The notes beneath the pieces are model-generated. The model worked only from the letters and a program-made list of their open reading frames with translations, was not told where the DNA came from and made no database searches. A DNA stretch of 64,000 bases from Pseudobutyrivibrio xylanivorans DSM 14809 (GTDB lineage Bacteria; Bacillota; Clostridia; Lachnospirales; Lachnospiraceae): the NCBI RefSeq assembly GCF_900141825.1, contig NZ_FQYQ01000005.1:1-64000 (forward strand), written 5' to 3'. A program made the position numbers and the translations under genes. Within the stretch, counting starts at the first letter, position 1, and each line of letters starts with the position of its first letter. This document shows, in pieces, positions 1 to 64,000 of this stretch.

Positions 1-43
1 AAACAAAATGGATGCCACCTGTACAATACAGGATAGCATCCAT
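1..43 (-). terminator. Rho-independent terminator of the coiled-coil surface protein
   Basis: On the minus strand, arms ATGGATGC and GCATCCAT (36-43 with 8-15) enclose an inner CCTGT/ACAGG stem and are followed by a T-rich tract (TTTGTTT). It lies about 80 bases after the stop of the gene at 122-1912. Confidence 0.75.
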
Positions 44-121
44 GTGTTCAGCCTAGTTCATAAATATGTGTCCAGGATTCTGGGTACATATCAAAAATTC
101 GGGCTGGTCATATTATTTTAT

Positions 122-1912
122 CTACTTAGCTTCGCTATCATCTCTCTTAATTTTTGTAAGTCCTACAAATCCTGCAATAGTGCCAAGTAATGGAAGTGTG
201 CTTCCGTTCCAACTAACGAAACTCTTTGCAACCTCTGCAGCTTTTGCTATTTCCTGTTCCTGAATTGTAACTGTCTGAGGCATATCATCCTCAGCCTCTA
301 TATCCACTACTGCTAGAGGTACCTGAACCTCCTGTATAGGCTGAATCACTACCTGTCTTGCTGAAGCTTCCACTGCTGGCTGAGCTACCTCCTCCTCTAC
401 CTGAGTAACTGTAGCTGGCACCTGACTCTCTTCAATAGTTCTAGAAGCAACTACTGAAGCTGTTCTCTGAACTGAAGCCTGTGATATTTCAACTACCTGT
501 TCTGTCTCTACAGCCTGTGGCGCTTCTACAACCTGTAGTGACTCTTCTATCTGTAGTGACTCTTCTATCTGTGGTGTTACAACAATCTCAGGCTCCACAT
601 TGTTCTGTGTCTGCTGCGCAGCAATAATATCCTGAATTCTGCCATTAAGAGCATCCACCTTATCCTTTAAGTAGTCAACTTTATTGTCATATCCTTGGAT
701 TTCAACCTGAATATCTTCCAGGTCTTCACGAAGAGTATTAATTCTATTTGTCACATTAGAAAGTGTAGTGGTAAGCTCTGCTATTTTGCTATCAAGATTT
801 GATAAAGTGTTTGTGACTGTTTCTACAAACTCTTTATACTCATTTCGATTATTGGCATCCTGCTGATACTGCTTCTGTGTATACCAGTCAACGCCCTTCT
901 TCTGCTGACCTTCTTCCGCATAAAAACCAGCCTTTTCATCGCGCTGTGCTGCATGGAAAGTATAACCAAACACTGTCTGATTCTTAATTTTTCCTGACAC
1001 GTTTTTTTCGTATGTAGATACCTTATGTGGGTCCTCTGTCCATACTTTATATGTAGGAGTCTTTTCAACTACGTTGATACCCGCAGCTAATGAAGAATCA
1101 TTCTCATTTTCAACAAGCCCCTGAAACATTGAATTACCTTCTTCATCACAGGTTACATAATCAAAATATCGCTCCACATATACTGGTTCATCATCAATAA
1201 TTTTTACGTACTTAACGCAATAATGCTTGTCTTCATAATCATGATTGAAGTTCTCTCCAAAAAATACTTTATCAGCATCCTCTGCACTAACTTCTCCAGT
1301 GAGAATCAGCTTGTATAAAATCATTTCTTTAGCAAGCTGACGACCTTCGTTCTTATAGTAATTATCTAATGTAAGATTCTTGCCCTGCTCGCTAAGAGTT
1401 TCTCTTACTGCAGCTTCCTCTTCAGCCTTTTCATCTACCACAGCCTGCTGCTCATCAAGTCCCTCTTGATCATAACCTGCTTCGTGATATGCCTGCTCTC
1501 TCTCAACCATATCCTGCTCAACAGCAGCCTTTTGATTTTGAGCCTCTAAAAGCTCGTTAGCTACTGTATTCTGTTCTGTCTGAGCACTCACAAGATTCTC
1601 TACAATAGTATCCTTCTCTATTTCAGCCTCAGCCTTCAATTCTTCTGTTGCTGTAATTTCCTCCTCAGCCTCAGCTACTGCCTCCTCTGCGCTTTCTACT
1701 GTCTCATATGAATATAGGTCATATTCATCCTGCTGCTCCTGCACGTATGTCTCTTCAATACTCTGTTCTGTAACAAGCTCTGTTTCAGTATTCACTTCCT
1801 CCTGAATCTCCTGTGCAAATACTAAATCAGCGCCTGTTAGAGCTGATGCTCCGCCAATTGCAACTCCTGTGATAGCAGCTCCCTTTAATAATCCTACAAC
1901 TTTCTTTGCCAT
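122..1912 (-). CDS. Large secreted coiled-coil surface protein with atypical C-terminal anchor
   Basis: I do not recognise the family. The start was placed at the MAKKVVGLLKG methionine because GGAGGG sits five bases upstream; the longer open frame has no such site. A signal-peptide-like segment ending near VFAQE is followed by a Glu/Ala/Gln-rich coiled coil (about 40-170), a mixed central domain, a second coiled coil (about 360-440) and a Val/Pro/Glu-rich stalk with a tandem QIEESL repeat. The C-terminus reads LPLLG, a short hydrophobic stretch and KIKRDD, like a degenerate LPXTG sorting signal with an unusually short membrane segment. It lies 140 bases downstream of the signal peptidase-sortase fusion, so it may be a substrate or an associated surface protein. 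That link is inferred only from position. Confidence 0.7.
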   Translation of the reverse strand: MAKKVVGLLKGAAITGVAIGGASALTGADLVFAQEIQEEVNTETELVTEQSIEETYVQEQQDEYDLYSYETVESAEEAVAEAEEEITATEELKAEAEIEKDTIVENLVSAQTEQNTVANELLEAQNQKAAVEQDMVEREQAYHEAGYDQEGLDEQQAVVDEKAEEEAAVRETLSEQGKNLTLDNYYKNEGRQLAKEMILYKLILTGEVSAEDADKVFFGENFNHDYEDKHYCVKYVKIIDDEPVYVERYFDYVTCDEEGNSMFQGLVENENDSSLAAGINVVEKTPTYKVWTEDPHKVSTYEKNVSGKIKNQTVFGYTFHAAQRDEKAGFYAEEGQQKKGVDWYTQKQYQQDANNRNEYKEFVETVTNTLSNLDSKIAELTTTLSNVTNRINTLREDLEDIQVEIQGYDNKVDYLKDKVDALNGRIQDIIAAQQTQNNVEPEIVVTPQIEESLQIEESLQVVEAPQAVETEQVVEISQASVQRTASVVASRTIEESQVPATVTQVEEEVAQPAVEASARQVVIQPIQEVQVPLAVVDIEAEDDMPQTVTIQEQEIAKAAEVAKSFVSWNGSTLPLLGTIAGFVGLTKIKRDDSEAK

Positions 1913-2052
1913 AATCCCTCCAAAAATATCATGCAACACTTCAACTTCATTTTTGTTACTCGATATATCGGAGGGAGTATTAGGTCTCTTAACATTATAT
2001 CTTGCCAGATAATTGCTTTTTATGCCATGCAATATAACTATTTATCTGTGGA

Positions 2053-3318
2053 TTAATTCTCCACTTTATCAACTAAATAGCCATGAACTGTAAATCTCAT
2101 TTCCTGAGCAGAACAAGTAGAAAGAGTTACTATTTTATCTGACGAACTGACCTCACTGGAGACAGAAGGCTTTCTATATGAGTGCTTATTTAGATTATTA
2201 ATATAATCCTGAAACTCTGGATTGTCATAATAAGGAACTGTGTAGACCCATGAGGCTGGCTCCGTGTCAAAATATGAAAAGATTTCAAATCTCATTTTTC
2301 CAGATGGTGTAATAATCTGAAAGTACCTATGCTCATCATAGAAAATCTCATCTGATTTGTAATATCTTAATTTTCCAAACATGGAAAGATTTCGCATATT
2401 ATGTCCGTAGATAATGTTATGGCTATCACTAAAATCCTTTAGGTTGTATCCCTCCAGGAAAATACTTCCTGCAGTGGCATACTCCTTATCTATAGTAGTG
2501 CGAAGATATCTTTCATCATCCCCTGAATACATTATAGGATAACTAATTTCTGTCCCCTCTAAATATATCCATCCTGCTACATCGGGATTGATGCTCTGCA
2601 AGGCGGAAATATCCACATCAATCATTTCCTGCCATGGGACTTGTTGTACTTGATTATCTGCCTTTGTAACATAGGTCTGTTCCAGTGAGTCATATAAGTT
2701 ATTGGACTTTTGATATCCCATATAAATGTATATAAATCCCCCTATGGAACCAAACACTATTACAAGACCTGTAATTAGGATTATCGTAGGATTAACACCT
2801 TTTTTGGTTTTATCAGATGAACTTCTCTCCTCCGGAATAATTTCATCTGACTTCTTTTTCTTTTCACCAATATTAGAAAGAAGCACTCCTACGACAAGAA
2901 TAATAAAGGCCGCAATCTTTCCTGTAGTTTCTGATATTAATGCCGCCAGATTTCCCACGAAAGGATAGTGTTTAACTACCTTTCCCCTGACTTTTGCGTA
3001 GGACACAGGCATAAAATCATTAGTTGGGTTTGCATCACCTTTTGTAGTGAACATTCTCCTGTCAGTGTCGATATCAGCGATTCTATGAGTGACTATAGTT
3101 GCTCCCACATCAAAAGCAATAACATCACCTACTGAAAGGTCCTGAAAATCAACCTGCTTGACGTAGACAATTGAGCCAATTGGAATTTCAGGAGTCATTG
3201 AGCCTGTAATGACATTATATTCCTGCATTCCCATTGCCCGTGGAATGACAAGTGGAAGACATGAAACTATCACTAAAATGACTATACAATTCCCCAGTAT
3301 TTTTAATAATTTTACCAT
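2053..3318 (-). CDS. SipW-like signal peptidase fused to class B sortase
   Basis: A 421-residue bifunctional membrane protein. Residues 1-150 form a SipW/archaeal-type signal peptidase I: a transmembrane segment, catalytic Ser40 in the TGSM motif, His78 in VTHRI, an Asp-containing KGDANPTND loop, then a second membrane segment (about 135-150). A charged linker and a third membrane segment (about 177-200) lead to a class B sortase domain (about 230-421) with His306 in YGHNMR, Cys402 in TLSTC and Arg408. SipW enzymes cleave TasA-like precursors, and class B sortases typically attach NPxT(N/G) proteins to peptidoglycan. Both substrate types are encoded just upstream in the same operon (5221-6470 and 4393-5205). 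The Shine-Dalgarno is weak, and a hairpin precedes the gene, suggesting low expression relative to its substrates. Confidence 0.9.
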   Translation of the reverse strand: MVKLLKILGNCIVILVIVSCLPLVIPRAMGMQEYNVITGSMTPEIPIGSIVYVKQVDFQDLSVGDVIAFDVGATIVTHRIADIDTDRRMFTTKGDANPTNDFMPVSYAKVRGKVVKHYPFVGNLAALISETTGKIAAFIILVVGVLLSNIGEKKKKSDEIIPEERSSSDKTKKGVNPTIILITGLVIVFGSIGGFIYIYMGYQKSNNLYDSLEQTYVTKADNQVQQVPWQEMIDVDISALQSINPDVAGWIYLEGTEISYPIMYSGDDERYLRTTIDKEYATAGSIFLEGYNLKDFSDSHNIIYGHNMRNLSMFGKLRYYKSDEIFYDEHRYFQIITPSGKMRFEIFSYFDTEPASWVYTVPYYDNPEFQDYINNLNKHSYRKPSVSSEVSSSDKIVTLSTCSAQEMRFTVHGYLVDKVEN

Positions 3319-3338
3319 AATTAAATTTTACCACACTT

Positions 3339-3366
3339 TAAAAGGGACGACTATTAAGTCGCCCCT
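3339..3366 (-). terminator. Intercistronic hairpin with short U-run (attenuator)
   Basis: On the minus strand AGGGGCGACT pairs with AGTCGTCCCT (one G-U pair, loop TAAT) and is followed by TTTT. It sits between the MucBP-like gene and the signal peptidase-sortase gene. The short U-run suggests partial termination that lowers expression of the processing enzyme. Confidence 0.6.
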
Positions 3367-3381
3367 AATTCTCTTTAGTTG

Positions 3382-4386
3382 TTAGTTTTTGTGTTTTTTA
3401 TCGTAATTAACTTTGATAGTACCAATAATAGTAATGAAAGCGATTAATAAACCAATCCCTGCAATGATAATAAGATAACGGATGTACATTGTAAATAATG
3501 CATTTTCATCCTTTCCCTTTGGATTCTCAGGTTCTGGAATATTTGTAGGAGTTTCTTCTCCACCACCTAAAGGAACCTCAGCCTCTCCAATCTGAGTGGT
3601 ATCAGCCTCTCCTCCTGCTTCTCCTGCCTCGCCACCTGCTGCACCGCCTTCACCGCCTGCTGCAGGAACTCTGTTATCTGTTATACCAGCTTCTTCTGCA
3701 GGCATTCCAGGAATTGTTTGGTATGTTGTTGTTGGATCCCCAATAACCGTTGAATAAGATATAGAATCTGCCCCCTGTGTGTATGTAATTGTATCAGTAG
3801 GACGATTCGTATATACGAACTTAACAACCTCACCCAATCCTGAAAGTGTTACAGCCTTATATTTTTCTCCATTAAGCGGATAATATCCTTCAATTTCCTT
3901 ATATGGTACATAAAACTTAGTATTGTCTATACCATAATATGTTTCATCTGCAATAGGATTTCCATCCTTGTCCAATATGGTATTGCCCTTCTCATCCACA
4001 AACACTGCTGTATATGGAATAGTCTTATAAACACCATATGCAATGACGTATGATTCATCCTGTGTAACCGCTGGAATACTTATAGTGCTTTCACACTTAT
4101 TATCACCACTTCTTCTTGCACCTATAACTTTATATCTGGCATCTGTAGAAGAAATAATAACTTCATCCTGAGGATTAAAGGTAAATGGCTTACCTGACTC
4201 AACCTTTGTGTCTATATAACTTCCACTTGCAGATCTGAAAGATGCACCCTCTTCACCCATACCACCTAAATAAACTCTGACGGTATAAAGATATTCTGCA
4301 TGTGAAACTGTAGATAAAGACATCACACCAGATATCACTATAAGCGTTGCTAAAAGCAGGCTTGTAAATTTATTAATCCTTTTCAT
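3382..4386 (-). CDS. Membrane-anchored surface protein with MucBP-like region
   Basis: A 334-residue protein with a signal peptide (about 1-30, ending near SHAEY). An extracellular region (about 120-195) resembles MucBP-type repeats: an extended beta pattern with a YTAVFVDEKGNTI opening and a KFVYTNR end. A Gly/Ala/Glu-rich low-complexity linker follows (about 240-275), then a C-terminal transmembrane helix and a KKHKN tail. The sequence ENPKGKD before the helix looks like a degraded NPxTG signal, so it may be membrane-anchored or a poor sortase B substrate. A strong AGGAGG ribosome site precedes the start. Six bases separate it from the NPQTG gene upstream. Its role is unknown; it is probably a structural or cell-envelope component of the same appendage. 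Confidence 0.65.
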   Translation of the reverse strand: MKRINKFTSLLLATLIVISGVMSLSTVSHAEYLYTVRVYLGGMGEEGASFRSASGSYIDTKVESGKPFTFNPQDEVIISSTDARYKVIGARRSGDNKCESTISIPAVTQDESYVIAYGVYKTIPYTAVFVDEKGNTILDKDGNPIADETYYGIDNTKFYVPYKEIEGYYPLNGEKYKAVTLSGLGEVVKFVYTNRPTDTITYTQGADSISYSTVIGDPTTTYQTIPGMPAEEAGITDNRVPAAGGEGGAAGGEAGEAGGEADTTQIGEAEVPLGGGEETPTNIPEPENPKGKDENALFTMYIRYLIIIAGIGLLIAFITIIGTIKVNYDKKHKN

Positions 4387-4392
4387 TTCAGA

Positions 4393-5205
4393 TTACCTCC
4401 TGCTTCTTTGCTTGAAAACTATAGAAAAATAAATTGCAATTATAAGAAATCCCAAAACTAATCCAGCTGTGCATACCAAGATAGGAGCAACTAAATCACC
4501 TGTCTGTGGGTTATTTCTAACAACTGCCAGCGGTGTATCTGGATCTGTTATTGAAACAATATCCAATCCACCAGGCACTGTATAAACAACATTCTTTGTA
4601 GTACCAGGTTTGTGCTCAATTATGTTTTTTGGAGCAGCCTGAGCACCAATCTTGATATCAAGAGTAGCTAGTTTATACATGTATGAGTTGTCCTGTGAGT
4701 TACCATCAAGAGTAATTGAAATGGTAACTTTACCAGTTTTTCCTGCGGCAAGACGGCCAAGCTCAAAGTACTTGTCCTCGCCATCAACCATCTTAAGACC
4801 TTTTATAAGATCCTCTTCGTCAGACACACCGAACAACTCACTATCACAAACAACCTGATCTCCGTTCTTAATGATGTAAGTATAAGCACCTTCTTTTGCC
4901 TCTGAAGAATCAGTTTTATCTGCTGCCTTCTCCTCAAGAGAATTTATAATATCTGCATTAAGATAAAAGTCCGCATCAACTGATGTACTGTAATTTACTT
5001 CATATATTACGGTGTCACCAGGCATTACAGCTGACAAAGTGTCATTTGTAACATTCTCAGAAAACTTAGATGTAACCTTACTTCCATCATATGTAACTGG
5101 CCAGCTGGTTGTATGTGTCTTCGCCTCTGCTATAAGATTTTGTCCTGCCAGTCCTACTACTGTCAGCGCCAGAGCAAGGACTATATTAAGTATTCTCTTT
5201 TTCAT
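4393..5205 (-). CDS. Secreted TasA-region protein with NPQTG sorting signal
   Basis: A 270-residue precursor with a signal peptide ending near AEAKT and an extracellular beta-rich domain containing VMPGDTVIYEV, similar in style to the structural proteins found beside SipW genes. It has a C-terminal sorting signal: NPQTG at 232-236, a hydrophobic helix and the tail KQRSRR. NPQTG fits the preference of class B sortases, and a class B sortase is fused to the signal peptidase two genes downstream. It is therefore the most likely covalently anchored base of the SipW-dependent fibre. Anchoring specificity is inferred from the motif. Confidence 0.75.
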   Translation of the reverse strand: MKKRILNIVLALALTVVGLAGQNLIAEAKTHTTSWPVTYDGSKVTSKFSENVTNDTLSAVMPGDTVIYEVNYSTSVDADFYLNADIINSLEEKAADKTDSSEAKEGAYTYIIKNGDQVVCDSELFGVSDEEDLIKGLKMVDGEDKYFELGRLAAGKTGKVTISITLDGNSQDNSYMYKLATLDIKIGAQAAPKNIIEHKPGTTKNVVYTVPGGLDIVSITDPDTPLAVVRNNPQTGDLVAPILVCTAGLVLGFLIIAIYFSIVFKQRSRR

Positions 5206-5220
5206 CGCTTGCCCCCTTTT

Positions 5221-5943
5221 TTATTCATCTTCAATAACAAAGTTTACTGTTGTTTCGTTTCCTGATGTATCTATACCTGTAAATGAATCTTTAATTCCCC
5301 ATGCAGCGCTTATTGCATCTCTGCCGCTGTTTGTCTGAACTGCATCTGCCTGTACTGAAATATCTATGCAGGCTCCGTCATAAGAATATTCATTGTAAAT
5401 AATAGTAGATGAATCACCATGCTGAACTTCCCTGATGACTTTATCATTAACCTTGATGCCTGTAATAAAAGGAACTTCTTCATTCTGAGCTACTGGTGTA
5501 AGTCTGTAGTACACTGTAGTCTCATCTGTTGATTCATCTTTATTGATGTACCAACCTGGTGCAACCTTTACTTCGATAAGAGCAGGTGTAAGAGAAAGAT
5601 TCTTTCTATAGCCACCACCGTCTATCTCATTTTTCCAGCTCTTTCTTAAAACTACTCGAATATATTCGTTATAGTTTCCACCAGAATCATTTTTTACTGA
5701 TATATTTTCATTGTAAAGCTTTCCAATTTTAATTGGCTCTTCTTCATTAATCTCTGGGAATTGAATCTGATTATCAGCAACATCTCCCAAGATATCAACA
5801 GAGAAGGTAGCTGTTGTAAAATTCACTCTGTCAGCCTCATCCTGGGAGATCATTGCAGCTCGTGTAGCTCCTACTGTACTGGCTCCGATTACCAATAATC
5901 CCAATGCCAAAAGCACCAGAGGGTTCTTATAAAATTTTTTCAT
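5221..5943 (-). CDS. SipW-dependent TasA/CalY-like secreted protein
   Basis: A 240-residue protein. The N-terminus has the SipW-type arrangement: a short positive start, a hydrophobic segment, GATRA, and then the early mature sequence with Phe-Thr-Thr-Ala-Thr. The mature domain is beta-rich and contains a motif on sustained expression as extracellular protein (EYIRVVLRKSW), as in TasA/camelysin-type proteins that form amyloid-like or fibrillar matrix. There is no sorting signal or C-terminal membrane helix, so it is presumably released or polymerised non-covalently. The ribosome site GGAGGGG is strong. Eleven bases separate it from the second TasA-like gene. Cleavage by the SipW domain encoded at 2053-3318 is a family-based inference. 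Confidence 0.75.
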   Translation of the reverse strand: MKKFYKNPLVLLALGLLVIGASTVGATRAAMISQDEADRVNFTTATFSVDILGDVADNQIQFPEINEEEPIKIGKLYNENISVKNDSGGNYNEYIRVVLRKSWKNEIDGGGYRKNLSLTPALIEVKVAPGWYINKDESTDETTVYYRLTPVAQNEEVPFITGIKVNDKVIREVQHGDSSTIIYNEYSYDGACIDISVQADAVQTNSGRDAISAAWGIKDSFTGIDTSGNETTVNFVIEDE

Positions 5944-5954
5944 ATCATCCCCTC

Positions 5955-6470
5955 CTATCTTCCAACATTAATACTGTTAGTAATGGCATTTGCCCAATCA
6001 TCTGGGATAGGGTTGCCCGCTTCATCGTAATATACCTTTGTTGCTTCCTGAACAATTACTACGTTAAAGCTGTCTGGAACGTCATATTCCTCTTCTACCT
6101 GCTTTGGAAGGATTTCCAGGGTTAACTGTGTAGCTGTAGGTTCCGATGGAGCAATTGGCTTTGTGTAGTAATAATAATCACCTTCCTGAATCCATCCATC
6201 TGTTGCAGTGAACTTTACAGTCCAGTTATCAGGTGCGATGGCTCTTGCTCTAACGAAAATGTCAGAATCACCATTATTCGTAATTACGATTTTCTTAATC
6301 ATTCCATCGATTTCTTCATCCAAATATGGTGGACTATCTTTAATCTCCAACGCTTTGGTTGTTCCATCTACAGTTTTTGTTGCTGTGAAGTATGCTAAAG
6401 CAGGCTTAACTGCAGATATACTTAGTACCAATACTACTGCAGCAACTAAATATAACCATTTTGTTTTCAT
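5955..6470 (-). CDS. Small SipW-dependent TasA-like protein
   Basis: A 171-residue protein with a hydrophobic N-terminus ending KPALAYFTATKTVDG. Ala-Tyr-Phe-Thr is the hallmark start of SipW-cleaved mature proteins. The rest is a compact beta-rich domain (IFVRARAIAP, YYYYTKPIAP) with no anchor. Its ribosome site (GCGAGG) lies inside the last codons of the preceding pilin gene, implying translational coupling. Paired with the larger TasA-like gene immediately downstream, it may be a minor or initiator subunit, as accessory TasA-type proteins are in other Firmicutes; this is inference. Confidence 0.7.
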   Translation of the reverse strand: MKTKWLYLVAAVVLVLSISAVKPALAYFTATKTVDGTTKALEIKDSPPYLDEEIDGMIKKIVITNNGDSDIFVRARAIAPDNWTVKFTATDGWIQEGDYYYYTKPIAPSEPTATQLTLEILPKQVEEEYDVPDSFNVVIVQEATKVYYDEAGNPIPDDWANAITNSINVGR

Positions 6471-6476
6471 AATTAG

Positions 6477-7490
6477 TTACCTCGCTCTCTCATCACTATC
6501 TGTTCTATGACCTACATATTCACCATCTATTTTCTCGAATGTATTCACAGCACTTATACCGCCTGAAATCAACTTGGTGTCATCATATTCGTTTTCGAAT
6601 TCAACTGTTGTTGTAGTCTCTCCTGTAATCTCTATATCTGATTCTGTAGCAACTCCAACTACCTTGTAGCTTGCACCTGTATTTGCCTCTGTAATTGTTA
6701 CTATTGCTGTTGAAGGAAGCTCTATTCTTAATTCCTGAGTTTCAGGCCTCTCAAAATCCAATGTTCTTACATCATCAAAAACTACTGTACCTTCAGCAAG
6801 CTTAGCCTTTATCTTGTATACAAATGAAGCAGTGCCAAGGTCTATATTGTAATTATCCAAAACCTTTCTAATTACAAGTGTTCCATATCTTCTCTCTTCG
6901 CTAGACTTAAGCTTGAAGCTTACATCATAATTCCATTCATCTGAGCCCTGACCTGAAGCGATGTACTCACTACCTGGTGCATAGATTACATATGGAGTAA
7001 ATTCATATTTATATCTGTCATCCTCAGCAGGCTGTGGAATGTAAAGGTAAATTCCTGCTCCAGCTTCAATTGGAACACTGGCACTTGTCTGCTGCTGTTC
7101 TCTGTCTAATGTTATTACCTTATCAGCTTCAAGTGATTCAGAAACTGGAATAGCCTTATCGACAATTGCTGTTTTTACATCATCAACTGTCGGCTTATTC
7201 TGAAGAACAGTTAAATCTATGCCTGAATTTTCAAAATTAGAAGTCAGTTTAGGATTTCCTGATTCATCAAGAGATGCCACCTTATACAGTTCAATCTCAA
7301 CTTTGCCATTGTAGTCTGATGCGAATTTAGATCCGTCATTCAAATCTACCAAAGCTGTGATTGTAACAGTTTTGTCAGTTTCTACCCTTGTTGCAGCTCT
7401 AAGACTATGAGCTCCAACGCCCAGGATACATAAGGCTAATGCCATGCATATTCCTATTAGACCTTTTCTTCTCAAACTAACTTTAATCAC
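6477..7490 (-). CDS. Anchorless minor-pilin paralogue with extra Cna_B-like domain
   Basis: A 337-residue secreted protein starting at GTG, six bases after GGGAG. The N-terminal domain (about 35-195: TVTITALV, KVEIELYKVASLDESGNP, GAGIYLYIPQ, YVIYAPGSEYI) is clearly paralogous to the NPKTG pilin at 13211-14047. After it the two diverge. This protein gains a second beta domain (about 205-310, beginning GTLVIRKVLDNY) resembling Cna_B pilin folds and ends SDERAR, with no LPXTG/NPxTG motif or membrane helix. It could be a pilus subunit joined internally or a free tip or shaft component. It is preceded by a GC-rich hairpin that separates it from the major pilin. Confidence 0.7.
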   Translation of the reverse strand: MIKVSLRRKGLIGICMALALCILGVGAHSLRAATRVETDKTVTITALVDLNDGSKFASDYNGKVEIELYKVASLDESGNPKLTSNFENSGIDLTVLQNKPTVDDVKTAIVDKAIPVSESLEADKVITLDREQQQTSASVPIEAGAGIYLYIPQPAEDDRYKYEFTPYVIYAPGSEYIASGQGSDEWNYDVSFKLKSSEERRYGTLVIRKVLDNYNIDLGTASFVYKIKAKLAEGTVVFDDVRTLDFERPETQELRIELPSTAIVTITEANTGASYKVVGVATESDIEITGETTTTVEFENEYDDTKLISGGISAVNTFEKIDGEYVGHRTDSDERAR

Positions 7491-7598
7491 TGGCGACTCC
7501 CTTCCAAGCCACTAGGCCTTTCAACATTATTACTATCCTCCGATTTACATCACCTGGAACAAGATACTGCATCAATATCCTCTTCCTGATAATGTATT

Positions 7599-7646
7599 GG
7601 ATGTCACTCCCCCGCCGCGAACCTACAACGGCGGGGAAACGCATCC
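7599..7646 (-). other. GC-rich hairpin after the LPYTG pilin gene
   Basis: On the minus strand CCCCGCCG (7629-7636) pairs perfectly with CGGCGGGG (7610-7617) around an 11-base loop, with an outer GGATG/CATCC pairing. No U-run follows, so it is not a typical terminator. It probably acts as an mRNA-stabilising or processing element that keeps pilin message more abundant than downstream genes. The rest of 7491-7660 shows no gene. Confidence 0.6.
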
Positions 7647-7660
7647 TATTGTTTACTTAA

Positions 7661-9028
7661 TTACTTAGTTGTTTTATTCTTCTTGTTTGAGTAGTACAAA
7701 CCTGCTGCTACGCTCATTAAAAGTACACCAAAACCTGTGAAAGCTGCTGTACCCTTACCACCTGTATAAGGAAGCTCTGAAAGCTTTGTATCATACATTT
7801 CAGCTTCTGCTATCTGCTGATCATCTGGCATATCAACTTTCCACTCCGCCTCAACAGGATCAGTATTAAGTGCATAATCTGTAGGTGCTACAACCTCAAG
7901 GAATCTATATTTCTGATCTGGATCAAATCCCTTTACTGTTGCTGTACCATCAGAACCAGTTGTTACATAGCAATCCTCTGTGTACTCATCTACCCATTCC
8001 TTAAGAGTATCATCCTCGATAACTGCGTACTGTCCATCTGCATTCATTACTACGAATGATGCTCCAGAAAGTTTCTCAGGATTGTTTGAATTTGCTTCAT
8101 TGTACTTTGTAATCTTAAGCTTACCAGTATATGAATTAACCTCGTCTTCTGTTAATGGGTCATTATTCATAGTAGCTTTATTGTTAATTACTTCTGCTGT
8201 ACAAATTGCAGTATAGGTAATGACTAATTCCTTATTAGCATTCTCATTATCCTCTGAAATCAAATCACCAAGATCAATTACTAACTTTGAATCTGACTCA
8301 GGTTCAATATATCTAGGTGTACTCTCGATAGAAATCTGTACTTCTACCTTACCCTGATTTGCTCCTTCTTTTACTCTCTTGAAAACACCACCTGTAAGAG
8401 TATCAGTAATAACAAGCTCTGCTGTTCCGCCCTTTGGAAGATAAGGAACTGTTGCATTTACGTCGTAACTAATTTCCTTGTTATTTTCAACATAATGATC
8501 ATTATCTTTGTCAGAAAGTTCCTTGTCTATCTCATCTGGAGTTTTCTTTGCTATAACTGTAATTGTTTCGCCATTCTTTGCATCATCTGGGCTAACGTAA
8601 GCAAGCATTGGGCTGAATGTATATCCAGGCTCAGTTCCCTTGATTAAATATAAACCAGCTGCTGCACCTTCTAATGGATTAGGGAATGTAGTTGATACAG
8701 TTGCTGAACCAAGCTTTGATAATCTTGTTGATTCAGATTCATCAATAGCAGCTATCCATCCCTTTATCATGGACTGCTCATCAGTACCATACTGTGTAAA
8801 TAGAGAAGAATAACTTGAATTTGTAAATGCCCAACCAGTTTCTTTTGTAGGATCAACCTTAATAACCTGTGCGTAGGTTAACTGAGCATTATCTCCCACA
8901 CCTTCTACCTTGATTTTAGCTCCTGCTGGAACATCGTTACCTGAATCTGTTGCAAATGCCGTAATAGACATTGCAAACATCATGGTGATTGCCAAAATTA
9001 GAGTTAATAGTTTCTTTGCTTTCCTCAT
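7661..9028 (-). CDS. LPYTG major pilin with fimbrial isopeptide domains
   Basis: A 455-residue shaft pilin. It has a signal peptide ending ITAFATDS, an N-terminal domain (about 30-165), a D2-type fimbrial isopeptide domain (about 170-300, with VPYLPKGGTAELVITDTL) and a Cna_B/SpaA-like domain (about 305-410, with KLKITKYNEAN and the ending FLEVVAPTDYAL). A sorting signal follows: LPYTG at 419, a hydrophobic helix and the tail KKNKTTK. Such pilins are polymerised by class C sortases. None is in this operon, so the enzymes at 14052-15825 or the class B sortase are the candidates. An AAGGAGG ribosome site seven bases from ATG suits high expression. It is homologous in architecture to the LPFTG pilin at 16021-17430. 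Confidence 0.9.
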   Translation of the reverse strand: MRKAKKLLTLILAITMMFAMSITAFATDSGNDVPAGAKIKVEGVGDNAQLTYAQVIKVDPTKETGWAFTNSSYSSLFTQYGTDEQSMIKGWIAAIDESESTRLSKLGSATVSTTFPNPLEGAAAGLYLIKGTEPGYTFSPMLAYVSPDDAKNGETITVIAKKTPDEIDKELSDKDNDHYVENNKEISYDVNATVPYLPKGGTAELVITDTLTGGVFKRVKEGANQGKVEVQISIESTPRYIEPESDSKLVIDLGDLISEDNENANKELVITYTAICTAEVINNKATMNNDPLTEDEVNSYTGKLKITKYNEANSNNPEKLSGASFVVMNADGQYAVIEDDTLKEWVDEYTEDCYVTTGSDGTATVKGFDPDQKYRFLEVVAPTDYALNTDPVEAEWKVDMPDDQQIAEAEMYDTKLSELPYTGGKGTAAFTGFGVLLMSVAAGLYYSNKKNKTTK

Positions 9029-9058
9029 AGGTTTACCTCCTTAATTTGATGAACCATC

Positions 9059-12000
9059 CTACTTGATACAAACCTTTGATTTTTTCTTGTTTCTATAGAA
9101 AAGGAATACTGAAGTAAGCATTAATACAATTCCGTATAATGTAGTTCTGTAAATTCCGTTTCCACCTGTTTCTGGTAATGAGTATGTCTCATGCACATTC
9201 TTGAAATACAGTGAATAAGTGACTACATTACCATTTCTGTTTCTAACCATCTCATATTCGCCTTCTGTCTCATCCTCCTTGTATGCATTGACTGTTGGGA
9301 CATTGTCTTCGCTTATTTCAATTTCCCAATAATCCGTGCATTTGAGATATCCAAGTGGTGGTGATTCTTCAGTAAGCGTATATGTCTTTCCTGTAGGAAT
9401 AACCTGTGTTCCATCAGATCCCCATTTAACAATACCTTTGTCTTCAGGGGTATCTAATTTACTAGTACCTTCATAAGACTCTTGTGGATTATCCTTTACC
9501 GCAAGTTTAAACTTTGCTCCTCCTAGAGGATTCTCAAAACCATCTGTCTTATAAAGATTCCACTCATTTATTACGTATACCTGAATTACTGGATGTGGGA
9601 ATTCAGGTGTAGGATTATTACCTTGGAACTCATAAGATACAATTGCCTTATCGTTTGAGTAGAATCCATCTTTTAATGAAGACGTTGGTTGTTGAGCAGT
9701 TTCATTATCGGTATTAGGATCACCCACAGCATTATAACCGCTATTTAGATATTCCTCGTAAGCTGTATCACTTGGAATAACCTGGAAAGATAACTTAAAT
9801 GCGTAGTTAGGCTTTAATTCATAATCCGAAGGGATGGTCATTTTCATCGTTCTACCTTCGGCATCATACTCGGCTTTAAGTTCATGTGTACCACCATCTT
9901 CGAGATAGAATATAGCTGGATTTAACTGTTTACCATCTGCACCAATTTTTCCATTGATGTATGTAGCTGACTGCCATATATCAACGTTATCTATTTCCAC
10001 ACTGATATAGAACTCTGAACCTGGTTCAATATCTACATACTCACTTAACGGATCTGTAATTACTACATTAGATGCTCTATAAGTAGTTGTTTCAGTTATC
10101 TCCTCTCCTGTGGTAACTGATGATATCTTTCCTGCAATGCTTCTAAATAATGCTGGTATATTTTCAGCATCCACTGTAGAATCACTCTTTGTTGTTGCAT
10201 TAACCTTAGCCGTAATATTCTTTAACATATCAGCTGCATACAAATATGTGTTACGTGAAATCTGATATGGAGTATTATCGAAATCAACACCTATTGAGTA
10301 AAATGCATTACAGGTAATTCCTTCGGCAGCTGAAAGAGCCCTCGTGTATGCTGTAGCGGTAAAGCTTTGTCCACCACCACTTTCGTTATACATTGTAGGC
10401 ACACCATCTGTAAGGAATATGATGACCTTTTCTACATTAGCTTCCGCTGTGGCAATTTCATCTTTTGCCTTTAGAAGTGCTCCCTCGTAATTTGTACCAC
10501 CACGCTCCCAACGATCATATCCATCATAATACCAATCAAAACCGTATCTATCGTTATTATATGGATCAGTAGCAGCTCCTGAATAACTCCTATTGGTTCC
10601 TTTCTTGCTTACAATTCCATAGAATGTATCAGTGTCAACCCAATTACTTGTAGCACTAGCTAAATTTGCATATGAACCAAAATCAACTATTTTCCATTTG
10701 GCTTCTACATGCTTCTTGGTTTTAAAAACCTCTGCCATAAGTTGTGTAGCTTGCTGTATATGACTGGCTCTGTTTCTACTTCCCATCGAACCCGAACGAT
10801 CAATTACAAGTACAATATTTAAATGTTTTGGTTCTATAACTGACTCAGATTCAATTTCATAGCTAGTCTCTTCTACAACTTTCTCAGGCCCTACGAATTT
10901 GAGTTGAAGATTATAATCTTTTGCATCAGGATCATATTTAATATATTTTGAAAGAATTTCCTGACTTTCAGATACCTCTTCTTTTGTATAGTAATAATTC
11001 TTTACAATAATATCTGTAAGATTATTTTCCTCAATTGTAAAAGTAGCATTTCTTTCTCCTGTATATTCTGGAGAATACGGCTTGCCATTAAATAACTCAC
11101 CATTTACAAATATCATTGTTTTGAAATCAGATAGCTTATATCCTTCTACATCACCTTCAGTCTGAGATTCGACAACTCTTGTCTCTGTGATAATATAAGT
11201 TCCGGAATCAAACGTAGCAAAATCAGCACTTTCACCGGCCTTAAGAGTAAATACTCCATTGCTGTCAGTAGACTTATCAGTATTTCCTACCTTAAAGCGT
11301 TTATTAGCTGCTGGAGCATTTGTCCCACTTTCAACAATTCTAAACTCATATTCTGTCTCATCATCAGCTGCTGGATCGCCAGTAGCCTTCTTTGTAATAG
11401 TAAGAGCAAGGGCTTTTTCATAAATCATATCTACAAGCAACTCGCCCGCTATCTCAATACTGTCAGTAACCGCAGTGTCGTCCTGATAAAGCCTAATAAA
11501 TCCGCTATAGACTGAACCCCAGCCATTACTACCTGTTTGCTTGGTCTCATATTTAAACTTGTTAAAAGTTACTGTCTCCTTAGATATAGGGTCTGTATAT
11601 CTTGCCTCTAAGAACCTGTAACCTGGAATTGCTTCAACAAAATCTCCAATATTATCTACCTGACTAGCACTAGTAACACGATGATTAATTACAGTAGTAC
11701 TTACATCTGAAAGATTCTGATCATTTCTATCAATGTTATTAAACAGAATTCTTATCTGCTCATACATGTTTGCTGTATAAGTAAATACATATGTTGAAAA
11801 TGTATCACTTGTAAACTCAGCATTGGATATAGCTTTTTCACCATCTAGTTTTAATTCTGCCTTATTTTCTTTTGTTAAATCATCAACTGTTCCTGTCTCT
11901 TCGTTTATATGAATTACCGAAACATCAACAGATTCAACTTCATCAAAATTCAGATTGTCAATTGGTAAAGCGTGCTGCTTGTACTCCATCGAAATGGTTA

Positions 12001-12895
12001 CATCGCCATCCGGCTCTACCTCTTCCTTAGTTTCAATATTAATGAAGCAAATATCGTATGCTATGAAACCAACTGTTCCGAAGTTTTCAACCTCTGTATT
12101 TTCAAGTACTTTCGCTGCGACCTCTTCAAAGGCTTCAGCTGTCTCCTCTACATCCTTCTTAATTGGTGTAACCTTAAGGTCTGCGTTCTCTGGAACTGCT
12201 CCCTTTACTGTTACGATTACTTCGTCATCCTCATAAGTAAGAACTGGTTCAGGAAGTCTTTCGAATCCGCAGTGGATACATTTTCCGTCCTCATCGAACT
12301 CGCATGATTCTGTGTACTCTTCCATATCGCATTTGCTGCACTTAACTGTGTGAGTACCATCACCGTTTGATGTGTAAACTAATTCGTGTTCACATTCATC
12401 CTTGGCTTCCTCGTCAAGTTTTTCCTCATCAAGTTTTTCCTCATCTGTCTCACCATCTTCGGTTTTATCTTTCTCATCATCCTTTAATGGATCTTCTTTT
12501 GGATCACCTTCAGGTTCTCCTTCCTGAGTTTCCTCTGGATTTCCCTCTGGATTTCCTTCTGGGTTCTCCCCAACAGCCTCATCCTTGTTGGCCTCGTCTG
12601 TTGCTTCAGAACCTTCCTTAGGAGTCTGAGAATCACCGCCGATGACCTCTGCCACCTTATCGACAATCTCGCCAACGACTTCTCCTATTGAGGAATTTTC
12701 TTCCGATGGCACCACAGCCTCTTCAGTAGCTGGTACATCAGAAATAGCAGCCTCTTCTGATGACTCCACTGTTTCTTCAACTGCTGGAGCACTTCCTTCA
12801 TCAACGTCTGCAAAAGCAGATGCAGAAGAAGTCAGAAATAGAACTGCTACGATGCTTAATGAGATAATTCTATTGAATAATGATCTTCTTTTCAT
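9059..12895 (-). CDS. vWA-domain pilus tip adhesin, LPETG-anchored
   Basis: A protein of about 1278 residues. The start at MKRRSLFNRII is preferred because GAGGAAG precedes it; the open frame runs 14 codons further upstream. In order it has a signal peptide ending SAFADV, an acidic Glu/Pro/Asp-rich low-complexity region with GNPE and EEKLD repeats, a Cys-rich patch with three CxxC-like pairs (CEHE, CSKCDM, CIHC), beta domains, a Cna_B-like domain, a von Willebrand A domain with the MIDAS motif DRSGSMG at Asp699, further beta domains, a SpaA-like domain and the sorting signal LPETG 39 residues from the end. vWA proteins with MIDAS sit at the tip of sortase pili and mediate adhesion. It heads the second pilus operon, 30 bases ahead of the major pilin. 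Confidence 0.88.
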   Translation of the reverse strand: MKRRSLFNRIISLSIVAVLFLTSSASAFADVDEGSAPAVEETVESSEEAAISDVPATEEAVVPSEENSSIGEVVGEIVDKVAEVIGGDSQTPKEGSEATDEANKDEAVGENPEGNPEGNPEETQEGEPEGDPKEDPLKDDEKDKTEDGETDEEKLDEEKLDEEAKDECEHELVYTSNGDGTHTVKCSKCDMEEYTESCEFDEDGKCIHCGFERLPEPVLTYEDDEVIVTVKGAVPENADLKVTPIKKDVEETAEAFEEVAAKVLENTEVENFGTVGFIAYDICFINIETKEEVEPDGDVTISMEYKQHALPIDNLNFDEVESVDVSVIHINEETGTVDDLTKENKAELKLDGEKAISNAEFTSDTFSTYVFTYTANMYEQIRILFNNIDRNDQNLSDVSTTVINHRVTSASQVDNIGDFVEAIPGYRFLEARYTDPISKETVTFNKFKYETKQTGSNGWGSVYSGFIRLYQDDTAVTDSIEIAGELLVDMIYEKALALTITKKATGDPAADDETEYEFRIVESGTNAPAANKRFKVGNTDKSTDSNGVFTLKAGESADFATFDSGTYIITETRVVESQTEGDVEGYKLSDFKTMIFVNGELFNGKPYSPEYTGERNATFTIEENNLTDIIVKNYYYTKEEVSESQEILSKYIKYDPDAKDYNLQLKFVGPEKVVEETSYEIESESVIEPKHLNIVLVIDRSGSMGSRNRASHIQQATQLMAEVFKTKKHVEAKWKIVDFGSYANLASATSNWVDTDTFYGIVSKKGTNRSYSGAATDPYNNDRYGFDWYYDGYDRWERGGTNYEGALLKAKDEIATAEANVEKVIIFLTDGVPTMYNESGGGQSFTATAYTRALSAAEGITCNAFYSIGVDFDNTPYQISRNTYLYAADMLKNITAKVNATTKSDSTVDAENIPALFRSIAGKISSVTTGEEITETTTYRASNVVITDPLSEYVDIEPGSEFYISVEIDNVDIWQSATYINGKIGADGKQLNPAIFYLEDGGTHELKAEYDAEGRTMKMTIPSDYELKPNYAFKLSFQVIPSDTAYEEYLNSGYNAVGDPNTDNETAQQPTSSLKDGFYSNDKAIVSYEFQGNNPTPEFPHPVIQVYVINEWNLYKTDGFENPLGGAKFKLAVKDNPQESYEGTSKLDTPEDKGIVKWGSDGTQVIPTGKTYTLTEESPPLGYLKCTDYWEIEISEDNVPTVNAYKEDETEGEYEMVRNRNGNVVTYSLYFKNVHETYSLPETGGNGIYRTTLYGIVLMLTSVFLFYRNKKKSKVCIK

Positions 12896-13017
12896 ATAAT
12901 TCTTCCTCACTAAAACCAAACCACTGAACCAACACATTTGATTAATTGTTTCATATGATACATAAAATAATTGTGTTATACGAAATAATTAATGTAAGGA
13001 TAGAATACCATTAATGT

Positions 13018-13103
13018 TGTGACAAATCTGTGAACTGGCATGAGTTTTCTGATAGTGGCAAGAAGTGTTAAGAATCGATATACAATTTGTGAAGAGAGTG
13101 TGA
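13018..13103 (-). promoter_or_regulatory. Paired TGTGA direct repeats in the second pilus operon promoter region
   Basis: Within the 276-base gene-free stretch 12896-13171, TGTGA occurs at 13018, 13029, 13088 and 13099 (plus-strand reading). These form two pairs, each spaced exactly 11 bases. A comparable TGTGT pair with the same spacing lies upstream of the first pilus operon (21093, 21104). The spacing of one helical turn suggests a tandem-binding regulator. The exact -35/-10 was not resolved. Confidence 0.4.
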
Positions 13104-13171
13104 ACCGTAATAGAAGGTAATATTATGCACAATTATACCCAGTGTGTGTATTAAAATCTTGCAAAAGCTGT

Positions 13172-13201
13172 AAATAAAAAGACCGGTCAAAATGACCGGT
13201 C
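13172..13201 (-). terminator. Terminator of the first pilus operon
   Basis: On the minus strand GACCGGTCA and TGACCGGTC (13193-13201 with 13181-13189) form a perfect 9-bp stem with a three-base loop, followed by TTTTTATTT. It lies just after the stop of the NPKTG pilin gene and separates the two pilus operons. Confidence 0.9.
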
Positions 13202-13210
13202 AATCAATTA

Positions 13211-14047
13211 CTATTCTTCAACTATCTTTTTATTTTTACCTAAGAGACTAAAATACCATGCTATTAATCCTAATCCAAATAAAAGTCCTATTCCACAAGC
13301 AAGCATTGGAATAATCGAATCTCCTGTCTTAGGATTTCCGCCAAATAAAGGCACTGGCGATTCCATTTCGATAATATCCTCGCCCCAGTGCACGATTTCA
13401 TCACCGTGAGTTGGAGTTGGATCATCAGGGATTTCAACTATTATCGGAGTTTCCTGTGGCTTGATAATAAAGCTCACATCATACTTCCAGGTTTCATCTG
13501 CTCCAGCAACACCACTAACAATATAATCGCTTGTTGGTGCAAAGATAATATAAGGCACGAAACTGTAATTATTTTTTTCATCTGAAACAGACTGTGGAAC
13601 GTAAAGATAAATTCCAGCTCCGTTTGCTATAGAAATCTGACCTGAAATAGAGCCATCTTTTCTTGAGGCTGTGATAACTGCATCTGCAGTCTTACCGCTG
13701 GCAGCTTTAACAGCTGGCTCAACTATGTTCTTCTCTATATCTGCAACCTTTGGGCTATTGTTTAAAACCGAAATATCAATTCCGCAATTCTGGTATGAAT
13801 CAGAAATTATAGGATTACCTGTCTCATCAACAACAGCTATTTTATATAGATTAATATCAACTGTTCCCTCAAAGCTTTTAGCAAATACTGATGTATCATC
13901 CTTACCAACCTGAGCGGTAATTGTGACTGTTGCATCTGTATTAACTGATTCTGCTGCACAAACATCAATAGTACCTGTGCAACATGCAGCTATAACTGCT
14001 ACAAGGGCAAAAGCCAACATATTCTTCTTAATACCAAAAAACTTCAC
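13211..14047 (-). CDS. Minor (base) pilin with NPKTG sorting signal
   Basis: A 278-residue protein with a signal peptide ending DVCAAES, one pilin domain (TVTITAQVGKDD, VDINLYKIAVVDETGNP, GAGIYLYVPQ, YIIFAPTSDYI) paralogous to 6477-7490, a Pro-rich linker, and the sorting signal NPKTG at 238 with a hydrophobic helix and the tail KNKKIVEE. The architecture and last-in-operon position resemble FctB-type base pilins that carry the pilus to the wall. The NP-type motif could be read by the class B sortase rather than the adjacent class C enzymes. Four bases separate it from the sortase gene upstream. Confidence 0.75.
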   Translation of the reverse strand: MKFFGIKKNMLAFALVAVIAACCTGTIDVCAAESVNTDATVTITAQVGKDDTSVFAKSFEGTVDINLYKIAVVDETGNPIISDSYQNCGIDISVLNNSPKVADIEKNIVEPAVKAASGKTADAVITASRKDGSISGQISIANGAGIYLYVPQSVSDEKNNYSFVPYIIFAPTSDYIVSGVAGADETWKYDVSFIIKPQETPIIVEIPDDPTPTHGDEIVHWGEDIIEMESPVPLFGGNPKTGDSIIPMLACGIGLLFGLGLIAWYFSLLGKNKKIVEE

Positions 14048-14051
14048 GATA

Positions 14052-14945
14052 TTATTGCTCCCTAATAGTTTGTTTCCTTTTAAAAATACTTCTAATTATT
14101 GTAATGATTATAATGGCAGCAGCAAATCCTGCTATACCAAAAATCAAATAATAATTCTTAACTGTTTCAACAACTGCCTCTGCACCTGTAGGAACCGCAT
14201 CCTCTCCCAGATATTCAACTCTGGTGCCACGCACAAGCAATCTGTGTGTGTTTACACCGTATGGTGTACATGTAAACAAAGTGACAAGATCCTTTCCTGC
14301 CTCAACCTTCATTAAGTCAGCAAGAGTATCTATGTCTTCTGCCTCAATCATTGGATTTATTTCATCCACTTCATAAGCTAATGTTTCATCCAACACATGG
14401 ATGTAAAACTTATCTCCAACTTCAAGCTGGTCTATATTGGTAAAGAGCTCTGCATTTGGCAAACCTCTGTGGCCTACAATAACTGAATGTGTACCAGGAC
14501 CGCCAATTGGAAGGGCCGTGCCATTAAGATGCCCTAGTGCCTTTTGTATATATTCATCAAAAGTACCATGCATAATAGGTAACTTAAGATTTATCTTAGG
14601 AATAGACAAGTATGCCATTATTCCATCGCCATTTAGATTTAAAACAGAATAATATTCAGAATCCTTGAATTCTTCTGTAGGAATAACTTCATTTCCATCT
14701 GCTCCAGTTTTAAAAGCATCTGTGCCTATGGCATTTTCTACAATACCTTCATTAAAGGCTCTGGCTGCTGCCCATTGTGAGGAATAATCTTCCTCAGTCA
14801 TCTCTGTTATTGAAGTCTCATAATCATTTATGAGTCGACTTTGAACATAGTTGTTCCACTCATTAGAGATGGTTGGATATGCTAAAGAACCAGCTCCTAC
14901 TATAAACAATATGAAAATTAATCCCTTAATTATCCTTTGTTTCAA
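14052..14945 (-). CDS. Class C sortase (pilin polymerase), TTG start
   Basis: A 297-residue protein with an N-terminal membrane helix, the class C signature VNGDGIMAYLSIPKINLKLP (residues 103-122 begin LNGDGIM here), catalytic His159 in VGHRGLP, Cys226 in TLFTCTPYG, Arg235 and a C-terminal membrane helix with a basic tail. These enzymes cross-link pilin subunits through LPXTG motifs. The start codon is TTG; no earlier or nearby ATG would preserve the membrane helix. The gene overlaps the preceding sortase by 20 bases, implying coupled translation. Two paralogous class C sortases are common in pilus loci where one handles the shaft and the other an accessory subunit. Confidence 0.93.
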   Translation of the reverse strand: MKQRIIKGLIFILFIVGAGSLAYPTISNEWNNYVQSRLINDYETSITEMTEEDYSSQWAAARAFNEGIVENAIGTDAFKTGADGNEVIPTEEFKDSEYYSVLNLNGDGIMAYLSIPKINLKLPIMHGTFDEYIQKALGHLNGTALPIGGPGTHSVIVGHRGLPNAELFTNIDQLEVGDKFYIHVLDETLAYEVDEINPMIEAEDIDTLADLMKVEAGKDLVTLFTCTPYGVNTHRLLVRGTRVEYLGEDAVPTGAEAVVETVKNYYLIFGIAGFAAAIIIITIIRSIFKRKQTIREQ

Positions 14946-15825
14946 TTTTTTCAGCCCTCTTAGTTTGGTGCCTATCGAAAAGATACAATATCAAAATAAA
15001 AGCTGCTACTGTTAACAATCCCAAGATTACCCAAAGTAGGTAATTTGTATGGAGACTAACTGCTCCAAATGCTGGTGTTCTGGCATCCTCCAAAAGCTCT
15101 GGTGTGTAATCAACCCTATGACCTCTAACCATAAGACGCTGAGTATTAACACCATATGGAGTACATGTAATCAGTGTACATAAATCCTGCCCGTCTTCTA
15201 CTGCCAAAAGTGTTGTATCATCTGGTTCAACAACATTAATAGAATCCACTTCGTAGGCATAATATTCATCCATGATAATCAGGAAGAAATCATCCCCTAA
15301 TCGAACCTTATCTAAATCAGTGAAAAGAGTTGCACTTGGCAGACCTCTGTGAGCCGAAAGTACCGAATGGGTACTTGGTCCACCAACTGGAAGTGATGAA
15401 CCCTGAAGATGTCCAACACCTATCTGTAGTACATCCTCGTTTGTAGTATGGAAAACCGGAAGCTTTATATTGATTGCAGGGATTTGAATATATCCCATTA
15501 TTCCGTCTCCATTTACATTAAGAATGCTCATATATCTTTCATCCACACCATTAGCCTCTGCTTCCGCAAAAGAATCTGGTAGGATACTAGGAAGAAGGTC
15601 TTCATTGTACTGATATGCTTTTTCAAGCTCTCCCTCAGCATTAATAGTTCCTTCATCTATTGCCGTAGATACCGCCTCTGTGTACCCCTTTACAAGGGTA
15701 GCCTGCACATGATTATTCCACATGTTTGCCACGAGAGGATAAAACAGCAAGGACAAGCCAGCTATCATCAAAGCTCCAATAAAGATTAATTTGAAATACT
15801 TAGCAAAAAAAGTTTTCATCTTCAC
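14926..15825 (-). CDS. Class C sortase (pilin polymerase)
   Basis: A 299-residue paralogue of the downstream sortase with the same layout: N-terminal membrane helix, the LNVNGDGIMGYIQIP signature, His159 in SAHRGLP, Cys221 in TLITCTPYG, Arg230, and a C-terminal membrane helix followed by DRHQTKRAEK. The listed start is GTG, seven bases after AGGAG; an in-frame ATG two codons later (15819) is an alternative. It is separated from the LPFTG pilin by about 195 bases that fold into an elaborate RNA structure, which probably sets the pilin-to-sortase ratio. Confidence 0.93.
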   Translation of the reverse strand: MKMKTFFAKYFKLIFIGALMIAGLSLLFYPLVANMWNNHVQATLVKGYTEAVSTAIDEGTINAEGELEKAYQYNEDLLPSILPDSFAEAEANGVDERYMSILNVNGDGIMGYIQIPAINIKLPVFHTTNEDVLQIGVGHLQGSSLPVGGPSTHSVLSAHRGLPSATLFTDLDKVRLGDDFFLIIMDEYYAYEVDSINVVEPDDTTLLAVEDGQDLCTLITCTPYGVNTQRLMVRGHRVDYTPELLEDARTPAFGAVSLHTNYLLWVILGLLTVAAFILILYLFDRHQTKRAEKIETKDN

Positions 15826-15854
15826 CTGACCTCTCCTTGATGCTTTAGTTAACT

Positions 15855-15996
15855 GAATTATTCAGCACACATTCGCAAAATCGCTTAAAAAGGCTTTCCT
15901 TTTGCTCATGTGTGGTTCTCACCAAATAAATTTTATTAGTAAAATGAATGCAAGCATTCATTTCCTATATAAAATTTACTTAGCTCTGAATAATTC
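15855..15996 (-). other. Three-way-junction RNA between major pilin and sortase genes
   Basis: Nested inverted repeats fill this gene-free gap. GAATTATTCAG at 15855-15865 pairs with 15986-15996 (11 bp). CACACAT at 15866-15872 pairs with 15908-15914. AAATTTTAT at 15928-15936 pairs with 15969-15977. AAATGAATGC at 15942-15951 pairs with 15954-15963. Together they give a closed three-way junction without a terminal U-run. It probably stabilises the pilin message or marks an RNase processing site. Confidence 0.6.
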
Positions 15997-16020
15997 ATCA
16001 TAACACAAATTTGTGTCTAT

Positions 16021-17430
16021 TTAGTTTACAGAAGCCTTTTTCTTTGTTGCAAAGTAAAGAGCTGATGCAAGTGCCATAAGAGCTACACCAAATACTGTGA
16101 AGATTGTTGTACCCATACCGCCAGTGAATGGAAGTGAAGAAAGCTTTGTATCGATCATCCAAGCGTTCTTCTCTAAATCCTTCTTCTGCTGCTCACTGAG
16201 TTCCTTAACATGGATAAGTGTTGTGCTATAGTAGTTTTCTCCGTCAATTACAACATCTTCGCCAGCTGTATTGATTGAATATCCCTTTGGAGCCTTTGTC
16301 TCTGTGAAGTGATATGTTCCCTCATCAAGACCAAGAAGTAATACTGCACCATATGTTGCTTTAAGAGTCTTTGTTGCACCCTTTGTAGATGCGTCTGCAA
16401 GATGATAAACACCTACTGACTTTTCTACAAAGTAAAGTGCTTCATTGCCCTTATTAACCTCAAACTCGGCACCTTCAAGGATTGTTACTCCATCCTCTGC
16501 ATACTTTGTAAACTTAATGCATGCTGGATGACCATATACTTCTGGTGGATTTACTGGATCACCGTTTGAATCAAATTCAAATGTGCTGTCGTATGCCTGG
16601 TTAACATAACCTTCTACACCAACAACTGTTGCTTCATATGTGATAACTACTGTCTTACCAGCATTGCTATCATCTGCTGTGATAAGATTAGACAAATTCA
16701 TAGTATAAAGAGCTGAACCATTCTTCTCTGAAACTAATTCAAAAGAAGCCTTAACTGCGTCAGCATTTCCGACCTTAAGTTCTACATTTGTAGGAGCTGA
16801 AAGATTTGTCTCCTTATCGAATACCTTGTACTCTCTATTCTGCTTGTTAGCCATGTATGGAACAGTAGATGTAATTGTGAACTTAACAGTCTGTCCTGCT
16901 CTAACAAGACCATCATTTGAATCCTTTGTAAGAATGTTTGTAGCACCCTTAGCCTTGATTTCAATGGCTTTAGTCTCAGCAACATAGTTACCATTAACAT
17001 CTGTTGTGTAAGCTACCGCTACCATTGTGTTGTACTGTACCTTATCACCAACAGCCTTAATCATGTAAACACCACCTGCAAGACCTTTGAACTCTACATC
17101 TGCACCTTTTACTGACTCAGCAGTCTTTACTACTGAAGGCTTTGGATTAGCCTTCTCAAATGCATTATTAAGTTCAGTTGCATCAAAGTTTGGCTGAAGC
17201 TTCTCATTGTAAGCAGCCTTAGCCCAATCAGCTACTACGATTTCATTTTTCTTAGAATCAATAGACGCAATCTGGTAAACAGTAAGTGCTGTCTTATCAT
17301 CTCTCTCTGAAATGTTTGTAACTTTAATTGTAGCACTACCTGTTTCTGGTGCTGCAAAAGCTGTGATGCTCATTGCCATCATCATTACCGCTGCTAAAGC
17401 AAGAGCGATAACCTTCTTGAAATTCTTCAT
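16021..17430 (-). CDS. LPFTG major pilin
   Basis: A 469-residue shaft pilin with a signal peptide ending ITAFAAPE, an N-terminal domain, a D2-type fimbrial isopeptide domain (about 170-290, VPYMANKQNREYKVFDKE) and a SpaA/Cna_B-like domain (about 300-410, with IKFTKYAEDG and the closing HFTETKAPKGYSI). The sorting signal LPFTG is at 433, followed by a hydrophobic helix and the tail KKKASVN. The E-x-K/N-x-P context in ETKAPKGY is typical of intramolecular isopeptide domains. It lies 13 bases after the tip adhesin and is followed by the structured gap before the class C sortases, which are its likely polymerases. Confidence 0.92.
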   Translation of the reverse strand: MKNFKKVIALALAAVMMMAMSITAFAAPETGSATIKVTNISERDDKTALTVYQIASIDSKKNEIVVADWAKAAYNEKLQPNFDATELNNAFEKANPKPSVVKTAESVKGADVEFKGLAGGVYMIKAVGDKVQYNTMVAVAYTTDVNGNYVAETKAIEIKAKGATNILTKDSNDGLVRAGQTVKFTITSTVPYMANKQNREYKVFDKETNLSAPTNVELKVGNADAVKASFELVSEKNGSALYTMNLSNLITADDSNAGKTVVITYEATVVGVEGYVNQAYDSTFEFDSNGDPVNPPEVYGHPACIKFTKYAEDGVTILEGAEFEVNKGNEALYFVEKSVGVYHLADASTKGATKTLKATYGAVLLLGLDEGTYHFTETKAPKGYSINTAGEDVVIDGENYYSTTLIHVKELSEQQKKDLEKNAWMIDTKLSSLPFTGGMGTTIFTVFGVALMALASALYFATKKKASVN

Positions 17431-17443
17431 CTCAAAATTCTCC

Positions 17444-20400
17444 TTAAATGTATTTCTTTTTGTCTTTGTATAACAACAGCGCTGCTACAAGTAATAGTAG
17501 GATTCCGCCGATTGTATAATATTGGATTCCACTACCTCCTGTATTAGGAAGAGTGTATGAAACTTCATTCTCAAAACTAAGCTTAACCGTCTTGAGAACA
17601 CCACCGTTTTCTAAGGTCTGTTCCTCATAAACAGTATTTCCAGCTAAATCGCCTGGATTAGAAATGTATGCCTGTACACCATTATCTCTATCGATGGTTA
17701 TCTGCCATACATCCTCACTCTTGGCATATCCGCCAGGAGCCTTGGTTTCTGAAAGAGTATAGCTTCCTACTGATACTTCAATAGGATTTCTGTTTTTATC
17801 TCTATCACTAACAGATTTGTACCAAAGAACCACACCGTTAGCATCGCTCTTTCCGTAGTACTTATCTGTAGAACCCTTTTCTTTGGAAACAAGAGTAAAC
17901 TCTGCTCCCATTAGTGCTAACCTGCTTGTTTTGCTGATCTTAATCAGCTGCCAGTCAAACACCTTTACCAAATTATTTTCAAACTCAGCGGCCTTTTCGT
18001 TTGCTACCGATTTAACTTTATTTTCCCCGATTGATTCAAAATCTATAAGCACAGAACGATTACCTTCAACGTCATGCTTATAGGTAATAGCCTTTGTATC
18101 ATCACTGTCCACAGTGATTTTTGTATCATAGTTTTCAAGCTTATAGCCATTATTTGAAAGCACGAAGGTCTCAGTTATTTGGTACTGAGTCTCCATAAGG
18201 TTCTCAAATACTGCTACCTCGCCAGCCTTTAATACAAACTGTCCATACTCATTGGTTTTGGTTTCCTTATCACCAATCTTAAATGACTGATTCGCCATTG
18301 CAGTACGTACTTTACCAACAAGCTGCTCTATTACAAATACATACTGAGCATCATTATCCTGTAACTTATCCGTTCCATAAGTTACCTTCTTGCTTACAGT
18401 AAGCTTCTTTGCAAACTTAAGTGGGTTGTTCTTTATTTTGTTTACATTAGTAGATGACTTATGGACATTATTGTCATTTATATCAAATGACAACGCCTCC
18501 GCCTCTGAATTAAGGGCATAAAGCTTTTTACTAAAATCCTTTTTGGAATCAGAATAGGCTGTAAGCTCAAGCTTCCAAAGAGCCCCTTCAGGAGTCATGT
18601 ATTCCTCTGGTGCTTTTGTCTCTTTCAGATAATATGTCTTAGTTACAGAATCACTCCCTCTTGGGATAACACCAGCAGAAAGATCTGTAAACTTAATCGT
18701 TCCGTTCTCATCTGATGTAACAACAGCTGGAACACCGATTCCCATAGTTGCAACATTTGTGCATTCTTCATCTGTGTATAAAGTGAACTCGGCATTTTTG
18801 AGTCCCTTCATATTCTCATCAACCTTAAGTCCTGTAAAATCCGCTGTTCTAGTCTCAGTCTTTGTAAAGTTGTAGCTGATTTTACAGTTTGATTCGTGGG
18901 CACCACGCTCAAAATATACAACTGTAAGAACGTGCTCTTTCTTACTGAAAGAAGAGACATCATTTTCAGAAATAAGGTCATATAAATTGGTAGTGCCAAT
19001 TCCCTTTGCGACAGAACCATTATTTAATGTTACATAACATGAATCATCACCCGCTAATGATGAAGTAAGCTGGTTTTCTCTATCACCCTGAATAACGATA
19101 TCGCCAGTTCTAAAATTAATCTGACCTCGAACTGCGTTGTGAATACCACCAAGATCAAGCACTAACTGACCATCTACATATACAAAAACATCATCATCAC
19201 CAAAGAATTTAAAGATAGTATCTTTACCCTCTTCAGTTAATCCATCTTCTGCAACGCAGAAGTTAATAGGAAGTATCATTCCGAAGTGATTCTCTTCATG
19301 AAGTGATTCTTCACCCTTACTGTTCTTATACGTTCTTGGCTTAAATGGTCTAAACTGAGAGCCAGCTGTTGGCTCCAATTTATATTTTTGTAAATTGTAA
19401 TCGTAATTGGTTACATACTTATACTGACTACTATCCAAAGTCCAGTATCCTTCTTCATCAAGTCCAAACTGAACTAATGTATCGTTATAGTATTCATCTA
19501 TGTATGAATATTTATCTGTATGCCATAGCCAAGGCTGACTAGCAGCCCATTTTTCGTAGTTATAGGCATCAAAATTTGGAAATACTGTTTTTCCGTTATC
19601 ATTTGCCAATCTAAATACGCCATTTGTCAAAGTACTTGCTGCAAGTCCCTGATATACCTGACCATAACTACAATGATTGCTTTCCGCACCAGTCTGTCCA
19701 CTACCAAACATAAACTGATCACCAAAGACTTTATTTTCATTGCCTGCAACTTTTCCGTAGAAATTTCCATTTATAAAATTTACAAATGTGGCATGTTCTA
19801 CATATTGATTCTTGCCTGGAACATAGAAAGATGGCATTGGCTCTAAATCAACAACAACTGCGTTAACAAATTTGTTGCCGCCTTCCATGCCTCTTAAATA
19901 AAGAGTAACCTCACAATCAGTCTTATATCCATCAACATTTACTGTCTGCAGAGCTGAATTCTTATAAAAATCAGTGCCATTGTCTTCATATAATGTAACC
20001 TTGGCTACATAATAGTTTTCTGGCGCCTGGAATCTAAATGTAAAATCTCCAGCTTTATCAGATCCATATTGAAAGCATCTGCCATTATCGTGAGGAGCGA
20101 TTTCATATGGTGTATAATTCTCATTGTTTTGCTGATAGATTCTAAAGGCAATTCTGCCTTTGTTTGCACCATTTTCTTCATTAGTTCCTTTTATGAAATT
20201 GTATTCCTTGTTTAGAACCTCTGCAGAACCATACAATGTGTTGCTGTACAGAGTATTTCCATCATTAAGCTTTTCAATAGCCTCTGTAACAACATAAGTT
20301 GAAAAACTATCAGACTCAAAGATAATCTTATCTTCTTTGATGTCAGACTTAACTTCTTCCGCTGTATTATCATCTTTAATATGTACTACCGCATTTGCAC

Positions 20401-21025
20401 TTATTGAAGATGATTCAATAGAAATCTTTACGCTCGAGCCCTCCCTTGGCTCAATCTCTTCGCCGTCCGCCTCAAAGCGAAGATCAAATGCGTAATAGTC
20501 TTCCACTTCTGCATTATCAACAGCATCGCTGACAAGTTTCTGCTCAGAAGTAGAAAGGTTTATTCTATCTGCCTTGAACTCAACATCCGCATCAAATGTT
20601 CCTTCTGGAACAAAAGCTGTTATATAAAAATCTCCCTTTTTTACATTGAATGTTTTGTCCTTTGAGACTTCCGCACTAGTCTCTTTTTCTTTTGCATTAG
20701 AATTTTCAGTCTCTACTTCTTTTTCGTCAGAAACTTCTTGACTATCGTCATCCAAACTTTCTGGTATATTTTCTTCTTCACTGGAATTCTTGTTTTTTGA
20801 ACTAACTTCTTCAGAATTATTTTGAGTATTGCTTAGATTAGTTGATATATCTTCGGAATTGGTATTGCTCGTTTGTGAATTACTAAATTCGGTGTTGCTT
20901 ATTATCTCCGGACCAGGGTCCCCTCCATCTATTTCAGCAGCATATACCGCTACCTGGGTGGAGAACAGCATCGCTACCGAAAGACTACAGCAAAGTAATC
21001 TCCTTAGGATAGGATACTTTTTCAT
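17444..21025 (-). CDS. LPNTG pilus tip adhesin with fibro-slime/PA14-like domain
   Basis: A 1193-residue protein. The signal peptide ends AVYAAEI. A Ser/Asn/Glu-rich low-complexity region (about 40-125) is followed by beta domains and a fibro-slime/PA14-like region (about 560-740) containing FFGDDDVFVYVDGQLVLDLG and GIHN, the typical calcium/carbohydrate-binding signature. Two or three Cna_B/SpaA-like domains follow (endings YYLKETKAPEEY and YTLSETKAPGGY). The sorting signal LPNTG is at 1159. It heads the first pilus operon and is therefore the probable adhesive tip. Carbohydrate binding is suggested by the domain type only. The start is set by AAGGAG ten bases upstream. Confidence 0.85.
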   Translation of the reverse strand: MKKYPILRRLLCCSLSVAMLFSTQVAVYAAEIDGGDPGPEIISNTEFSNSQTSNTNSEDISTNLSNTQNNSEEVSSKNKNSSEEENIPESLDDDSQEVSDEKEVETENSNAKEKETSAEVSKDKTFNVKKGDFYITAFVPEGTFDADVEFKADRINLSTSEQKLVSDAVDNAEVEDYYAFDLRFEADGEEIEPREGSSVKISIESSSISANAVVHIKDDNTAEEVKSDIKEDKIIFESDSFSTYVVTEAIEKLNDGNTLYSNTLYGSAEVLNKEYNFIKGTNEENGANKGRIAFRIYQQNNENYTPYEIAPHDNGRCFQYGSDKAGDFTFRFQAPENYYVAKVTLYEDNGTDFYKNSALQTVNVDGYKTDCEVTLYLRGMEGGNKFVNAVVVDLEPMPSFYVPGKNQYVEHATFVNFINGNFYGKVAGNENKVFGDQFMFGSGQTGAESNHCSYGQVYQGLAASTLTNGVFRLANDNGKTVFPNFDAYNYEKWAASQPWLWHTDKYSYIDEYYNDTLVQFGLDEEGYWTLDSSQYKYVTNYDYNLQKYKLEPTAGSQFRPFKPRTYKNSKGEESLHEENHFGMILPINFCVAEDGLTEEGKDTIFKFFGDDDVFVYVDGQLVLDLGGIHNAVRGQINFRTGDIVIQGDRENQLTSSLAGDDSCYVTLNNGSVAKGIGTTNLYDLISENDVSSFSKKEHVLTVVYFERGAHESNCKISYNFTKTETRTADFTGLKVDENMKGLKNAEFTLYTDEECTNVATMGIGVPAVVTSDENGTIKFTDLSAGVIPRGSDSVTKTYYLKETKAPEEYMTPEGALWKLELTAYSDSKKDFSKKLYALNSEAEALSFDINDNNVHKSSTNVNKIKNNPLKFAKKLTVSKKVTYGTDKLQDNDAQYVFVIEQLVGKVRTAMANQSFKIGDKETKTNEYGQFVLKAGEVAVFENLMETQYQITETFVLSNNGYKLENYDTKITVDSDDTKAITYKHDVEGNRSVLIDFESIGENKVKSVANEKAAEFENNLVKVFDWQLIKISKTSRLALMGAEFTLVSKEKGSTDKYYGKSDANGVVLWYKSVSDRDKNRNPIEVSVGSYTLSETKAPGGYAKSEDVWQITIDRDNGVQAYISNPGDLAGNTVYEEQTLENGGVLKTVKLSFENEVSYTLPNTGGSGIQYYTIGGILLLLVAALLLYKDKKKYI

Positions 21026-21089
21026 TAACTTCTAACTCCTTAAATAACTAGCCGCATAAAGGATACTAAATGTGAATAAACCGTTTTCA

Positions 21090-21110
21090 TTTTGTGTCCT
21101 TTTTGTGTCC
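21090..21110 (-). promoter_or_regulatory. Direct repeats upstream of the first pilus operon
   Basis: TTTTGTGTCC occurs at 21090-21099 and again at 21101-21110, an exact 11-base period, 65-85 bases upstream of the tip-adhesin start. A further TGTGAA lies at 21071. The layout matches the TGTGA pairs upstream of the second pilus operon and suggests a shared regulator. No convincing sigma-A promoter could be fixed next to it. Confidence 0.4.
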
Positions 21111-21167
21111 GAGAAGTATGATATGATTTTTCATTCATAAAATAAAGCCTGTGGCAACAACTGAACA

Positions 21168-21184
21168 TTTTTGGCAAAAAATAA
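21168..21184. repeat. 17-bp repeat, copy 1
   Basis: The 17-mer TTTTTGGCAAAAAATAA is found here and again at 21904-21920. Its core is almost palindromic. Each copy overlaps the far side of a terminator and lies about 125-145 bases upstream of the next start codon, so it may be an operator as well as a U-run. Confidence 0.5.
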
Positions 21185-21210
21185 CCTAGTCCGTTGTGGA
21201 CTAGGTTATT
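21176..21210 (-). terminator. Strong terminator after the small membrane-protein pair
   Basis: On the minus strand AATAACCTAGTCC (21198-21210) pairs with GGACTAGGTTATT (21180-21192), a 13-bp perfect stem with a five-base loop, followed by TTTTT. It closes the transcript of 21237-21780 and insulates the first pilus operon. Confidence 0.95.
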
Positions 21211-21236
21211 AAAAACACATGATTTTCAGTTATTCT

Positions 21237-21566
21237 CTATTTATAATTTCTTCTACGTACTATATGACTTGTAATAGCGATCAAAATTAAAACAATCAGA
21301 GTGAGAACTGTAACCGTTAATACCACTCTACTTATAATAGGAGAGTTTCCATTTTCAGTTGTACTAATTCTCAAAGGAGTTTCTGTTTCAGGAATAGTTA
21401 TTTCCTCTTCCATAGTAGTATCACTATTTTCTACAACTGTACTAACGGCTGCATCTTCTCTAACTGAATTGTCTGTAGCACTGGCAGTTATTTGTATTGC
21501 AACCAATAACGCACAAACCACCCCAAAAGATATGCAGATTCCTAATAATCTATGTATCATTTTCAT
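21237..21566 (-). CDS. Small membrane protein of unknown function
   Basis: 109 residues. The N-terminus is hydrophobic (about 5-28, signal peptide or anchor, ending TASATDN), followed by an acidic Thr/Glu-rich extracellular stretch, and a second membrane helix (about 78-102) ends in HIVRRRNYK. I do not recognise a family. It is translated right after its partner (one base between stop and start region) and lies upstream of the pilus operons in the same orientation but on a separate transcript. A role in envelope or pilus function is only positional inference. Confidence 0.6.
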   Translation of the reverse strand: MKMIHRLLGICISFGVVCALLVAIQITASATDNSVREDAAVSTVVENSDTTMEEEITIPETETPLRISTTENGNSPIISRVVLTVTVLTLIVLILIAITSHIVRRRNYK

Positions 21567-21567
21567 A

Positions 21568-21780
21568 TTAGTCCGCCTTTCTCTTTCTGTTTATATTATA
21601 TGCAACATACCAAAAGACTAAACACATACCAACAACAAATACAAAACTACAAATTGCTGATGGTAAAATCGAACTATCTTTATTAGACCCTGAAAGTGGT
21701 GTATTTGCATCTTCAACCACAACCATATCTACTACACTATTTTCAGGTTCCATGGTTGTCCCATCTAGTAACTCATCCAT
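21568..21780 (-). CDS. Small tail-anchored-like membrane protein
   Basis: 70 residues. There is an acidic N-terminal half with no signal peptide, then one membrane helix (about 40-62, beginning LPSAICSFVFVVG), then NINRKRKAD. AGGAG seven bases upstream supports the start. The positive tail suggests the N-terminus faces outward. No family is recognised. It forms a two-gene transcript with the 109-residue protein and shares its pattern of an acidic Thr/Val-rich ectodomain plus C-terminal helix, so the two may interact. A palindrome GGCATA-AC-TATGCC at 21830-21843 lies in its leader. Confidence 0.55.
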   Translation of the reverse strand: MDELLDGTTMEPENSVVDMVVVEDANTPLSGSNKDSSILPSAICSFVFVVGMCLVFWYVAYNINRKRKAD

Positions 21781-21903
21781 TTCTGTTCTCCTATTCTACT
21801 TTTATATTTGTAATATCACAGAAATAATGGCATAACTATGCCCCCAAATGTTATGCTAAATCACTTAATAAACGAAAGATAGATGTATGGCAAAATAAAC
21901 TAT

Positions 21904-21920
21904 TTTTTGGCAAAAAATAA
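21904..21920. repeat. 17-bp repeat, copy 2
   Basis: Second exact copy of TTTTTGGCAAAAAATAA (see 21168-21184), upstream of the small membrane-protein pair and partly overlapping the U-run of the glycosyltransferase terminator. A related TATGGCAAAATAAAC follows nearby at about 21886. Confidence 0.5.
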
Positions 21921-21945
21921 TACTCAGAGCTATTGTCTGAGTATT
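21912..21945 (-). terminator. Terminator of the glycosyltransferase gene
   Basis: On the minus strand AATACTCAGA (21936-21945) pairs with TCTGAGTATT (21919-21928) around a seven-base loop, followed by ATTTTTT. Confidence 0.88.
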
Positions 21946-22019
21946 GTATGTTATCCGATATATTGTTCGAAAACTATGTTTCTATAACGATTAGTTTAAC
22001 GGTTAATTAATCTTGATGA

Positions 22020-23036
22020 TTAATTAAAGCCTACTATCTTCTGAGCAATCTTATATGCTGTGACAGAAACCACTCGTCCACCGTGGCCAGGAAGATTGGT
22101 GGTAGCACACATAAATCCGTAGCGAAGCTTACGATAGAGGTAATAATCGTAAGACTTAATATATTTCCATAAATCGTGGCGCTTCTGCTGATGCTCCTTT
22201 GTACCACTCTTCATAAGAAGCACTGTGGAAATAACAGTAATCATCTCCAAATAATTGAACATGTACTTTCTAACATGGGAGTTTTTAATATTCTTATAAT
22301 CATAAGCCTCAAGCATAAGCTTATTAACTCTAATCTGCTGATCAATACGAGAAATCATAACCTTCTCGTTTACTGACTGATCATCTCTACCGATGAAGTA
22401 ACGGTAGAAATCCACGTCGAGATAATACATAGTCTTAACATATGGAAGTGGATAATAAACATAGAGATTATCCACATAGAATGTATGCTTTGGAAGTTCC
22501 ATTCCACAATCTCTCAAAAGCTTTGTTCTATAAATTACAGAATGCATGAGAATGTACTGTCCCTTTCTAAAGTGACCGCAATCATCCCATGTAAAATATG
22601 TATTCTTAGGAAGGTTTGAATATGACATAACCTTTTTATGAGTAGCACCTTCCTTATCATATACGAAGTTAGAAACCAGCATATCCAGATTCTTTCCATT
22701 TTCAACTGACTGTCGAAGAACCTTTAAAACCTTATCGTATGCTTCCAAATCAACCCAGTCATCTGAATCCACTACCTTAAAGAAAAGACCTGTTGCATTC
22801 TTAAGACCAGTATTAACGGCCTGTCCATGACCACCGTTTTCCTGATGAACAGCCTTAACAATAGTAGGATGCTCCGCTGCAAGACGGTCTGCTATTTCTC
22901 CAGTATTATCTTTTTGACTTCCGTCATCTACGATTATGATTTCAACATCCTCTCCACCATGAAGAAGTGTCTCAACGCAGTGTTCCATATATGCTGATGA
23001 ATTGTAGCATGGCACTGCAAATGATAATAGTTTCAT
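22020..23036 (-). CDS. Family 2 glycosyltransferase
   Basis: A 338-residue GT-A fold enzyme. The N-terminal half has the GT2 pattern: FAVPCYNSSAYMEHC at 6-20, VEIIIVDDGSQKDNTG at 31-46, and the metal-binding VDSDDW about residue 90. The C-terminal half is helical with basic patches (YKNIKNSHVRKYMFNYLE). There is no membrane helix, so it is probably a cytoplasmic or peripheral enzyme transferring a sugar from an NDP-sugar to a lipid, polysaccharide or protein acceptor. The substrate cannot be told from sequence. It is monocistronic between its own terminator and a divergent promoter region shared with the HD-GYP gene. The neighbouring surface proteins make envelope glycan synthesis plausible. 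Confidence 0.85.
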   Translation of the reverse strand: MKLLSFAVPCYNSSAYMEHCVETLLHGGEDVEIIIVDDGSQKDNTGEIADRLAAEHPTIVKAVHQENGGHGQAVNTGLKNATGLFFKVVDSDDWVDLEAYDKVLKVLRQSVENGKNLDMLVSNFVYDKEGATHKKVMSYSNLPKNTYFTWDDCGHFRKGQYILMHSVIYRTKLLRDCGMELPKHTFYVDNLYVYYPLPYVKTMYYLDVDFYRYFIGRDDQSVNEKVMISRIDQQIRVNKLMLEAYDYKNIKNSHVRKYMFNYLEMITVISTVLLMKSGTKEHQQKRHDLWKYIKSYDYYLYRKLRYGFMCATTNLPGHGGRVVSVTAYKIAQKIVGFN

Positions 23037-23160
23037 TATTATTTATTCTCCTTAAAACATCAAAATCTGCTTTGATTTATGCACTTTTTAACAACTAATT
23101 TTAACAAATTCTAGAATTGTATTCAACTTATACAAAATTTCAAAATCGTTATAATACTTG

Positions 23161-23189
23161 TTGAATTTTCAAAGAAACCAATATATAAT
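23161..23189 (+). promoter_or_regulatory. Sigma-A promoter of the HD-GYP gene
   Basis: TTGAAT at 23161-23166 and TATAAT at 23184-23189 are separated by 17 bases, an almost perfect housekeeping promoter. Transcription would start near 23196, about 45 bases before the ATG. Confidence 0.8.
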
Positions 23190-23240
23190 AACTGAGTTTC
23201 TGTTAAATATATTATTTGTTCTAAATAATAGGGGATGATT

Positions 23241-24329
23241 ATGACAAAAGAAATCGACGGTTTTATCTCTGATCTTCCTACGGGATGTATCACAGAATCC
23301 GATATTTTTACCGATACAGGTGCACTTCTTTGCCCAAAGATGACAATCATGGATCAAAAGATGATTGATTCTCTTTCTCATTACAAAGGAAGAATTCACG
23401 CTATTGTTTCATGTGAAGGTACTTCAGATGAAACATCAAAATATAACACCTACATAAATAACCTTAAACCAGATGAAGACTACTCTATTGAATTTGAAGA
23501 TTCTTTCAAGCAATATGCAGTTGAGTCATTGTCTATGCTCTACTCTAACCTTGAAGATGTTGAAGGTCTTACAAGCGGTGTTAAAGAGCTTGGTAATAAG
23601 GTTTGCGAAATAATAGATAATTCAAAAGAACTTTCCATTAACCTTTCAAAACTAAAAGTTTGTGACGAATATACATACAAGCATTCTGTAGATGTTGGTA
23701 CAATGGCTGGTGTTTTAGCAAAAGCACTTGGTGAATCAAGCGAGTTTGTAAGAGATATTACAGTTGCAGGTTTGCTCCACGATATTGGCAAGGAAAAAAT
23801 ACCTAATGAAGTACTCAATAAGCCATCACGCCTTACAGATGATGAGTTCATCGTTATAAAAACTCATCCTGTACATGGCTATAACATATTACGAGATACC
23901 ACAAGCATAACAGAAGAAATTCGTCAGGGTATTCTTAACCATCATGAAAATGTAGATGGTACTGGTTATCCAAGAGGCTTACGTGGGTCTCAGATTGGAA
24001 AAATGGCTGAGATAATCTCCATTGTTGATGTTTATGATGCACTGGTTACTAAGCGCTCATATAAGGATGCCAAGACTCCTGCTCAGGCAATCGAGATTAT
24101 GTTTACAATGAGCAATAAGTTCAATAAGGAGTATTTCAAGGCATTCCTTTCAATTGTAAACATTTATCCAAATGGATCTACAGTAACACTTAGTAATGGA
24201 GATCAGGCTGTAGTGCTTAAGCAGAATCGTGCTTATCCTCTCCGTCCAATCATTAAGTCAATTACAAAGAAGTTAGTGGTGGATTTAGCTACTAATCACG
24301 ATTATTTAGCTACTGTAATCGTTGCTTAA
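23241..24329 (+). CDS. HD-GYP domain phosphohydrolase
   Basis: A protein of about 362 residues. The second ATG (23241) is preferred because AGGGG lies six bases before it; 23235 would put the ribosome site directly against the start. The C-terminal HD-GYP domain has HD at His180-Asp181 (LLHDIGKEKIP), the HPVHGYNIL block, and HHENVDGTGYPRGL, which carries the GYP signature. HD-GYP proteins usually hydrolyse cyclic-di-GMP. The N-terminal region (1-110) is a degenerate sensory/DUF3391-like part with no membrane helix. As the only plus-strand gene in the first 58 kb, with its own promoter and terminator, it is a free-standing signalling gene. Control of surface pili by c-di-GMP is possible but not shown. 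Confidence 0.88.
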   Translation: MTKEIDGFISDLPTGCITESDIFTDTGALLCPKMTIMDQKMIDSLSHYKGRIHAIVSCEGTSDETSKYNTYINNLKPDEDYSIEFEDSFKQYAVESLSMLYSNLEDVEGLTSGVKELGNKVCEIIDNSKELSINLSKLKVCDEYTYKHSVDVGTMAGVLAKALGESSEFVRDITVAGLLHDIGKEKIPNEVLNKPSRLTDDEFIVIKTHPVHGYNILRDTTSITEEIRQGILNHHENVDGTGYPRGLRGSQIGKMAEIISIVDVYDALVTKRSYKDAKTPAQAIEIMFTMSNKFNKEYFKAFLSIVNIYPNGSTVTLSNGDQAVVLKQNRAYPLRPIIKSITKKLVVDLATNHDYLATVIVA

Positions 24330-24341
24330 TAAGCATTAGAA

Positions 24342-24367
24342 AAGGGGCTCGCAAATGCGAGCCCCTT
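24342..24367. terminator. Bidirectional terminator between convergent genes
   Basis: AAGGGGCTCGC (24342-24352) pairs with GCGAGCCCCTT (24357-24367). A-rich and T-rich flanks on both sides allow termination of the HD-GYP gene and of the GH3 operon on the minus strand (TTTTCT). Confidence 0.9.
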
Positions 24368-24379
24368 AAATTTTACCTA

Positions 24380-27307
24380 TTATTCAGCTTCTACTGTAGG
24401 TTCTGTCTCTTTCTTCTTCTTTAAGTATGTCTTAATAGCACGATACTCAAGGAATGCAATAAGTGCGATAAGAAGAGCATCTACAGCGTAAAGAATCTTA
24501 ACCCATGTAGGTGCACCAGTGCTAACCTCTGTATCGTATGCACGGCTGTTTACAACTGTGTAAAGAATGTTCTTTGAAGCCTGTCTCATAGCGATTAATG
24601 AAGTTGCAGATTCCTGATCAGTAACTGTAGACTGTGGAGTCTCATAAGTTGCAAGCATAAGGTCGCAACCGTTTCTAATCATTCTGTCTGAATCCTGGTA
24701 ACCATAGCCACCAAAGTAATCTGTTTCAGCAAGACCTCTGAATCCCCACTCGCCACGAAGTACTGTGTTAAGAAGTGGTGAGCAAGCCTCTGCTGGAATT
24801 GTACCAATGTTGTTGAATGCAACCATTGTTGCAGCTGGGTTAGAGTTCTTAAATGTAATCTCAAATGACTTTAAGTAAATCTCACGGAGAGACTGCTCAT
24901 TAAGCCATGTGCAAAGGAATCCTGTACGGTTTGTCTCCTGATCATTTGTAGCAAAGTGCTTTACGTAAGAGTATACACCGTGCTCTCTAGCACCCTGTAC
25001 AGCGTTTGCACACATCCAACCTGCAAGAACACCATCCTCTGAGTAGTACTCAAAGTTACGTCCTGCAAATGCGCTTCTGTGTGTGTTTGTAGCTGGAGCA
25101 TACCAACCAGATACATCCATTTCATCAGCCATCTGACCGATTGAATCACCAAATGCGTGAGCTAAATCCTTGTTCCATGTGCAAGCAATCATAACTGCTG
25201 CTGGGAAACCGATAGAACCCTGACCTGTAAAGTTGTTGTTGATTGAAGCAGGACCATCACAATCGTATGTCATAACCTTGCCGATCGAATCAACTGCTGA
25301 AGTCTCATATCCACCAAGTGCGATAAGAGTGTTCATATCTGCAGCTGTAAGCTCGTCAAGAAGCTCATCCCACTTAGCATCGTCATAATCTACACCACGA
25401 AGGTCTGCAAGCTGAACGCCATTGTCAGCACCTGTTGTAGGCATAGCATCTGAATCATTGTTGTAATCTGTTGGATCGTAATTTGTCTCGTTGAAATATG
25501 TAGCCTTAAGCTCATCTCCCATCTCAAATGATGTAGGAGCTGCTGTTGCTACGTCGTAGTTAGCAAATCCATCTGCTCTTGAAAGGTACTCGAAGTTCTC
25601 GCCCTTTGCAAAATCAAACTGATTTGTTGCTGCAACCTGGTCAGACTCTCTCTTGTTAGACTCGTCATAAACTACTGTAGATGCTACTGTAACCTTGTCT
25701 GTAGCAATCTTGTTGTGTGAATCTGAGTTGATAGAAATCTCATAATCACCAGCTTCAAGTACATAGCAGCCTTCACCGTCTGTGTCGTATGAAGCCATAT
25801 CCTCAAGTGCGAATGAAACTGAGATTGTCTCAGAAGCACCTGGCTCAAGTGTGCTAGTCTTTGCAAACTCGATAAGGTTTGCTGCAGACTTCTCGATGCC
25901 ACCGTTTGTATATGGAGGTTTGTAGTAAACCTCTACAACATCCTTACCAGCAACATCACCAGTATTTGTAACTGTTACGTCAAAGGAAACTGTCTTGCCA
26001 TCTGTAGAAACAGCACCCATTTCCTGCTTGAAAGTTGTATAAGAAAGTCCATAACCAAATGGATATACAACTGTGCTGTCATAGTCGAATTCCATGTTGC
26101 CAGCCTCTGCCTCAGCGAAAGCTGTCTCATAGAATCTGTAACCAACATAGATGCCCTCTACGTAGTTAACGAATGTTGGATAAGACATGCCGCCCTCAGC
26201 GAACATATTCTCATATCCAAACTCAGACATATTTGTGTAATCGAAATCACCAAAGTTGTTTGCTGTTGGTGTTGAAAAAAGGTCAGCTACAAATGTATCT
26301 GCTGTCTTTCCTGAAGGATTTACCTTACCCGCAATAATCTCGCCAAGTCCGTCAAAACCTGTCTGACCTGTACCTGGGCAGTAAAGAACTGACTTAATCT
26401 GTGAGTAATCATTTACGAAGCCAAGCTCCATAGCGTTAGCTGAGTTAACAACTAAGATTACTTTATCAAAGTTTGCTGTAACTTCATCAAGGAGAGCCTT
26501 CTCTCTGTTTGAAATCTCAAGATAAGACTTAGATGCATCTAAATCATCTGCCTGGTCTGAGTAACGAACACCAGAAGCACCAAACATACCCTCTGTAGAG
26601 AATGTGTCTGCTCCATCATAGCTCATTGGAAGGTCTGCACCTTCACCACCTGAACGAGCGATATAGAAAATTGCTGTATCAGAGAAGTTCTTAGCATCAG
26701 TAATGAGGCTACCATACTCTGAAACCTTTGGTTCAGGAATTGTCCAATCCTGTCCCATCATACCTACTGTAGGTCTTTCTGTTCTCCAACCTGTGTAGAA
26801 ATCTACAAGATCCTGGTTGTACTCGATACCTGCATCAGTAAGTCCTGTAAGGAAATCTACTGTAGGATAAGCTGCTGAAAGAGCGCCTGAACCTGTACCA
26901 CCGTAGATTGGGTTTGTTGAAGACCAGCCAAATACGTTAACCTTTGCACCGCTTTCAAGTGGAAGTGCCTTGTCATCATTCTTTAAAAGAACAATACCTT
27001 CCTCTGCGATTTCTGTACAAAGTCCCTTTGCCTCTTCAATGGCCTCTTCTGAGATTGTTCCACCACCCATGGCCATATTTACCATTGAGTAAAGTGGTGA
27101 CAATAAAATGTTTGAAACCACGATAACCAATGTAAGTAAAACTGCAAGCCAAGCCTGCTTTCTAATGAAACCTCTAAGTGGCTTCTTAACCTTAAGCACC
27201 GCGATAGTGCAAATAATTGCAAGAGCAAGTACTACACCGATAATTGTGAGCTGTACTTTAATCTGCTCCAGGACGGCAATTACGTCCGAGATGTTGATAG
27301 ATAACAT
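24380..27307 (-). CDS. Membrane-anchored GH3 beta-glucosidase with permuted domains
   Basis: 975 residues. Two N-terminal membrane helices (about 17-38 and 52-76) flank a basic loop KVKKPLRGFIRKQ. Then comes the GH3 C-terminal domain (about 90-400, starting EIAEEGIVLLKND), a fibronectin-III-like domain (about 420-530, VEVYYKPPYTNGG), and only then the TIM-barrel GH3 N-domain (about 640-900) with the probable nucleophile Asp863 in AETDYFGG. A third helix (about 935-955) and a Lys-rich tail end the protein. This reversed domain order is known from Butyrivibrio and Ruminococcus glucosidases. The charge pattern puts the enzyme outside the cell, cleaving beta-glucosides or oligosaccharides at the membrane. 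It is last in the GH3-GtrA-GH3 operon. Confidence 0.9.
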   Translation of the reverse strand: MLSINISDVIAVLEQIKVQLTIIGVVLALAIICTIAVLKVKKPLRGFIRKQAWLAVLLTLVIVVSNILLSPLYSMVNMAMGGGTISEEAIEEAKGLCTEIAEEGIVLLKNDDKALPLESGAKVNVFGWSSTNPIYGGTGSGALSAAYPTVDFLTGLTDAGIEYNQDLVDFYTGWRTERPTVGMMGQDWTIPEPKVSEYGSLITDAKNFSDTAIFYIARSGGEGADLPMSYDGADTFSTEGMFGASGVRYSDQADDLDASKSYLEISNREKALLDEVTANFDKVILVVNSANAMELGFVNDYSQIKSVLYCPGTGQTGFDGLGEIIAGKVNPSGKTADTFVADLFSTPTANNFGDFDYTNMSEFGYENMFAEGGMSYPTFVNYVEGIYVGYRFYETAFAEAEAGNMEFDYDSTVVYPFGYGLSYTTFKQEMGAVSTDGKTVSFDVTVTNTGDVAGKDVVEVYYKPPYTNGGIEKSAANLIEFAKTSTLEPGASETISVSFALEDMASYDTDGEGCYVLEAGDYEISINSDSHNKIATDKVTVASTVVYDESNKRESDQVAATNQFDFAKGENFEYLSRADGFANYDVATAAPTSFEMGDELKATYFNETNYDPTDYNNDSDAMPTTGADNGVQLADLRGVDYDDAKWDELLDELTAADMNTLIALGGYETSAVDSIGKVMTYDCDGPASINNNFTGQGSIGFPAAVMIACTWNKDLAHAFGDSIGQMADEMDVSGWYAPATNTHRSAFAGRNFEYYSEDGVLAGWMCANAVQGAREHGVYSYVKHFATNDQETNRTGFLCTWLNEQSLREIYLKSFEITFKNSNPAATMVAFNNIGTIPAEACSPLLNTVLRGEWGFRGLAETDYFGGYGYQDSDRMIRNGCDLMLATYETPQSTVTDQESATSLIAMRQASKNILYTVVNSRAYDTEVSTGAPTWVKILYAVDALLIALIAFLEYRAIKTYLKKKKETEPTVEAE

Positions 27308-27331
27308 TCTTTCTTCTCCTTCCTTTTATAA

Positions 27332-27886
27332 CTACTCGGTGGTTTTTGGTGTCTCTGGGAAGATGATCTTATTAACAAAGAAGAACACAACCATAGAAAC
27401 GCCACCGTTGAGTACTGTTGTACCGATGTTGTATACGAATGGGGCAACAAATTTGCCAGCCACTGCAACCCAAATACAATTGATTGAGTTTACAATGCAT
27501 GTGATTACGATGAATGCAAGTACATACCATGCAATCTGCTTTCCAGCTTTGTCGTGATTACGGAAAACCCAAAGCTTCTGGATTGGGAAATTGATGCACT
27601 CACCAATAACCATTGCAACCATGTATGCTGCGAAATATGCTAATCCACCATGTGCATCGTCATATCCTAATATATTCCACTGGAAAGTCTCACCAAATAA
27701 AGTGATTTCTTTTCCAGGCCATCCAAATGAGCGGGTTCCTAAAAATGCAAATGCGGCTGGCAAAAATGTAAGTAATAAATACTTAAAAACTGTAATGGCA
27801 TTACTTACAATTACAAACAAGCCTCCTTCACGAACCCACTTAGCAACTGCAGGATGCTTATCTGCAAAATTATTCCAAAAATTCAT
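27332..27886 (-). CDS. GtrA-like membrane protein
   Basis: 184 residues with four predicted membrane helices (about 22-48, 80-105, 118-140, 150-172). The pattern GECINFPIQKLWVFRN in the second half is characteristic of the GtrA family, which moves lipid-linked sugars across the membrane or partners glycosyltransferases. The ATG follows directly after the stop of the upstream GH3 gene, with AGGAG inside that gene's end, so translation is coupled. Its place between two GH3 genes is unusual and suggests it handles a glycan related to their substrate. That link is inference. Confidence 0.8.
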   Translation of the reverse strand: MNFWNNFADKHPAVAKWVREGGLFVIVSNAITVFKYLLLTFLPAAFAFLGTRSFGWPGKEITLFGETFQWNILGYDDAHGGLAYFAAYMVAMVIGECINFPIQKLWVFRNHDKAGKQIAWYVLAFIVITCIVNSINCIWVAVAGKFVAPFVYNIGTTVLNGGVSMVVFFFVNKIIFPETPKTTE

Positions 27887-30244
27887 TTAACTTCTCCTTA
27901 ATCTCTCTTCATATTTCTTATTTTCACGGCGGTTTCTAAAGAAGCCTCCGATTACTCCACCAAGTCCGCGGAAGAAATGTCCATTAAATATGGTTACAAT
28001 GGATTCTGTCATCTCGCGGGATACCATTCCACCAGTCATCTTACTCATTGCTCTAAATGGCATATTGTAGATGAACATGATGTTCAAATCAGGAATTCCC
28101 TTCTCATATGACTGGTCAAGCTTCTTCTTGAGAATTCGGTAAACTAAACGCCCAATTCCACTCTTTGCATCCTCCATCTGACAAAAAGCATCGTTGATAT
28201 CAAGTGGTCCAACCTTTTCCTCTGGAAGAGGCTTAGCATAAAGCTTTTCGAACTCCTCATAGTGAACATTGCGAACCTTTCCTGACTTATAGCTAGGAAG
28301 TGTATTGATATCGTATGGCAACTCTGTGATTGTGCCTTCCTTTGTGATTGTGCCTGTAAGCTTAATATCTGATACGTTTGCACCAACGTAAATTTGATAT
28401 TCGCCACCTTCAATCTCCCACTTGTTGGAAACAGTTGAGAAATAACGGAAAGTCTTATCATCAAATGGAATTTCTACGTCAGCTGCCTGGCCAGCCTTGA
28501 TCCATACCTTCTTAAAGCCCTTGAGCTCCTTCTTAGGTCTGATAAGTCCTGACTCTGCCTTACCAACATAAAGCTGTGCAATCTCCGCACCATCACGCTT
28601 ACCTGTGTTTGTGATTGTGAACTTAACACCATCTGCTGAAACAGTAAGTGCTGAATATTCAAATGTGGTGTAGCTAAGTCCAAATCCAAATGGGAACTGA
28701 ACTGCCACATCAGCTGTATCGTAATAACGATATCCAATAAATGGTCCCTCGCGATACTGAAGATTTCTCTTCTCTGTACCAGCGTAGTTATAAATCGAAC
28801 AATCCGCATACGCGAATGGATAAGATTCTGTAAGCTTTCCTGTAGGAATCTCCTTACCAGTGATGATATCAAGAAGAGCTGATGCTCCTGCCTGTCCCGT
28901 AAGATATCCATGAAGAAGTCCCTGAAGATTATCAAGCCAAGGCATCTTTACAGAGGAACCAGCACTCATAACACCAACAATATGCTTGTTGAATACTGTA
29001 AGGCTCTCAAGCTCCTTAATCTGATACTCAGGAATGTCGATTGACATTCTGTCGCCGCCCTCAGACTCTGCAATTTCGTCAAGTCCGAAGAAGAATAAAA
29101 CAACGTCAGCTTTCTCTGGGTCATCAACCACATTAAGGTCGTAATTCTTAATCTGCTCTGCAATAGTCTCTACCTTTGTAGAATTAACCTGAGAGCTTCC
29201 TGAACCCTGATAACGAGGTTTTTCTACGAAAGGTCCTCTTAAGCAAACCTTTGTGCCGGCTGCAAGTGGAAGAATATCCTCATCATTCTTAAGAAGAACT
29301 GCTGAATTAACAGCTGCCTTTCTTGCAATTGCATGATGAGCTTCCTTATCAAATCCCTTTGTATGATCATTCTCTTTAAAGTAAATTGCTGCCTCGATAA
29401 TAGGTAAGATAGCTTTATCGATTTCTGCCTCTGTGATGCGACCTTCGCCCTCTGTAGCAGCCTTAATAAGCTCTCTTGCTGAATCAAGTCCAGGATTTGG
29501 CATCTCAACATTTGACTGGCACTTAACACCAGCAACATGGTCGTTGCTTGCGCCCCAGTCAGTAACTACGATGCCATCAAATCCCCATTCATTTCTGAGG
29601 ATATCTACAAGAAGATGCTCATTTTCATTTGCATACTTGCCATTAACCTCGTTGTAAGCAGACATGATTGTCTTAGCGCCACCTTCCTTAACAGCAATCT
29701 CAAAGGCTGTAAGGTAAATCTCACGAAGTGTACGCTCATCCACAACTGCATTCATTGCCATTCTACGATACTCACGAGAATTTACAGCAAAGTGCTTTGG
29801 GCAGGAATATACGTGCTTGCTCTGAATACCTCTTACATAAGAAGCAGCCATCTTTCCAGCAAGAATTGGATCCTCTGAGAAATACTCAAAGTTACGTCCA
29901 CATAATGGAGAACGTTTCATATTAAGACCAGGTCCTAATAAGACATCAACGTTCTGCGCAACTGCTTCTTCACCAAGTGCTGCACCAATTTCTTCACCAA
30001 TAGAAGGGTCCCAACTGTTAGCAACTGTAGCTGCTGTTGGAAAACACGTAGCTGGAAGTGAAGCATTAAGACCAAGATGATCTCCTGCACCTTCCTGACG
30101 TCTCAAACCGTGAGGGCCATCAGAAAAAGTAATTGACTGAATATCCAAACGAGGGATATCTCTTGATTCCCACTCATTCTTACCGCTTAAAAGTGCGGCC
30201 TTCTCCATAAGTGTTAACTTTGAAATTATTTCTTTAGCTTCCAT
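27887..30244 (-). CDS. Cytoplasmic GH3 beta-glucosidase
   Basis: A 785-residue protein in conventional order. The TIM-barrel domain (about 1-300) contains ITFSDGPHGLRRQ, GRNFEYFSEDP, KHFAVN and the nucleophile Asp229 in VVTDWGASND. The alpha/beta sandwich domain (about 315-530) contains AVLLKNDEDILPL and a fibronectin-III-like domain follows (about 540-630). A 130-residue C-terminal extension with basic, amphipathic sequence ends in RRENKKYEERLRRS. No signal peptide is present, so it acts on imported beta-glucosides. It is first in the operon with GtrA and the permuted GH3, behind structured leader element A. Confidence 0.92.
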   Translation of the reverse strand: MEAKEIISKLTLMEKAALLSGKNEWESRDIPRLDIQSITFSDGPHGLRRQEGAGDHLGLNASLPATCFPTAATVANSWDPSIGEEIGAALGEEAVAQNVDVLLGPGLNMKRSPLCGRNFEYFSEDPILAGKMAASYVRGIQSKHVYSCPKHFAVNSREYRRMAMNAVVDERTLREIYLTAFEIAVKEGGAKTIMSAYNEVNGKYANENEHLLVDILRNEWGFDGIVVTDWGASNDHVAGVKCQSNVEMPNPGLDSARELIKAATEGEGRITEAEIDKAILPIIEAAIYFKENDHTKGFDKEAHHAIARKAAVNSAVLLKNDEDILPLAAGTKVCLRGPFVEKPRYQGSGSSQVNSTKVETIAEQIKNYDLNVVDDPEKADVVLFFFGLDEIAESEGGDRMSIDIPEYQIKELESLTVFNKHIVGVMSAGSSVKMPWLDNLQGLLHGYLTGQAGASALLDIITGKEIPTGKLTESYPFAYADCSIYNYAGTEKRNLQYREGPFIGYRYYDTADVAVQFPFGFGLSYTTFEYSALTVSADGVKFTITNTGKRDGAEIAQLYVGKAESGLIRPKKELKGFKKVWIKAGQAADVEIPFDDKTFRYFSTVSNKWEIEGGEYQIYVGANVSDIKLTGTITKEGTITELPYDINTLPSYKSGKVRNVHYEEFEKLYAKPLPEEKVGPLDINDAFCQMEDAKSGIGRLVYRILKKKLDQSYEKGIPDLNIMFIYNMPFRAMSKMTGGMVSREMTESIVTIFNGHFFRGLGGVIGGFFRNRRENKKYEERLRRS

Positions 30245-30261
30245 AAATCCTCCATTAGTCC

Positions 30262-30345
30262 GGTGTCTACGGTCACAAGCCTAATGATTTCCCGCTCATC
30301 TAACACGATTCGCTCAGAAAATATTAGAGCTTGTTACCTGCCACC
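30262..30345 (-). ncRNA. Structured leader element A (family with 49803-49898 and 56834-56919)
   Basis: The minus-strand RNA folds as a long bulged hairpin. In 5' to 3' order: outer GGTGGC/GACACC, GGT/ACC, ACAAG/CTTGT, CTAAT/ATTAG and TTTC/GAAA stems, with bulges at the same places as in elements B and C. An ATC/GAT mini-stem carries a GTGTTA loop (30301-30306) flanked by GCGA and GAGCGG. It ends about 17 bases before the GH3 start codon, where it could affect translation. The class is not one I recognise; a palindromic repeat is the alternative. Confidence 0.5.
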
Positions 30346-30377
30346 TCATCGAATCATGAGTTTAATATAGCACGCAA

Positions 30378-30412
30378 TAAAAAAGACAAGTCGCCCCAAA
30401 GGACAACTTGTC
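30378..30412 (-). terminator. Terminator of the two-component operon
   Basis: On the minus strand GACAAGTTGTCC pairs with GGCGACTTGTC (one G-U pair) and is followed by TTTTTT, 20 bases after the kinase stop codon. Confidence 0.9.
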
Positions 30413-30433
30413 AAAAATCCGTGATAACTTGCA

Positions 30434-31795
30434 TTATGAATTTTTATTAGCTAAAAGCACCTTTACCTTGAACCATCCATCATCGTAGCTACAATTCATA
30501 GCACCACCGTACTTCTCAGCAACCTGGTTGATTGACTTTAATCCAAAGCCATGCTTAACATTATCAGCCTTTGAAGTCTGAGGAAGATTGTTACTTCTAA
30601 AGATACGCTTTCGCTGACTACTCCTCAATCTTACATTTGTACCTTCGGAATAGTTTTCACATTCTACTATTATAAATTGATTTCGTCTTCTGACAGACAA
30701 GGTGATAAGGCGCTTTTCTTCATTCTCTACCTGCTGAGTGGCCTCGATAGCATTATCAAGAATATTACCAAAAAGCGAGCAAATATCCTTTACGTGAATA
30801 TCCGCCAACAAATCACCATCTACCATTGCATTTAATGTGATGTTTTTCTTCTGACACTGAAGACTCTTTGTGGTAAGGATAACATCAAGTACCTTGTTTC
30901 CCGTATTCATAAATGATTCCTGGATGGCTATGGACTGCTCCATATCCTCAAGAACCTCTGCGCGGCGGGCAGGGTCATCCTCGTTCTTTAGAGCCATAAG
31001 ATAATGCTTCATGTCATGCATCTCTTTTCTAAGAGCTTCTGAATTATCTACAGCCAGCTTATACTGCTCATACTGCTTTTGGAAAAGCTGGTTGATCTCG
31101 TTACTTTCATTCCTGAGAGTAAGCTCATTTCTACGGCCCATCTGGGTCATTAGCATAAGCATTCCTCCGAAATCAACCAATGTTCTTACGTAAAGCATAT
31201 TTTCTGTAGCTGAAAATGGTGTACGGCTACTTACGAAGCTAAGGTTTGACATGATAAAACAGCCTATACCTGTAATCACAACGCTTATAAGCTCCCTGTT
31301 ATTAACATTAAGGTTACGATTTGGAGCAATATTTCCACGCTCAATTTTGAAATATACACTGTATGTAATGGCATAAACCACTGCCATTATAAAAAATGAG
31401 CCCATAATAGTCTTTTGATCAATGAATCTGACAATCCACACATAAAGCTGATTATAAAGACTGGCTGCAAACTCAGCCAATACAAATGCGTGAGTTGTAA
31501 GGACTCCACAATCCTTAGGCTTTATATCCAACACTTCATAAAGAGACACATACATCAATGCAACTGCACCTATCATTGCCGGTATCCAAAAGGAAAGTGA
31601 CAATAACCCCGCTATAAACTGGAATAATGTAAGCAATGCAAAGGTGAGCACACATTGAATTACAAACAAATAATCATTGTGGCGTCTCTTGTAAATATTG
31701 AAATAAACAAAAACCGCCAGCCATTCGGCAATAGCGGTAAAAAATCTTGGTGTGTCCTGTAATTTTACTGGGTCTAAAAATGCGGATAAATTCAT
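30434..31795 (-). CDS. Sensor histidine kinase, GHKL type (AgrC/LytS-like)
   Basis: 453 residues. An N-terminal region of five or six membrane helices (about 15-220) forms the sensor. A coiled linker leads to the dimerisation segment with the phosphorylated His in HDMKHYLMAL (about residue 262). The GHKL ATPase domain follows, with the N box LFGNILDNAIEAT and the G box GFGLKSINQVAEKYGG. This is the class that pairs with LytTR regulators, and one is encoded 15 bases upstream in the same operon. No AgrB/AgrD peptide genes are nearby, so the signal is unknown. GAGGTG before ATG supports the start. Confidence 0.9.
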   Translation of the reverse strand: MNLSAFLDPVKLQDTPRFFTAIAEWLAVFVYFNIYKRRHNDYLFVIQCVLTFALLTLFQFIAGLLSLSFWIPAMIGAVALMYVSLYEVLDIKPKDCGVLTTHAFVLAEFAASLYNQLYVWIVRFIDQKTIMGSFFIMAVVYAITYSVYFKIERGNIAPNRNLNVNNRELISVVITGIGCFIMSNLSFVSSRTPFSATENMLYVRTLVDFGGMLMLMTQMGRRNELTLRNESNEINQLFQKQYEQYKLAVDNSEALRKEMHDMKHYLMALKNEDDPARRAEVLEDMEQSIAIQESFMNTGNKVLDVILTTKSLQCQKKNITLNAMVDGDLLADIHVKDICSLFGNILDNAIEATQQVENEEKRLITLSVRRRNQFIIVECENYSEGTNVRLRSSQRKRIFRSNNLPQTSKADNVKHGFGLKSINQVAEKYGGAMNCSYDDGWFKVKVLLANKNS

Positions 31796-31810
31796 ATATT
31801 AACACCTCTT

Positions 31811-32515
31811 CTAAAGAATATCTTCAGTCAACGCAGCCATAAATTCTTTCTTTTTTGCACGGCTGATTGGAAGTGTGATTCCATATTTAAGAAGCACTTC
31901 TTCCTTCTGAATAGCATCCACACAAGAGAGATTGACGATGTAAGCATTATGGCACTTGCTAAATCCATGCGGACTGAGCATCTCTTCAAATTTCTTCAGT
32001 GGGCCTGCCGTAGTGTAATCTGCTTCCTCACAATGAATGATTACATTATTTCTCTGGCTTTCAATATACAAAACATCATCACAGTCAAGCTTAATCTGCT
32101 TATCATCCACAGAAACCTTAATATATACGTGCTGCTGTTTTGCCTTAACTCTGGATGTAGCCTTATCAAAAAGCTGCTCGAACTGAGTAAATGGAACAGG
32201 CTTTAGAACATATCCCAAAGCATCAACAGCATATCCCTGCACCGCATACTGAACAGTGGAGGTGATAAAGATGATGATAACATCAGAATCAATCTTACGT
32301 ATCTTCTCTGCGGCTGCCATTCCATCTAAATGCTTCATCTGAATATCAAGCAAGATAATATCAAACTGTCCCTTGTAATCATCTACAAGATCCATTCCAT
32401 CAGGCAAGTGGGTAATTGCAAACTGCTGCTTGCGCTCATCACCATATTTAATTATGTATTTTCCCAGAAGCTCTGCCTGAGCTTCCTCGTCCTCGACTAT
32501 GCATACGTTAATCAT
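31811..32515 (-). CDS. LytTR-family response regulator
   Basis: 234 residues. The receiver domain (1-120) has acidic Glu8-Asp9, phosphoacceptor Asp57 in ILLDIQMKHLDGM, Thr/Ser in FITST, and Lys in LKPVPF. The LytTR DNA-binding domain (about 130-232) contains IESQRNNVIIHC, HGFSKCHNAYIVNL and LPISRAKKKEF. Such regulators bind paired 9-base direct repeats. It precedes the kinase gene. The ribosome site is poor (no clear AGGAGG), suggesting low translation. Its targets are unknown, although the TGTG direct repeats upstream of the pilus operons are a conceivable target type. Confidence 0.92.
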   Translation of the reverse strand: MINVCIVEDEEAQAELLGKYIIKYGDERKQQFAITHLPDGMDLVDDYKGQFDIILLDIQMKHLDGMAAAEKIRKIDSDVIIIFITSTVQYAVQGYAVDALGYVLKPVPFTQFEQLFDKATSRVKAKQQHVYIKVSVDDKQIKLDCDDVLYIESQRNNVIIHCEEADYTTAGPLKKFEEMLSPHGFSKCHNAYIVNLSCVDAIQKEEVLLKYGITLPISRAKKKEFMAALTEDIL

Positions 32516-32588
32516 GTAACTAAAATAACATAAATATTATTTTTTAATCAAGAATTTCTATACTAGTACATTAATGATGATTTTAACT

Positions 32589-32624
32589 CAGAGGTTTAGT
32601 CTATGGCTAAACCTCTTTTTATTT
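32589..32624 (+). repeat. 36-bp terminal inverted repeat, left copy (terminator-like)
   Basis: A perfect inverted copy of 32973-33008. Each copy is itself a hairpin (AGAGGTTTAG/CTAAACCTCT with loop TCTATGG) followed by TTTTTATTT. The left copy would terminate plus-strand transcription entering the element. Confidence 0.85.
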
Positions 32625-32646
32625 TAAGGGGTGAAAATGGGAGTTT

Positions 32647-32826
32647 TACTACCTGAATAGATTTTGCTTATAGAGGTAGTAGTTTTTGATTTATAAACTA
32701 CTGCCTATTTTGATAGTTTTTCCTGAGGTAGTAAAAAGTTACTACCTGTGTTCATTTCTTGTATATAGGTAGTAGAATATCTAAAAAAATTTACTACCTT
32801 ATCAAATTAGTAGGTCTCAGGTAGTA
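32647..32826. repeat. Mirror-symmetric array of eight AGGTAGTA half-sites
   Basis: The 8-mer AGGTAGTA or its complement TACTACCT occurs at 32647(-), 32674(+), 32699(-, one mismatch), 32726(+), 32740(-), 32767(+), 32792(-) and 32819(+). Orientation alternates strictly and the start-to-start spacings are 27, 25, 27, 14, 27, 25, 27, symmetric about 32736/32737. Spacers have diverged while the 8-mers are conserved. No gene is present. Confidence 0.8.
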
Positions 32827-32857
32827 AATGCAATGGGCTTTGCCACAGTCCTATTTT

Positions 32858-32975
32858 TTTGAGCTTGTTTGCCTAGTATCTGCCAAAAGAGGCGCTGTCA
32901 AGAGGCGGCGAAGCCGAGCCGCCAGGCCTTGCACTTGACTGGGACTCTTGGCAGATAGAATGAACAAAGCTCAAA
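32858..32975. other. GC-rich imperfect palindrome inside the element
   Basis: TTTGAGC...TATCTGCCAA (from 32858) is matched by TTGGCAGATA...GCTCAAA (to 32975). Inside, GTCAAG pairs with CTTGAC (about 32897-32902 with 32934-32939) and GGCGGC (32904-32909) with GCCGCC (32918-32923). The fold is a 118-base rod, much richer in GC than its surroundings. It could be a structured RNA or a transposon-end-like palindrome. Confidence 0.6.
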
Positions 32976-33008
32976 TAAAAAGAGGTTTAGCCATAGACTA
33001 AACCTCTG
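32973..33008 (-). terminator. 36-bp terminal inverted repeat, right copy; terminator of prfA
   Basis: On the minus strand the hairpin AGAGGTTTAG/CTAAACCTCT is followed by TTTTTATTT, 15 bases after the prfA stop. It is the exact inverted copy of 32589-32624, so prfA transcripts stop as they enter the element. Confidence 0.88.
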
Positions 33009-33022
33009 CGATAAACTCATCT

Positions 33023-34096
33023 TTACTTATCATTCATCTTTGCAAGCTTTGCAGCCTGATCAGCTGCGATAAGTGCATCTAAGATCTCCTGGATATCTCC
33101 ATTCATAATCTTATCAAGCTTGTAAAGTGTAAGGTTAATTCTGTGGTCTGTAACACGTCCCTGTGGGAAGTTGTATGTACGAATCTTCTCGGCACGATCA
33201 CCAGTACCAATCTGTGAGCGACGCTCTGCTGCCTCAGCATCCTGCTGCTTCTGTAACTCTAAATCGTAGAGCTTTGCACGAAGGAGTGCGAAAGCCTTTT
33301 CCTTATTCTGAAGCTGTGACTTCTCTGTCTGGCTGTAGATAACAATACCTGTTGGGTAGTGAGTAAGACGAACAGCTGAATCTGTTGTGTTGACACACTG
33401 ACCACCGTTACCAGAAGCACGCATAACGTCGATACGGATATCCTTCTCTTCAATCTGGATATCTACTTCTTCTGCCTCAGGCATAACAGCTACTGAACAT
33501 GTAGATGTCTGGATACGTCCCTGTGACTCTGTCTCTGGAACACGCTGTACACGATGTACACCTGACTCGTACTTAAGGATAGAGTATGCACCTGTTCCCT
33601 TAACCATGAACTCGATGTTCTTCATACCGCCAATACCTGTCTCGTCTGCCTCAAGAAGCTCAACCTTCCAACCGCGTGACTCAACATAGTGTACATACAT
33701 ACGATAAATCTCTGCTGCGAAAAGAGCTGCCTCTTCACCACCGGCACCTGCACGGATTTCCACAATAACGTTCTTATCATCGTTAGGGTCCTTTGGAAGA
33801 AGAAGAATCTTAAGCTCCTGCTCAAGACGCTCAACCTCAGCCTTTGACTCATTTAATTCTTCCTTTGCAAGCTCCTTCATCTCCTCATCTGTCTCCTCCT
33901 CAAGAAGAGCAAGTGAATCCTCGATGTTCTGCTTGTGTGAACTATACTGCTTATAAGCTTCTACGATAGGAGCTAAATCTGACTGCTCCTTCATAAGAGC
34001 TCTGAAACGTGCATTATCATTTGCAACATCTGGCTCAGAAAGAAGGTTCATAACCTCTTCATATCTAAGTACTAAATCTTCTAATCTATCAAACAT
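33023..34096 (-). CDS. prfA: Peptide chain release factor 1
   Basis: 357 residues, the normal length for RF1. It carries the UAA/UAG-specificity region with [14 protein letters not shown], the universal peptidyl-hydrolysis motif Gly-Gly-Gln within [19 protein letters not shown] (about residue 235), and the C-terminal basic [25 protein letters not shown] segment split over the ribosome-contact domain. It releases nascent chains at UAA and UAG and is methylated at the GGQ glutamine by PrmC, encoded 17 bases upstream in the same operon. The ribosome site is GGAGGTAG; the AGGTAGTA 8-mer of the downstream array happens to occur here (34101-34108). Confidence 0.97.
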
Positions 34097-34113
34097 GCTT
34101 TACTACCTCCATG

Positions 34114-34944
34114 TTATATATGTCCTTTAACTACTCTGTCGTTTCCAGGGAGATCCTTAACAACCTCTACATCCTTGAAACCTGCTTCTTCGAATAATGC
34201 AGAAACATCCTGTCCCTGGTCATATCCGATTTCAACTAAAAGCCAACCACCTTCATTGAGATACTCTCTGGCGTGAGCTGTAATCTCTCTGTAAAAGAAC
34301 AAACCATCCTCTGTGCCATCTAAGGCAAGACGAGGTTCGTGATCTTTAACCTCTTCTTCCAACTCCTCCACATCCGCAGTGCGAATATATGGTGGATTGG
34401 AAACAATAGCGTTGAACTTACCAGTAACTGGCTGCCACAAATCGCCTTTTTCAAAGACGACCTTTGCTCCAACAAGGCGCTTGCCATTCTCTCTTGCAAT
34501 CGTAAGGGCTTCCTCAGAAATATCTACACCAATTCCTGATAGTCCCTGTCCAAGCGCAACAAGAGAAATAATAACACATCCGCTGCCTGTACACAAATCT
34601 AAAACGTGACTTCCAGAAGGAATGACCTTTAACGCCTCTTCTACAAGTGTTTCTGTGTCCTGTCTTGGAATAAGAACATGCTCATTTACCCAAAAGCTTA
34701 GCCCCATGAAATCCTGCTCCCCAGTAATATGCTGGAGTGGAATATGCTGGGCTCTTTTACAAAGCACATCCTGATATTTATATAAAGTAAGCTGGTCTAT
34801 TTGCTCTGTCTGCTTCAAAAAATACTGAGCCTTTGTCATTTCACTGACGAATGAGAGCAAAAGCCATGCATCTATCTTCGCATCTGCAATCCTTTCGGAT
34901 TCAAGTATAACAATACCTTTATCTAAAGCTTCTTTATATGTCAT
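34114..34944 (-). CDS. prmC: Release factor glutamine methyltransferase
   Basis: 276 residues. A helical N-terminal release-factor-binding domain (1-80) is followed by a Rossmann methyltransferase: the SAM-binding motif VLDLCTGSGCVIISL (about 115-129) and the substrate-amide NPPY motif (SNPPYIRT, about residue 184). It uses S-adenosylmethionine to methylate the GGQ glutamine of release factors. Position between DUF1385 and prfA with tight spacing matches the standard Clostridia cluster. Confidence 0.96.
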   Translation of the reverse strand: MTYKEALDKGIVILESERIADAKIDAWLLLSFVSEMTKAQYFLKQTEQIDQLTLYKYQDVLCKRAQHIPLQHITGEQDFMGLSFWVNEHVLIPRQDTETLVEEALKVIPSGSHVLDLCTGSGCVIISLVALGQGLSGIGVDISEEALTIARENGKRLVGAKVVFEKGDLWQPVTGKFNAIVSNPPYIRTADVEELEEEVKDHEPRLALDGTEDGLFFYREITAHAREYLNEGGWLLVEIGYDQGQDVSALFEEAGFKDVEVVKDLPGNDRVVKGHI

Positions 34945-35874
34945 TTAGAAACATCCCTCATTTTCTTCTTGGAACTTCTTCCAGTCAAAAACTGCCTCGA
35001 CGGAAGCTATGCCTACTTCAATCATGTCGTCATCAGGTTCCATAACCGTAAGACGCTGTAACCACAAGCCTGGTTTGGAAATGATTTCCACAAAACCATT
35101 GTCATATCGGCCTGCAAGTCGAATGAACTCATAAGAAATTCCTGCGATAACTGGGATAAGCAAGAGTCTTGCAACGAGCTTAAGCCATACGTTATCAAAG
35201 GATATAAACATAAAAACAAAAACAGATATTATAAATACTATAAATATAAAGCTGGTGCCACATCTCTTGTGGAATCTAGTGGAAGTTCTTACATTTTCAA
35301 CTGTAAGAGGCTTTCCTGCTTCCACACAATTAATGCATTTGTGCTCTGCACCGTGGTACATGAAGGTACGTTTTATATCCTCCATGCGGGAAATCACCAC
35401 CACATATCCAATGAAAATAGCAATTCTGATGATTCCCTCTATAAAAGCAATCAATGCCTGTGAAGCAACAAACTTATTTAAAGCTAATGAAATAAAATAA
35501 GGCAATGCAAAAAATACTGCCATGGCCATAACAAATGAAAGAACTAAAATGCCTCCCATCTCAGCCTTTTCTTTCTTCTCAAGCTTTGAAAGCTCCTCTT
35601 CAGATAATTTTGATTTATCTACTGTATCCTCCTCATCTTCAAAAAATGAAGCCGAATACATAAGAGTGCTAAGACCTATTGTCAAAGACTCAATGAAAGA
35701 AACAACACCTCTGATGATTGGAATCTTGTGCCAAACATCATTAGGGTCCCTTGTATTTTTAACATCTACGACTATCTCTTTGTCTGGCTTACGAACCGCA
35801 ACAGCATATTTAGCGCCGTTACGCATCATGACGCCTTCCATGACAGCCTGACCGCCTATTCCTGAATACTTCAT
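34945..35874 (-). CDS. DUF1385 family membrane protein
   Basis: About 309 residues. The start is set at MKYSGIGGQAVMEGVMMRNG because AGGAG precedes it by five bases and because this opening is the conserved DUF1385 N-terminus; the open frame extends 15 codons further. Conserved features are VMEGVMMRNG, a His-rich YHGAEHKCINCVE (about residue 200), RFHKRCGTSF, and four or more membrane helices. The His/Cys cluster suggests metal binding, but the function is unknown. The stop codon abuts the prmC start. Its fixed linkage with rpmE, prmC and prfA across Clostridia is well established as a gene neighbourhood. Confidence 0.92.
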   Translation of the reverse strand: MKYSGIGGQAVMEGVMMRNGAKYAVAVRKPDKEIVVDVKNTRDPNDVWHKIPIIRGVVSFIESLTIGLSTLMYSASFFEDEEDTVDKSKLSEEELSKLEKKEKAEMGGILVLSFVMAMAVFFALPYFISLALNKFVASQALIAFIEGIIRIAIFIGYVVVISRMEDIKRTFMYHGAEHKCINCVEAGKPLTVENVRTSTRFHKRCGTSFIFIVFIISVFVFMFISFDNVWLKLVARLLLIPVIAGISYEFIRLAGRYDNGFVEIISKPGLWLQRLTVMEPDDDMIEVGIASVEAVFDWKKFQEENEGCF

Positions 35875-35890
35875 TACCTCTCCTATACAC

Positions 35891-35928
35891 GACAAAAGGG
35901 CTGAGATCAAACATCTCAACCCTTAAAA
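35891..35928 (-). terminator. Terminator after rpmE
   Basis: On the minus strand AAGGGTTGAGAT pairs with ATCTCAGCCCTT (one G-U pair, loop GTTTG) and is followed by TTTGT. Read-through into DUF1385-prmC-prfA is possible because the U-run is short. Confidence 0.75.
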
Positions 35929-35942
35929 GTCCATAAAACAAA

Positions 35943-36149
35943 CTACTTTGCGTCAATACCGTACTTCTTGTTGAACTTGTCAATACGTCCACGAGCCTGT
36001 GTAGCTTTCTGCTGGCCTGTGTAGAATGGATGACACTTTGAACAAATTTCTACGTGGATGCTCTCCTTTGTAGAACCTGTAACGAATGTGTTACCACAGT
36101 TACATGTTACAGTAGCCTGATAATAATCTGGATGGATACCCTGTCTCAT
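35943..36149 (-). CDS. rpmE: 50S ribosomal protein L31
   Basis: 68 residues. It opens [16 protein letters not shown] and has four zinc-ligand cysteines in the CxC...CxxC arrangement (Cys16, Cys18, Cys37, Cys40), so it is the zinc-binding C+ form rather than the zinc-independent YkdA/YtiA type. It binds the large subunit near the central protuberance and contacts the small-subunit head. GAGAGG precedes the ATG. The leader contains two small hairpins and may be autoregulatory. Confidence 0.97.
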
Positions 36150-36164
36150 TGATTTTCACCTCTC

Positions 36165-36246
36165 ATTTAATAAATGTTTACAATTTCCAACTGTAAGTAT
36201 AGCTGTTTAAATGCGAGGGTCTCGCATTTCATCCCGATTAACAGCT
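36165..36246 (-). promoter_or_regulatory. Structured leader of rpmE / terminator of DUF4364 gene
   Basis: On the minus strand AGCTGTT...AACAGCT (36240-36246 with 36201-36207) encloses AAATGCGAG/CTCGCATTT. This is followed by a TTACA/TGTAA hairpin (36192-36196 with 36178-36182) and a CATTTATTAAATG hairpin just before the ribosome site. The first could end the upstream transcript. The last two have the position expected of an L31 leader, but I cannot confirm the Rfam L31-Firmicutes consensus by eye. Confidence 0.35.
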
Positions 36247-36260
36247 TCACAAGTATAACA

Positions 36261-36776
36261 TCAGTTCATTAGGATGTCAAGCAGTGAATCGTAAACCTCC
36301 TGTGCCTTTACTTTCCAGTTGTTACACAGTGTCTCTGCTATCTCTTTAGAACCTACATGGAAGCTTACATCAATGGTAGGTACTTCATTTTCTGTGATAC
36401 GAAGCTGTACCACATATCCTCCTCTATCAGCCTTAAAATATGTGGCTTTATAGGAATTCTCCTCCTTCATGGAGATTGAATTAGCCTTTAAATATTTGTT
36501 GATATCCTTGGAAAGAGCTGGAGTAATCTTTTCTTTGAAAAGCTCCAATGTTTTGTTGCCCTCATCCGTAATAGAATATGTTGTATTGTTGTGATTTGTA
36601 ACTGATTTGATAAGCCCTGCATCCTCATCATCACTAATTGCCTGCTGGGCAGTAAAATAATCCGTCAGATCTCCCTCAAGAAAGAAATCTGTAATTTGGC
36701 TATTGCTAAGCGGGAAACCACTTCGATGAAGTAATTCTAGTATTGTAATCTTGTATATCATGGTTGGTTCTGCCAT
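36261..36776 (-). CDS. DUF4364 winged-helix protein
   Basis: 171 residues. The N-terminal half is a PadR-like winged helix (IYKITILELLHRSGFPLSNSQI, TYSITDEGNKTLELF), and the C-terminal half is an alpha/beta domain with VQLRITENEVPTIDVSF. This matches DUF4364, common in Clostridia and probably a DNA-binding regulator. AGGAGGG precedes the ATG. It lies between the malic enzyme gene and rpmE with separate control signals; the target is unknown. Confidence 0.8.
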   Translation of the reverse strand: MAEPTMIYKITILELLHRSGFPLSNSQITDFFLEGDLTDYFTAQQAISDDEDAGLIKSVTNHNNTTYSITDEGNKTLELFKEKITPALSKDINKYLKANSISMKEENSYKATYFKADRGGYVVQLRITENEVPTIDVSFHVGSKEIAETLCNNWKVKAQEVYDSLLDILMN

Positions 36777-36810
36777 GGTATCCCTCCTGTATAACTAAAT
36801 AAATCTAAAA

Positions 36811-37962
36811 CTAAACCAAAGCTTTAATAGCATTTGCTACAGCTACTGGTACACGAGGATCAAAAGCCTCTGGCAAAATGAAATCATCGCAAAGCTGCTC
36901 ATCATCCACAAGGGACGCAATTGTTTCAGCAGCAGCAAGCTTCATCTCTTCTGTAATAGCTGTGGCACGAGCCTCTAAAGCGCCTCTGAAAATGCCCGGA
37001 AAGGCAACAACATTGTTTACCTGATTTGGGAAATCGGAACGTCCTGTACCTACGACTCTCGCACCTGCTGACTTTGCCTCATCCGGCATGATTTCTGGTG
37101 TTGGATTTGCCATAGCAAAAAGAATAGAATCCTTAGCCATAGATGCAACCATTTCCTTAGAAACAATGCCTGGTGCAGAAACACCAACAAAGATGTCTGC
37201 CCCTACGAGAGCATCTGCAAGTGTACCAGTCTTATGAGAAAGGTTTGTAACCTTTGTCATTTCTTTTTGCATCCAGTTAAGATCTGGATAATCAGGACCA
37301 ATGATGCCCTGACGGTCACACATTGTAACATCTTTGAAGCCATATGTAAGGAGAAGCTTTGTAATTGCAACACCTGCTGAACCAGCACCATTGACTACAA
37401 CCTTGCATGCTTCTTTGTCCTTCTTTACTACCTTTAATGAGTTGATGATGCCTGCTAAAACAACAATAGCTGTTCCATGCTGATCATCGTGGAAAACAGG
37501 AATATCTAACTCCTGCTTTAAGCGCTCCTCAATTTCAAAACATCTTGGAGCTGATATATCCTCAAGATTGATTCCTCCGAAGGTAGGAGCAATAGCCTTT
37601 ACAGCTGCTACTATTTCATCTGGATCCTGAGTACTAAGTACTATAGGGAATGCATTAACACCACCAAACTCTTTAAACAATACACATTTGCCTTCCATAA
37701 CTGGAAGTCCGGCAAGTGGTCCGATGTTTCCAAGTCCTAAAACTGCTGAACCGTCTGAAACTACTGCCACTGTGTTGGCCTTGAGAGTGTAATTGTAAGC
37801 CTCCTCGCTATCCTCTGCTATGATTCGGCAAGGTGCTGCTACACCTGGTGTGTAAGCAATGGATAAGTCCTCTCTGTTTCTGACAGGTGCCTTCGAGGTA
37901 GTCTCGATTTTACCGTTCCACTGCTTGTGTAAAAATACCGCTGTTTCGTCTACTGATGCCAT
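36811..37962 (-). CDS. Malic enzyme (oxidative decarboxylating malate dehydrogenase)
   Basis: About 383 residues, the short bacterial form. The start at MASVDETAVFL is preferred (GGGAG six bases upstream). It contains the malic N-domain with IAYTPGVAAPCR, the metal/malate site (FHDDQHGTAIVVLAG), the Rossmann motif VVNGAGSAGVAITKLL, and FAMANPTPEIMPDEA. It converts malate plus NAD(P)+ to pyruvate, CO2 and NAD(P)H, linking C4 acids to pyruvate and reducing power. It sits alone between rho and the DUF4364 gene, preceded by two hairpins. Confidence 0.95.
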   Translation of the reverse strand: MASVDETAVFLHKQWNGKIETTSKAPVRNREDLSIAYTPGVAAPCRIIAEDSEEAYNYTLKANTVAVVSDGSAVLGLGNIGPLAGLPVMEGKCVLFKEFGGVNAFPIVLSTQDPDEIVAAVKAIAPTFGGINLEDISAPRCFEIEERLKQELDIPVFHDDQHGTAIVVLAGIINSLKVVKKDKEACKVVVNGAGSAGVAITKLLLTYGFKDVTMCDRQGIIGPDYPDLNWMQKEMTKVTNLSHKTGTLADALVGADIFVGVSAPGIVSKEMVASMAKDSILFAMANPTPEIMPDEAKSAGARVVGTGRSDFPNQVNNVVAFPGIFRGALEARATAITEEMKLAAAETIASLVDDEQLCDDFILPEAFDPRVPVAVANAIKALV

Positions 37963-37987
37963 ATTGCTCTCCCTTCTAATCCTTACT

Positions 37988-38068
37988 AGTTGAAGAACTG
38001 CCATTATAATTGCCTCCGGCAATGGGGCAGTTCTGGGTATTAAGAAATCTTCCCTAAAGGGCCCCTTC
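37988..38068 (-). other. Two stacked hairpins between rho and malic enzyme
   Basis: On the minus strand a TATTAAGAA.../...TTCTTAATA hairpin is followed by AGAACTGCC...GGCAGTTCT enclosing ATTGCC/GGCAAT. Neither ends in a U-run, so they are weak intrinsic terminators at best. They may be a rho-gene 3' end or a leader of the malic enzyme message. Confidence 0.45.
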
Positions 38069-38076
38069 TTAATACA

Positions 38077-39552
38077 TTAAATTACACGCTTTCTAATAAC
38101 CATATCAATGTAATCATCATTGCACTTAGTATGTGCGAACATATTTAATATAGTCTCAATAGCGTCCTCTTTGCGGGCACTATTGATAGCTCTACGCATA
38201 ATTTCCATAGCATCTAATTCCTTACGTGAAAGAAGAAGATCCTCTCTACGTGTACCTGATGCTGTAATATCTATAGCTGGGAATATTCTCTTCTCTGAAA
38301 GCTTTCTATCGAGAATGAGCTCCATGTTACCAGTTCCCTTAAATTCCTCGTATACAACATCATCCATCTTTGAACCAGTCTCAACAAGGGCTGTGGCAAG
38401 AATTGTAAGGCTGCCACCCTCTCTCATGTTTCTGGCTGCACCAAAGAACTTCTTTGGCATGTGAAGTGCTGCTGGATCAAGACCACCTGAAAGTGTACGT
38501 CCTGATGGCTGAACTGTAAGGTTGTAAGCACGTGCAAGTCTTGTGATAGAGTCGAGAAGAATCATAACATCCTGTCCGTGCTCCACAAGTCTTTTGGCTC
38601 TCTCGATAACCATCTCAGAAACACGTCTATGATGTTCTGGGCTTTCATCGAATGTTGAATATATAACCTCTACATTCTTGCTGTTTCTCATAGTGTCCTT
38701 CATATCTGTAACTTCCTCAGGACGCTCATCAATAAGCAAGATGATAAGATGCATATCAGGGTGTGAATAATTAACTGATGTAGCAACCTCTTTTAAAAGT
38801 GTTGTCTTACCTGCCTTAGGCTGAGCAACAATCATACCACGCTGGCCCTTTCCGATAGGACTAACAAGGTCAACGATACGCATTGCAACTGAGCTCTTCT
38901 GACGTTCAAGACGAATTCTCTCGTTAGGGAAAATTGGTGTAAGATCCTCAAAGTTAGGTCTTCTGCAGGCTGCTGCCGGATCATATCCGTTAATTGTATC
39001 GATAATCATTAGCGCTGCGAACTTATCTGTAGGATTGTTAAAGCGCTTCTTTCCAATTATGATATCACCAGTCTTAAGATTGAATTTCTTAATCTGTGAC
39101 TGTGAAACATAAACGTCATCTGTACCTGGCATATAGTTATCGCAACGGATAAATCCGAATCCATCACTCATAACCTCTAAAATACCACTGGCAGAAAGTA
39201 GTCCGTCTGTAGGAATATCCTGAGGAACGTTTTCATTTCGCTCAACCTTCTCAGTCTTTTCTACTCTTTCTGGACGTTCTGGTCTTTCTGGACGTTCTGG
39301 TCTCTTAGTTCTCTCAGGTCTAGGCATTCTTTCGTTCTCTGCCTTAACAGGATCTGATTTTGTCTCTGTCTCCTTTGCTGGAGTTTCTTTGGCTGTAGCT
39401 TCCTTAACTGCTTCTTTCGCATCGATTTCGTCCTGCGCAAGCATAGCTTCTACTAAATCGGCTTTTTTCATAGAGGAAACACCTTTTATTCCCCTTGCTT
39501 TCGCCAAGTCACGTAGTACCGCAACAGCCAAACTCTCATATTTTTCTCTCAT
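38077..39552 (-). CDS. rho: Transcription termination factor Rho
   Basis: 491 residues. It has a Rho N-terminal SAP-like helix bundle ([28 protein letters not shown]), a charged insertion of about 90 residues with a tandem RPER repeat, then the RNA-binding cold-shock-like domain ([16 protein letters not shown]), and the ATPase core with Walker [14 protein letters not shown], Walker [16 protein letters not shown] and the Q/R loops. It loads on C-rich RNA and translocates 5' to 3' to release RNA polymerase. The Glu/Arg-rich insertion is typical in kind of Clostridia and actinobacteria and may aid RNA binding or phase separation. Confidence 0.96.
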
Positions 39553-39645
39553 TTAACTCTCCTTAAATTTATATTTAAACAAATTATTTACGTCATGGAA
39601 TTAAAAGTCGAATCGACTAATGAATTATACCTTGATGATAACTGA

Positions 39646-39674
39646 ATTATATACTCTGATTAAGGCAAAAACAA
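39646..39674 (-). promoter_or_regulatory. Probable rho promoter
   Basis: On the minus strand TTGTTT and a perfect TATAAT are 17 bases apart. The -35 overlaps the U-run of the upstream terminator. A second TATAAT (39624-39629) and a palindrome AGTCGAATCGACT (39607-39619) lie in the leader. Confidence 0.5.
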
Positions 39675-39713
39675 GGACTTCAAGAATTTTTTGCGAAAAA
39701 ATTCTTGAAGTCC
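39667..39713 (-). terminator. Terminator after the pyrophosphatase gene
   Basis: A perfect 18-bp stem (39696-39713 with 39675-39692) with a three-base CGC loop on the minus strand, followed by TTGTTTTT. It is the strongest hairpin in the window and ends the era-recO-glycyl-tRNA-synthetase-pyrophosphatase transcript. Confidence 0.95.
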
Positions 39714-39722
39714 AATAATGTT

Positions 39723-41369
39723 TTACTCTTGTAAAGACTCCATAATAGGTGGGATGAGCTGCTTCTTTCTAGAAACAACACCCTCTAAAATGTAGCTGTC
39801 ATCAGAAACTGGTAATCTAAATGCATCAGCAATAATCTTATCAGCATCATCACCAACAAAGAGAAGCTCTGTTGACTGATTAAGAATATCTGTAAGCATG
39901 CAGAATACTGCATCTAAGTCTGAAGAATCCTTTAATGTGCCCATGTAGCTCTTGATTCCATCCTTGATAGAATTGAGCTGGCCCTTAGAAATTGAGCTAA
40001 CCTGTGCAACACCAAAGTTGATATCTCCGCTGTTGAAAATCTTGTAATCTGTGTGGAAGATCTGATCTGGAGTCTTATCCTTGAAATCACTTCCAGCTTC
40101 AAACATTGATGTAGCAAGCTCAACAACATCAACACCTGCGATATCAGCAAGCATTCTAGCCTTTGCCTCATCTACAGGAGTACATGTAGGTGAACGGAAC
40201 ATAAGTGTATCTGAAATGATAGCTGAGCAAAGCACACCTGCGATATGCTTTGGAATCTCAACACCCTTTTCCTCATACATCATAGAAACAATTGTTGCTG
40301 TAGAACCTACAGGCTGGTTTCTAAAGTAGATAGGTGAAACTGTCTCTAAAGAACCAAGTCTATGGTGATCGATAATCTCAAGCACTTCTGCCTGATCAAG
40401 ACCATCTACAGCCTGTGACTTTTCGTTGTGGTCCACAAGGATAACCTGCTTCTTCTGCATATTTAAGAGAAGTCGACGTGAAACCATTCCAACGTAATGT
40501 CTGTTCTCATCCAAGATTGGGAAATCGCGGTGACGAACTGACTTCATGATTTCTCTAACATCATCTACATAATCATCTAATTCAAAGCTAACAATATCGT
40601 CCTTCTGCATGAACTGACGAATTGGCATTGACTGGTGAATAAGACGCGCAACAGTGAAAGTATCGTACTCTGTTGTGATAAGTACACACTGGTGCTCCTC
40701 TGCGAGTCTGATAATCTCAGGCTCAACATGGCTTGCGCCGCAAACAACAAGACAGCTACATCCAGCTTCAATACAAATAGCCTGGCGAGCTGTGATGTTA
40801 CCAACGATAGCTAAATCATCTACGTTGATATCATCCATAAGGTCCTCGCGGTTGCTTGATGCAATTACAACCTGTCCCTTAACGAAATAAGCGTGTGGAT
40901 TACCTGTGACAAGGTTTCCATTTAATGTGCCAATGATATTGCTGTACTGTGTTCTGGCACGTGAAAGGATGCTATTGTCGTAAATATCCATATATGAATA
41001 TGCGATATCTCCGTTTACGATAACTCCTTCAAGCTTTCCTGTCTTTCCTACTACAGGAAGAGTGGCTACATCTCTCTCAAGCATAAGTTCCCAAGCTTTC
41101 TTAAGTGAAATGTGACCATCAACTGGCTCAAGACGACGATATTCAATATCTGTCAACTGAGCTCCAACGTCCATAACTGTCTCTGGCTCCTGGATGTTGA
41201 ATCTTTCCAAAACGTAACGGGTCTCCTCGTTGAGTTGTCCCGCCTTTTTAGCTTCGTAAATAGTGCCATTATTTGATGTGGCATTTTTCAGATATGCATA
41301 CGCTACAGCTGCGCAAACACTATCTGAATCAGGGTTTTTGTGTCCGATAATGTAAACCGTATTCGGCAT
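39723..41369 (-). CDS. ppaC: CBS-domain manganese-dependent inorganic pyrophosphatase
   Basis: 548 residues. The N-terminal DHH phosphoesterase half has GHKNPDSDSVCAA (residues 9-21). An inserted regulatory module follows: CBS, DRTGG-like, CBS (about 70-300). The catalytic half continues with EIIDHHRLGS (the DHH motif, about residue 332) and ends in a DHHA2 domain with SRKKQLIPP. Family II enzymes hydrolyse PPi with Mn/Co. The CBS-DRTGG insert binds adenine nucleotides and tunes activity in Clostridia homologues. It is the last gene of its operon. Confidence 0.94.
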   Translation of the reverse strand: MPNTVYIIGHKNPDSDSVCAAVAYAYLKNATSNNGTIYEAKKAGQLNEETRYVLERFNIQEPETVMDVGAQLTDIEYRRLEPVDGHISLKKAWELMLERDVATLPVVGKTGKLEGVIVNGDIAYSYMDIYDNSILSRARTQYSNIIGTLNGNLVTGNPHAYFVKGQVVIASSNREDLMDDINVDDLAIVGNITARQAICIEAGCSCLVVCGASHVEPEIIRLAEEHQCVLITTEYDTFTVARLIHQSMPIRQFMQKDDIVSFELDDYVDDVREIMKSVRHRDFPILDENRHYVGMVSRRLLLNMQKKQVILVDHNEKSQAVDGLDQAEVLEIIDHHRLGSLETVSPIYFRNQPVGSTATIVSMMYEEKGVEIPKHIAGVLCSAIISDTLMFRSPTCTPVDEAKARMLADIAGVDVVELATSMFEAGSDFKDKTPDQIFHTDYKIFNSGDINFGVAQVSSISKGQLNSIKDGIKSYMGTLKDSSDLDAVFCMLTDILNQSTELLFVGDDADKIIADAFRLPVSDDSYILEGVVSRKKQLIPPIMESLQE

Positions 41370-41395
41370 AGTACCTCCGTTAAAATAAAACTAAC

Positions 41396-42070
41396 TTATA
41401 AAATTCCAAATGAAAGTAATAAACCCGCAATACCAACCCCAAGATTTGCAGCAAGAAGAACTAATGCTGCAACAATAAGCTTCTTTAATGAGCTATAATG
41501 CTCTACAGCCTTTAATGACTGCTCTTCGCTCTTATCATGCTCCTTTAGGAGATCCTGAATCAAGCGATATAAATGAACTGACTCAGAATGAGTTTTCTCT
41601 GAAAGCTCGCTCTGAATACTGTCAAGACCATCTGAAACATTTCTCAGAGTATCCTGAAGATTTCTGTTATGTGTTTCATAGGACTCTTGATTATCTGATA
41701 CTTGTCCCTTAATGTCAAGCTCTAATTGATCCATGTTGTTCTTAACAACCTGCATCATTCTGTCAACCTGAGTCTCAACATCAGCAACCAAGCTGTCTGC
41801 TTCCTCTTGTTTTTTATTAAGTTCATTCTGAAGCTGAAGGTTAATAGCTTCTTTTTCCTGAACAAGAGCTTCAAGCTCAGCAGCCTTCTGTTCCTTTGCT
41901 AAAATGAGCTGCTGAAGCTGTGTAGCCTTCTCGCGAAAAGCATCAATCTGCGATAGTAATAAATCCTCACCATTATCGATTTCGATGGATGTTACGTTAA
42001 CAGATGGCTGTGAATCCTCTGTAGAATTAACGTCATCAAGCTCGATTTCTTGAACATTTACGTTTTCCAT
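41396..42070 (-). CDS. Coiled-coil membrane protein of unknown function
   Basis: 224 residues. An acidic N-terminal tail (1-35) leads into a long heptad coiled coil (about 40-195, rich in Glu/Gln/Lys/Leu) and a C-terminal membrane helix (about 199-222: KKLIVAALVLLAANLGVGIAGLLL). There is no signal peptide, so the coil is probably cytoplasmic and tail-anchored. It sits between the glycyl-tRNA synthetase and pyrophosphatase genes with 26-base gaps. No family is recognised. Its shape suggests a membrane-tethered scaffold or chemoreceptor-like dimer. Confidence 0.7.
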   Translation of the reverse strand: MENVNVQEIELDDVNSTEDSQPSVNVTSIEIDNGEDLLLSQIDAFREKATQLQQLILAKEQKAAELEALVQEKEAINLQLQNELNKKQEEADSLVADVETQVDRMMQVVKNNMDQLELDIKGQVSDNQESYETHNRNLQDTLRNVSDGLDSIQSELSEKTHSESVHLYRLIQDLLKEHDKSEEQSLKAVEHYSSLKKLIVAALVLLAANLGVGIAGLLLSFGIL

Positions 42071-42096
42071 AGCATCTCTCCTTATTAATTATTAAT

Positions 42097-43494
42097 TTAG
42101 AAAGTGAACTTGTCTGCAAAGTAAGCATCTAAGTCTGCAATAGCGATACGCTCCTGCTCCATAGAATCACGGTGACGAATTGTAACCATGTTATCTTCTT
42201 CAGAGTCAAAGTCATATGTAATGCAGAATGGTGTTCCGATTTCATCCATACGACGATATCTCTTACCGATTGTTCCTCTGTCATCAAATTCACAATTATA
42301 TTTTTTAGAAAGCTCTGTAAATACCTTCTCAGCACCTTCATTGAGCTTCTTAGAAAGTGGAAGTACACCAATCTTAACTGGTGCAAGTGCTGGGTGGAAA
42401 CGAAGAACTGTACGAACATCACTCTTTCCATCCTTACCAACCTCTTCTTCATCATATGCAGCACAAAGGAATGCAAGTACTACACGGTCTGCACCAAGAG
42501 ATGGCTCGATAACGTATGGTAAGTACTTCTCATTTGTCTCATCATCAAAATATGTAAGATCCTGACCAGATACATTCTGATGCTGTGTGAGGTCGTAATC
42601 TGTACGGCTGGCAATACCCCAAAGCTCGCCCCATCCGAATGGGAATAAGAACTCAATATCAGTAGTACCTGTAGAGTAGAATGAAAGCTCCTCTGGATCG
42701 TGGTCACGAAGACGCATCTCATCTTCCTTCATACCAAGTGAAAGTAACCAGTCACGGCAGAAGCTTCTCCAGTACTGGAACCATTCATCCTGTGAGCCTG
42801 GCTTACAGAAGAACTCAAGCTCCATCTGCTCGAACTCACGAGTACGGAATGTGAAGTTACCAGGTGTAATCTCGTTACGGAATGACTTACCAATCTGGCC
42901 GATACCAAATGGAACCTTCTTACGAGATGTACGCTGTACATTCTTGAAGTTTACGAAAATACCCTGAGCTGTCTCTGGGCGAAGATATACTGTATTCTTA
43001 GCATCCTCTGTAACACCCTGGAATGTCTTGAACATAAGGTTGAACTCACGAATATCTGTGAAGTTGTGCTTTCCACATGTAGGACATGGAACGTTGTTGC
43101 TCTCGATGAATTCCTTCATCTCTTCCTTTGTCCAGCCATCAACAGAACCCTTAAGCTCGATGTTGTTCTCAGCTGCAAAATCCTCGATAATCTTGTCAGC
43201 TCTGAAACGCTCGTGGCACTCCTTACAATCCATAAGTGGATCTGAGAATGAACCAAGGTGACCTGATGCAATCCATGTCTGTGGATTCATAAGGATGGCG
43301 CAATCAACACCAACGTTGTATGGATTCTCCTGAACGAACTTCTGCCACCAAGCTTTTTTAACATTGTTTTTAAGCTCGACACCAAGATTTCCATAATCCC
43401 ATGTATTAGCAAGTCCGCCGTAAATCTCTGAACCTGCATATACAAAGCCTCTTGCCTTAGCAAGAGCAATGATTTTGTCCATTGTCTTTTCCAT
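42097..43494 (-). CDS. glyQS: Glycyl-tRNA synthetase, single-chain
   Basis: 465 residues, the dimeric alpha2 type. Class II motifs include the N-terminal [23 protein letters not shown], motif 1/2 with [12 protein letters not shown] and [16 protein letters not shown], the Gly-binding [13 protein letters not shown], and motif 3 [14 protein letters not shown]-terminal anticodon-binding domain follows ([15 protein letters not shown]). A CxxC pair in the insertion (CPTCGKH and CKECHE) probably binds zinc. It charges tRNA-Gly. It is cotranscribed with era and recO. Confidence 0.97.
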
Positions 43495-43535
43495 AATTAT
43501 TATTTCCTCTCTATATAAATAAAAATTTATTTCTA

Positions 43536-44318
43536 TTATTTTTCTGGCTGGTAAACAATATAAACCAAATCTGTAGCATCATTATTTCCATCAGCCTGCT
43601 TTATGCTAACAGTATTTGCATCAACTACATCTGTGGATTTTTCTGAAACATAATAAATCTGTCCTGGCACTTTAACTGTTACATTTTCGCTAACTACCAC
43701 TACATTCATGCCTGCAAATTCTTCATCAGGCGTTACTGCGCGAGCTGTACCCTTTGTATCGTTTTCAGTGGTACAAAACAGTACTGAAAAATCGTAGCCA
43801 GCATTAACAGCACCCTCGTAGGAACCATTATAAGTGCTATAAGAACTGAATGCTGCATAACTTTCAGCATCTTTATAGGTAGTTTTAATGTAAACCTGCC
43901 CTTTTCTATATGTAAGTCTCTTTAATGAAATGGATTTTTCTCCATTTGTTTCATTAAACTCTTTAATCAAATTCTGTGTATATTTCTTAAATTCTGACTT
44001 AGAGTATGTCTGGGTATCGAAATCGGTGACTTCCTCAAAAACAACCTGTCCATCCTTTGAAAAGGTGATGGTGGATGTATCGGCTGTTCCTCCTGAAGAT
44101 AAAATTGCACCACCCAGCTTTACAACTAAAGTAACCAAAAGTGCAAGTAAAGCTACACATACCACACCCAAAATGATGCGGTTTCTCATTACTTCTTTTT
44201 GTCTTTTTTTTCGTCTGGCTGCTTGAAGTTCTTTGGCAGCAACACCCTGTCTTGTTGGACTGGCAGCATTCCTGGTACGCATACCGCCTTTTCCCCCAGC
44301 AGGTCTTCTTTGTGTCAT
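43536..44318 (-). CDS. Single-pass membrane protein, unknown
   Basis: 260 residues. The basic N-terminus (RRPAGGKGG...[13 protein letters not shown]) is followed by one membrane helix (about 48-70) and an extracytoplasmic domain of about 185 residues (with [22 protein letters not shown] and [14 protein letters not shown]). No known motif was seen. It overlaps recO by four bases (ATGA), so translation is coupled. Its position between recO and glycyl-tRNA synthetase recurs in Lachnospiraceae as far as I know, but the function is unknown. Confidence 0.7.
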
Positions 44319-45040
44319 AAAAATTCCTCGCTTTTATATTTGTGCGCTCTATAGTTTAATCTATAAGCGGACAAAATTCTAGTCAATTCTTCTTCCGTTT
44401 CGTTATTCAGTACAAAAGTATACAACTTTTCTATCTTAGATGAAACTATGAATTGCATGGCATACAGTGTAGATCCTGATATATCAGTGCCTGATTCCAG
44501 ATTGCCACACTCTCTACATAGCATCCCGTGACGCTTAAGAGAAAAGGTTGTTAAATTTTCCTTTTTTCCACAGCTGCAACACTGAAATACGTTGGGATAT
44601 TCGCCATCTATAACCCAGGTTCTTAAATCATAAATGTTCTTTAATAACCTGAGTGAAAACTTTCCTGATTCTAATGCCTTAAGACTTTGATATAAGAGAG
44701 CAAGCCGATGTCTCTCGTCAATACCCTCTACTGATAAAAAGTCTGCGACCTCAAGAAAATATGAGCCAAGACAAACCTTCTCGTAATCCAAAACCAAATC
44801 CCTGAAATAGTTGGAAATATTCGCTTTTGAAATATGATAAGAATTCCGACCTTCATATGCCTCAAAAGTACCGAAACAAAATGGTGAGCAAGCAGCAACC
44901 AGAGGGTTGTTTGGCCTTCTCGCACCCTTAGCAAAGGCTGTTACCCTGCCTGATTCCTTGGTAAGAATCACCAGTCTCTTATCAAATTCTCCCACATCAG
45001 AACTGGAAAGCACTAATCCAGTAAGGGTAACAAGTCCCAT
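44315..45040 (-). CDS. recO: DNA repair protein RecO
   Basis: 241 residues with an N-terminal OB fold (VTLTGLVLSSSDVGEFDKRLVILTKESGRVTAFAKGAR), a helical middle and a four-cysteine zinc finger (CCSCGKK and CREC, about 155-180). It loads RecA onto SSB-coated single strands in the RecFOR pathway. It starts three bases after era and overlaps the next gene by four. Era-recO linkage is typical. Confidence 0.95.
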   Translation of the reverse strand: MGLVTLTGLVLSSSDVGEFDKRLVILTKESGRVTAFAKGARRPNNPLVAACSPFCFGTFEAYEGRNSYHISKANISNYFRDLVLDYEKVCLGSYFLEVADFLSVEGIDERHRLALLYQSLKALESGKFSLRLLKNIYDLRTWVIDGEYPNVFQCCSCGKKENLTTFSLKRHGMLCRECGNLESGTDISGSTLYAMQFIVSSKIEKLYTFVLNNETEEELTRILSAYRLNYRAHKYKSEEFL

Positions 45041-45043
45041 TGA

Positions 45044-45952
45044 TTACAAGTCCTCTTTTTTGTATCCAAAATTCTTCAGCTCATAGTCGCTGTCACGCCA
45101 ATCCTTTTTAACCTTAACAAAAAGCTTAAGATTAACCTTGGCATCTAATAATTTTTCTATTTCGTATCGGGAATTGGTACCAATCTTCTTAATCATGGCA
45201 CCACCCTTTCCTATTATAATTCCCTTGTGAGAAGTCTTCTCGCAGATAATTGTTGCTTCGATATCCCACATAGCCTTCTTGCCAGGACGTTCTTTCATGG
45301 TATCAATGGCAATTGCGATACCATGTGGAACCTCATCATTAAGAGCATGAAGTGATTTCTCTCTGATAATCTCTGCTGTGATTTCTCTAAGAGTCTGATT
45401 TGTAACAGTCTCTTCGTCATAGAAGGCAGGACCTTCTGGAAGATGTTTAAATATAGTAGAAAGAAGATCGTCACATCCCTCTCCGTGAAGAGCAGAAACT
45501 GGAACTACCTCGATAAAATTGCATAAATCCTTGAACGCCTGGATTGTTTCTCCAACCTTTGCACCATCAGCCATGTCGATTTTGTTGATAACTAAGATAA
45601 CTGGCGCATCAACTGTGGAAAGAAGCTCTGCAATCTTCTTATCTCCAGCTCCAACCTTTGTATCTGGCTCAATCAGCCAAAGAATAAGATCCACATCATT
45701 GATTGTACTCTTTGCTGCAGACATCATGTACTCACCAAGCTTGTTCTTAGCCTGATGCATACCTGGTGTGTCAAGAAATACAATCTGACCTACCTCTTCA
45801 TCTGTGTAAACAGTCTGAATACGGTTTCTGGTTGTCTGTGGCTTGTTGCTGGTGATAGCAATCTTCTGACCTATGATATGGTTCATCAAAGTGCTCTTAC
45901 CAACATTTGGACGACCTACAATTGTTACAAATCCCGATTTAAAATTACTCAT
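45044..45952 (-). CDS. era: GTPase Era
   Basis: 302 residues. The Era GTPase domain has the G1 motif GRPNVGKST (12-20), the switch region TTRNR, G3 DTPGMH, G4 NKID and G5 SAL. A C-terminal KH domain contains GIIIGKGGAMIKKIG. Era binds the 16S rRNA 3' end and helps 30S maturation. It is 11 bases downstream of the M16 peptidase. Confidence 0.97.
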   Translation of the reverse strand: MSNFKSGFVTIVGRPNVGKSTLMNHIIGQKIAITSNKPQTTRNRIQTVYTDEEVGQIVFLDTPGMHQAKNKLGEYMMSAAKSTINDVDLILWLIEPDTKVGAGDKKIAELLSTVDAPVILVINKIDMADGAKVGETIQAFKDLCNFIEVVPVSALHGEGCDDLLSTIFKHLPEGPAFYDEETVTNQTLREITAEIIREKSLHALNDEVPHGIAIAIDTMKERPGKKAMWDIEATIICEKTSHKGIIIGKGGAMIKKIGTNSRYEIEKLLDAKVNLKLFVKVKKDWRDSDYELKNFGYKKEDL

Positions 45953-45963
45953 ACTCTTTCCTC

Positions 45964-48870
45964 TTAATACAAATTTTCAATAGAATCAAATAAATTACTA
46001 TTTTGATTTATTACGTTCTCATTTCCTACGACGCATACGTGGTGCTGGGCTACGGCGGCATCGATTGGCGCTGCCAAAGCTCTGATATCTTCTACTGTAG
46101 CATCAAGAACTTCATTACGAACTTTCTGAAGATCCTCGTACTTCGTTCCCGACATATAACAGTTCAATCCTCTAAGTCCTCGCTGTGAAGGAGTGAGAGG
46201 TGTATCCATGCCGCTGACAGTTCCAATTATGTACTTGGTCATATCTCTGTCATCAGCATCGAAGTTTCTAAGGTAATCTCCTGTCTCCTCAAAGACCTTT
46301 AATGTCTCTGTAAGATTTGGATCACGATATGAAACAAATACCAAATCTCCCTGACGGCTGGAGTTCATGCTACATCCATATGCACCGCCCTGAACTCTGA
46401 CCTTTATCCAAAAATAATCATAGCCAAGAATGGTATTTAATATCTTGAATGCTCCATTGTATTCATAGCCAGCTTTTCTAAAATCACCTGCCATTGCAAC
46501 ATATTGAATCTGAGAAGCATCCTTGAGCGCTTCTTTAACTTCATGCTCTTTGAACTGGAATCCGCCAAAATCATATCTTTCATCTGATAATAATGGCTTA
46601 ATCTCAGCAACAAGTCTCTTGGCCTGACTGAGAACCTCAGTCTTTCCTGTAGAGGATACAATTAGTCTTGATTTAGAGAAAATATACTTAGTTAATAAAT
46701 TTAATTTAGATATAACTTCATCTTTTCTACTATCAAAGTTCTCTTCTAAGTCAACAAGGAAGCGATAGAATGAAATTCCACTGCCTGCCTCTGAAATGGC
46801 AGCCTTCTTTGAGAATCCACATCTTGCTCTGGTAGCTGCAATCATGTTTCCACGAGAGCTGATATTTGATTCCATATGAGACTTTTCAGCTGTAATAAGT
46901 TCCTTTAAACGCTTCTCATCTGAGAAATCTGTATGAAGAAGCATCTCTAATGCTAAATCCTTTGCTGCATCAGCTTCATCATAAATAAACTTAGAACGAA
47001 CTTCAAAAGTAACTTTACATTCGTCTGGCGAACCAAATACTTCATATATAGCAGTGTTTGTAGTGATTCCACCTGTGTGAAGATACATCTCATTAGTGAA
47101 ATCTGTGTAGGTGAAATGCTCAGTGTCCAGCAAACCAATGAATCTCTCAAGCATAGATACATATGGAAGCCACTCAGCACTAACATCACTTATATCAAAT
47201 ACCATATTGAAGTAATGGATTCCATTGGTGCTAACCTTGTGATGAAGCAATGTGGTGCCATCCTCATCATGCACAGCTAAATCTATTGGACGAGCTTCTC
47301 TTCTAAGATCCAATCGAGAAAGCATTGGAATCTTTTCCAAGTCCTTCTTTGGAGAAGGTGTCTCCTGATATTCTTTAAGGTAAGCTGTGTGTTCAACTAT
47401 CTGCTTTATCTCTTCACGAGAAAGCTTTGATTTTACCTCTGCTAAATGTTTCTTCAGTTCTTCATCATCGGCACCTGTAAGCCCCTGCTTAGGACGAAGT
47501 GTGACGATAGATTTGTGATTATTAGAAAGTAGGTAAACATCGGCAATATAATCAAAAAGCCCATTCTCAACTCTAGATTTAATTTTCTCCAATACTTCAA
47601 CAGAATGGAGATGTAAGAAAGGCTGGTTCTTATCGTAAAGCCAGCTATCCAAAAGCTGAAGACCAATGATAAGACCCTTTGGAGCACTTCCAAAATCCAG
47701 CTCTCTTGCTCTAAACTGTTCTCCGTTAATTGAAGCAAATAGAGTCTTTTTATCGATACCCTTCTTTATTTCTTTCTCAAGAGTAGTATCGATAATTTCT
47801 ACGAAACGATCCTTGTCTTCCTCATTAGCTCCTCTTGCTACAATACTAAAAAACATCTGTCGCTGAGAAGATTCAAATGAACACTCCACGTCCTCTGCGA
47901 TATTGGCATCAATAAGAGCCTGGTAAAGTGGCGCACCCGGAGCAGAAACTAAAGCGTAATTTAATATATCAAATGCACGGTACATATTAGGGTCTAGAAC
48001 ATCGCCTATACATACATTGTATGAAAGGTAGGCGTTGTTTTCGATTTCCTGATCCTCTGCAATAGAATAATCAACAGTCTTCTCTACTGGCTTATCAAAA
48101 GGCTTCTGCATCTTAATCTCAGAATCTACCTCTAGATAATCATAGTAGCGGAGATATTTTGTATCTAAGTACTCTAAAAGGTCATCTATATCAACATTGC
48201 CGTAAATGTAAATATATGAATTGCTTGGGTGATAATACTTGCTATGGAAGGCAAGGAAATCCTCATAAGTAAGTGATGGAATTACCTTTGGATCGCCACC
48301 CGACTCAATAGCGTAAGTGGTATCTGGGAATAGTGAATTTAAAATCTGACGATTTAAAACATCATCTGGAGATGAGTATGCTCCCTTCATCTCATTGTAT
48401 ACAACACCATTGATGGTTAATTCGCTATTCTCATCCTCCATCTCATAGTGCCAGCCCTCCTGCTCAAATATCTCACGATACTTGTAGATATTTGGATGGA
48501 AAACCGCATCCATGTATACGTCAATAAGATTCATGTAATCATTGTCATTTGTACTGGCAATTGGGTATACAGTCTTATCAGGATATGTGATAGCATTAAG
48601 GAAAGTATTAAGACTTCCCTTTACCAACTCTACAAATGGGTCCTTAACAGGATATTTGTCTGAACCGCAAAGAACAGTGTGCTCTACAATATGCGCCACA
48701 CCTGTGGAATCCTTTGGTGGTGTTCTAAATCCTACATAAAATACCTTGTTATCGTCATCATTTGAAATAAAACAAATTCTAGCCTTTGTCTTTTTGTGTT
48801 CAAATATAAAACCAAGGGAATCAAGTCCCTCAAGCTTTTCTTCCTTTAATAGTTCATATGCCTTGTTCAA
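45964..48870 (-). CDS. M16C metallopeptidase (PreP-like), TTG start
   Basis: 968 residues, the single-chain PreP form with two M16 halves. The active half has the inverted zinc motif HIVEH (GVAHIVEHTVLCGSDKYPVKDPF) with a downstream Glu-containing helix (YNEMKGAYSSP). An M16C-associated linker follows at about 465-720. The inactive half ends with SYRDPNLTETLKVFEETGDYL. There is no signal peptide, so it is cytoplasmic and degrades unstructured peptides. The start is TTG, eight bases after GGAG that lies within the mscS 3' end; the nearby ATG codons lack this site. Confidence 0.93.
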   Translation of the reverse strand: MNKAYELLKEEKLEGLDSLGFIFEHKKTKARICFISNDDDNKVFYVGFRTPPKDSTGVAHIVEHTVLCGSDKYPVKDPFVELVKGSLNTFLNAITYPDKTVYPIASTNDNDYMNLIDVYMDAVFHPNIYKYREIFEQEGWHYEMEDENSELTINGVVYNEMKGAYSSPDDVLNRQILNSLFPDTTYAIESGGDPKVIPSLTYEDFLAFHSKYYHPSNSYIYIYGNVDIDDLLEYLDTKYLRYYDYLEVDSEIKMQKPFDKPVEKTVDYSIAEDQEIENNAYLSYNVCIGDVLDPNMYRAFDILNYALVSAPGAPLYQALIDANIAEDVECSFESSQRQMFFSIVARGANEEDKDRFVEIIDTTLEKEIKKGIDKKTLFASINGEQFRARELDFGSAPKGLIIGLQLLDSWLYDKNQPFLHLHSVEVLEKIKSRVENGLFDYIADVYLLSNNHKSIVTLRPKQGLTGADDEELKKHLAEVKSKLSREEIKQIVEHTAYLKEYQETPSPKKDLEKIPMLSRLDLRREARPIDLAVHDEDGTTLLHHKVSTNGIHYFNMVFDISDVSAEWLPYVSMLERFIGLLDTEHFTYTDFTNEMYLHTGGITTNTAIYEVFGSPDECKVTFEVRSKFIYDEADAAKDLALEMLLHTDFSDEKRLKELITAEKSHMESNISSRGNMIAATRARCGFSKKAAISEAGSGISFYRFLVDLEENFDSRKDEVISKLNLLTKYIFSKSRLIVSSTGKTEVLSQAKRLVAEIKPLLSDERYDFGGFQFKEHEVKEALKDASQIQYVAMAGDFRKAGYEYNGAFKILNTILGYDYFWIKVRVQGGAYGCSMNSSRQGDLVFVSYRDPNLTETLKVFEETGDYLRNFDADDRDMTKYIIGTVSGMDTPLTPSQRGLRGLNCYMSGTKYEDLQKVRNEVLDATVEDIRALAAPIDAAVAQHHVCVVGNENVINQNSNLFDSIENLY

Positions 48871-48872
48871 AG

Positions 48873-49751
48873 CTACTTCTCCTTTATGTGAACGTCTAAC
48901 TGATTAAAGCAGATTTCGACGCCTTCTTTATCAAATCTATTTTTAATTTCTTCTAAAACATCCCATTTTGTCTGCCAAAAGTATTCTGTCTCCACCCAAA
49001 ATCTAAGTCCAATCTGAACTGAGCTGTCTGCCAGCTCCGCAACGAATACTTTTACTGGTTCATCAGTGATAAGGTGATCCTGCTTCTCAGCAATGGCCTT
49101 CATTATCTCCTTAGCCTTCTTAATATCTGAATCATAACTGATGCCGACTGTCTCATTAAACATACGACGAGTCATGGAAGTATTATTTGTGATAGATGAT
49201 GACGAAAGCAAACCGTTTGGTACCTGGACTAAACGTCCATCAATCATCTTAAGAGTAGTGTAGATAATATTAATCTTCTCTACTGTACCTTCCTGACCTG
49301 TAGAATGCTCGATAATATAATCTCCCACTCTGAATGGGTGCATGAGAAGAATGAGAACTCCACCAGCAAAATTTGAAAGTGCCCCCTGCAAAGCAAGACC
49401 GATAGTAACACCAAGACCTGCCACTGCAGCGGAAATTGATGTAGTGGTAACACCAAACAATCCCAGTATGATAGTAATTAAAATAATATAGAAAATCCAC
49501 TTAAGCACAGACTCCAAAAACGTCTCCACACCTGGATCCACGTCCTTAAGACTCATCGCTCGATGGAATACCTTTATAATTCCTTTGATTATTTGGGTAC
49601 CTACAAAGAATACTACAATAGAAAGTACTACGCTCCAGCCAAAACTCCAGAATTTGGGAATCATTCCCTCTAGCTGTTGCTGTATAACACCTTTTTGAAT
49701 GTCTTCTACTAATTCTTCCGCTGTAACTGTCTCTAATTCTGCTGCTAACAC
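48873..49751 (-). CDS. MscS-family mechanosensitive channel, GTG start
   Basis: 292 residues. Three membrane helices (about 34-55, 75-98, 105-130) are followed by the MscS pore helix rich in Gly/Ala (AAVAGLGVTIGLALQGALSNFAGGVLIL) and the beta domain with GDYIIEHSTGQEGTVEKINIIYTTLK and PNGLLSSSSITNNTS. It opens on membrane tension to release osmolytes. GTG is used, seven bases after GGAGG. It sits just after structured element C and leads the transcript that continues into the M16 peptidase, era and recO. Confidence 0.93.
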   Translation of the reverse strand: MLAAELETVTAEELVEDIQKGVIQQQLEGMIPKFWSFGWSVVLSIVVFFVGTQIIKGIIKVFHRAMSLKDVDPGVETFLESVLKWIFYIILITIILGLFGVTTTSISAAVAGLGVTIGLALQGALSNFAGGVLILLMHPFRVGDYIIEHSTGQEGTVEKINIIYTTLKMIDGRLVQVPNGLLSSSSITNNTSMTRRMFNETVGISYDSDIKKAKEIMKAIAEKQDHLITDEPVKVFVAELADSSVQIGLRFWVETEYFWQTKWDVLEEIKNRFDKEGVEICFNQLDVHIKEK

Positions 49752-49802
49752 GTGCGATCCTCCCTCTCGTTACAATCCGTAATATTATAGCACAATCAAG
49801 CT

Positions 49803-49898
49803 AAAAAAACACCTAGTCACACTCTCAAGCCTCAGTATTGCCCGTCGCGAGATTGGCTCCTTGAGCAACACTGAGAGCTTGATAGCTACTAGGTGTTT
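49803..49898 (-). terminator. Structured element C with long outer stem and U-run
   Basis: On the minus strand an 11-bp AAACACCTAGT/ACTAGGTGTTT outer stem (49888-49898 with 49807-49817) encloses the GCT-a-TCAAG-ct-CTCAG...CTGAG-g-CTTGA-g-AGT bulged helix shared with elements A and B. It is followed by TTTTTT. It ends the DUF1015 transcript about 50 bases before mscS, so here the element serves as a terminator. Confidence 0.75.
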
Positions 49899-49908
49899 CT
49901 TAATTATT

Positions 49909-51144
49909 CTATATACGGTGTATAAACAATCCACTTCTGAGCTTTGGCTCAAACCATGTGCTCTTTGGTGGCATGAGCAGCCCTGCATCAGCCACATCAA
50001 ATAACTCCTGAATGCTGGTTGGATACATAGCAAATGCGATTTTGCAATCTGTGTTACAACGACGCTCCAGCTCTTCTAAGCCTCGAATCCCACCGACAAA
50101 ATCTATTCTGTCATCAGTTTTTGGATCTGAAATTCCAAGTAGTGGCTCTAATACAAGATTTTGAAGAAGAGATACATCAAGTCCTTCAACAGGATCGTCT
50201 ACTAGCAATTCTGGTTTCACCTGACATAAATACCAGGTTCCTTCCAAAAGCATACTCCACTGTCCCTTAGTCTGTGGGCGAATCGGCTTATCAGAGGTTT
50301 CCAAAACCTCTACCACCGAATCCAACTCCTCTAAAAGCTCCTCAGGTGCAAGTCCATTTAAATCCTTTACAACTCTGTTATAATCGTAAATTTTAAGTTC
50401 CTCATCTGGAAAGAGAACTGACAGGAAGAAATTAAAATCTTCCTTTCCTGTAAATCCTGGATTCTCATCTCTACGCTTTAATCCCACCTTAACTGCACTT
50501 GCAGCACGATGATGACCATCTGCAATATAAATGCTATCCATCTTATCAAAGGCTGTCGTAATAAGCGCCTTATCCATCATCTTATCGATAACCCAGCAGC
50601 GATGTCTGATTCCATCCTCTGCTGTAAAATCATATACTGGCTGACGGCTCTTGGTCTTGGCTACAACACCACTTATTGTATGATCCGCCTTATATGCCAA
50701 AAAGATTGGCCCTGTCTGAGCACTACAGGTATCCACATGTCTGATTCTGTCTTGCTCCTTTTCAGCTCTGGTATTCTCGTGCTTTTTGATGACAGATTTC
50801 TGATAGTCATCAATAGATGCACATGCCACGATTCCAGTCTGTGAGCGACCATCCATAGTAAGCTCATAAAGATAGAAGAACTCGCCATCATCCTGAATAA
50901 AGTGGCCTTCGTCTATCCACTGATTTAACATTTCTGCAGCCTTGTTATAAACAGCATCCGAGTACATATCTACATCCGGTGCAAATTGTGTCTCTGGTCT
51001 ATCAATCGCAAGAAATGAACATGGCTGTTCCTTAACCTTCTCGTAGGCCTCCTGTCTGTTATAAACATCATAAGGAAGGGCTGCTATAACAGCAGCCTCC
51101 TCTTTGCTTGGACGTATGGCCTTAAATGGTACTATCAACGCCAT
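49909..51144 (-). CDS. DUF1015 family protein
   Basis: 411 residues. The conserved DUF1015 pattern is seen: opening VPFKAIRPSKEEAAVIAALPYDV, FLAIDRPE, the central YIADGHHRAASA (about residue 213), and LFPDEELKIYDYNRVV. The His-His-Arg motif hints at a phosphate or metal site and, in line with reports that SerK/DUF1015-like relatives act on serine, a link to serine phosphorylation is possible; I cannot confirm it from sequence. One base separates it from serA, so it is translated with the serine genes. Confidence 0.85.
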   Translation of the reverse strand: MALIVPFKAIRPSKEEAAVIAALPYDVYNRQEAYEKVKEQPCSFLAIDRPETQFAPDVDMYSDAVYNKAAEMLNQWIDEGHFIQDDGEFFYLYELTMDGRSQTGIVACASIDDYQKSVIKKHENTRAEKEQDRIRHVDTCSAQTGPIFLAYKADHTISGVVAKTKSRQPVYDFTAEDGIRHRCWVIDKMMDKALITTAFDKMDSIYIADGHHRAASAVKVGLKRRDENPGFTGKEDFNFFLSVLFPDEELKIYDYNRVVKDLNGLAPEELLEELDSVVEVLETSDKPIRPQTKGQWSMLLEGTWYLCQVKPELLVDDPVEGLDVSLLQNLVLEPLLGISDPKTDDRIDFVGGIRGLEELERRCNTDCKIAFAMYPTSIQELFDVADAGLLMPPKSTWFEPKLRSGLFIHRI

Positions 51145-51145
51145 T

Positions 51146-52309
51146 TTATTTAACCACCCTTACTTTTATTACTCCTTCTACCTTAGCAATTTCATCAACG
51201 ACTGAGTCGCTAATCTTTGAGCCTAAATCAAGGAGTGTATATGCATAGTCTCCGCGGCTCTTGTTTGTCATATCATCTACGTTTACATTTTCATTACTAA
51301 GAATTGTAGTGAATGAAGCAATAAGACCTGCCTTGTTCTTGTGAAGAATAGCAACACGTGACTCAGCAGTACAAACACCCATATCACAATCTGGATAGTT
51401 TACAGAATGTGTAATATTACCATTCTCCATATAATCCATTACTTCCTTAACTGCCATGACTGCACAGTTATCCTCAGCCTCCTCAGTTGAAGCACCAAGA
51501 TGTGGTGTACAGATAACCCCCTTCTTTCCTGCAACAGTTGGGTTTGCAAAATCTGTTACGTAATTGCGAACCTTTCCTGCCTCGATACCATCAAGTACAG
51601 CCTTCTCATCAACAAGAAGATCACGGGCAAAGTTAAGAATAACAACACCCTTCTTCATAATCTGAACTGCCTCTTTATTAATCATGCCCTTTGTAGCATC
51701 AAGAAGTGGAACATGAACTGTAATGAAATCGCACTCTCTATAGATGTCCTCAACGTTAGTAACGTGCTTTACATTTCTTGAAAGATTCCAAGCTGCATTT
51801 ACGGAAATATATGGATCGTAGCCAAGCACTTCCATTCCAAGGCGATTAGCATCATTAGCTACCTTTACACCGATTGCTCCAAGTCCGATAACACCAAGCT
51901 TCTTTCCTGCAATCTCAGTACCTGCAAAAGCCTTCTTAGCCTTTTCAGCTGTCTTTCCAATGTTCTCGTCATCCTTGTTTTCAAGTACCCAGTTGATACC
52001 ACCTACGATGTCACGGCTTGCAAGAAGCATTCCTGCAAAAACAAGCTCCTTAACACCATTTGCATTTGCACCTGGAGTGTTGAATACAACAATTCCTTCC
52101 TCAGCACATTTATCAAGTGGAATATTGTTTACACCGGCGCCGGCACGGGCAACGCATGAAAGCTTGTCACCAAGCTCGATGTCATGCATAGCTGCTGAAC
52201 GTACAAGAACAGCATCTGCCTCACCGATTGTCTCTACCTTTTTATAATCTGTTGAGAAAAGCTCTAAGCCCTTGTCAGAAATTGGATTTAAGCAATTGAA
52301 TGTATACAT
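51146..52309 (-). CDS. serA: D-3-phosphoglycerate dehydrogenase
   Basis: 387 residues, the short form with an ACT domain. The NAD-binding motif is GVIGLGAIGVKVANDANRLG; catalytic residues are in RAGAGVNNIP, ARDLL and the His of CTPHLGASTEEAEDN. The C-terminal ACT domain (about 320-387) may bind serine as feedback inhibitor. It oxidises 3-phosphoglycerate, the first serine-pathway step. Its ATG overlaps the serC stop by one base (TAATG), so translation is coupled. Confidence 0.96.
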   Translation of the reverse strand: MYTFNCLNPISDKGLELFSTDYKKVETIGEADAVLVRSAAMHDIELGDKLSCVARAGAGVNNIPLDKCAEEGIVVFNTPGANANGVKELVFAGMLLASRDIVGGINWVLENKDDENIGKTAEKAKKAFAGTEIAGKKLGVIGLGAIGVKVANDANRLGMEVLGYDPYISVNAAWNLSRNVKHVTNVEDIYRECDFITVHVPLLDATKGMINKEAVQIMKKGVVILNFARDLLVDEKAVLDGIEAGKVRNYVTDFANPTVAGKKGVICTPHLGASTEEAEDNCAVMAVKEVMDYMENGNITHSVNYPDCDMGVCTAESRVAILHKNKAGLIASFTTILSNENVNVDDMTNKSRGDYAYTLLDLGSKISDSVVDEIAKVEGVIKVRVVK

Positions 52310-53391
52310 TACGCGTTCTCCTCCTCAAACTTCTTCATAAACTCAACTAACTTCTCAACACCCTCGATTGGCATTGCATTGTAGATAGAAGCTCTCATAC
52401 CACCAACAGTTCTGTGTCCCTTAAGGTTTACAAAGCCAGCTTCTGTAGCTTCCTTTACAAACTTTGCATCAAGCTCCTCATTACCAGTAACAAAAGGAAC
52501 ATTCATAAGTGAACGGTCTTCCTTTCTTACAGTACCCTTGAATAGCTTTGAAGAATCAAGGTAATCATATAAAATCTTAGCCTTCTTTTCGTTAAGCTCC
52601 TTCATAGCTGAAAGTCCGCCATTCTTAAGGAGCCACTTGAACACCTTGCCACAGATGTAGATGTCGTAGCATGGAGGTGTGTTATAAAGGCTGTCGTTGT
52701 CTGCCTGTGTCTTGTACTTAAGCATTGTAGGTGTGCCTGGAAGAACATCATCACGGATAAGATCCTCACGGATGATTACAATAACCATACCTGCTGGTCC
52801 AACATTCTTCTGAACACCACCATAGATGATGCCATACTTTGTAACATCAACTGGCTCAGAAAGGAAGCATGAGCTAACGTCTGCTACCAAGTCCTTACCC
52901 TTTGTATTTGGTAGAGTTTTGAACTTTGTGCCATAGATTGTGTTGTTCTCACAAATATATACATAATCCATATCATCTGTGATAGGAAGGTCCGAACAAT
53001 CTGGAATATAGCTGAAGGTCTCATCAGCTGAGGATGCAAGCTCTACAGCCTCGCCGTACATCTTTGCTTCCTGAAATGCCTTCTTAGCCCACTGACCTGT
53101 GATAATATATCCAGCCTTCTTATTCTTCATAAGGTTCATTGGAACTGCAGCAAACTGCTGGCTTGCTCCACCCTGAAGAAATAGAACCTTGTAGTTGTCT
53201 GGAATGTTCATAAGAGTTCTGATATCAGCTTCTGCTTCCTTGATAATCTGGTCAAAAACCTTAGAACGATGGCTCATCTCCATAACTGACATGCCACAGC
53301 CTCTATAATCAAGCATCTCCTCTGCTGCTTCCTTAAGAACCTCCTCTGGCAATACTGCTGGTCCTGCACTAAAATTGAAAACTCTACTCAT
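52309..53391 (-). CDS. serC: Phosphoserine aminotransferase
   Basis: About 360 residues. The start MSRVFNFSAGPAVLP is the conserved family N-terminus; the open frame runs 18 codons further without a ribosome site. It is a class V PLP aminotransferase with FLQGGASQQFAAVPMNL, the PLP-Lys region YGGVQKNVGPAGMVIVI, and HRTVGGMRASIYNAMP. It makes 3-phosphoserine from phosphohydroxypyruvate and glutamate. AAGGAG lies ten bases upstream. A hairpin with a GGCCGAAGGCC stem (about 53412-53424) and a TGATGTT/AACATCA stem (53432-53465) fills the ilvB-serC gap. Confidence 0.96.
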   Translation of the reverse strand: MSRVFNFSAGPAVLPEEVLKEAAEEMLDYRGCGMSVMEMSHRSKVFDQIIKEAEADIRTLMNIPDNYKVLFLQGGASQQFAAVPMNLMKNKKAGYIITGQWAKKAFQEAKMYGEAVELASSADETFSYIPDCSDLPITDDMDYVYICENNTIYGTKFKTLPNTKGKDLVADVSSCFLSEPVDVTKYGIIYGGVQKNVGPAGMVIVIIREDLIRDDVLPGTPTMLKYKTQADNDSLYNTPPCYDIYICGKVFKWLLKNGGLSAMKELNEKKAKILYDYLDSSKLFKGTVRKEDRSLMNVPFVTGNEELDAKFVKEATEAGFVNLKGHRTVGGMRASIYNAMPIEGVEKLVEFMKKFEEENA

Positions 53392-53456
53392 TACACTAAA
53401 TCTCCTTTCGTCGGCCTTCGGCCTCCTGATGTTCAAAATCTTCACTCCGTTCGATT

Positions 53457-55133
53457 TTAAACATCACTTTCCTTAAAAAACTCATTAATAGGTGCTCCCG
53501 GTGCTACCATTGGCCATACCTTCTCATCACTGTCGATGATACAGTCAATCAGCACTGGCTTATCGGATCGAAGTGCCTCCGATAATGCCCCCGAAAACTC
53601 CTCCTGAGTTGTTACTCGTACGCCTGTGCATCCCATAGCCTCTGCGAGCTTGACATAATCAACCCCATCGTCAAGTACAGTTGCTGAATAATGTTTGTTG
53701 TAGAACAAAGTCTGCCACTGTCTAACCATTCCAAGTACATGATTGTTTACAACAATTTCTATAATAGGCAACTTTTCTCTGCTTGCTGTTGCCAATTCGT
53801 TCATGTTCATTCTGAAGCAGCCATCACCTGCAATATTGATAACTGTCTTGTCAGGATTTCCTGTCTTAGCACCGATTGCTGCGCCAAGACCATATCCCAT
53901 TGTTCCAAGACCACCTGATGTAAGAAGCTGATGTGGTTTCTTATATTTGTAGAACTGTGCTGCCCACATCTGATGCTGACCAACCTCTGTAGCAATAATC
54001 GCATCACCCTTTGTCTGGCGATAAGCCTCTGCCACAATATATGGACCAGATAAACCTTCCTTATGAATTGTAAGTGGATACTTCTCTGCAAGTTCCTTTG
54101 CATTCTTCATCCAAGAAGCATGCTCCTGTTGGTCAAGTATCTTATTTATTCTTGAAAGAGTCTCCTTAACATCTCCGATTATTGCATGGTCTGTCATGAT
54201 ATTTTTATTAATCTCAGCTGGATCTACATCAAACTGAAGAATCTTAGCCTTGCTAGCAAATTTCTCAGGATTTCCAAGTACTCTGTCTGAGAATCGTGTT
54301 CCGATGGCAATAAGCAAATCGCAATCAGAAACGCTAAGGTTCGAAGCCTTTGAACCATGCATACCAAGCATGCCCAGATATCTTTCATCTGTACCGTTGA
54401 ATGCGCCCTTACCCATAAGTGTGTCACATACTGGAGCATCAACTAAATCTACAAACTTCTTTAAATCCTTTGATGCATTTGCAAGAACAGCGCCACCTCC
54501 TACAAAGATAACTGGCTTCTTTGACTTTTTGATAAGCTTAACAGCTTCTTTTAATGCATCCTCTGTGATATCCTTTTTAACCCTTCCCGCTGGAATAGGC
54601 TTCATAGGCATATACTCGTATTTATTTGTAAGAGCTGTAATATCCTTTGGAACATCGATAAGTACAGGGCCTGGACGTCCACTCTTTGCAATAAGGAATG
54701 CACGGCGGATTGTCTCTGCCAAATCACTGATATCCTTAACGATGAAATTGTGCTTTGTAATTGGCATGGTAATGCCTGCAATATCTATCTCCTGGAAAGA
54801 ATCCTTACCAAGAAGAGGTAATGTAACATTGCATGTAAGTGCAACGATTGGAACTGAATCCATGTGAGCTGTTGCAATACCTGTTACAAGATTTGTTGCT
54901 CCAGGACCACTTGTTGCGAAGCACACACCAACCTTACCTGTTGCACGAGCATAACCATCTGCAGCATGTGCTGCCCCCTGCTCATGGCTTGTAAGCACGT
55001 GATGAATTTCATCGCTATGCTTATAAAGCTCATCATAAAGATTGAGGATTGCACCACCTGGATAACCAAATACGGTGTCAACTCCCTGCTCTTTTAAACA
55101 TTCTATAATTATTTCTGAACCACTTAATAACAT
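53457..55133 (-). CDS. ilvB: Acetolactate synthase large subunit
   Basis: About 558 residues. The start MLLSGSEIIIE is set by GGAGG seven bases upstream; the open frame extends 36 codons into ilvD. The TPP-enzyme domains have VFGYPGGAILNLYDEL (with catalytic Glu in HEQGAAHAADGYA), a central FAD-binding domain, and the TPP/Mg site GDGCFRMNMNELATA. It makes acetolactate from pyruvate (valine/leucine) or acetohydroxybutyrate (isoleucine). No regulatory small subunit gene follows, and any ilvN/ilvH must be elsewhere. It starts two bases after ilvD ends. Confidence 0.95.
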   Translation of the reverse strand: MLLSGSEIIIECLKEQGVDTVFGYPGGAILNLYDELYKHSDEIHHVLTSHEQGAAHAADGYARATGKVGVCFATSGPGATNLVTGIATAHMDSVPIVALTCNVTLPLLGKDSFQEIDIAGITMPITKHNFIVKDISDLAETIRRAFLIAKSGRPGPVLIDVPKDITALTNKYEYMPMKPIPAGRVKKDITEDALKEAVKLIKKSKKPVIFVGGGAVLANASKDLKKFVDLVDAPVCDTLMGKGAFNGTDERYLGMLGMHGSKASNLSVSDCDLLIAIGTRFSDRVLGNPEKFASKAKILQFDVDPAEINKNIMTDHAIIGDVKETLSRINKILDQQEHASWMKNAKELAEKYPLTIHKEGLSGPYIVAEAYRQTKGDAIIATEVGQHQMWAAQFYKYKKPHQLLTSGGLGTMGYGLGAAIGAKTGNPDKTVINIAGDGCFRMNMNELATASREKLPIIEIVVNNHVLGMVRQWQTLFYNKHYSATVLDDGVDYVKLAEAMGCTGVRVTTQEEFSGALSEALRSDKPVLIDCIIDSDEKVWPMVAPGAPINEFFKESDV

Positions 55134-55135
55134 TA

Positions 55136-56806
55136 TTAAACCTCCGGTGTCTGAAGAATTGCTCCGCGATTTCCTGAAGTAACCTGTGCAGCGTATCTTC
55201 TTAAATATCCTGTAGTAACACGAGGCTCGCGAGGCTGCCACTTAGCCTTACGTGCAGCAAGCTCTTCATCGCTAACCTTTAAAGTCATTGAATAGTTTGG
55301 AATATCAATTGCGATGATGTCGCCTTCCTCTACAAGTGCGATTGGTCCGCCTACAGCTGCCTCTGGCGAAACGTGTCCGATGGAAGCACCACGGCTTGCA
55401 CCTGAGAAACGACCATCAGTAATAAGAGCAACTGATGAGCCAAGTCCCATACCTGCGATTGCAGAAGTAGGATTGAGCATCTCTCTCATACCAGGGCCAC
55501 CCTTTGGTCCCTCGTAGCGAATAACTACAACATCACCTTCTACAATCTTTCCACCCTTGATTGCTGCGATTGCATCTTCTTCGCTGTCGAATACTCTTGC
55601 TGGGCCTTCGTGAACAAGCATCTCTGGAACGACTGCACTACGCTTGACAACTGAGCCATCTGGTGCAAGATTTCCCTTAAGGACTGCAAGTCCTCCAGTC
55701 TTTGTATATGGGTTGTCCACAGGTCTGATAACCTCTGGATTTCTATTTACTGCATTTTTAATATTCTCGCCAACAGTCTTGCCTGTAACTGTCATACAGT
55801 CTGTGTTGAGAAGTCCGATGTCTGCAAGCTCCTTCATGACAGCCCAAACACCGCCTGCCTCGTTAAGGTCTTCCATGTAAGTAGGACCTGCTGGTGCAAG
55901 ATGGCAAAGGTTTGGAGTCTTTTCTGAAATAGGATTTGCAAACTCAATATCAAAGTCAAAGCCAATCTCATGAGCAATTGCTGGGAGATGAAGCATTGAA
56001 TTTGTAGAACAGCCAAGTGCCATATCTACTGTAAGAGCGTTAAGTACAGCCTCCTTTGTCATAATCTGACGAGCTGTGATACCCTTGTTATACATGTCCA
56101 TAACAGCCATACCAGCATGCTTTGCTAAGCGAATTCTCTCAGAATAAACTGCTGGGATTGTGCCATTTCCTCTAAGTCCCATGCCAAGAGCCTCTGTAAG
56201 GCAGTTCATAGAGTTTGCTGTGTACATACCTGAACAGCTTCCGCATGTAGGACAAACATTCTCAACGAAGTTCTCAACCTCTTCCTCTGACATATTGCCT
56301 GCTGCATGAGCACCAACTGCCTCAAACATAGAAGAAAGTGAGCGCTTCTGACCACCAACATGACCTGCAAGCATAGGACCACCTGAAACAAATACAGTTG
56401 GAAGGTCAAGACGAGCTGCTGCCATAAGAAGTCCTGGAACGTTTTTGTCACAGTTTGGCACCATAACAAGTGCGTCAAACTGATGAGCAAGTGCCATACA
56501 TTCTGTAGAATCTGCAATCAAATCTCTTGTTACAAGGGAATATTTCATTCCGATGTGTCCCATTGCAATACCGTCACAAACAGCGATTGCCGGGAAAACT
56601 ACTGGAACACCGCCTGCCTCGGCTACGCCAAGCTTTACAGCATCCACGATTTTATCAATATTCATATGTCCTGGTACTATCTCGTTGTACGAAGATACGA
56701 TACCGACCATAGGCTTTTTCATTTCTTCCTGAGTAAATCCTAATGCATTAAATAAGGATCTTGCTGGTGCCTGCTGCATACCAGCTCTAGCATTGTCACT
56801 TCTCAT
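55136..56806 (-). CDS. ilvD: Dihydroxy-acid dehydratase
   Basis: 556 residues, normal length. It has conserved cysteines for the Fe-S cluster ([39 protein letters not shown]), [27 protein letters not shown] and a C-terminal [16 protein letters not shown]. It dehydrates dihydroxy-acids to 2-keto acids in valine, leucine and isoleucine synthesis. GGAGGAG precedes the ATG. It is preceded by structured element B, which ends about 28 bases before the start and could set ilvD translation separately from leuB. Confidence 0.97.
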
Positions 56807-56833
56807 TATTAAACTCCTCCAATTCTATAATCC

Positions 56834-56919
56834 GGTTGTCACGGTCTCAATCCTAAGATATTGCACCGCTCGACTAACACGTCTCGCTTTGCAACACTTA
56901 GAGATTGATACCTACAACC
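56834..56919 (-). ncRNA. Structured leader element B between leuB and ilvD
   Basis: The minus-strand fold has GGTTGT/ACAACC, GGT/ACC, TCAAT/ATTGA, CTAAG/CTTAG and TTGC/GCAA stems with bulges a, ct and g at the same places as element A, plus a GAC/GTC mini-stem carrying GTGTTA (56875-56880) between GCGA and GAGCGG. Stems differ from A by paired changes, which supports real base pairing. No U-run follows, so control of translation or RNA processing is more likely than termination. It is not a T-box: there is no specifier loop or AGGGTGG bulge. Confidence 0.55.
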
Positions 56920-56930
56920 TCACTTAAAAT

Positions 56931-58022
56931 CTATAAACGTTCTACGATTAAATCGCCCATCTCGACGGTGCCTACCTGCTTTACGGTGCTGCCGTCGCGG
57001 GGCATGATGTCGATGGTGCGGTAGCCGTCTTTTAGTACCAATTTTACGGCCTTTTCGATGGCATTGGCTTCAGCATCAAGATCAAAGCTGTAGCGAAGCA
57101 TCATAGCTGCCGAAAGTATAGTAGCAATTGGATTTGCGATACCCTTTCCTGCAATGTCTGGTGCACTTCCGCCTGATGGCTCGTAAAGACCAAACTTTGT
57201 ATCATTTAATGAAGCTGACGAAAGCATTCCGATGGAACCGGTAACCATAGAAGCTTCATCGCTCAAAATATCTCCGAACATGTTCTCAGTAAGGATTACA
57301 TCAAACTGGCGAGGATTCTTCACAAGCTGCATTGCACAGTTATCAACCAGCATGTGCTCATACTCAACCTCTGGATAATCCTTGGCAACTTCTTCTACAA
57401 TCTTTCTCCAAAGACGTGAAGAATCAAGAACGTTTGCCTTATCAACTGAAGTAACCTTCTTGCGGCGCTTCATAGCAATATCAAAACCTCGCTTTGCAAT
57501 GCGTCGAATCTCACCTTCCGAATAAGTAAGACTGTCTCTTGCAACAAGCTGCCCGTCCTCCTCTACAGTGGAACGCTCTCCAAAGTAAAGACCTCCTGTA
57601 AGCTCACGCATAATCATCATATCGAAACCATCGCCGATGATGTCATCTCTAAGTGGGCAGGCCTCTTTTAATTCTTCATATAAATATGCTGGACGAAGAT
57701 TTGCGAAAAGATTAAGACTTTTGCGAAGCTTTAATAGACCTGCTTCTGGACGCTTGTCTGCTGGTAGCTTGTACCATGGGCTGGTGGAAGTATTTCCTCC
57801 AATAGAACCCATAAGAACTGCATCACTAGAAAGGGCAGCCTTGATTGCATCATCTGTGAGAGGTTCACCACATGCATCAATCGAGCAACCACCCATAAGA
57901 ATTTCAGTGTACTTAAATTCATGTCCATACTTTGCACCGATTGCATCGAGAACCTTTACCGCCTCAGTAACAATCTCTGGACCAATTCCGTCTCCTCTAA
58001 TTACGCCTACATTGAAAGTCAT
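56931..58022 (-). CDS. leuB: 3-isopropylmalate dehydrogenase
   Basis: 363 residues. The family opening VGVIRGDGIGPEIVTEAVKVL, the substrate site LRKSLNLFANLRPA, the Lys/Asp catalytic region VDNCAMQLVKNPRQFDVILTENMFGDILSDEASM and GSAPDIAGKGIANP are all present. It oxidatively decarboxylates 3-isopropylmalate in leucine synthesis. It is the first gene after a divergent promoter region shared with birA; leuA and leuCD are not in the window. Confidence 0.96.
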   Translation of the reverse strand: MTFNVGVIRGDGIGPEIVTEAVKVLDAIGAKYGHEFKYTEILMGGCSIDACGEPLTDDAIKAALSSDAVLMGSIGGNTSTSPWYKLPADKRPEAGLLKLRKSLNLFANLRPAYLYEELKEACPLRDDIIGDGFDMMIMRELTGGLYFGERSTVEEDGQLVARDSLTYSEGEIRRIAKRGFDIAMKRRKKVTSVDKANVLDSSRLWRKIVEEVAKDYPEVEYEHMLVDNCAMQLVKNPRQFDVILTENMFGDILSDEASMVTGSIGMLSSASLNDTKFGLYEPSGGSAPDIAGKGIANPIATILSAAMMLRYSFDLDAEANAIEKAVKLVLKDGYRTIDIMPRDGSTVKQVGTVEMGDLIVERL

Positions 58023-58057
58023 GATAATATCCTTCCCTTATAAAAACCATTTTTAAT

Positions 58058-58086
58058 AGTTTAATACAGTAAAGTGTGAAATTCAA
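58058..58086 (-). promoter_or_regulatory. Probable leuB promoter
   Basis: On the minus strand TTGAAT (58081-58086) and TAAACT (58058-58063) are 17 bases apart, about 35-65 bases upstream of the leuB start. Confidence 0.6.
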
Positions 58087-58111
58087 GAACGAGAACCCCT
58101 TTTTTACATCT

Positions 58112-58175
58112 TTGACAAATTAGCCTAAATACTTCTAAAATATATCAGAAGTGTTAGTGAACTTTACCACACTAA
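58112..58175 (+). promoter_or_regulatory. birA promoter with two dyad operators
   Basis: TTGACA (58112-58117) and TAAAAT (58136-58141), spaced 18, form a sigma-A promoter. Two inverted repeats with ten-base centres overlap and follow it: ACTTCT/AGAAGT (58131-58136 and 58147-58152) and TTAGTG/CACTAA (58154-58159 and 58170-58175). They could be operators for the birA product's own helix-turn-helix domain. Confidence 0.55.
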
Positions 58176-58199
58176 AGTGCTAAATATAAAGGAAATAAT

Positions 58200-58994
58200 A
58201 TGAGTTCAAAAGACAAAGTACTAGAATTTCTTGAAAATAATAAAGATAGTTACACCTCAGGCGAGGCAATTGCCACTAGTCTTGGGCTTTCTCGCAATGC
58301 CATTTGGAAGTCTATCAATGAGCTTCGCAAGGCTGGATATGCTATAGACGCTGTTAGCAATAAAGGTTATAAGCTTGCTGATAACAACGATATTTTGTCT
58401 GCAGCTGGAATTATTTCTTATTTAGATGATTCACTTAAGGATTTTTATCAGAGTGGCGATGATTTGATTCGTATATACGATAACACTACATCTACAAACA
58501 GATTAGCAAAAGAGGCTGCCATTGCAGGTGCGGTGCACGGCACAGTTATCATAGCCAAAGAACAGTCCGCAGGTCGTGGCAGAAAGGACCACTCCTTCTA
58601 TTCTCCTGATGGTGGTCTTTATATGAGCATCCTCTTAAAGCCTGAACATCTTTCTACTTTAGAACCTGATGCGATTACAACTTTGACAGGTAATGCTGTT
58701 TGTGATGCTATTGAGACCTTAGTAGGTGTACGTCCGAGAATCAAGCCAATCAATGATTTATTTATAGACGATAAGAAAATCTGCGGCATCCTCACAGAAG
58801 CTGGCACAGAATTTGAAACTGGCGATGTTCAATGGATTGTCGTAGGAATCGGCATCAATTTTGATTCAGATATTTCTGCCTTTCCTACAGACATCAAAAA
58901 AACTGCCACCAGCCTTTTTGCTCCTGGTAAGAATACCATCACAAAGAATCAGCTGGCAGCAGCGATAATGAACAAAATTGTCAACTATACTTAG
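58200..58994 (+). CDS. birA: Biotin-protein ligase/repressor, C-terminally short
   Basis: 264 residues. It has an N-terminal helix-turn-helix (GEAIATSLGLSRNAIWKSINELRKAGY), so it is a class II BirA able to repress biotin genes. The catalytic domain has the biotinyl-AMP loop SAGRGRKDHSFYSP, a KPIND stretch in place of the usual KWPND, KKICGILTE and VGIGINF. It attaches biotin to carboxylase lysines. Family members are about 320 residues. Here the SH3-like C-terminal domain is missing: the frame stops within a terminator hairpin right after the LAAAIMNKIV helix, with no room for it before the convergent neighbour. Confidence 0.88.
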   Translation: MSSKDKVLEFLENNKDSYTSGEAIATSLGLSRNAIWKSINELRKAGYAIDAVSNKGYKLADNNDILSAAGIISYLDDSLKDFYQSGDDLIRIYDNTTSTNRLAKEAAIAGAVHGTVIIAKEQSAGRGRKDHSFYSPDGGLYMSILLKPEHLSTLEPDAITTLTGNAVCDAIETLVGVRPRIKPINDLFIDDKKICGILTEAGTEFETGDVQWIVVGIGINFDSDISAFPTDIKKTATSLFAPGKNTITKNQLAAAIMNKIVNYT

Positions 58995-59005
58995 TTGACA
59001 ATTTT
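58974..59005. terminator. Terminator overlapping the 3' end of birA
   Basis: AAAATTGTCAACTA (58974-58987) and TAGTTGACAATTTT (58992-59005) form a perfect 14-bp stem that contains the last birA codons and its TAG. A T-rich end follows on both strands, so it can serve birA and the convergent gene at 59018. Confidence 0.85.
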
Positions 59006-59017
59006 ATAACCCTCTGG

Positions 59018-59716
59018 TCATATATCCTCATTACTAAATTTGACTTGTTTCTTTAAATCCCTTCCTATAGAATCCTCCATCTTCTGCACTTCCTTCTCAA
59101 CATATCTATCAACAAAGCCTTCCTTAAAATACTCTTCGTCGGCTTCACTTTCTCGGTTGTCCTTATTCGTATTAAAATCTTCCTTTTCTTCCTGAAGACT
59201 TTCAGTCAATGTTTTTACTAGATTTTCCTCATCCTGAAGATCATGTTCTCTCTTCAAATGCTTGAACAATCTGCCATCATGCAATTCCTTGTCAGCTTTA
59301 AGCTGTTCTGTAAGTCGGTTATACTCTCGGTCTTTTGCTTTTCTTTCTTCAATATACTTGCTGAGGACATCTGCTCTTTCAAATTCGAATTCACCGACCC
59401 CATCGTAGTGACCTGATACATAGCTCTCAACTTCACTGTCAAACCATTGTTGGTCTTTATTTGAAACAGTCTGGCCATTAGCTATCTTGCCAAGAATTTC
59501 ATCCATTCTGGATACATATTCCCTATAAGCTTCTGAATCCCTATTAAAACTAATCGCTTTAGACTTCTCAGTGCCTTCTTTCGAAAAAGAAACAGAGCAT
59601 GCCTCCAGCTTTTTTTCTTCTCCAAGTACAGGCACACCATTATTTGAAACACCATCTTTTCTTGATGGTATCACAGTTTTATTTGTTAAATTGAGATTTG
59701 AAGCTTTTACATCCAT
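59018..59716 (-). CDS. Hypothetical cytoplasmic coiled-coil protein
   Basis: 232 residues, very charged (Glu, Lys, Asp), without signal peptide or membrane helix. The N-terminal 60 residues are low-complexity; a predicted helical/coiled-coil region covers about 65-230 (e.g. YIEERKAKDREYNRLTEQL). No family is recognised. GGAG precedes the ATG. It follows the CmpB-like membrane gene by 24 bases, so it is probably in the same transcript. Confidence 0.6.
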   Translation of the reverse strand: MDVKASNLNLTNKTVIPSRKDGVSNNGVPVLGEEKKLEACSVSFSKEGTEKSKAISFNRDSEAYREYVSRMDEILGKIANGQTVSNKDQQWFDSEVESYVSGHYDGVGEFEFERADVLSKYIEERKAKDREYNRLTEQLKADKELHDGRLFKHLKREHDLQDEENLVKTLTESLQEEKEDFNTNKDNRESEADEEYFKEGFVDRYVEKEVQKMEDSIGRDLKKQVKFSNEDI

Positions 59717-59740
59717 TTTGAATCTCCATAAAACATCAAT

Positions 59741-60703
59741 TTACCAGCTTCTTTTTTCAAGTCTCAAACGCTCATGCTCAATTTCATCCATCAACGCTTT
59801 TGCAGGAACAGTAGCTGTACTCTCGTCATACAGCAATTCTATAAGCTGATTTTGCTTTTCAATTAGGTTGTTTTTAATAAAACTGGTTGGTTCTAAGTTT
59901 TCCCTGAGTTGCTCTCTTCCAGCTTTAATGCTTGCATCCCACTCAGCTTTGTTCTTTTCATACTGTTGATTTAATTCGTCGATACGTTTTTCAGCCTCAA
60001 TTCGAAACTTCTCTGTCTCCAATCGGATTTCTTCCATTCTGGCCTTAACCTTTTCTGTACGATAAATTACGTCAGGATATGCATCGGCAAATCGACGGTA
60101 AAAGATTGATCTATTACTAAGTAGCAAATGTACATCCTTGCTTATGGCCTCCGTATTATCAGCTTCACTGGATTCAACTCCAATTTTTACAAGCTTTAAT
60201 ACAAAATGAGAAACACTATAATCAGCTAGAATAATGGCAGAAAGACATCCAGCGATTATTTCTTTACTAAATAGACTTAGTTGTTCAAAGAAGCCATATA
60301 AAACCGGATTTACGATATGGATAATTGCAACTCCACCTAATCCAAAAAGAATCAGATTTCCAATCCACACTCGTCCATTTAGATTCATTGGCTTCTGGCT
60401 ATAATCCCACCATCTGGCATGAAATCGCATTTCCATAAAGTAGCTGGCGAGATATTCAATCAAGCCACATACAATCAAAGATATTGCAAAGGTGGTTCCT
60501 ATACCCTTCTCCACAGGGGTGAGCCCAGCTACTGTGAGTGTGATAAGCGCAGCTCCGGCACCATAAATTGGAAGCCATGGGCCAATGAGAAATCCTCGGT
60601 TTATAAATCGGCCAAACTGTCGATATTTCAAGGTTACCTCAATGCACCAGCCTACGAATGAAAATGTAAAGAATACCAATATCAAATTTATAAAGAATTC
60701 CAT
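59741..60703 (-). CDS. CmpB-like membrane protein (putative ABC transporter permease)
   Basis: About 320 residues. The start at MEFFINLILVF is set by GGAGG five bases upstream. Five membrane helices (about 1-185) contain the family pattern FSFVGWCIEVTLKYRQFGRFINRGFLIGPWLPIYGAGA and RWWDYSQKPMNLNGRVW, which matches the PF06541 (ABC_trans_CmpB) group. A cytoplasmic coiled coil (about 225-320) ends the protein. The name is inherited from early annotation; no ATPase partner is nearby, and true transport function is unproven. Confidence 0.8.
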   Translation of the reverse strand: MEFFINLILVFFTFSFVGWCIEVTLKYRQFGRFINRGFLIGPWLPIYGAGAALITLTVAGLTPVEKGIGTTFAISLIVCGLIEYLASYFMEMRFHARWWDYSQKPMNLNGRVWIGNLILFGLGGVAIIHIVNPVLYGFFEQLSLFSKEIIAGCLSAIILADYSVSHFVLKLVKIGVESSEADNTEAISKDVHLLLSNRSIFYRRFADAYPDVIYRTEKVKARMEEIRLETEKFRIEAEKRIDELNQQYEKNKAEWDASIKAGREQLRENLEPTSFIKNNLIEKQNQLIELLYDESTATVPAKALMDEIEHERLRLEKRSW

Positions 60704-60747
60704 ATGTTCCTCCAAAAGCACCATACCTTATAACAATTTTATTAGTA

Positions 60748-61770
60748 TTACTTTCTCTTACCCGCTTTTACTGTCTGAGAGATTGCCTTTAAGGATTTCA
60801 AACCGCCCTTCTTGAAATCTGTGAGAGTCAATGCTCCTGCTGCTTCGAATATCGAGAATAGTTCTTCCACAAAATTATCCATCTCATCTTCTGTCATCTT
60901 TGCAATACTATCCTTTATCCATTTATCAGCCATAACAGCTGCCTTTGAAATATTTTCTACTGTAACAAGTGTCTTTCCTTCCACACACCATGTAGCAATA
61001 TTGTGCTGTAAAACAGCAACTGCATTGCTTTTAACCACTATAGGCTCACATACTGGTGTCATAAGAAGCCCCACAATAGTTTCCTCAGGCACAATACTTA
61101 TAATCTTTGGAAGTATATCCTTAATAGTTTTGCTGGATGCCACTTTATCCATAAATCCCGGGCCATCATTACTATAAACAGTAAGTATTCTTTGCTGAAT
61201 GTCTTTATTACACTTAGCAGCAGCAAAAACTGAAAGATGTCCACCTTTGGAATGTCCACCAACACGAAGTAATCTATCATTGTCTTTCGCTATACGATTA
61301 ATGTATTCTACAGCCTCCTTCTCAGCCTCTGTTTCCTTGATTGCCAGCATGAAATCTTCCTTCCAGCCTACTACCGTATCGTCTGTACCTCTAAAACAGA
61401 TATAGCTTGTGCCATCAGGAAGCAAAAATTCCATAGCTGCGAACTGAAGAGTACGGGAGGTATCAATCAGGTTAACATAATTTCTAATTCTCACATCTTT
61501 ATAGCGACTCGTTTGAGAAATTGCTTTTAATGTAATTGGAGAATCCTTGAGAATTGAGCCATCTCGAAAGCTATCCTCATCATAAATCTTCTCAAAATAG
61601 ATATCGCTTACTTCTTTTATACTCAAAACTTTTGGAGCATCACCATCAAAAATACCATCCATATCAACATAAGAAACACAGGATAGTACAAGATTATCTA
61701 CTACATTGAAACCATCCTGCCAGAACTCCAAATCACCACGCCAATTTATATAATCCTTTATTGTCCCCAT
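60748..61770 (-). CDS. Mbeg1-like alpha/beta hydrolase (DUF2974)
   Basis: 340 residues. The lipase-type nucleophile elbow is GGHSKGG (about residue 183), preceded by YICFRGTDDTVVGWKEDF and followed by VYSNDGPGF, the standard Mbeg1-like pattern. There is no signal peptide, so it is intracellular. The substrate is unknown; lipids or esters are likely. GGAGG lies before ATG. It is upstream of the CmpB-like gene with 44 bases between. Confidence 0.85.
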   Translation of the reverse strand: MGTIKDYINWRGDLEFWQDGFNVVDNLVLSCVSYVDMDGIFDGDAPKVLSIKEVSDIYFEKIYDEDSFRDGSILKDSPITLKAISQTSRYKDVRIRNYVNLIDTSRTLQFAAMEFLLPDGTSYICFRGTDDTVVGWKEDFMLAIKETEAEKEAVEYINRIAKDNDRLLRVGGHSKGGHLSVFAAAKCNKDIQQRILTVYSNDGPGFMDKVASSKTIKDILPKIISIVPEETIVGLLMTPVCEPIVVKSNAVAVLQHNIATWCVEGKTLVTVENISKAAVMADKWIKDSIAKMTEDEMDNFVEELFSIFEAAGALTLTDFKKGGLKSLKAISQTVKAGKRK

Positions 61771-61792
61771 AGTTAATCCTCCAATTTAGAAC

Positions 61793-61821
61793 TGAAAATA
61801 GCCCTGAGATTTTCTCAGGGC
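61793..61821 (-). terminator. Terminator after the PsiE-like gene
   Basis: On the minus strand GCCCTGAGA pairs with TCTCAGGGC (three-base loop) and is followed by TATTTT. Confidence 0.85.
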
Positions 61822-61827
61822 CTGATA

Positions 61828-62229
61828 TTATTCCTCTTCTTCAAAATCAAATTCTTTGAATAGATACTTTCTACAGAATAACAATAATGCTATAGCCATG
61901 ACTCTGATAAGCATACTTAGAGACTCTTCATGACCTGCAACTATTCCTCTTGCTATTGCAAATATCAATACTTCGATGATTGTATTCATAGAGTGCTTAA
62001 CAAGCATTCTTACAAACTCTATTACAATAATAACGCTGAAAGCAGATACCAAAAGTGTTTCCATATAAGCCAATGCTTCTGTATCCGGTGAAGTAAATGC
62101 AAAGGCATCAATAATCAGACGATAGCCGCCGTATACTATTCCAACCAGAAGTATCGCTGCCACCAGCTTTTCAAGAATATTCGGCAGCTTAATAATGGTT
62201 CGATTAAATTTCTTTTTCTTTTCTTCCAT
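61828..62229 (-). CDS. PsiE-like small membrane protein
   Basis: 133 residues with four membrane helices and short loops (about 20-40, 52-75, 80-98, 102-118). VIEFVRMLVKHSMNTIIEVLIFAIARGIV and a positive-rich last helix resemble the phosphate-starvation-inducible PsiE family (PF06146). Its role is poorly known. The acidic C-terminus ends EFDFEEEE. It is separated from the hcp-linked gene by about 100 bases with a weak terminator. Confidence 0.7.
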   Translation of the reverse strand: MEEKKKKFNRTIIKLPNILEKLVAAILLVGIVYGGYRLIIDAFAFTSPDTEALAYMETLLVSAFSVIIVIEFVRMLVKHSMNTIIEVLIFAIARGIVAGHEESLSMLIRVMAIALLLFCRKYLFKEFDFEEEE

Positions 62230-62309
62230 ACTGTCCGTCCCTCTATTAATAATCTAATATATACGAACTCTTGGAAAGAATTATACACAACTTATATGAA
62301 AAATCTGCA

Positions 62310-62329
62310 AAGTATCCTACGGGATACTT
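62310..62329 (-). terminator. Weak terminator after the hcp-linked gene
   Basis: AAGTATCC and GGATACTT form an 8-bp stem on the minus strand with a four-base loop; the T-rich tail (ATTTTT) starts five bases later, so termination may be inefficient. Confidence 0.5.
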
Positions 62330-62332
62330 GTT

Positions 62333-62923
62333 CTACATACCAATTGCAATAGTATGCATGACATCACCAGAAATTTTAACCTCAGAATCAGCAAATAATC
62401 CTGTCACAAATGACTTTAATAACTGATAGTATAAATCCCCATCAAGGCCTGCTTCCTCAAAGTAGCTGGAATGAAGATCCATTGTTCTTATGATTTCACA
62501 GCTTCCATCAGCGTACTGATTCACCATAGAGGCTCTATCGCAAGGCATACCATCTAGCAAGATTTCCTGTAGTCTAGCACATGCTTCCTCTGTGCTTTTT
62601 ACACCTTCAATTTTCATGGATTCGCCTGCGGATTTAACAGTAGCTTTTATCTTTTCCAATCTGTCACTGTTCTCTTTTGCAATAGCTGATACAATACATG
62701 CAAATCTCTTTTCTGCTCCATCCACCATACCAAACAAGGATGCATGGATATTACTTAAATCTACAACCTCTTCTATTGGCGGAAACTCTTGGATAACATA
62801 ATTATCCACGTTTGCATTCCAACCCTCGGCCTTGGATAATTCAGCAAGAGCATTAATAACCTGTTGCATGGTTATGATTCTGCTGTACATAAGTGAATGA
62901 ATTGGTCCTAAAAATGCGCTCAT
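62333..62923 (-). CDS. Unknown protein encoded directly after hcp
   Basis: 196 residues. There is no signal peptide or membrane segment. The start MSAFLGPIHSLMYSRI is preceded by AGGAGG. The middle contains a Cys-rich-free helical domain and a conserved-looking CARLQEILLDGMPCDRA. No family is recognised. It starts 11 bases after hcp ends, in the same transcript, so it may act in hybrid-cluster maturation, NO/hydroxylamine response, or redox partnering. That is position-based inference. Confidence 0.65.
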   Translation of the reverse strand: MSAFLGPIHSLMYSRIITMQQVINALAELSKAEGWNANVDNYVIQEFPPIEEVVDLSNIHASLFGMVDGAEKRFACIVSAIAKENSDRLEKIKATVKSAGESMKIEGVKSTEEACARLQEILLDGMPCDRASMVNQYADGSCEIIRTMDLHSSYFEEAGLDGDLYYQLLKSFVTGLFADSEVKISGDVMHTIAIGM

Positions 62924-62934
62924 CTTCTATCCTC

Positions 62935-64000
62935 CTAGCCAATTAAAGTCTTGATGTCATCTTCTACAGTTGTAATTCCAGCAATGCCAAAGTTCTCAAC
63001 CAAAACATTGGCAACATTTGGTGAAAGAAAGGCTGGAAGTGTTGGTCCAAGGTGAATATTCTTTACGCCAAGGTAAAGAAGTGCTAAAAGGACAATTACT
63101 GCCTTTTGCTCATACCAAGAAATGTTGTAAACAATTGGAAGATCATTTACATCATCAAGCTCGAATACTTCCTTAAGCTTAAGAGCAATAAGTGCAAGTG
63201 AATAAGAATCATTACACTGACCTGCATCTAGTACTCTTGGAATTCCTCCTATATCTCCTAAGTCAAGCTTGTTGTACTTGTACTTAGCACAACCTGCTGT
63301 AAGAATTACCGTATCCTTTGGAAGCGCCTGCGCAAATTCTGAATAGTAGCTTCTGCTCTTCGAACGTCCATCGCAGCCTGCCATAACTACAAACTTCTTA
63401 ATAGCACCACTCTTTACAGCATCAACCACTGTATCAGCAAGAGCAAATACCTGCTCATGTGCGAATCCACCTGTAATGGTACCTGTCTCAATTTCAGTTG
63501 GAGCATCACACTTTTTAGCCATTTCAATTATTTCTGAGAAATCCTTAGTCTGGCCATACTCACTGTCAATATGCTTACAACCTGGATATCCACATGCTCC
63601 AGTTGTAAACATTCTGTCCTTATAAGAATCAGCAGGTGGCACGATACAGTTTGTTGTCATAAGAATTGGACCGTTGAAGCTTGCAAATTCTTCCTTCTGC
63701 TTCCACCATGCATTACCATAATTGCCTGCAAAATTATCGTACTTCTTGAAAAATGGATAATAATGAGCAGGAAGCATCTCTGAGTGAGTATAAACATCTA
63801 CTCCCGTTCCCTTCGTCTGCTCTAAAAGCATCTCCAAATCCTTAAGATCGTGACCTGAAATAAGAATACCTGGATTATTTCTTACTCCAATATTTACCTG
63901 TGTGATTTCTGGATTTCCATAGGCAGCTGTGTTTGCTTCATCAAGAAGTGCCATTCCTGCCACACCGTATTTGCCAGCTTCTAAAGTAAGCGCAACCAAA
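62935..64000 (-). CDS. hcp: Hybrid-cluster protein (hydroxylamine reductase), 5' end cut by window edge
   Basis: The visible 355 codons form the C-terminal two-thirds. Hybrid-cluster ligands are recognisable: the GHD motif in [41 protein letters not shown] and a Cys/Glu set around [11 protein letters not shown]. The N-terminal four-cysteine Fe-S motif lies beyond position 64000. Hcp reduces hydroxylamine and nitric oxide in anaerobes. The reading frame is open to the edge, so the first visible codon (TTG) is not a start. Confidence 0.95.

Follow-up and report, generated by a model that had tools for sequence, protein, structure and literature searches.

Homing enzymes cleave one target, which lies in an empty allele, and MITEs with TA ends include the Correia elements and those of the IS630 type. 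REP/RAYT systems are described in PMC8266576 as a gene with cognate dispersed palindromes that are possibly non-autonomous and that co-evolve with the enzyme. The EDxHD/Vsr-like homing endonuclease I-Bth0305I is described as dimerising on a target of nearly 60 bp (PMC3943268), and TIGR-Tas systems combine a compact nuclease with a regular array (review PMC12385481).

The locus analysed here lies in a 64-kb stretch of the genome of a rumen bacterium (the window). The same row of sites occurs on a carrier in the window and before one nuclease-like gene elsewhere in this genome, and many related genes have rows of their own kind, which points to an undescribed gene-plus-DNA system. As in REP/RAYT systems, cognate repeats are found beside the gene as well as scattered over the genome. 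By contrast, TnpA-REP is a HuH enzyme that acts on folded, single-stranded REP hairpins, whereas the protein here has a putative Vsr/EDxHD-like nuclease domain and its half-sites are helically phased in long arrays; instead of a HuH (Y1) transposase, scans against Pfam (11 members) and NCBIfam (6 members) named no family, and no transposase family among them. The target length of I-Bth0305I is near one 52-63 bp array period. Unlike the targets of homing enzymes, however, the presumed targets are arrays beside the gene, and the loci that were read showed neither an intron nor an intein. The carrier resembles MITEs in its terminal inverted repeats, absence of an ORF, dispersed copies, empty sites and TA at the outer ends, and differs from them in its large hairpin modules, end terminators and an exchangeable site array as cargo. 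TIGR-Tas shares the compact nuclease and regular array, but was set aside because the scanned members have no Nop domain (Pfam gave none for 3 members with a cut-off of E 0.1 and none for 8 members with a cut-off of E 1) and because the arrays are duplex-phased, with similar spacers that are not guide-like. CRISPR was likewise set aside, because the repeats alternate in orientation and the spacers are similar within arrays rather than unique. A search of the open-licence PMC literature found no description of such arrays, which is a weak negative.

RESULTS

Architecture of the window element

The feature in the window looks like a MITE-like, gene-free, non-autonomous carrier with hairpin ends. 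As an earlier note on this DNA had claimed, it is bounded by perfect 36-bp inverted repeats (32589-32624 and 32973-33008) and holds no ORF, the longest frame from ATG, GTG or TTG being 40 amino acids. The inverted-repeat arms extend to 53 bp at 92%, so that the 36-bp repeats are the cores of a left terminal repeat at 32572-32624 (+ strand) and a right one at 32973-33025 (- strand). Each end carries an inward-pointing, terminator-like hairpin of 12 pairs. The left hairpin (32590-32616, + strand) is followed by a T-run, and the right one (33007-32981, - strand) lies directly downstream of a prfA-like gene (33023-34096, - strand).

Between the ends lies an array of eight half-sites, TACTACCT/AGGTAGTA, at 32647-32826. 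The half-sites alternate strictly in orientation, at 32647-32654 (-), 32674-32681 (+), 32699-32706 (-), 32726-32733 (+), 32740-32747 (-), 32767-32774 (+), 32792-32799 (-) and 32819-32826 (+), with spacings of 27-25-27-14-27-25-27 and same-orientation distances of 52-41-52 bp. Seven of the eight are exact, and the third has a single mismatch and reads TACTGCCT; positions, orientation, spacing and mismatch all agree with the earlier note. Across the 64 kb, AGGTAGTA occurs 10 times compared to 1.68 expected, a count reached in none of 100 shuffles, and 7 of the 10 occurrences fall inside the array.

A third part had been overlooked. To the right of the array, nested inverted repeats occupy 32835-32982, and this region has matches in relatives that lack a window-type array. 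It begins with a small hairpin, GGGCTTTGCCACAGTCC (32835-32851, + strand), which borders a right hairpin module of nested imperfect stems with matches in other species (32851-32982). Complete carrier copies also have a left hairpin module, to the left of the array and bordered by a sequence similar to the GGGCTTTGCCACAGTCC hairpin; this module is absent from the window copy. An Rfam scan of the window gave no match at gathering score, and the sub-threshold list of RNA families for the element was discarded as chance-like (best E 0.049).

Copies, ends and insertion sites of the carrier

The source genome (G000) has about nine array-bearing carrier copies, on contigs C56 (the window contig), C17, C30, C19 (156k), C54, C19 (108k), C10 (24k), C23 and C10 (355k). 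The C23 copy is degraded and the C10:355k copy retains only a degenerate end; C21 was left out of the count, as it seems to continue the C19:156k copy across a contig break. The 36-mers are the ends of a dispersed element, several of them met only at contig ends, where a single occurrence is possible. The outer ends read TAAAGATRAGTTTATC and then the 36-mer, with variations. The TA is the start of the terminal repeat itself, which makes a TA target duplication indistinguishable, and no near-identical empty site was found.

In the window, the carrier occupies a 507-bp gap between the prfA-like gene and a response-regulator gene (both named by reading their translations). Both genes were found in eight other genomes. 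The carrier is absent at the same junction in six relatives (G020, G009, G010, G004, G043 and G012), where the gap is 79-222 bp and by eye holds an ordinary hairpin and T-run; these relatives have a different intergenic sequence at the junction, so the comparison does not fix the exact insertion borders. The same gene pair is separated by about 1.3-1.4 kb in G017 and G013, and the G005 junction, divided between the ends of two contigs, holds a related element. At two orthologous insertion sites (L026/L036 and window/L038+L292), the G000 and G005 carriers appear oppositely oriented and hold different arrays.

Carriers with related modules bear different arrays: AGGTAGTA in G000, TTTTGTCA in G005, TGCATCCC in G009, and TGGGGTA and TTATCAA in G003. 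Moreover, a AGTATTAAA array lies beside a right-type module, identified by eye, in G012. A carrier array of G003 with another half-site (L046:2095-2348) has gaps of 24-30-13-30-23-30-13, and its shortened central gap resembles that of the window array (14 instead of 25).

Arrays apart from the carrier

The array is separable from the carrier, and both stand-alone and gene-linked arrays exist without it. We therefore rejected the idea that the mobile element had invented the array. The exact array pattern was matched in 8 of 29 genomes of the genus and, across 84,980 species genomes, in 23 stretches, 17 from Pseudobutyrivibrio and 6 from Tannerellaceae. The array is thus present in relatives with its spacing preserved; the earlier note had named the lack of either as fatal to one functional element. 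The Tannerellaceae stretches are TACTACCT/AGGTAGTA triples with a different spacing, 28/16, in two Tannerellaceae/Parabacteroides genomes at four and two loci (L085, L086, L096, L098, L099 and L102). A sequence-only model of four half-sites (R1) found matches in 16 of the 29 genus genomes, weakly in G009; per-genome counts of R1 arrays, as of nuclease-family members, are in part "at least" values. In 299 sampled genomes of the family, R1 gave six matches, of which two were genus members and the other four scored just 20-23 bits.

Most stand-alone arrays comprise 10-16 half-sites, frequently 12, and the ORFs on their two sides can be convergent, divergent or co-directional. The longest, with 42 half-sites in an unbroken 27/25 rhythm over 1,075 bp, lies between convergent ORFs in G012 (L178:4445-5519). 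A gene for a MazE-type antitoxin lies near one stand-alone array, neighbours having been scanned at few loci. Viral contigs searched with the exact pattern had no AGGTAGTA-type array. A second type, TGCATCCC, is dispersed too: its pair pattern matches 20 of 29 genomes, some of them once, compared to one genome for the reversed control.

A nuclease family with gene-linked arrays

Besides the separability of the array, the earlier reading missed a gene family elsewhere and its member-specific half-sites. An intact gene of the source genome (G000:C41:141699-142484) encodes a protein with a putative Vsr/EDxHD-like nuclease domain, and an array of the same half-site as in the window lies directly 5' of it. 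The family is multi-copy, with many paralogues that have their own half-sites within one genome. The nuclease domain is shared with the candidate defence protein PDC-S68, its best structural match is among EDxHD/Vsr-like homing endonucleases (I-Bth0305I), and 21 diverse members all keep RSKSE, PDF and EH unchanged. The N-terminal fold is of low confidence and its listed structural matches are mostly coiled coils; the N-terminal sheet has no known match in the structural list, an absence from which nothing follows. The best match among PDB sequences was no better than E 0.73. Nine protein relatives on viral contigs all align over the nuclease domain only, and phage and plasmid records gave one 28% match over most of the protein and five partial matches. 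In a phylum search at E 1e-30, 5 of 299 genomes matched; four belong to the same family, the source genome included, and the fifth has the nuclease domain inside a longer frame.

Arrays were sought 5' of family genes with a detector that assumes no motif, a pass being a score above the maximum of 368 shuffles. They were found in 64 of 92 testable flanks (99 loci minus 2 duplicates and 5 with flanks under 250 nt), mostly with another half-site; many of the 64 are orthologues and so non-independent, and a few are at broken genes (e.g., L229). The 28 failing flanks include many of the most divergent members. Half-sites vary by gene, for example TTCGTGT (the G002 type), TGCATCC, TACAGTG, TACCACT, TTTGTCA and TACGGTT. 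In a control on real DNA, for which ORF flanks came from the window and from loci most of which had been retrieved for their arrays, 20 of 186 passed and the other 166 scored 4.6 or less. The 20 comprised 3 family genes, 16 flanks beside known AGGTAGTA-type arrays, and a new CACTTAA array in G008. This array stands alone (L165:2549-2912), and the same half-site occurs at a G008 gene (L233). In other genera, 20 of 30 loci beat their five shuffles, a figure that includes one own-genome locus, a few that pass barely and two arrays that lie 3'.

Several further observations concern individual members. In 55 of the 64 arrays, the coding strand of the gene has purine-rich spacers (mean 0.605), a strand asymmetry. 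A divergent member (L217:2258-2595; G000:C19) has a 14-site TTGAAAA array with a period of about 50, located 3' rather than 5'. A broken member with several stop codons lies on the window contig outside the window (G000:C56:104874-105667), and L209 has an unrelated 22-bp repeat.

All carrier-module queries failed to match gene loci L181-L279, which disfavours the gene as cargo of the carrier family. At the comEC junction, array and gene are both present in 13 of 29 genomes. Partial states are an array with a broken gene (G010), an array alone (G023), and a gene remnant alone (G009). G006, G041 and G044 have neither array nor gene there, and an LprI-domain gene lies 381-452 bp away. The comEC stretch of the remaining ten genomes showed no array or gene, and that of G001 is nearly empty.

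Helical phase and constraint

The distances at which same-orientation sites recur are 52-53, 62-64 or 73-74 bp. Median same-orientation periods are 51-54 bp in 39 arrays, 62-65 in 13, 72-75 in 8 and 43 in 1, and three gene-linked arrays mix steps of 52-53 and 62-63. The best common period of 85 distinct distances (52 arrays, wider gaps allowed) is 10.6 bp with R = 0.86, compared to a maximum R of 0.38 in 2000 random sets of distances drawn uniformly from 28 to 85. The window array, with its distances of 52, 41 and 52, fits this phase. Spacing in whole helical turns implies that sites on the same strand face the same way round the helix, and it is the main reason for preferring duplex DNA to RNA hairpins. 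Two of the possibilities raised earlier, an array of sites for a DNA-binding protein and a non-autonomous element with sites, fit the data, and the phasing disfavours the third, an RNA with serial hairpins.

In eight comparisons of related arrays, half-sites differ at 20 of 680 positions (2.9%) and spacers at 263 of 1394 (18.9%). For each comparison, only one of the paired sequences served to pick the half-sites by their match, and several sequences were used twice; taken by themselves, the two closest comparisons do not reach significance. The mean similarity of half-sites drops from 0.99 between near-identical proteins to 0.34 at protein distances above 0.7, and the correlation of protein with half-site is weak.

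Copied array DNA and putative cognate genes of carriers

Strain CF1b has two stand-alone arrays 8 kb apart that share 87.5% identity over 337 bp. The shared stretch spans the L087 array from end to end, with 16 and 24 bp in addition, and the L097 array continues past it. In G008 and G015, arrays flanking the gene on both sides form direct repeats of 329 bp, which end at most 3 bp from a half-site and leave one outer, one-mismatch site outside. Together, the CF1b pair and these direct repeats imply that array DNA has been copied without neighbouring genes.

The half-site of a carrier is matched by that of a gene in the same genome in G000 and G005 (AGGTAGTA and TTTTGTCA), in G003 (TTATCAA, where carrier and gene arrays have the same 43/30 gaps) and in G009. 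The G009 gene was sought because of its carrier and was found; this is a weak test, as TGCATCCC sites are common in the genus. No clear cognate gene was found among the members examined (6 of 8 in G012 and 6 of 8 in G003) for AGTATTAAA (G012), ACTACGT (G005, L041) or TGGGGTA (G003).

DISCUSSION

The best explanation, to which we give a probability of roughly 0.55, is a selfish nuclease with cognate arrays that hitch-hike on MITE-like carriers, a system logically like REP/RAYT but unrelated to it. The cargo of the window element would be helically phased half-sites cognate to the nuclease of G000:C41:141699-142484. The N-terminal part of this protein may read the half-site, with copies aligned along the same helix face at intervals of 4 to 7 turns. 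The C-terminal domain would nick or cut DNA at the array, and the cut array DNA would be copied or recombined into new intergenic places. Gene and array would then make up a selfish pair, with stand-alone arrays and carriers as its non-autonomous followers, much as REPs and REPINs depend on RAYT transposases.

Several results count against such a pair. G041, G017 and G006 have AGGTAGTA-type arrays, but the best family member among the matches listed for them is 41-43% identical to the query, and the comEC array of G023 has no gene. Moreover, 13 of 29 genomes have the gene at comEC, a stable position for a selfish gene. The failing 28 of 92 flanks, carriers without a clear cognate, the weak correlation of protein with half-site, the low-confidence N-terminal fold, the module queries that missed the gene loci, and copied stretches that do not match array borders (CF1b, G008 and G015) were also counted against it.

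The nuclease domain shared with PDC-S68 and the many paralogues with private half-sites within one genome would suit a defence function, in which each nuclease cuts incoming DNA that has its half-site pair, the paralogues form a repertoire of specificities, and the arrays keep the enzyme inactive or autorepressed. The array position 5' of the gene suits autorepression, and, with few loci scanned and a MazE-type antitoxin gene near one stand-alone array, a defence context is conceivable. However, distant stand-alone arrays, carrier arrays and an array of 42 sites would all be superfluous for defence, which we consider unlikely. We are equally doubtful of the protein as a regulator or nucleoid organiser, with the arrays serving as operators or anchors beside its gene and in a few other places. 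Such a role would account for arrays directly 5' of the gene and at orthologous intergenic places in several species, and helical phasing is typical of cooperative binding; counting against it are the invariance of RSKSE, PDF and EH in 21 diverse members and the stand-alone arrays between ORFs of every relative orientation.

Transcription of the array into serial hairpins, like those of TIGR-Tas, CRISPR or sponge RNAs, is highly improbable. Folding of the element's + strand is far stronger than in shuffled sequences (z -13), as it must be for inverted repeats, and the spacers that in 55 of 64 arrays are rich in purines on the strand of the gene would be in line with a transcript. But RNA hairpins do not need same-orientation spacing in steps of about 10.5 bp, the spacers are alike within an array, and the window has no Rfam match at gathering score.

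A selfish nuclease with cognate arrays thus remains our preferred explanation, and the helical quantisation makes its central claim directly testable. We rate the chances as even that these loci represent an undescribed class of selfish system in Lachnospiraceae, in which Vsr/EDxHD-like nucleases have private, phase-locked arrays that are copied to other loci and carriers, half-site and enzyme co-evolve, and a natural library of matched readers and sites results. If this is true, one protein family would hold dozens of naturally matched enzyme-site pairs, from which the recognition code of a small DNA reader could be derived from sequence, and a REP-like selfish system would have been built on an unrelated nuclease.
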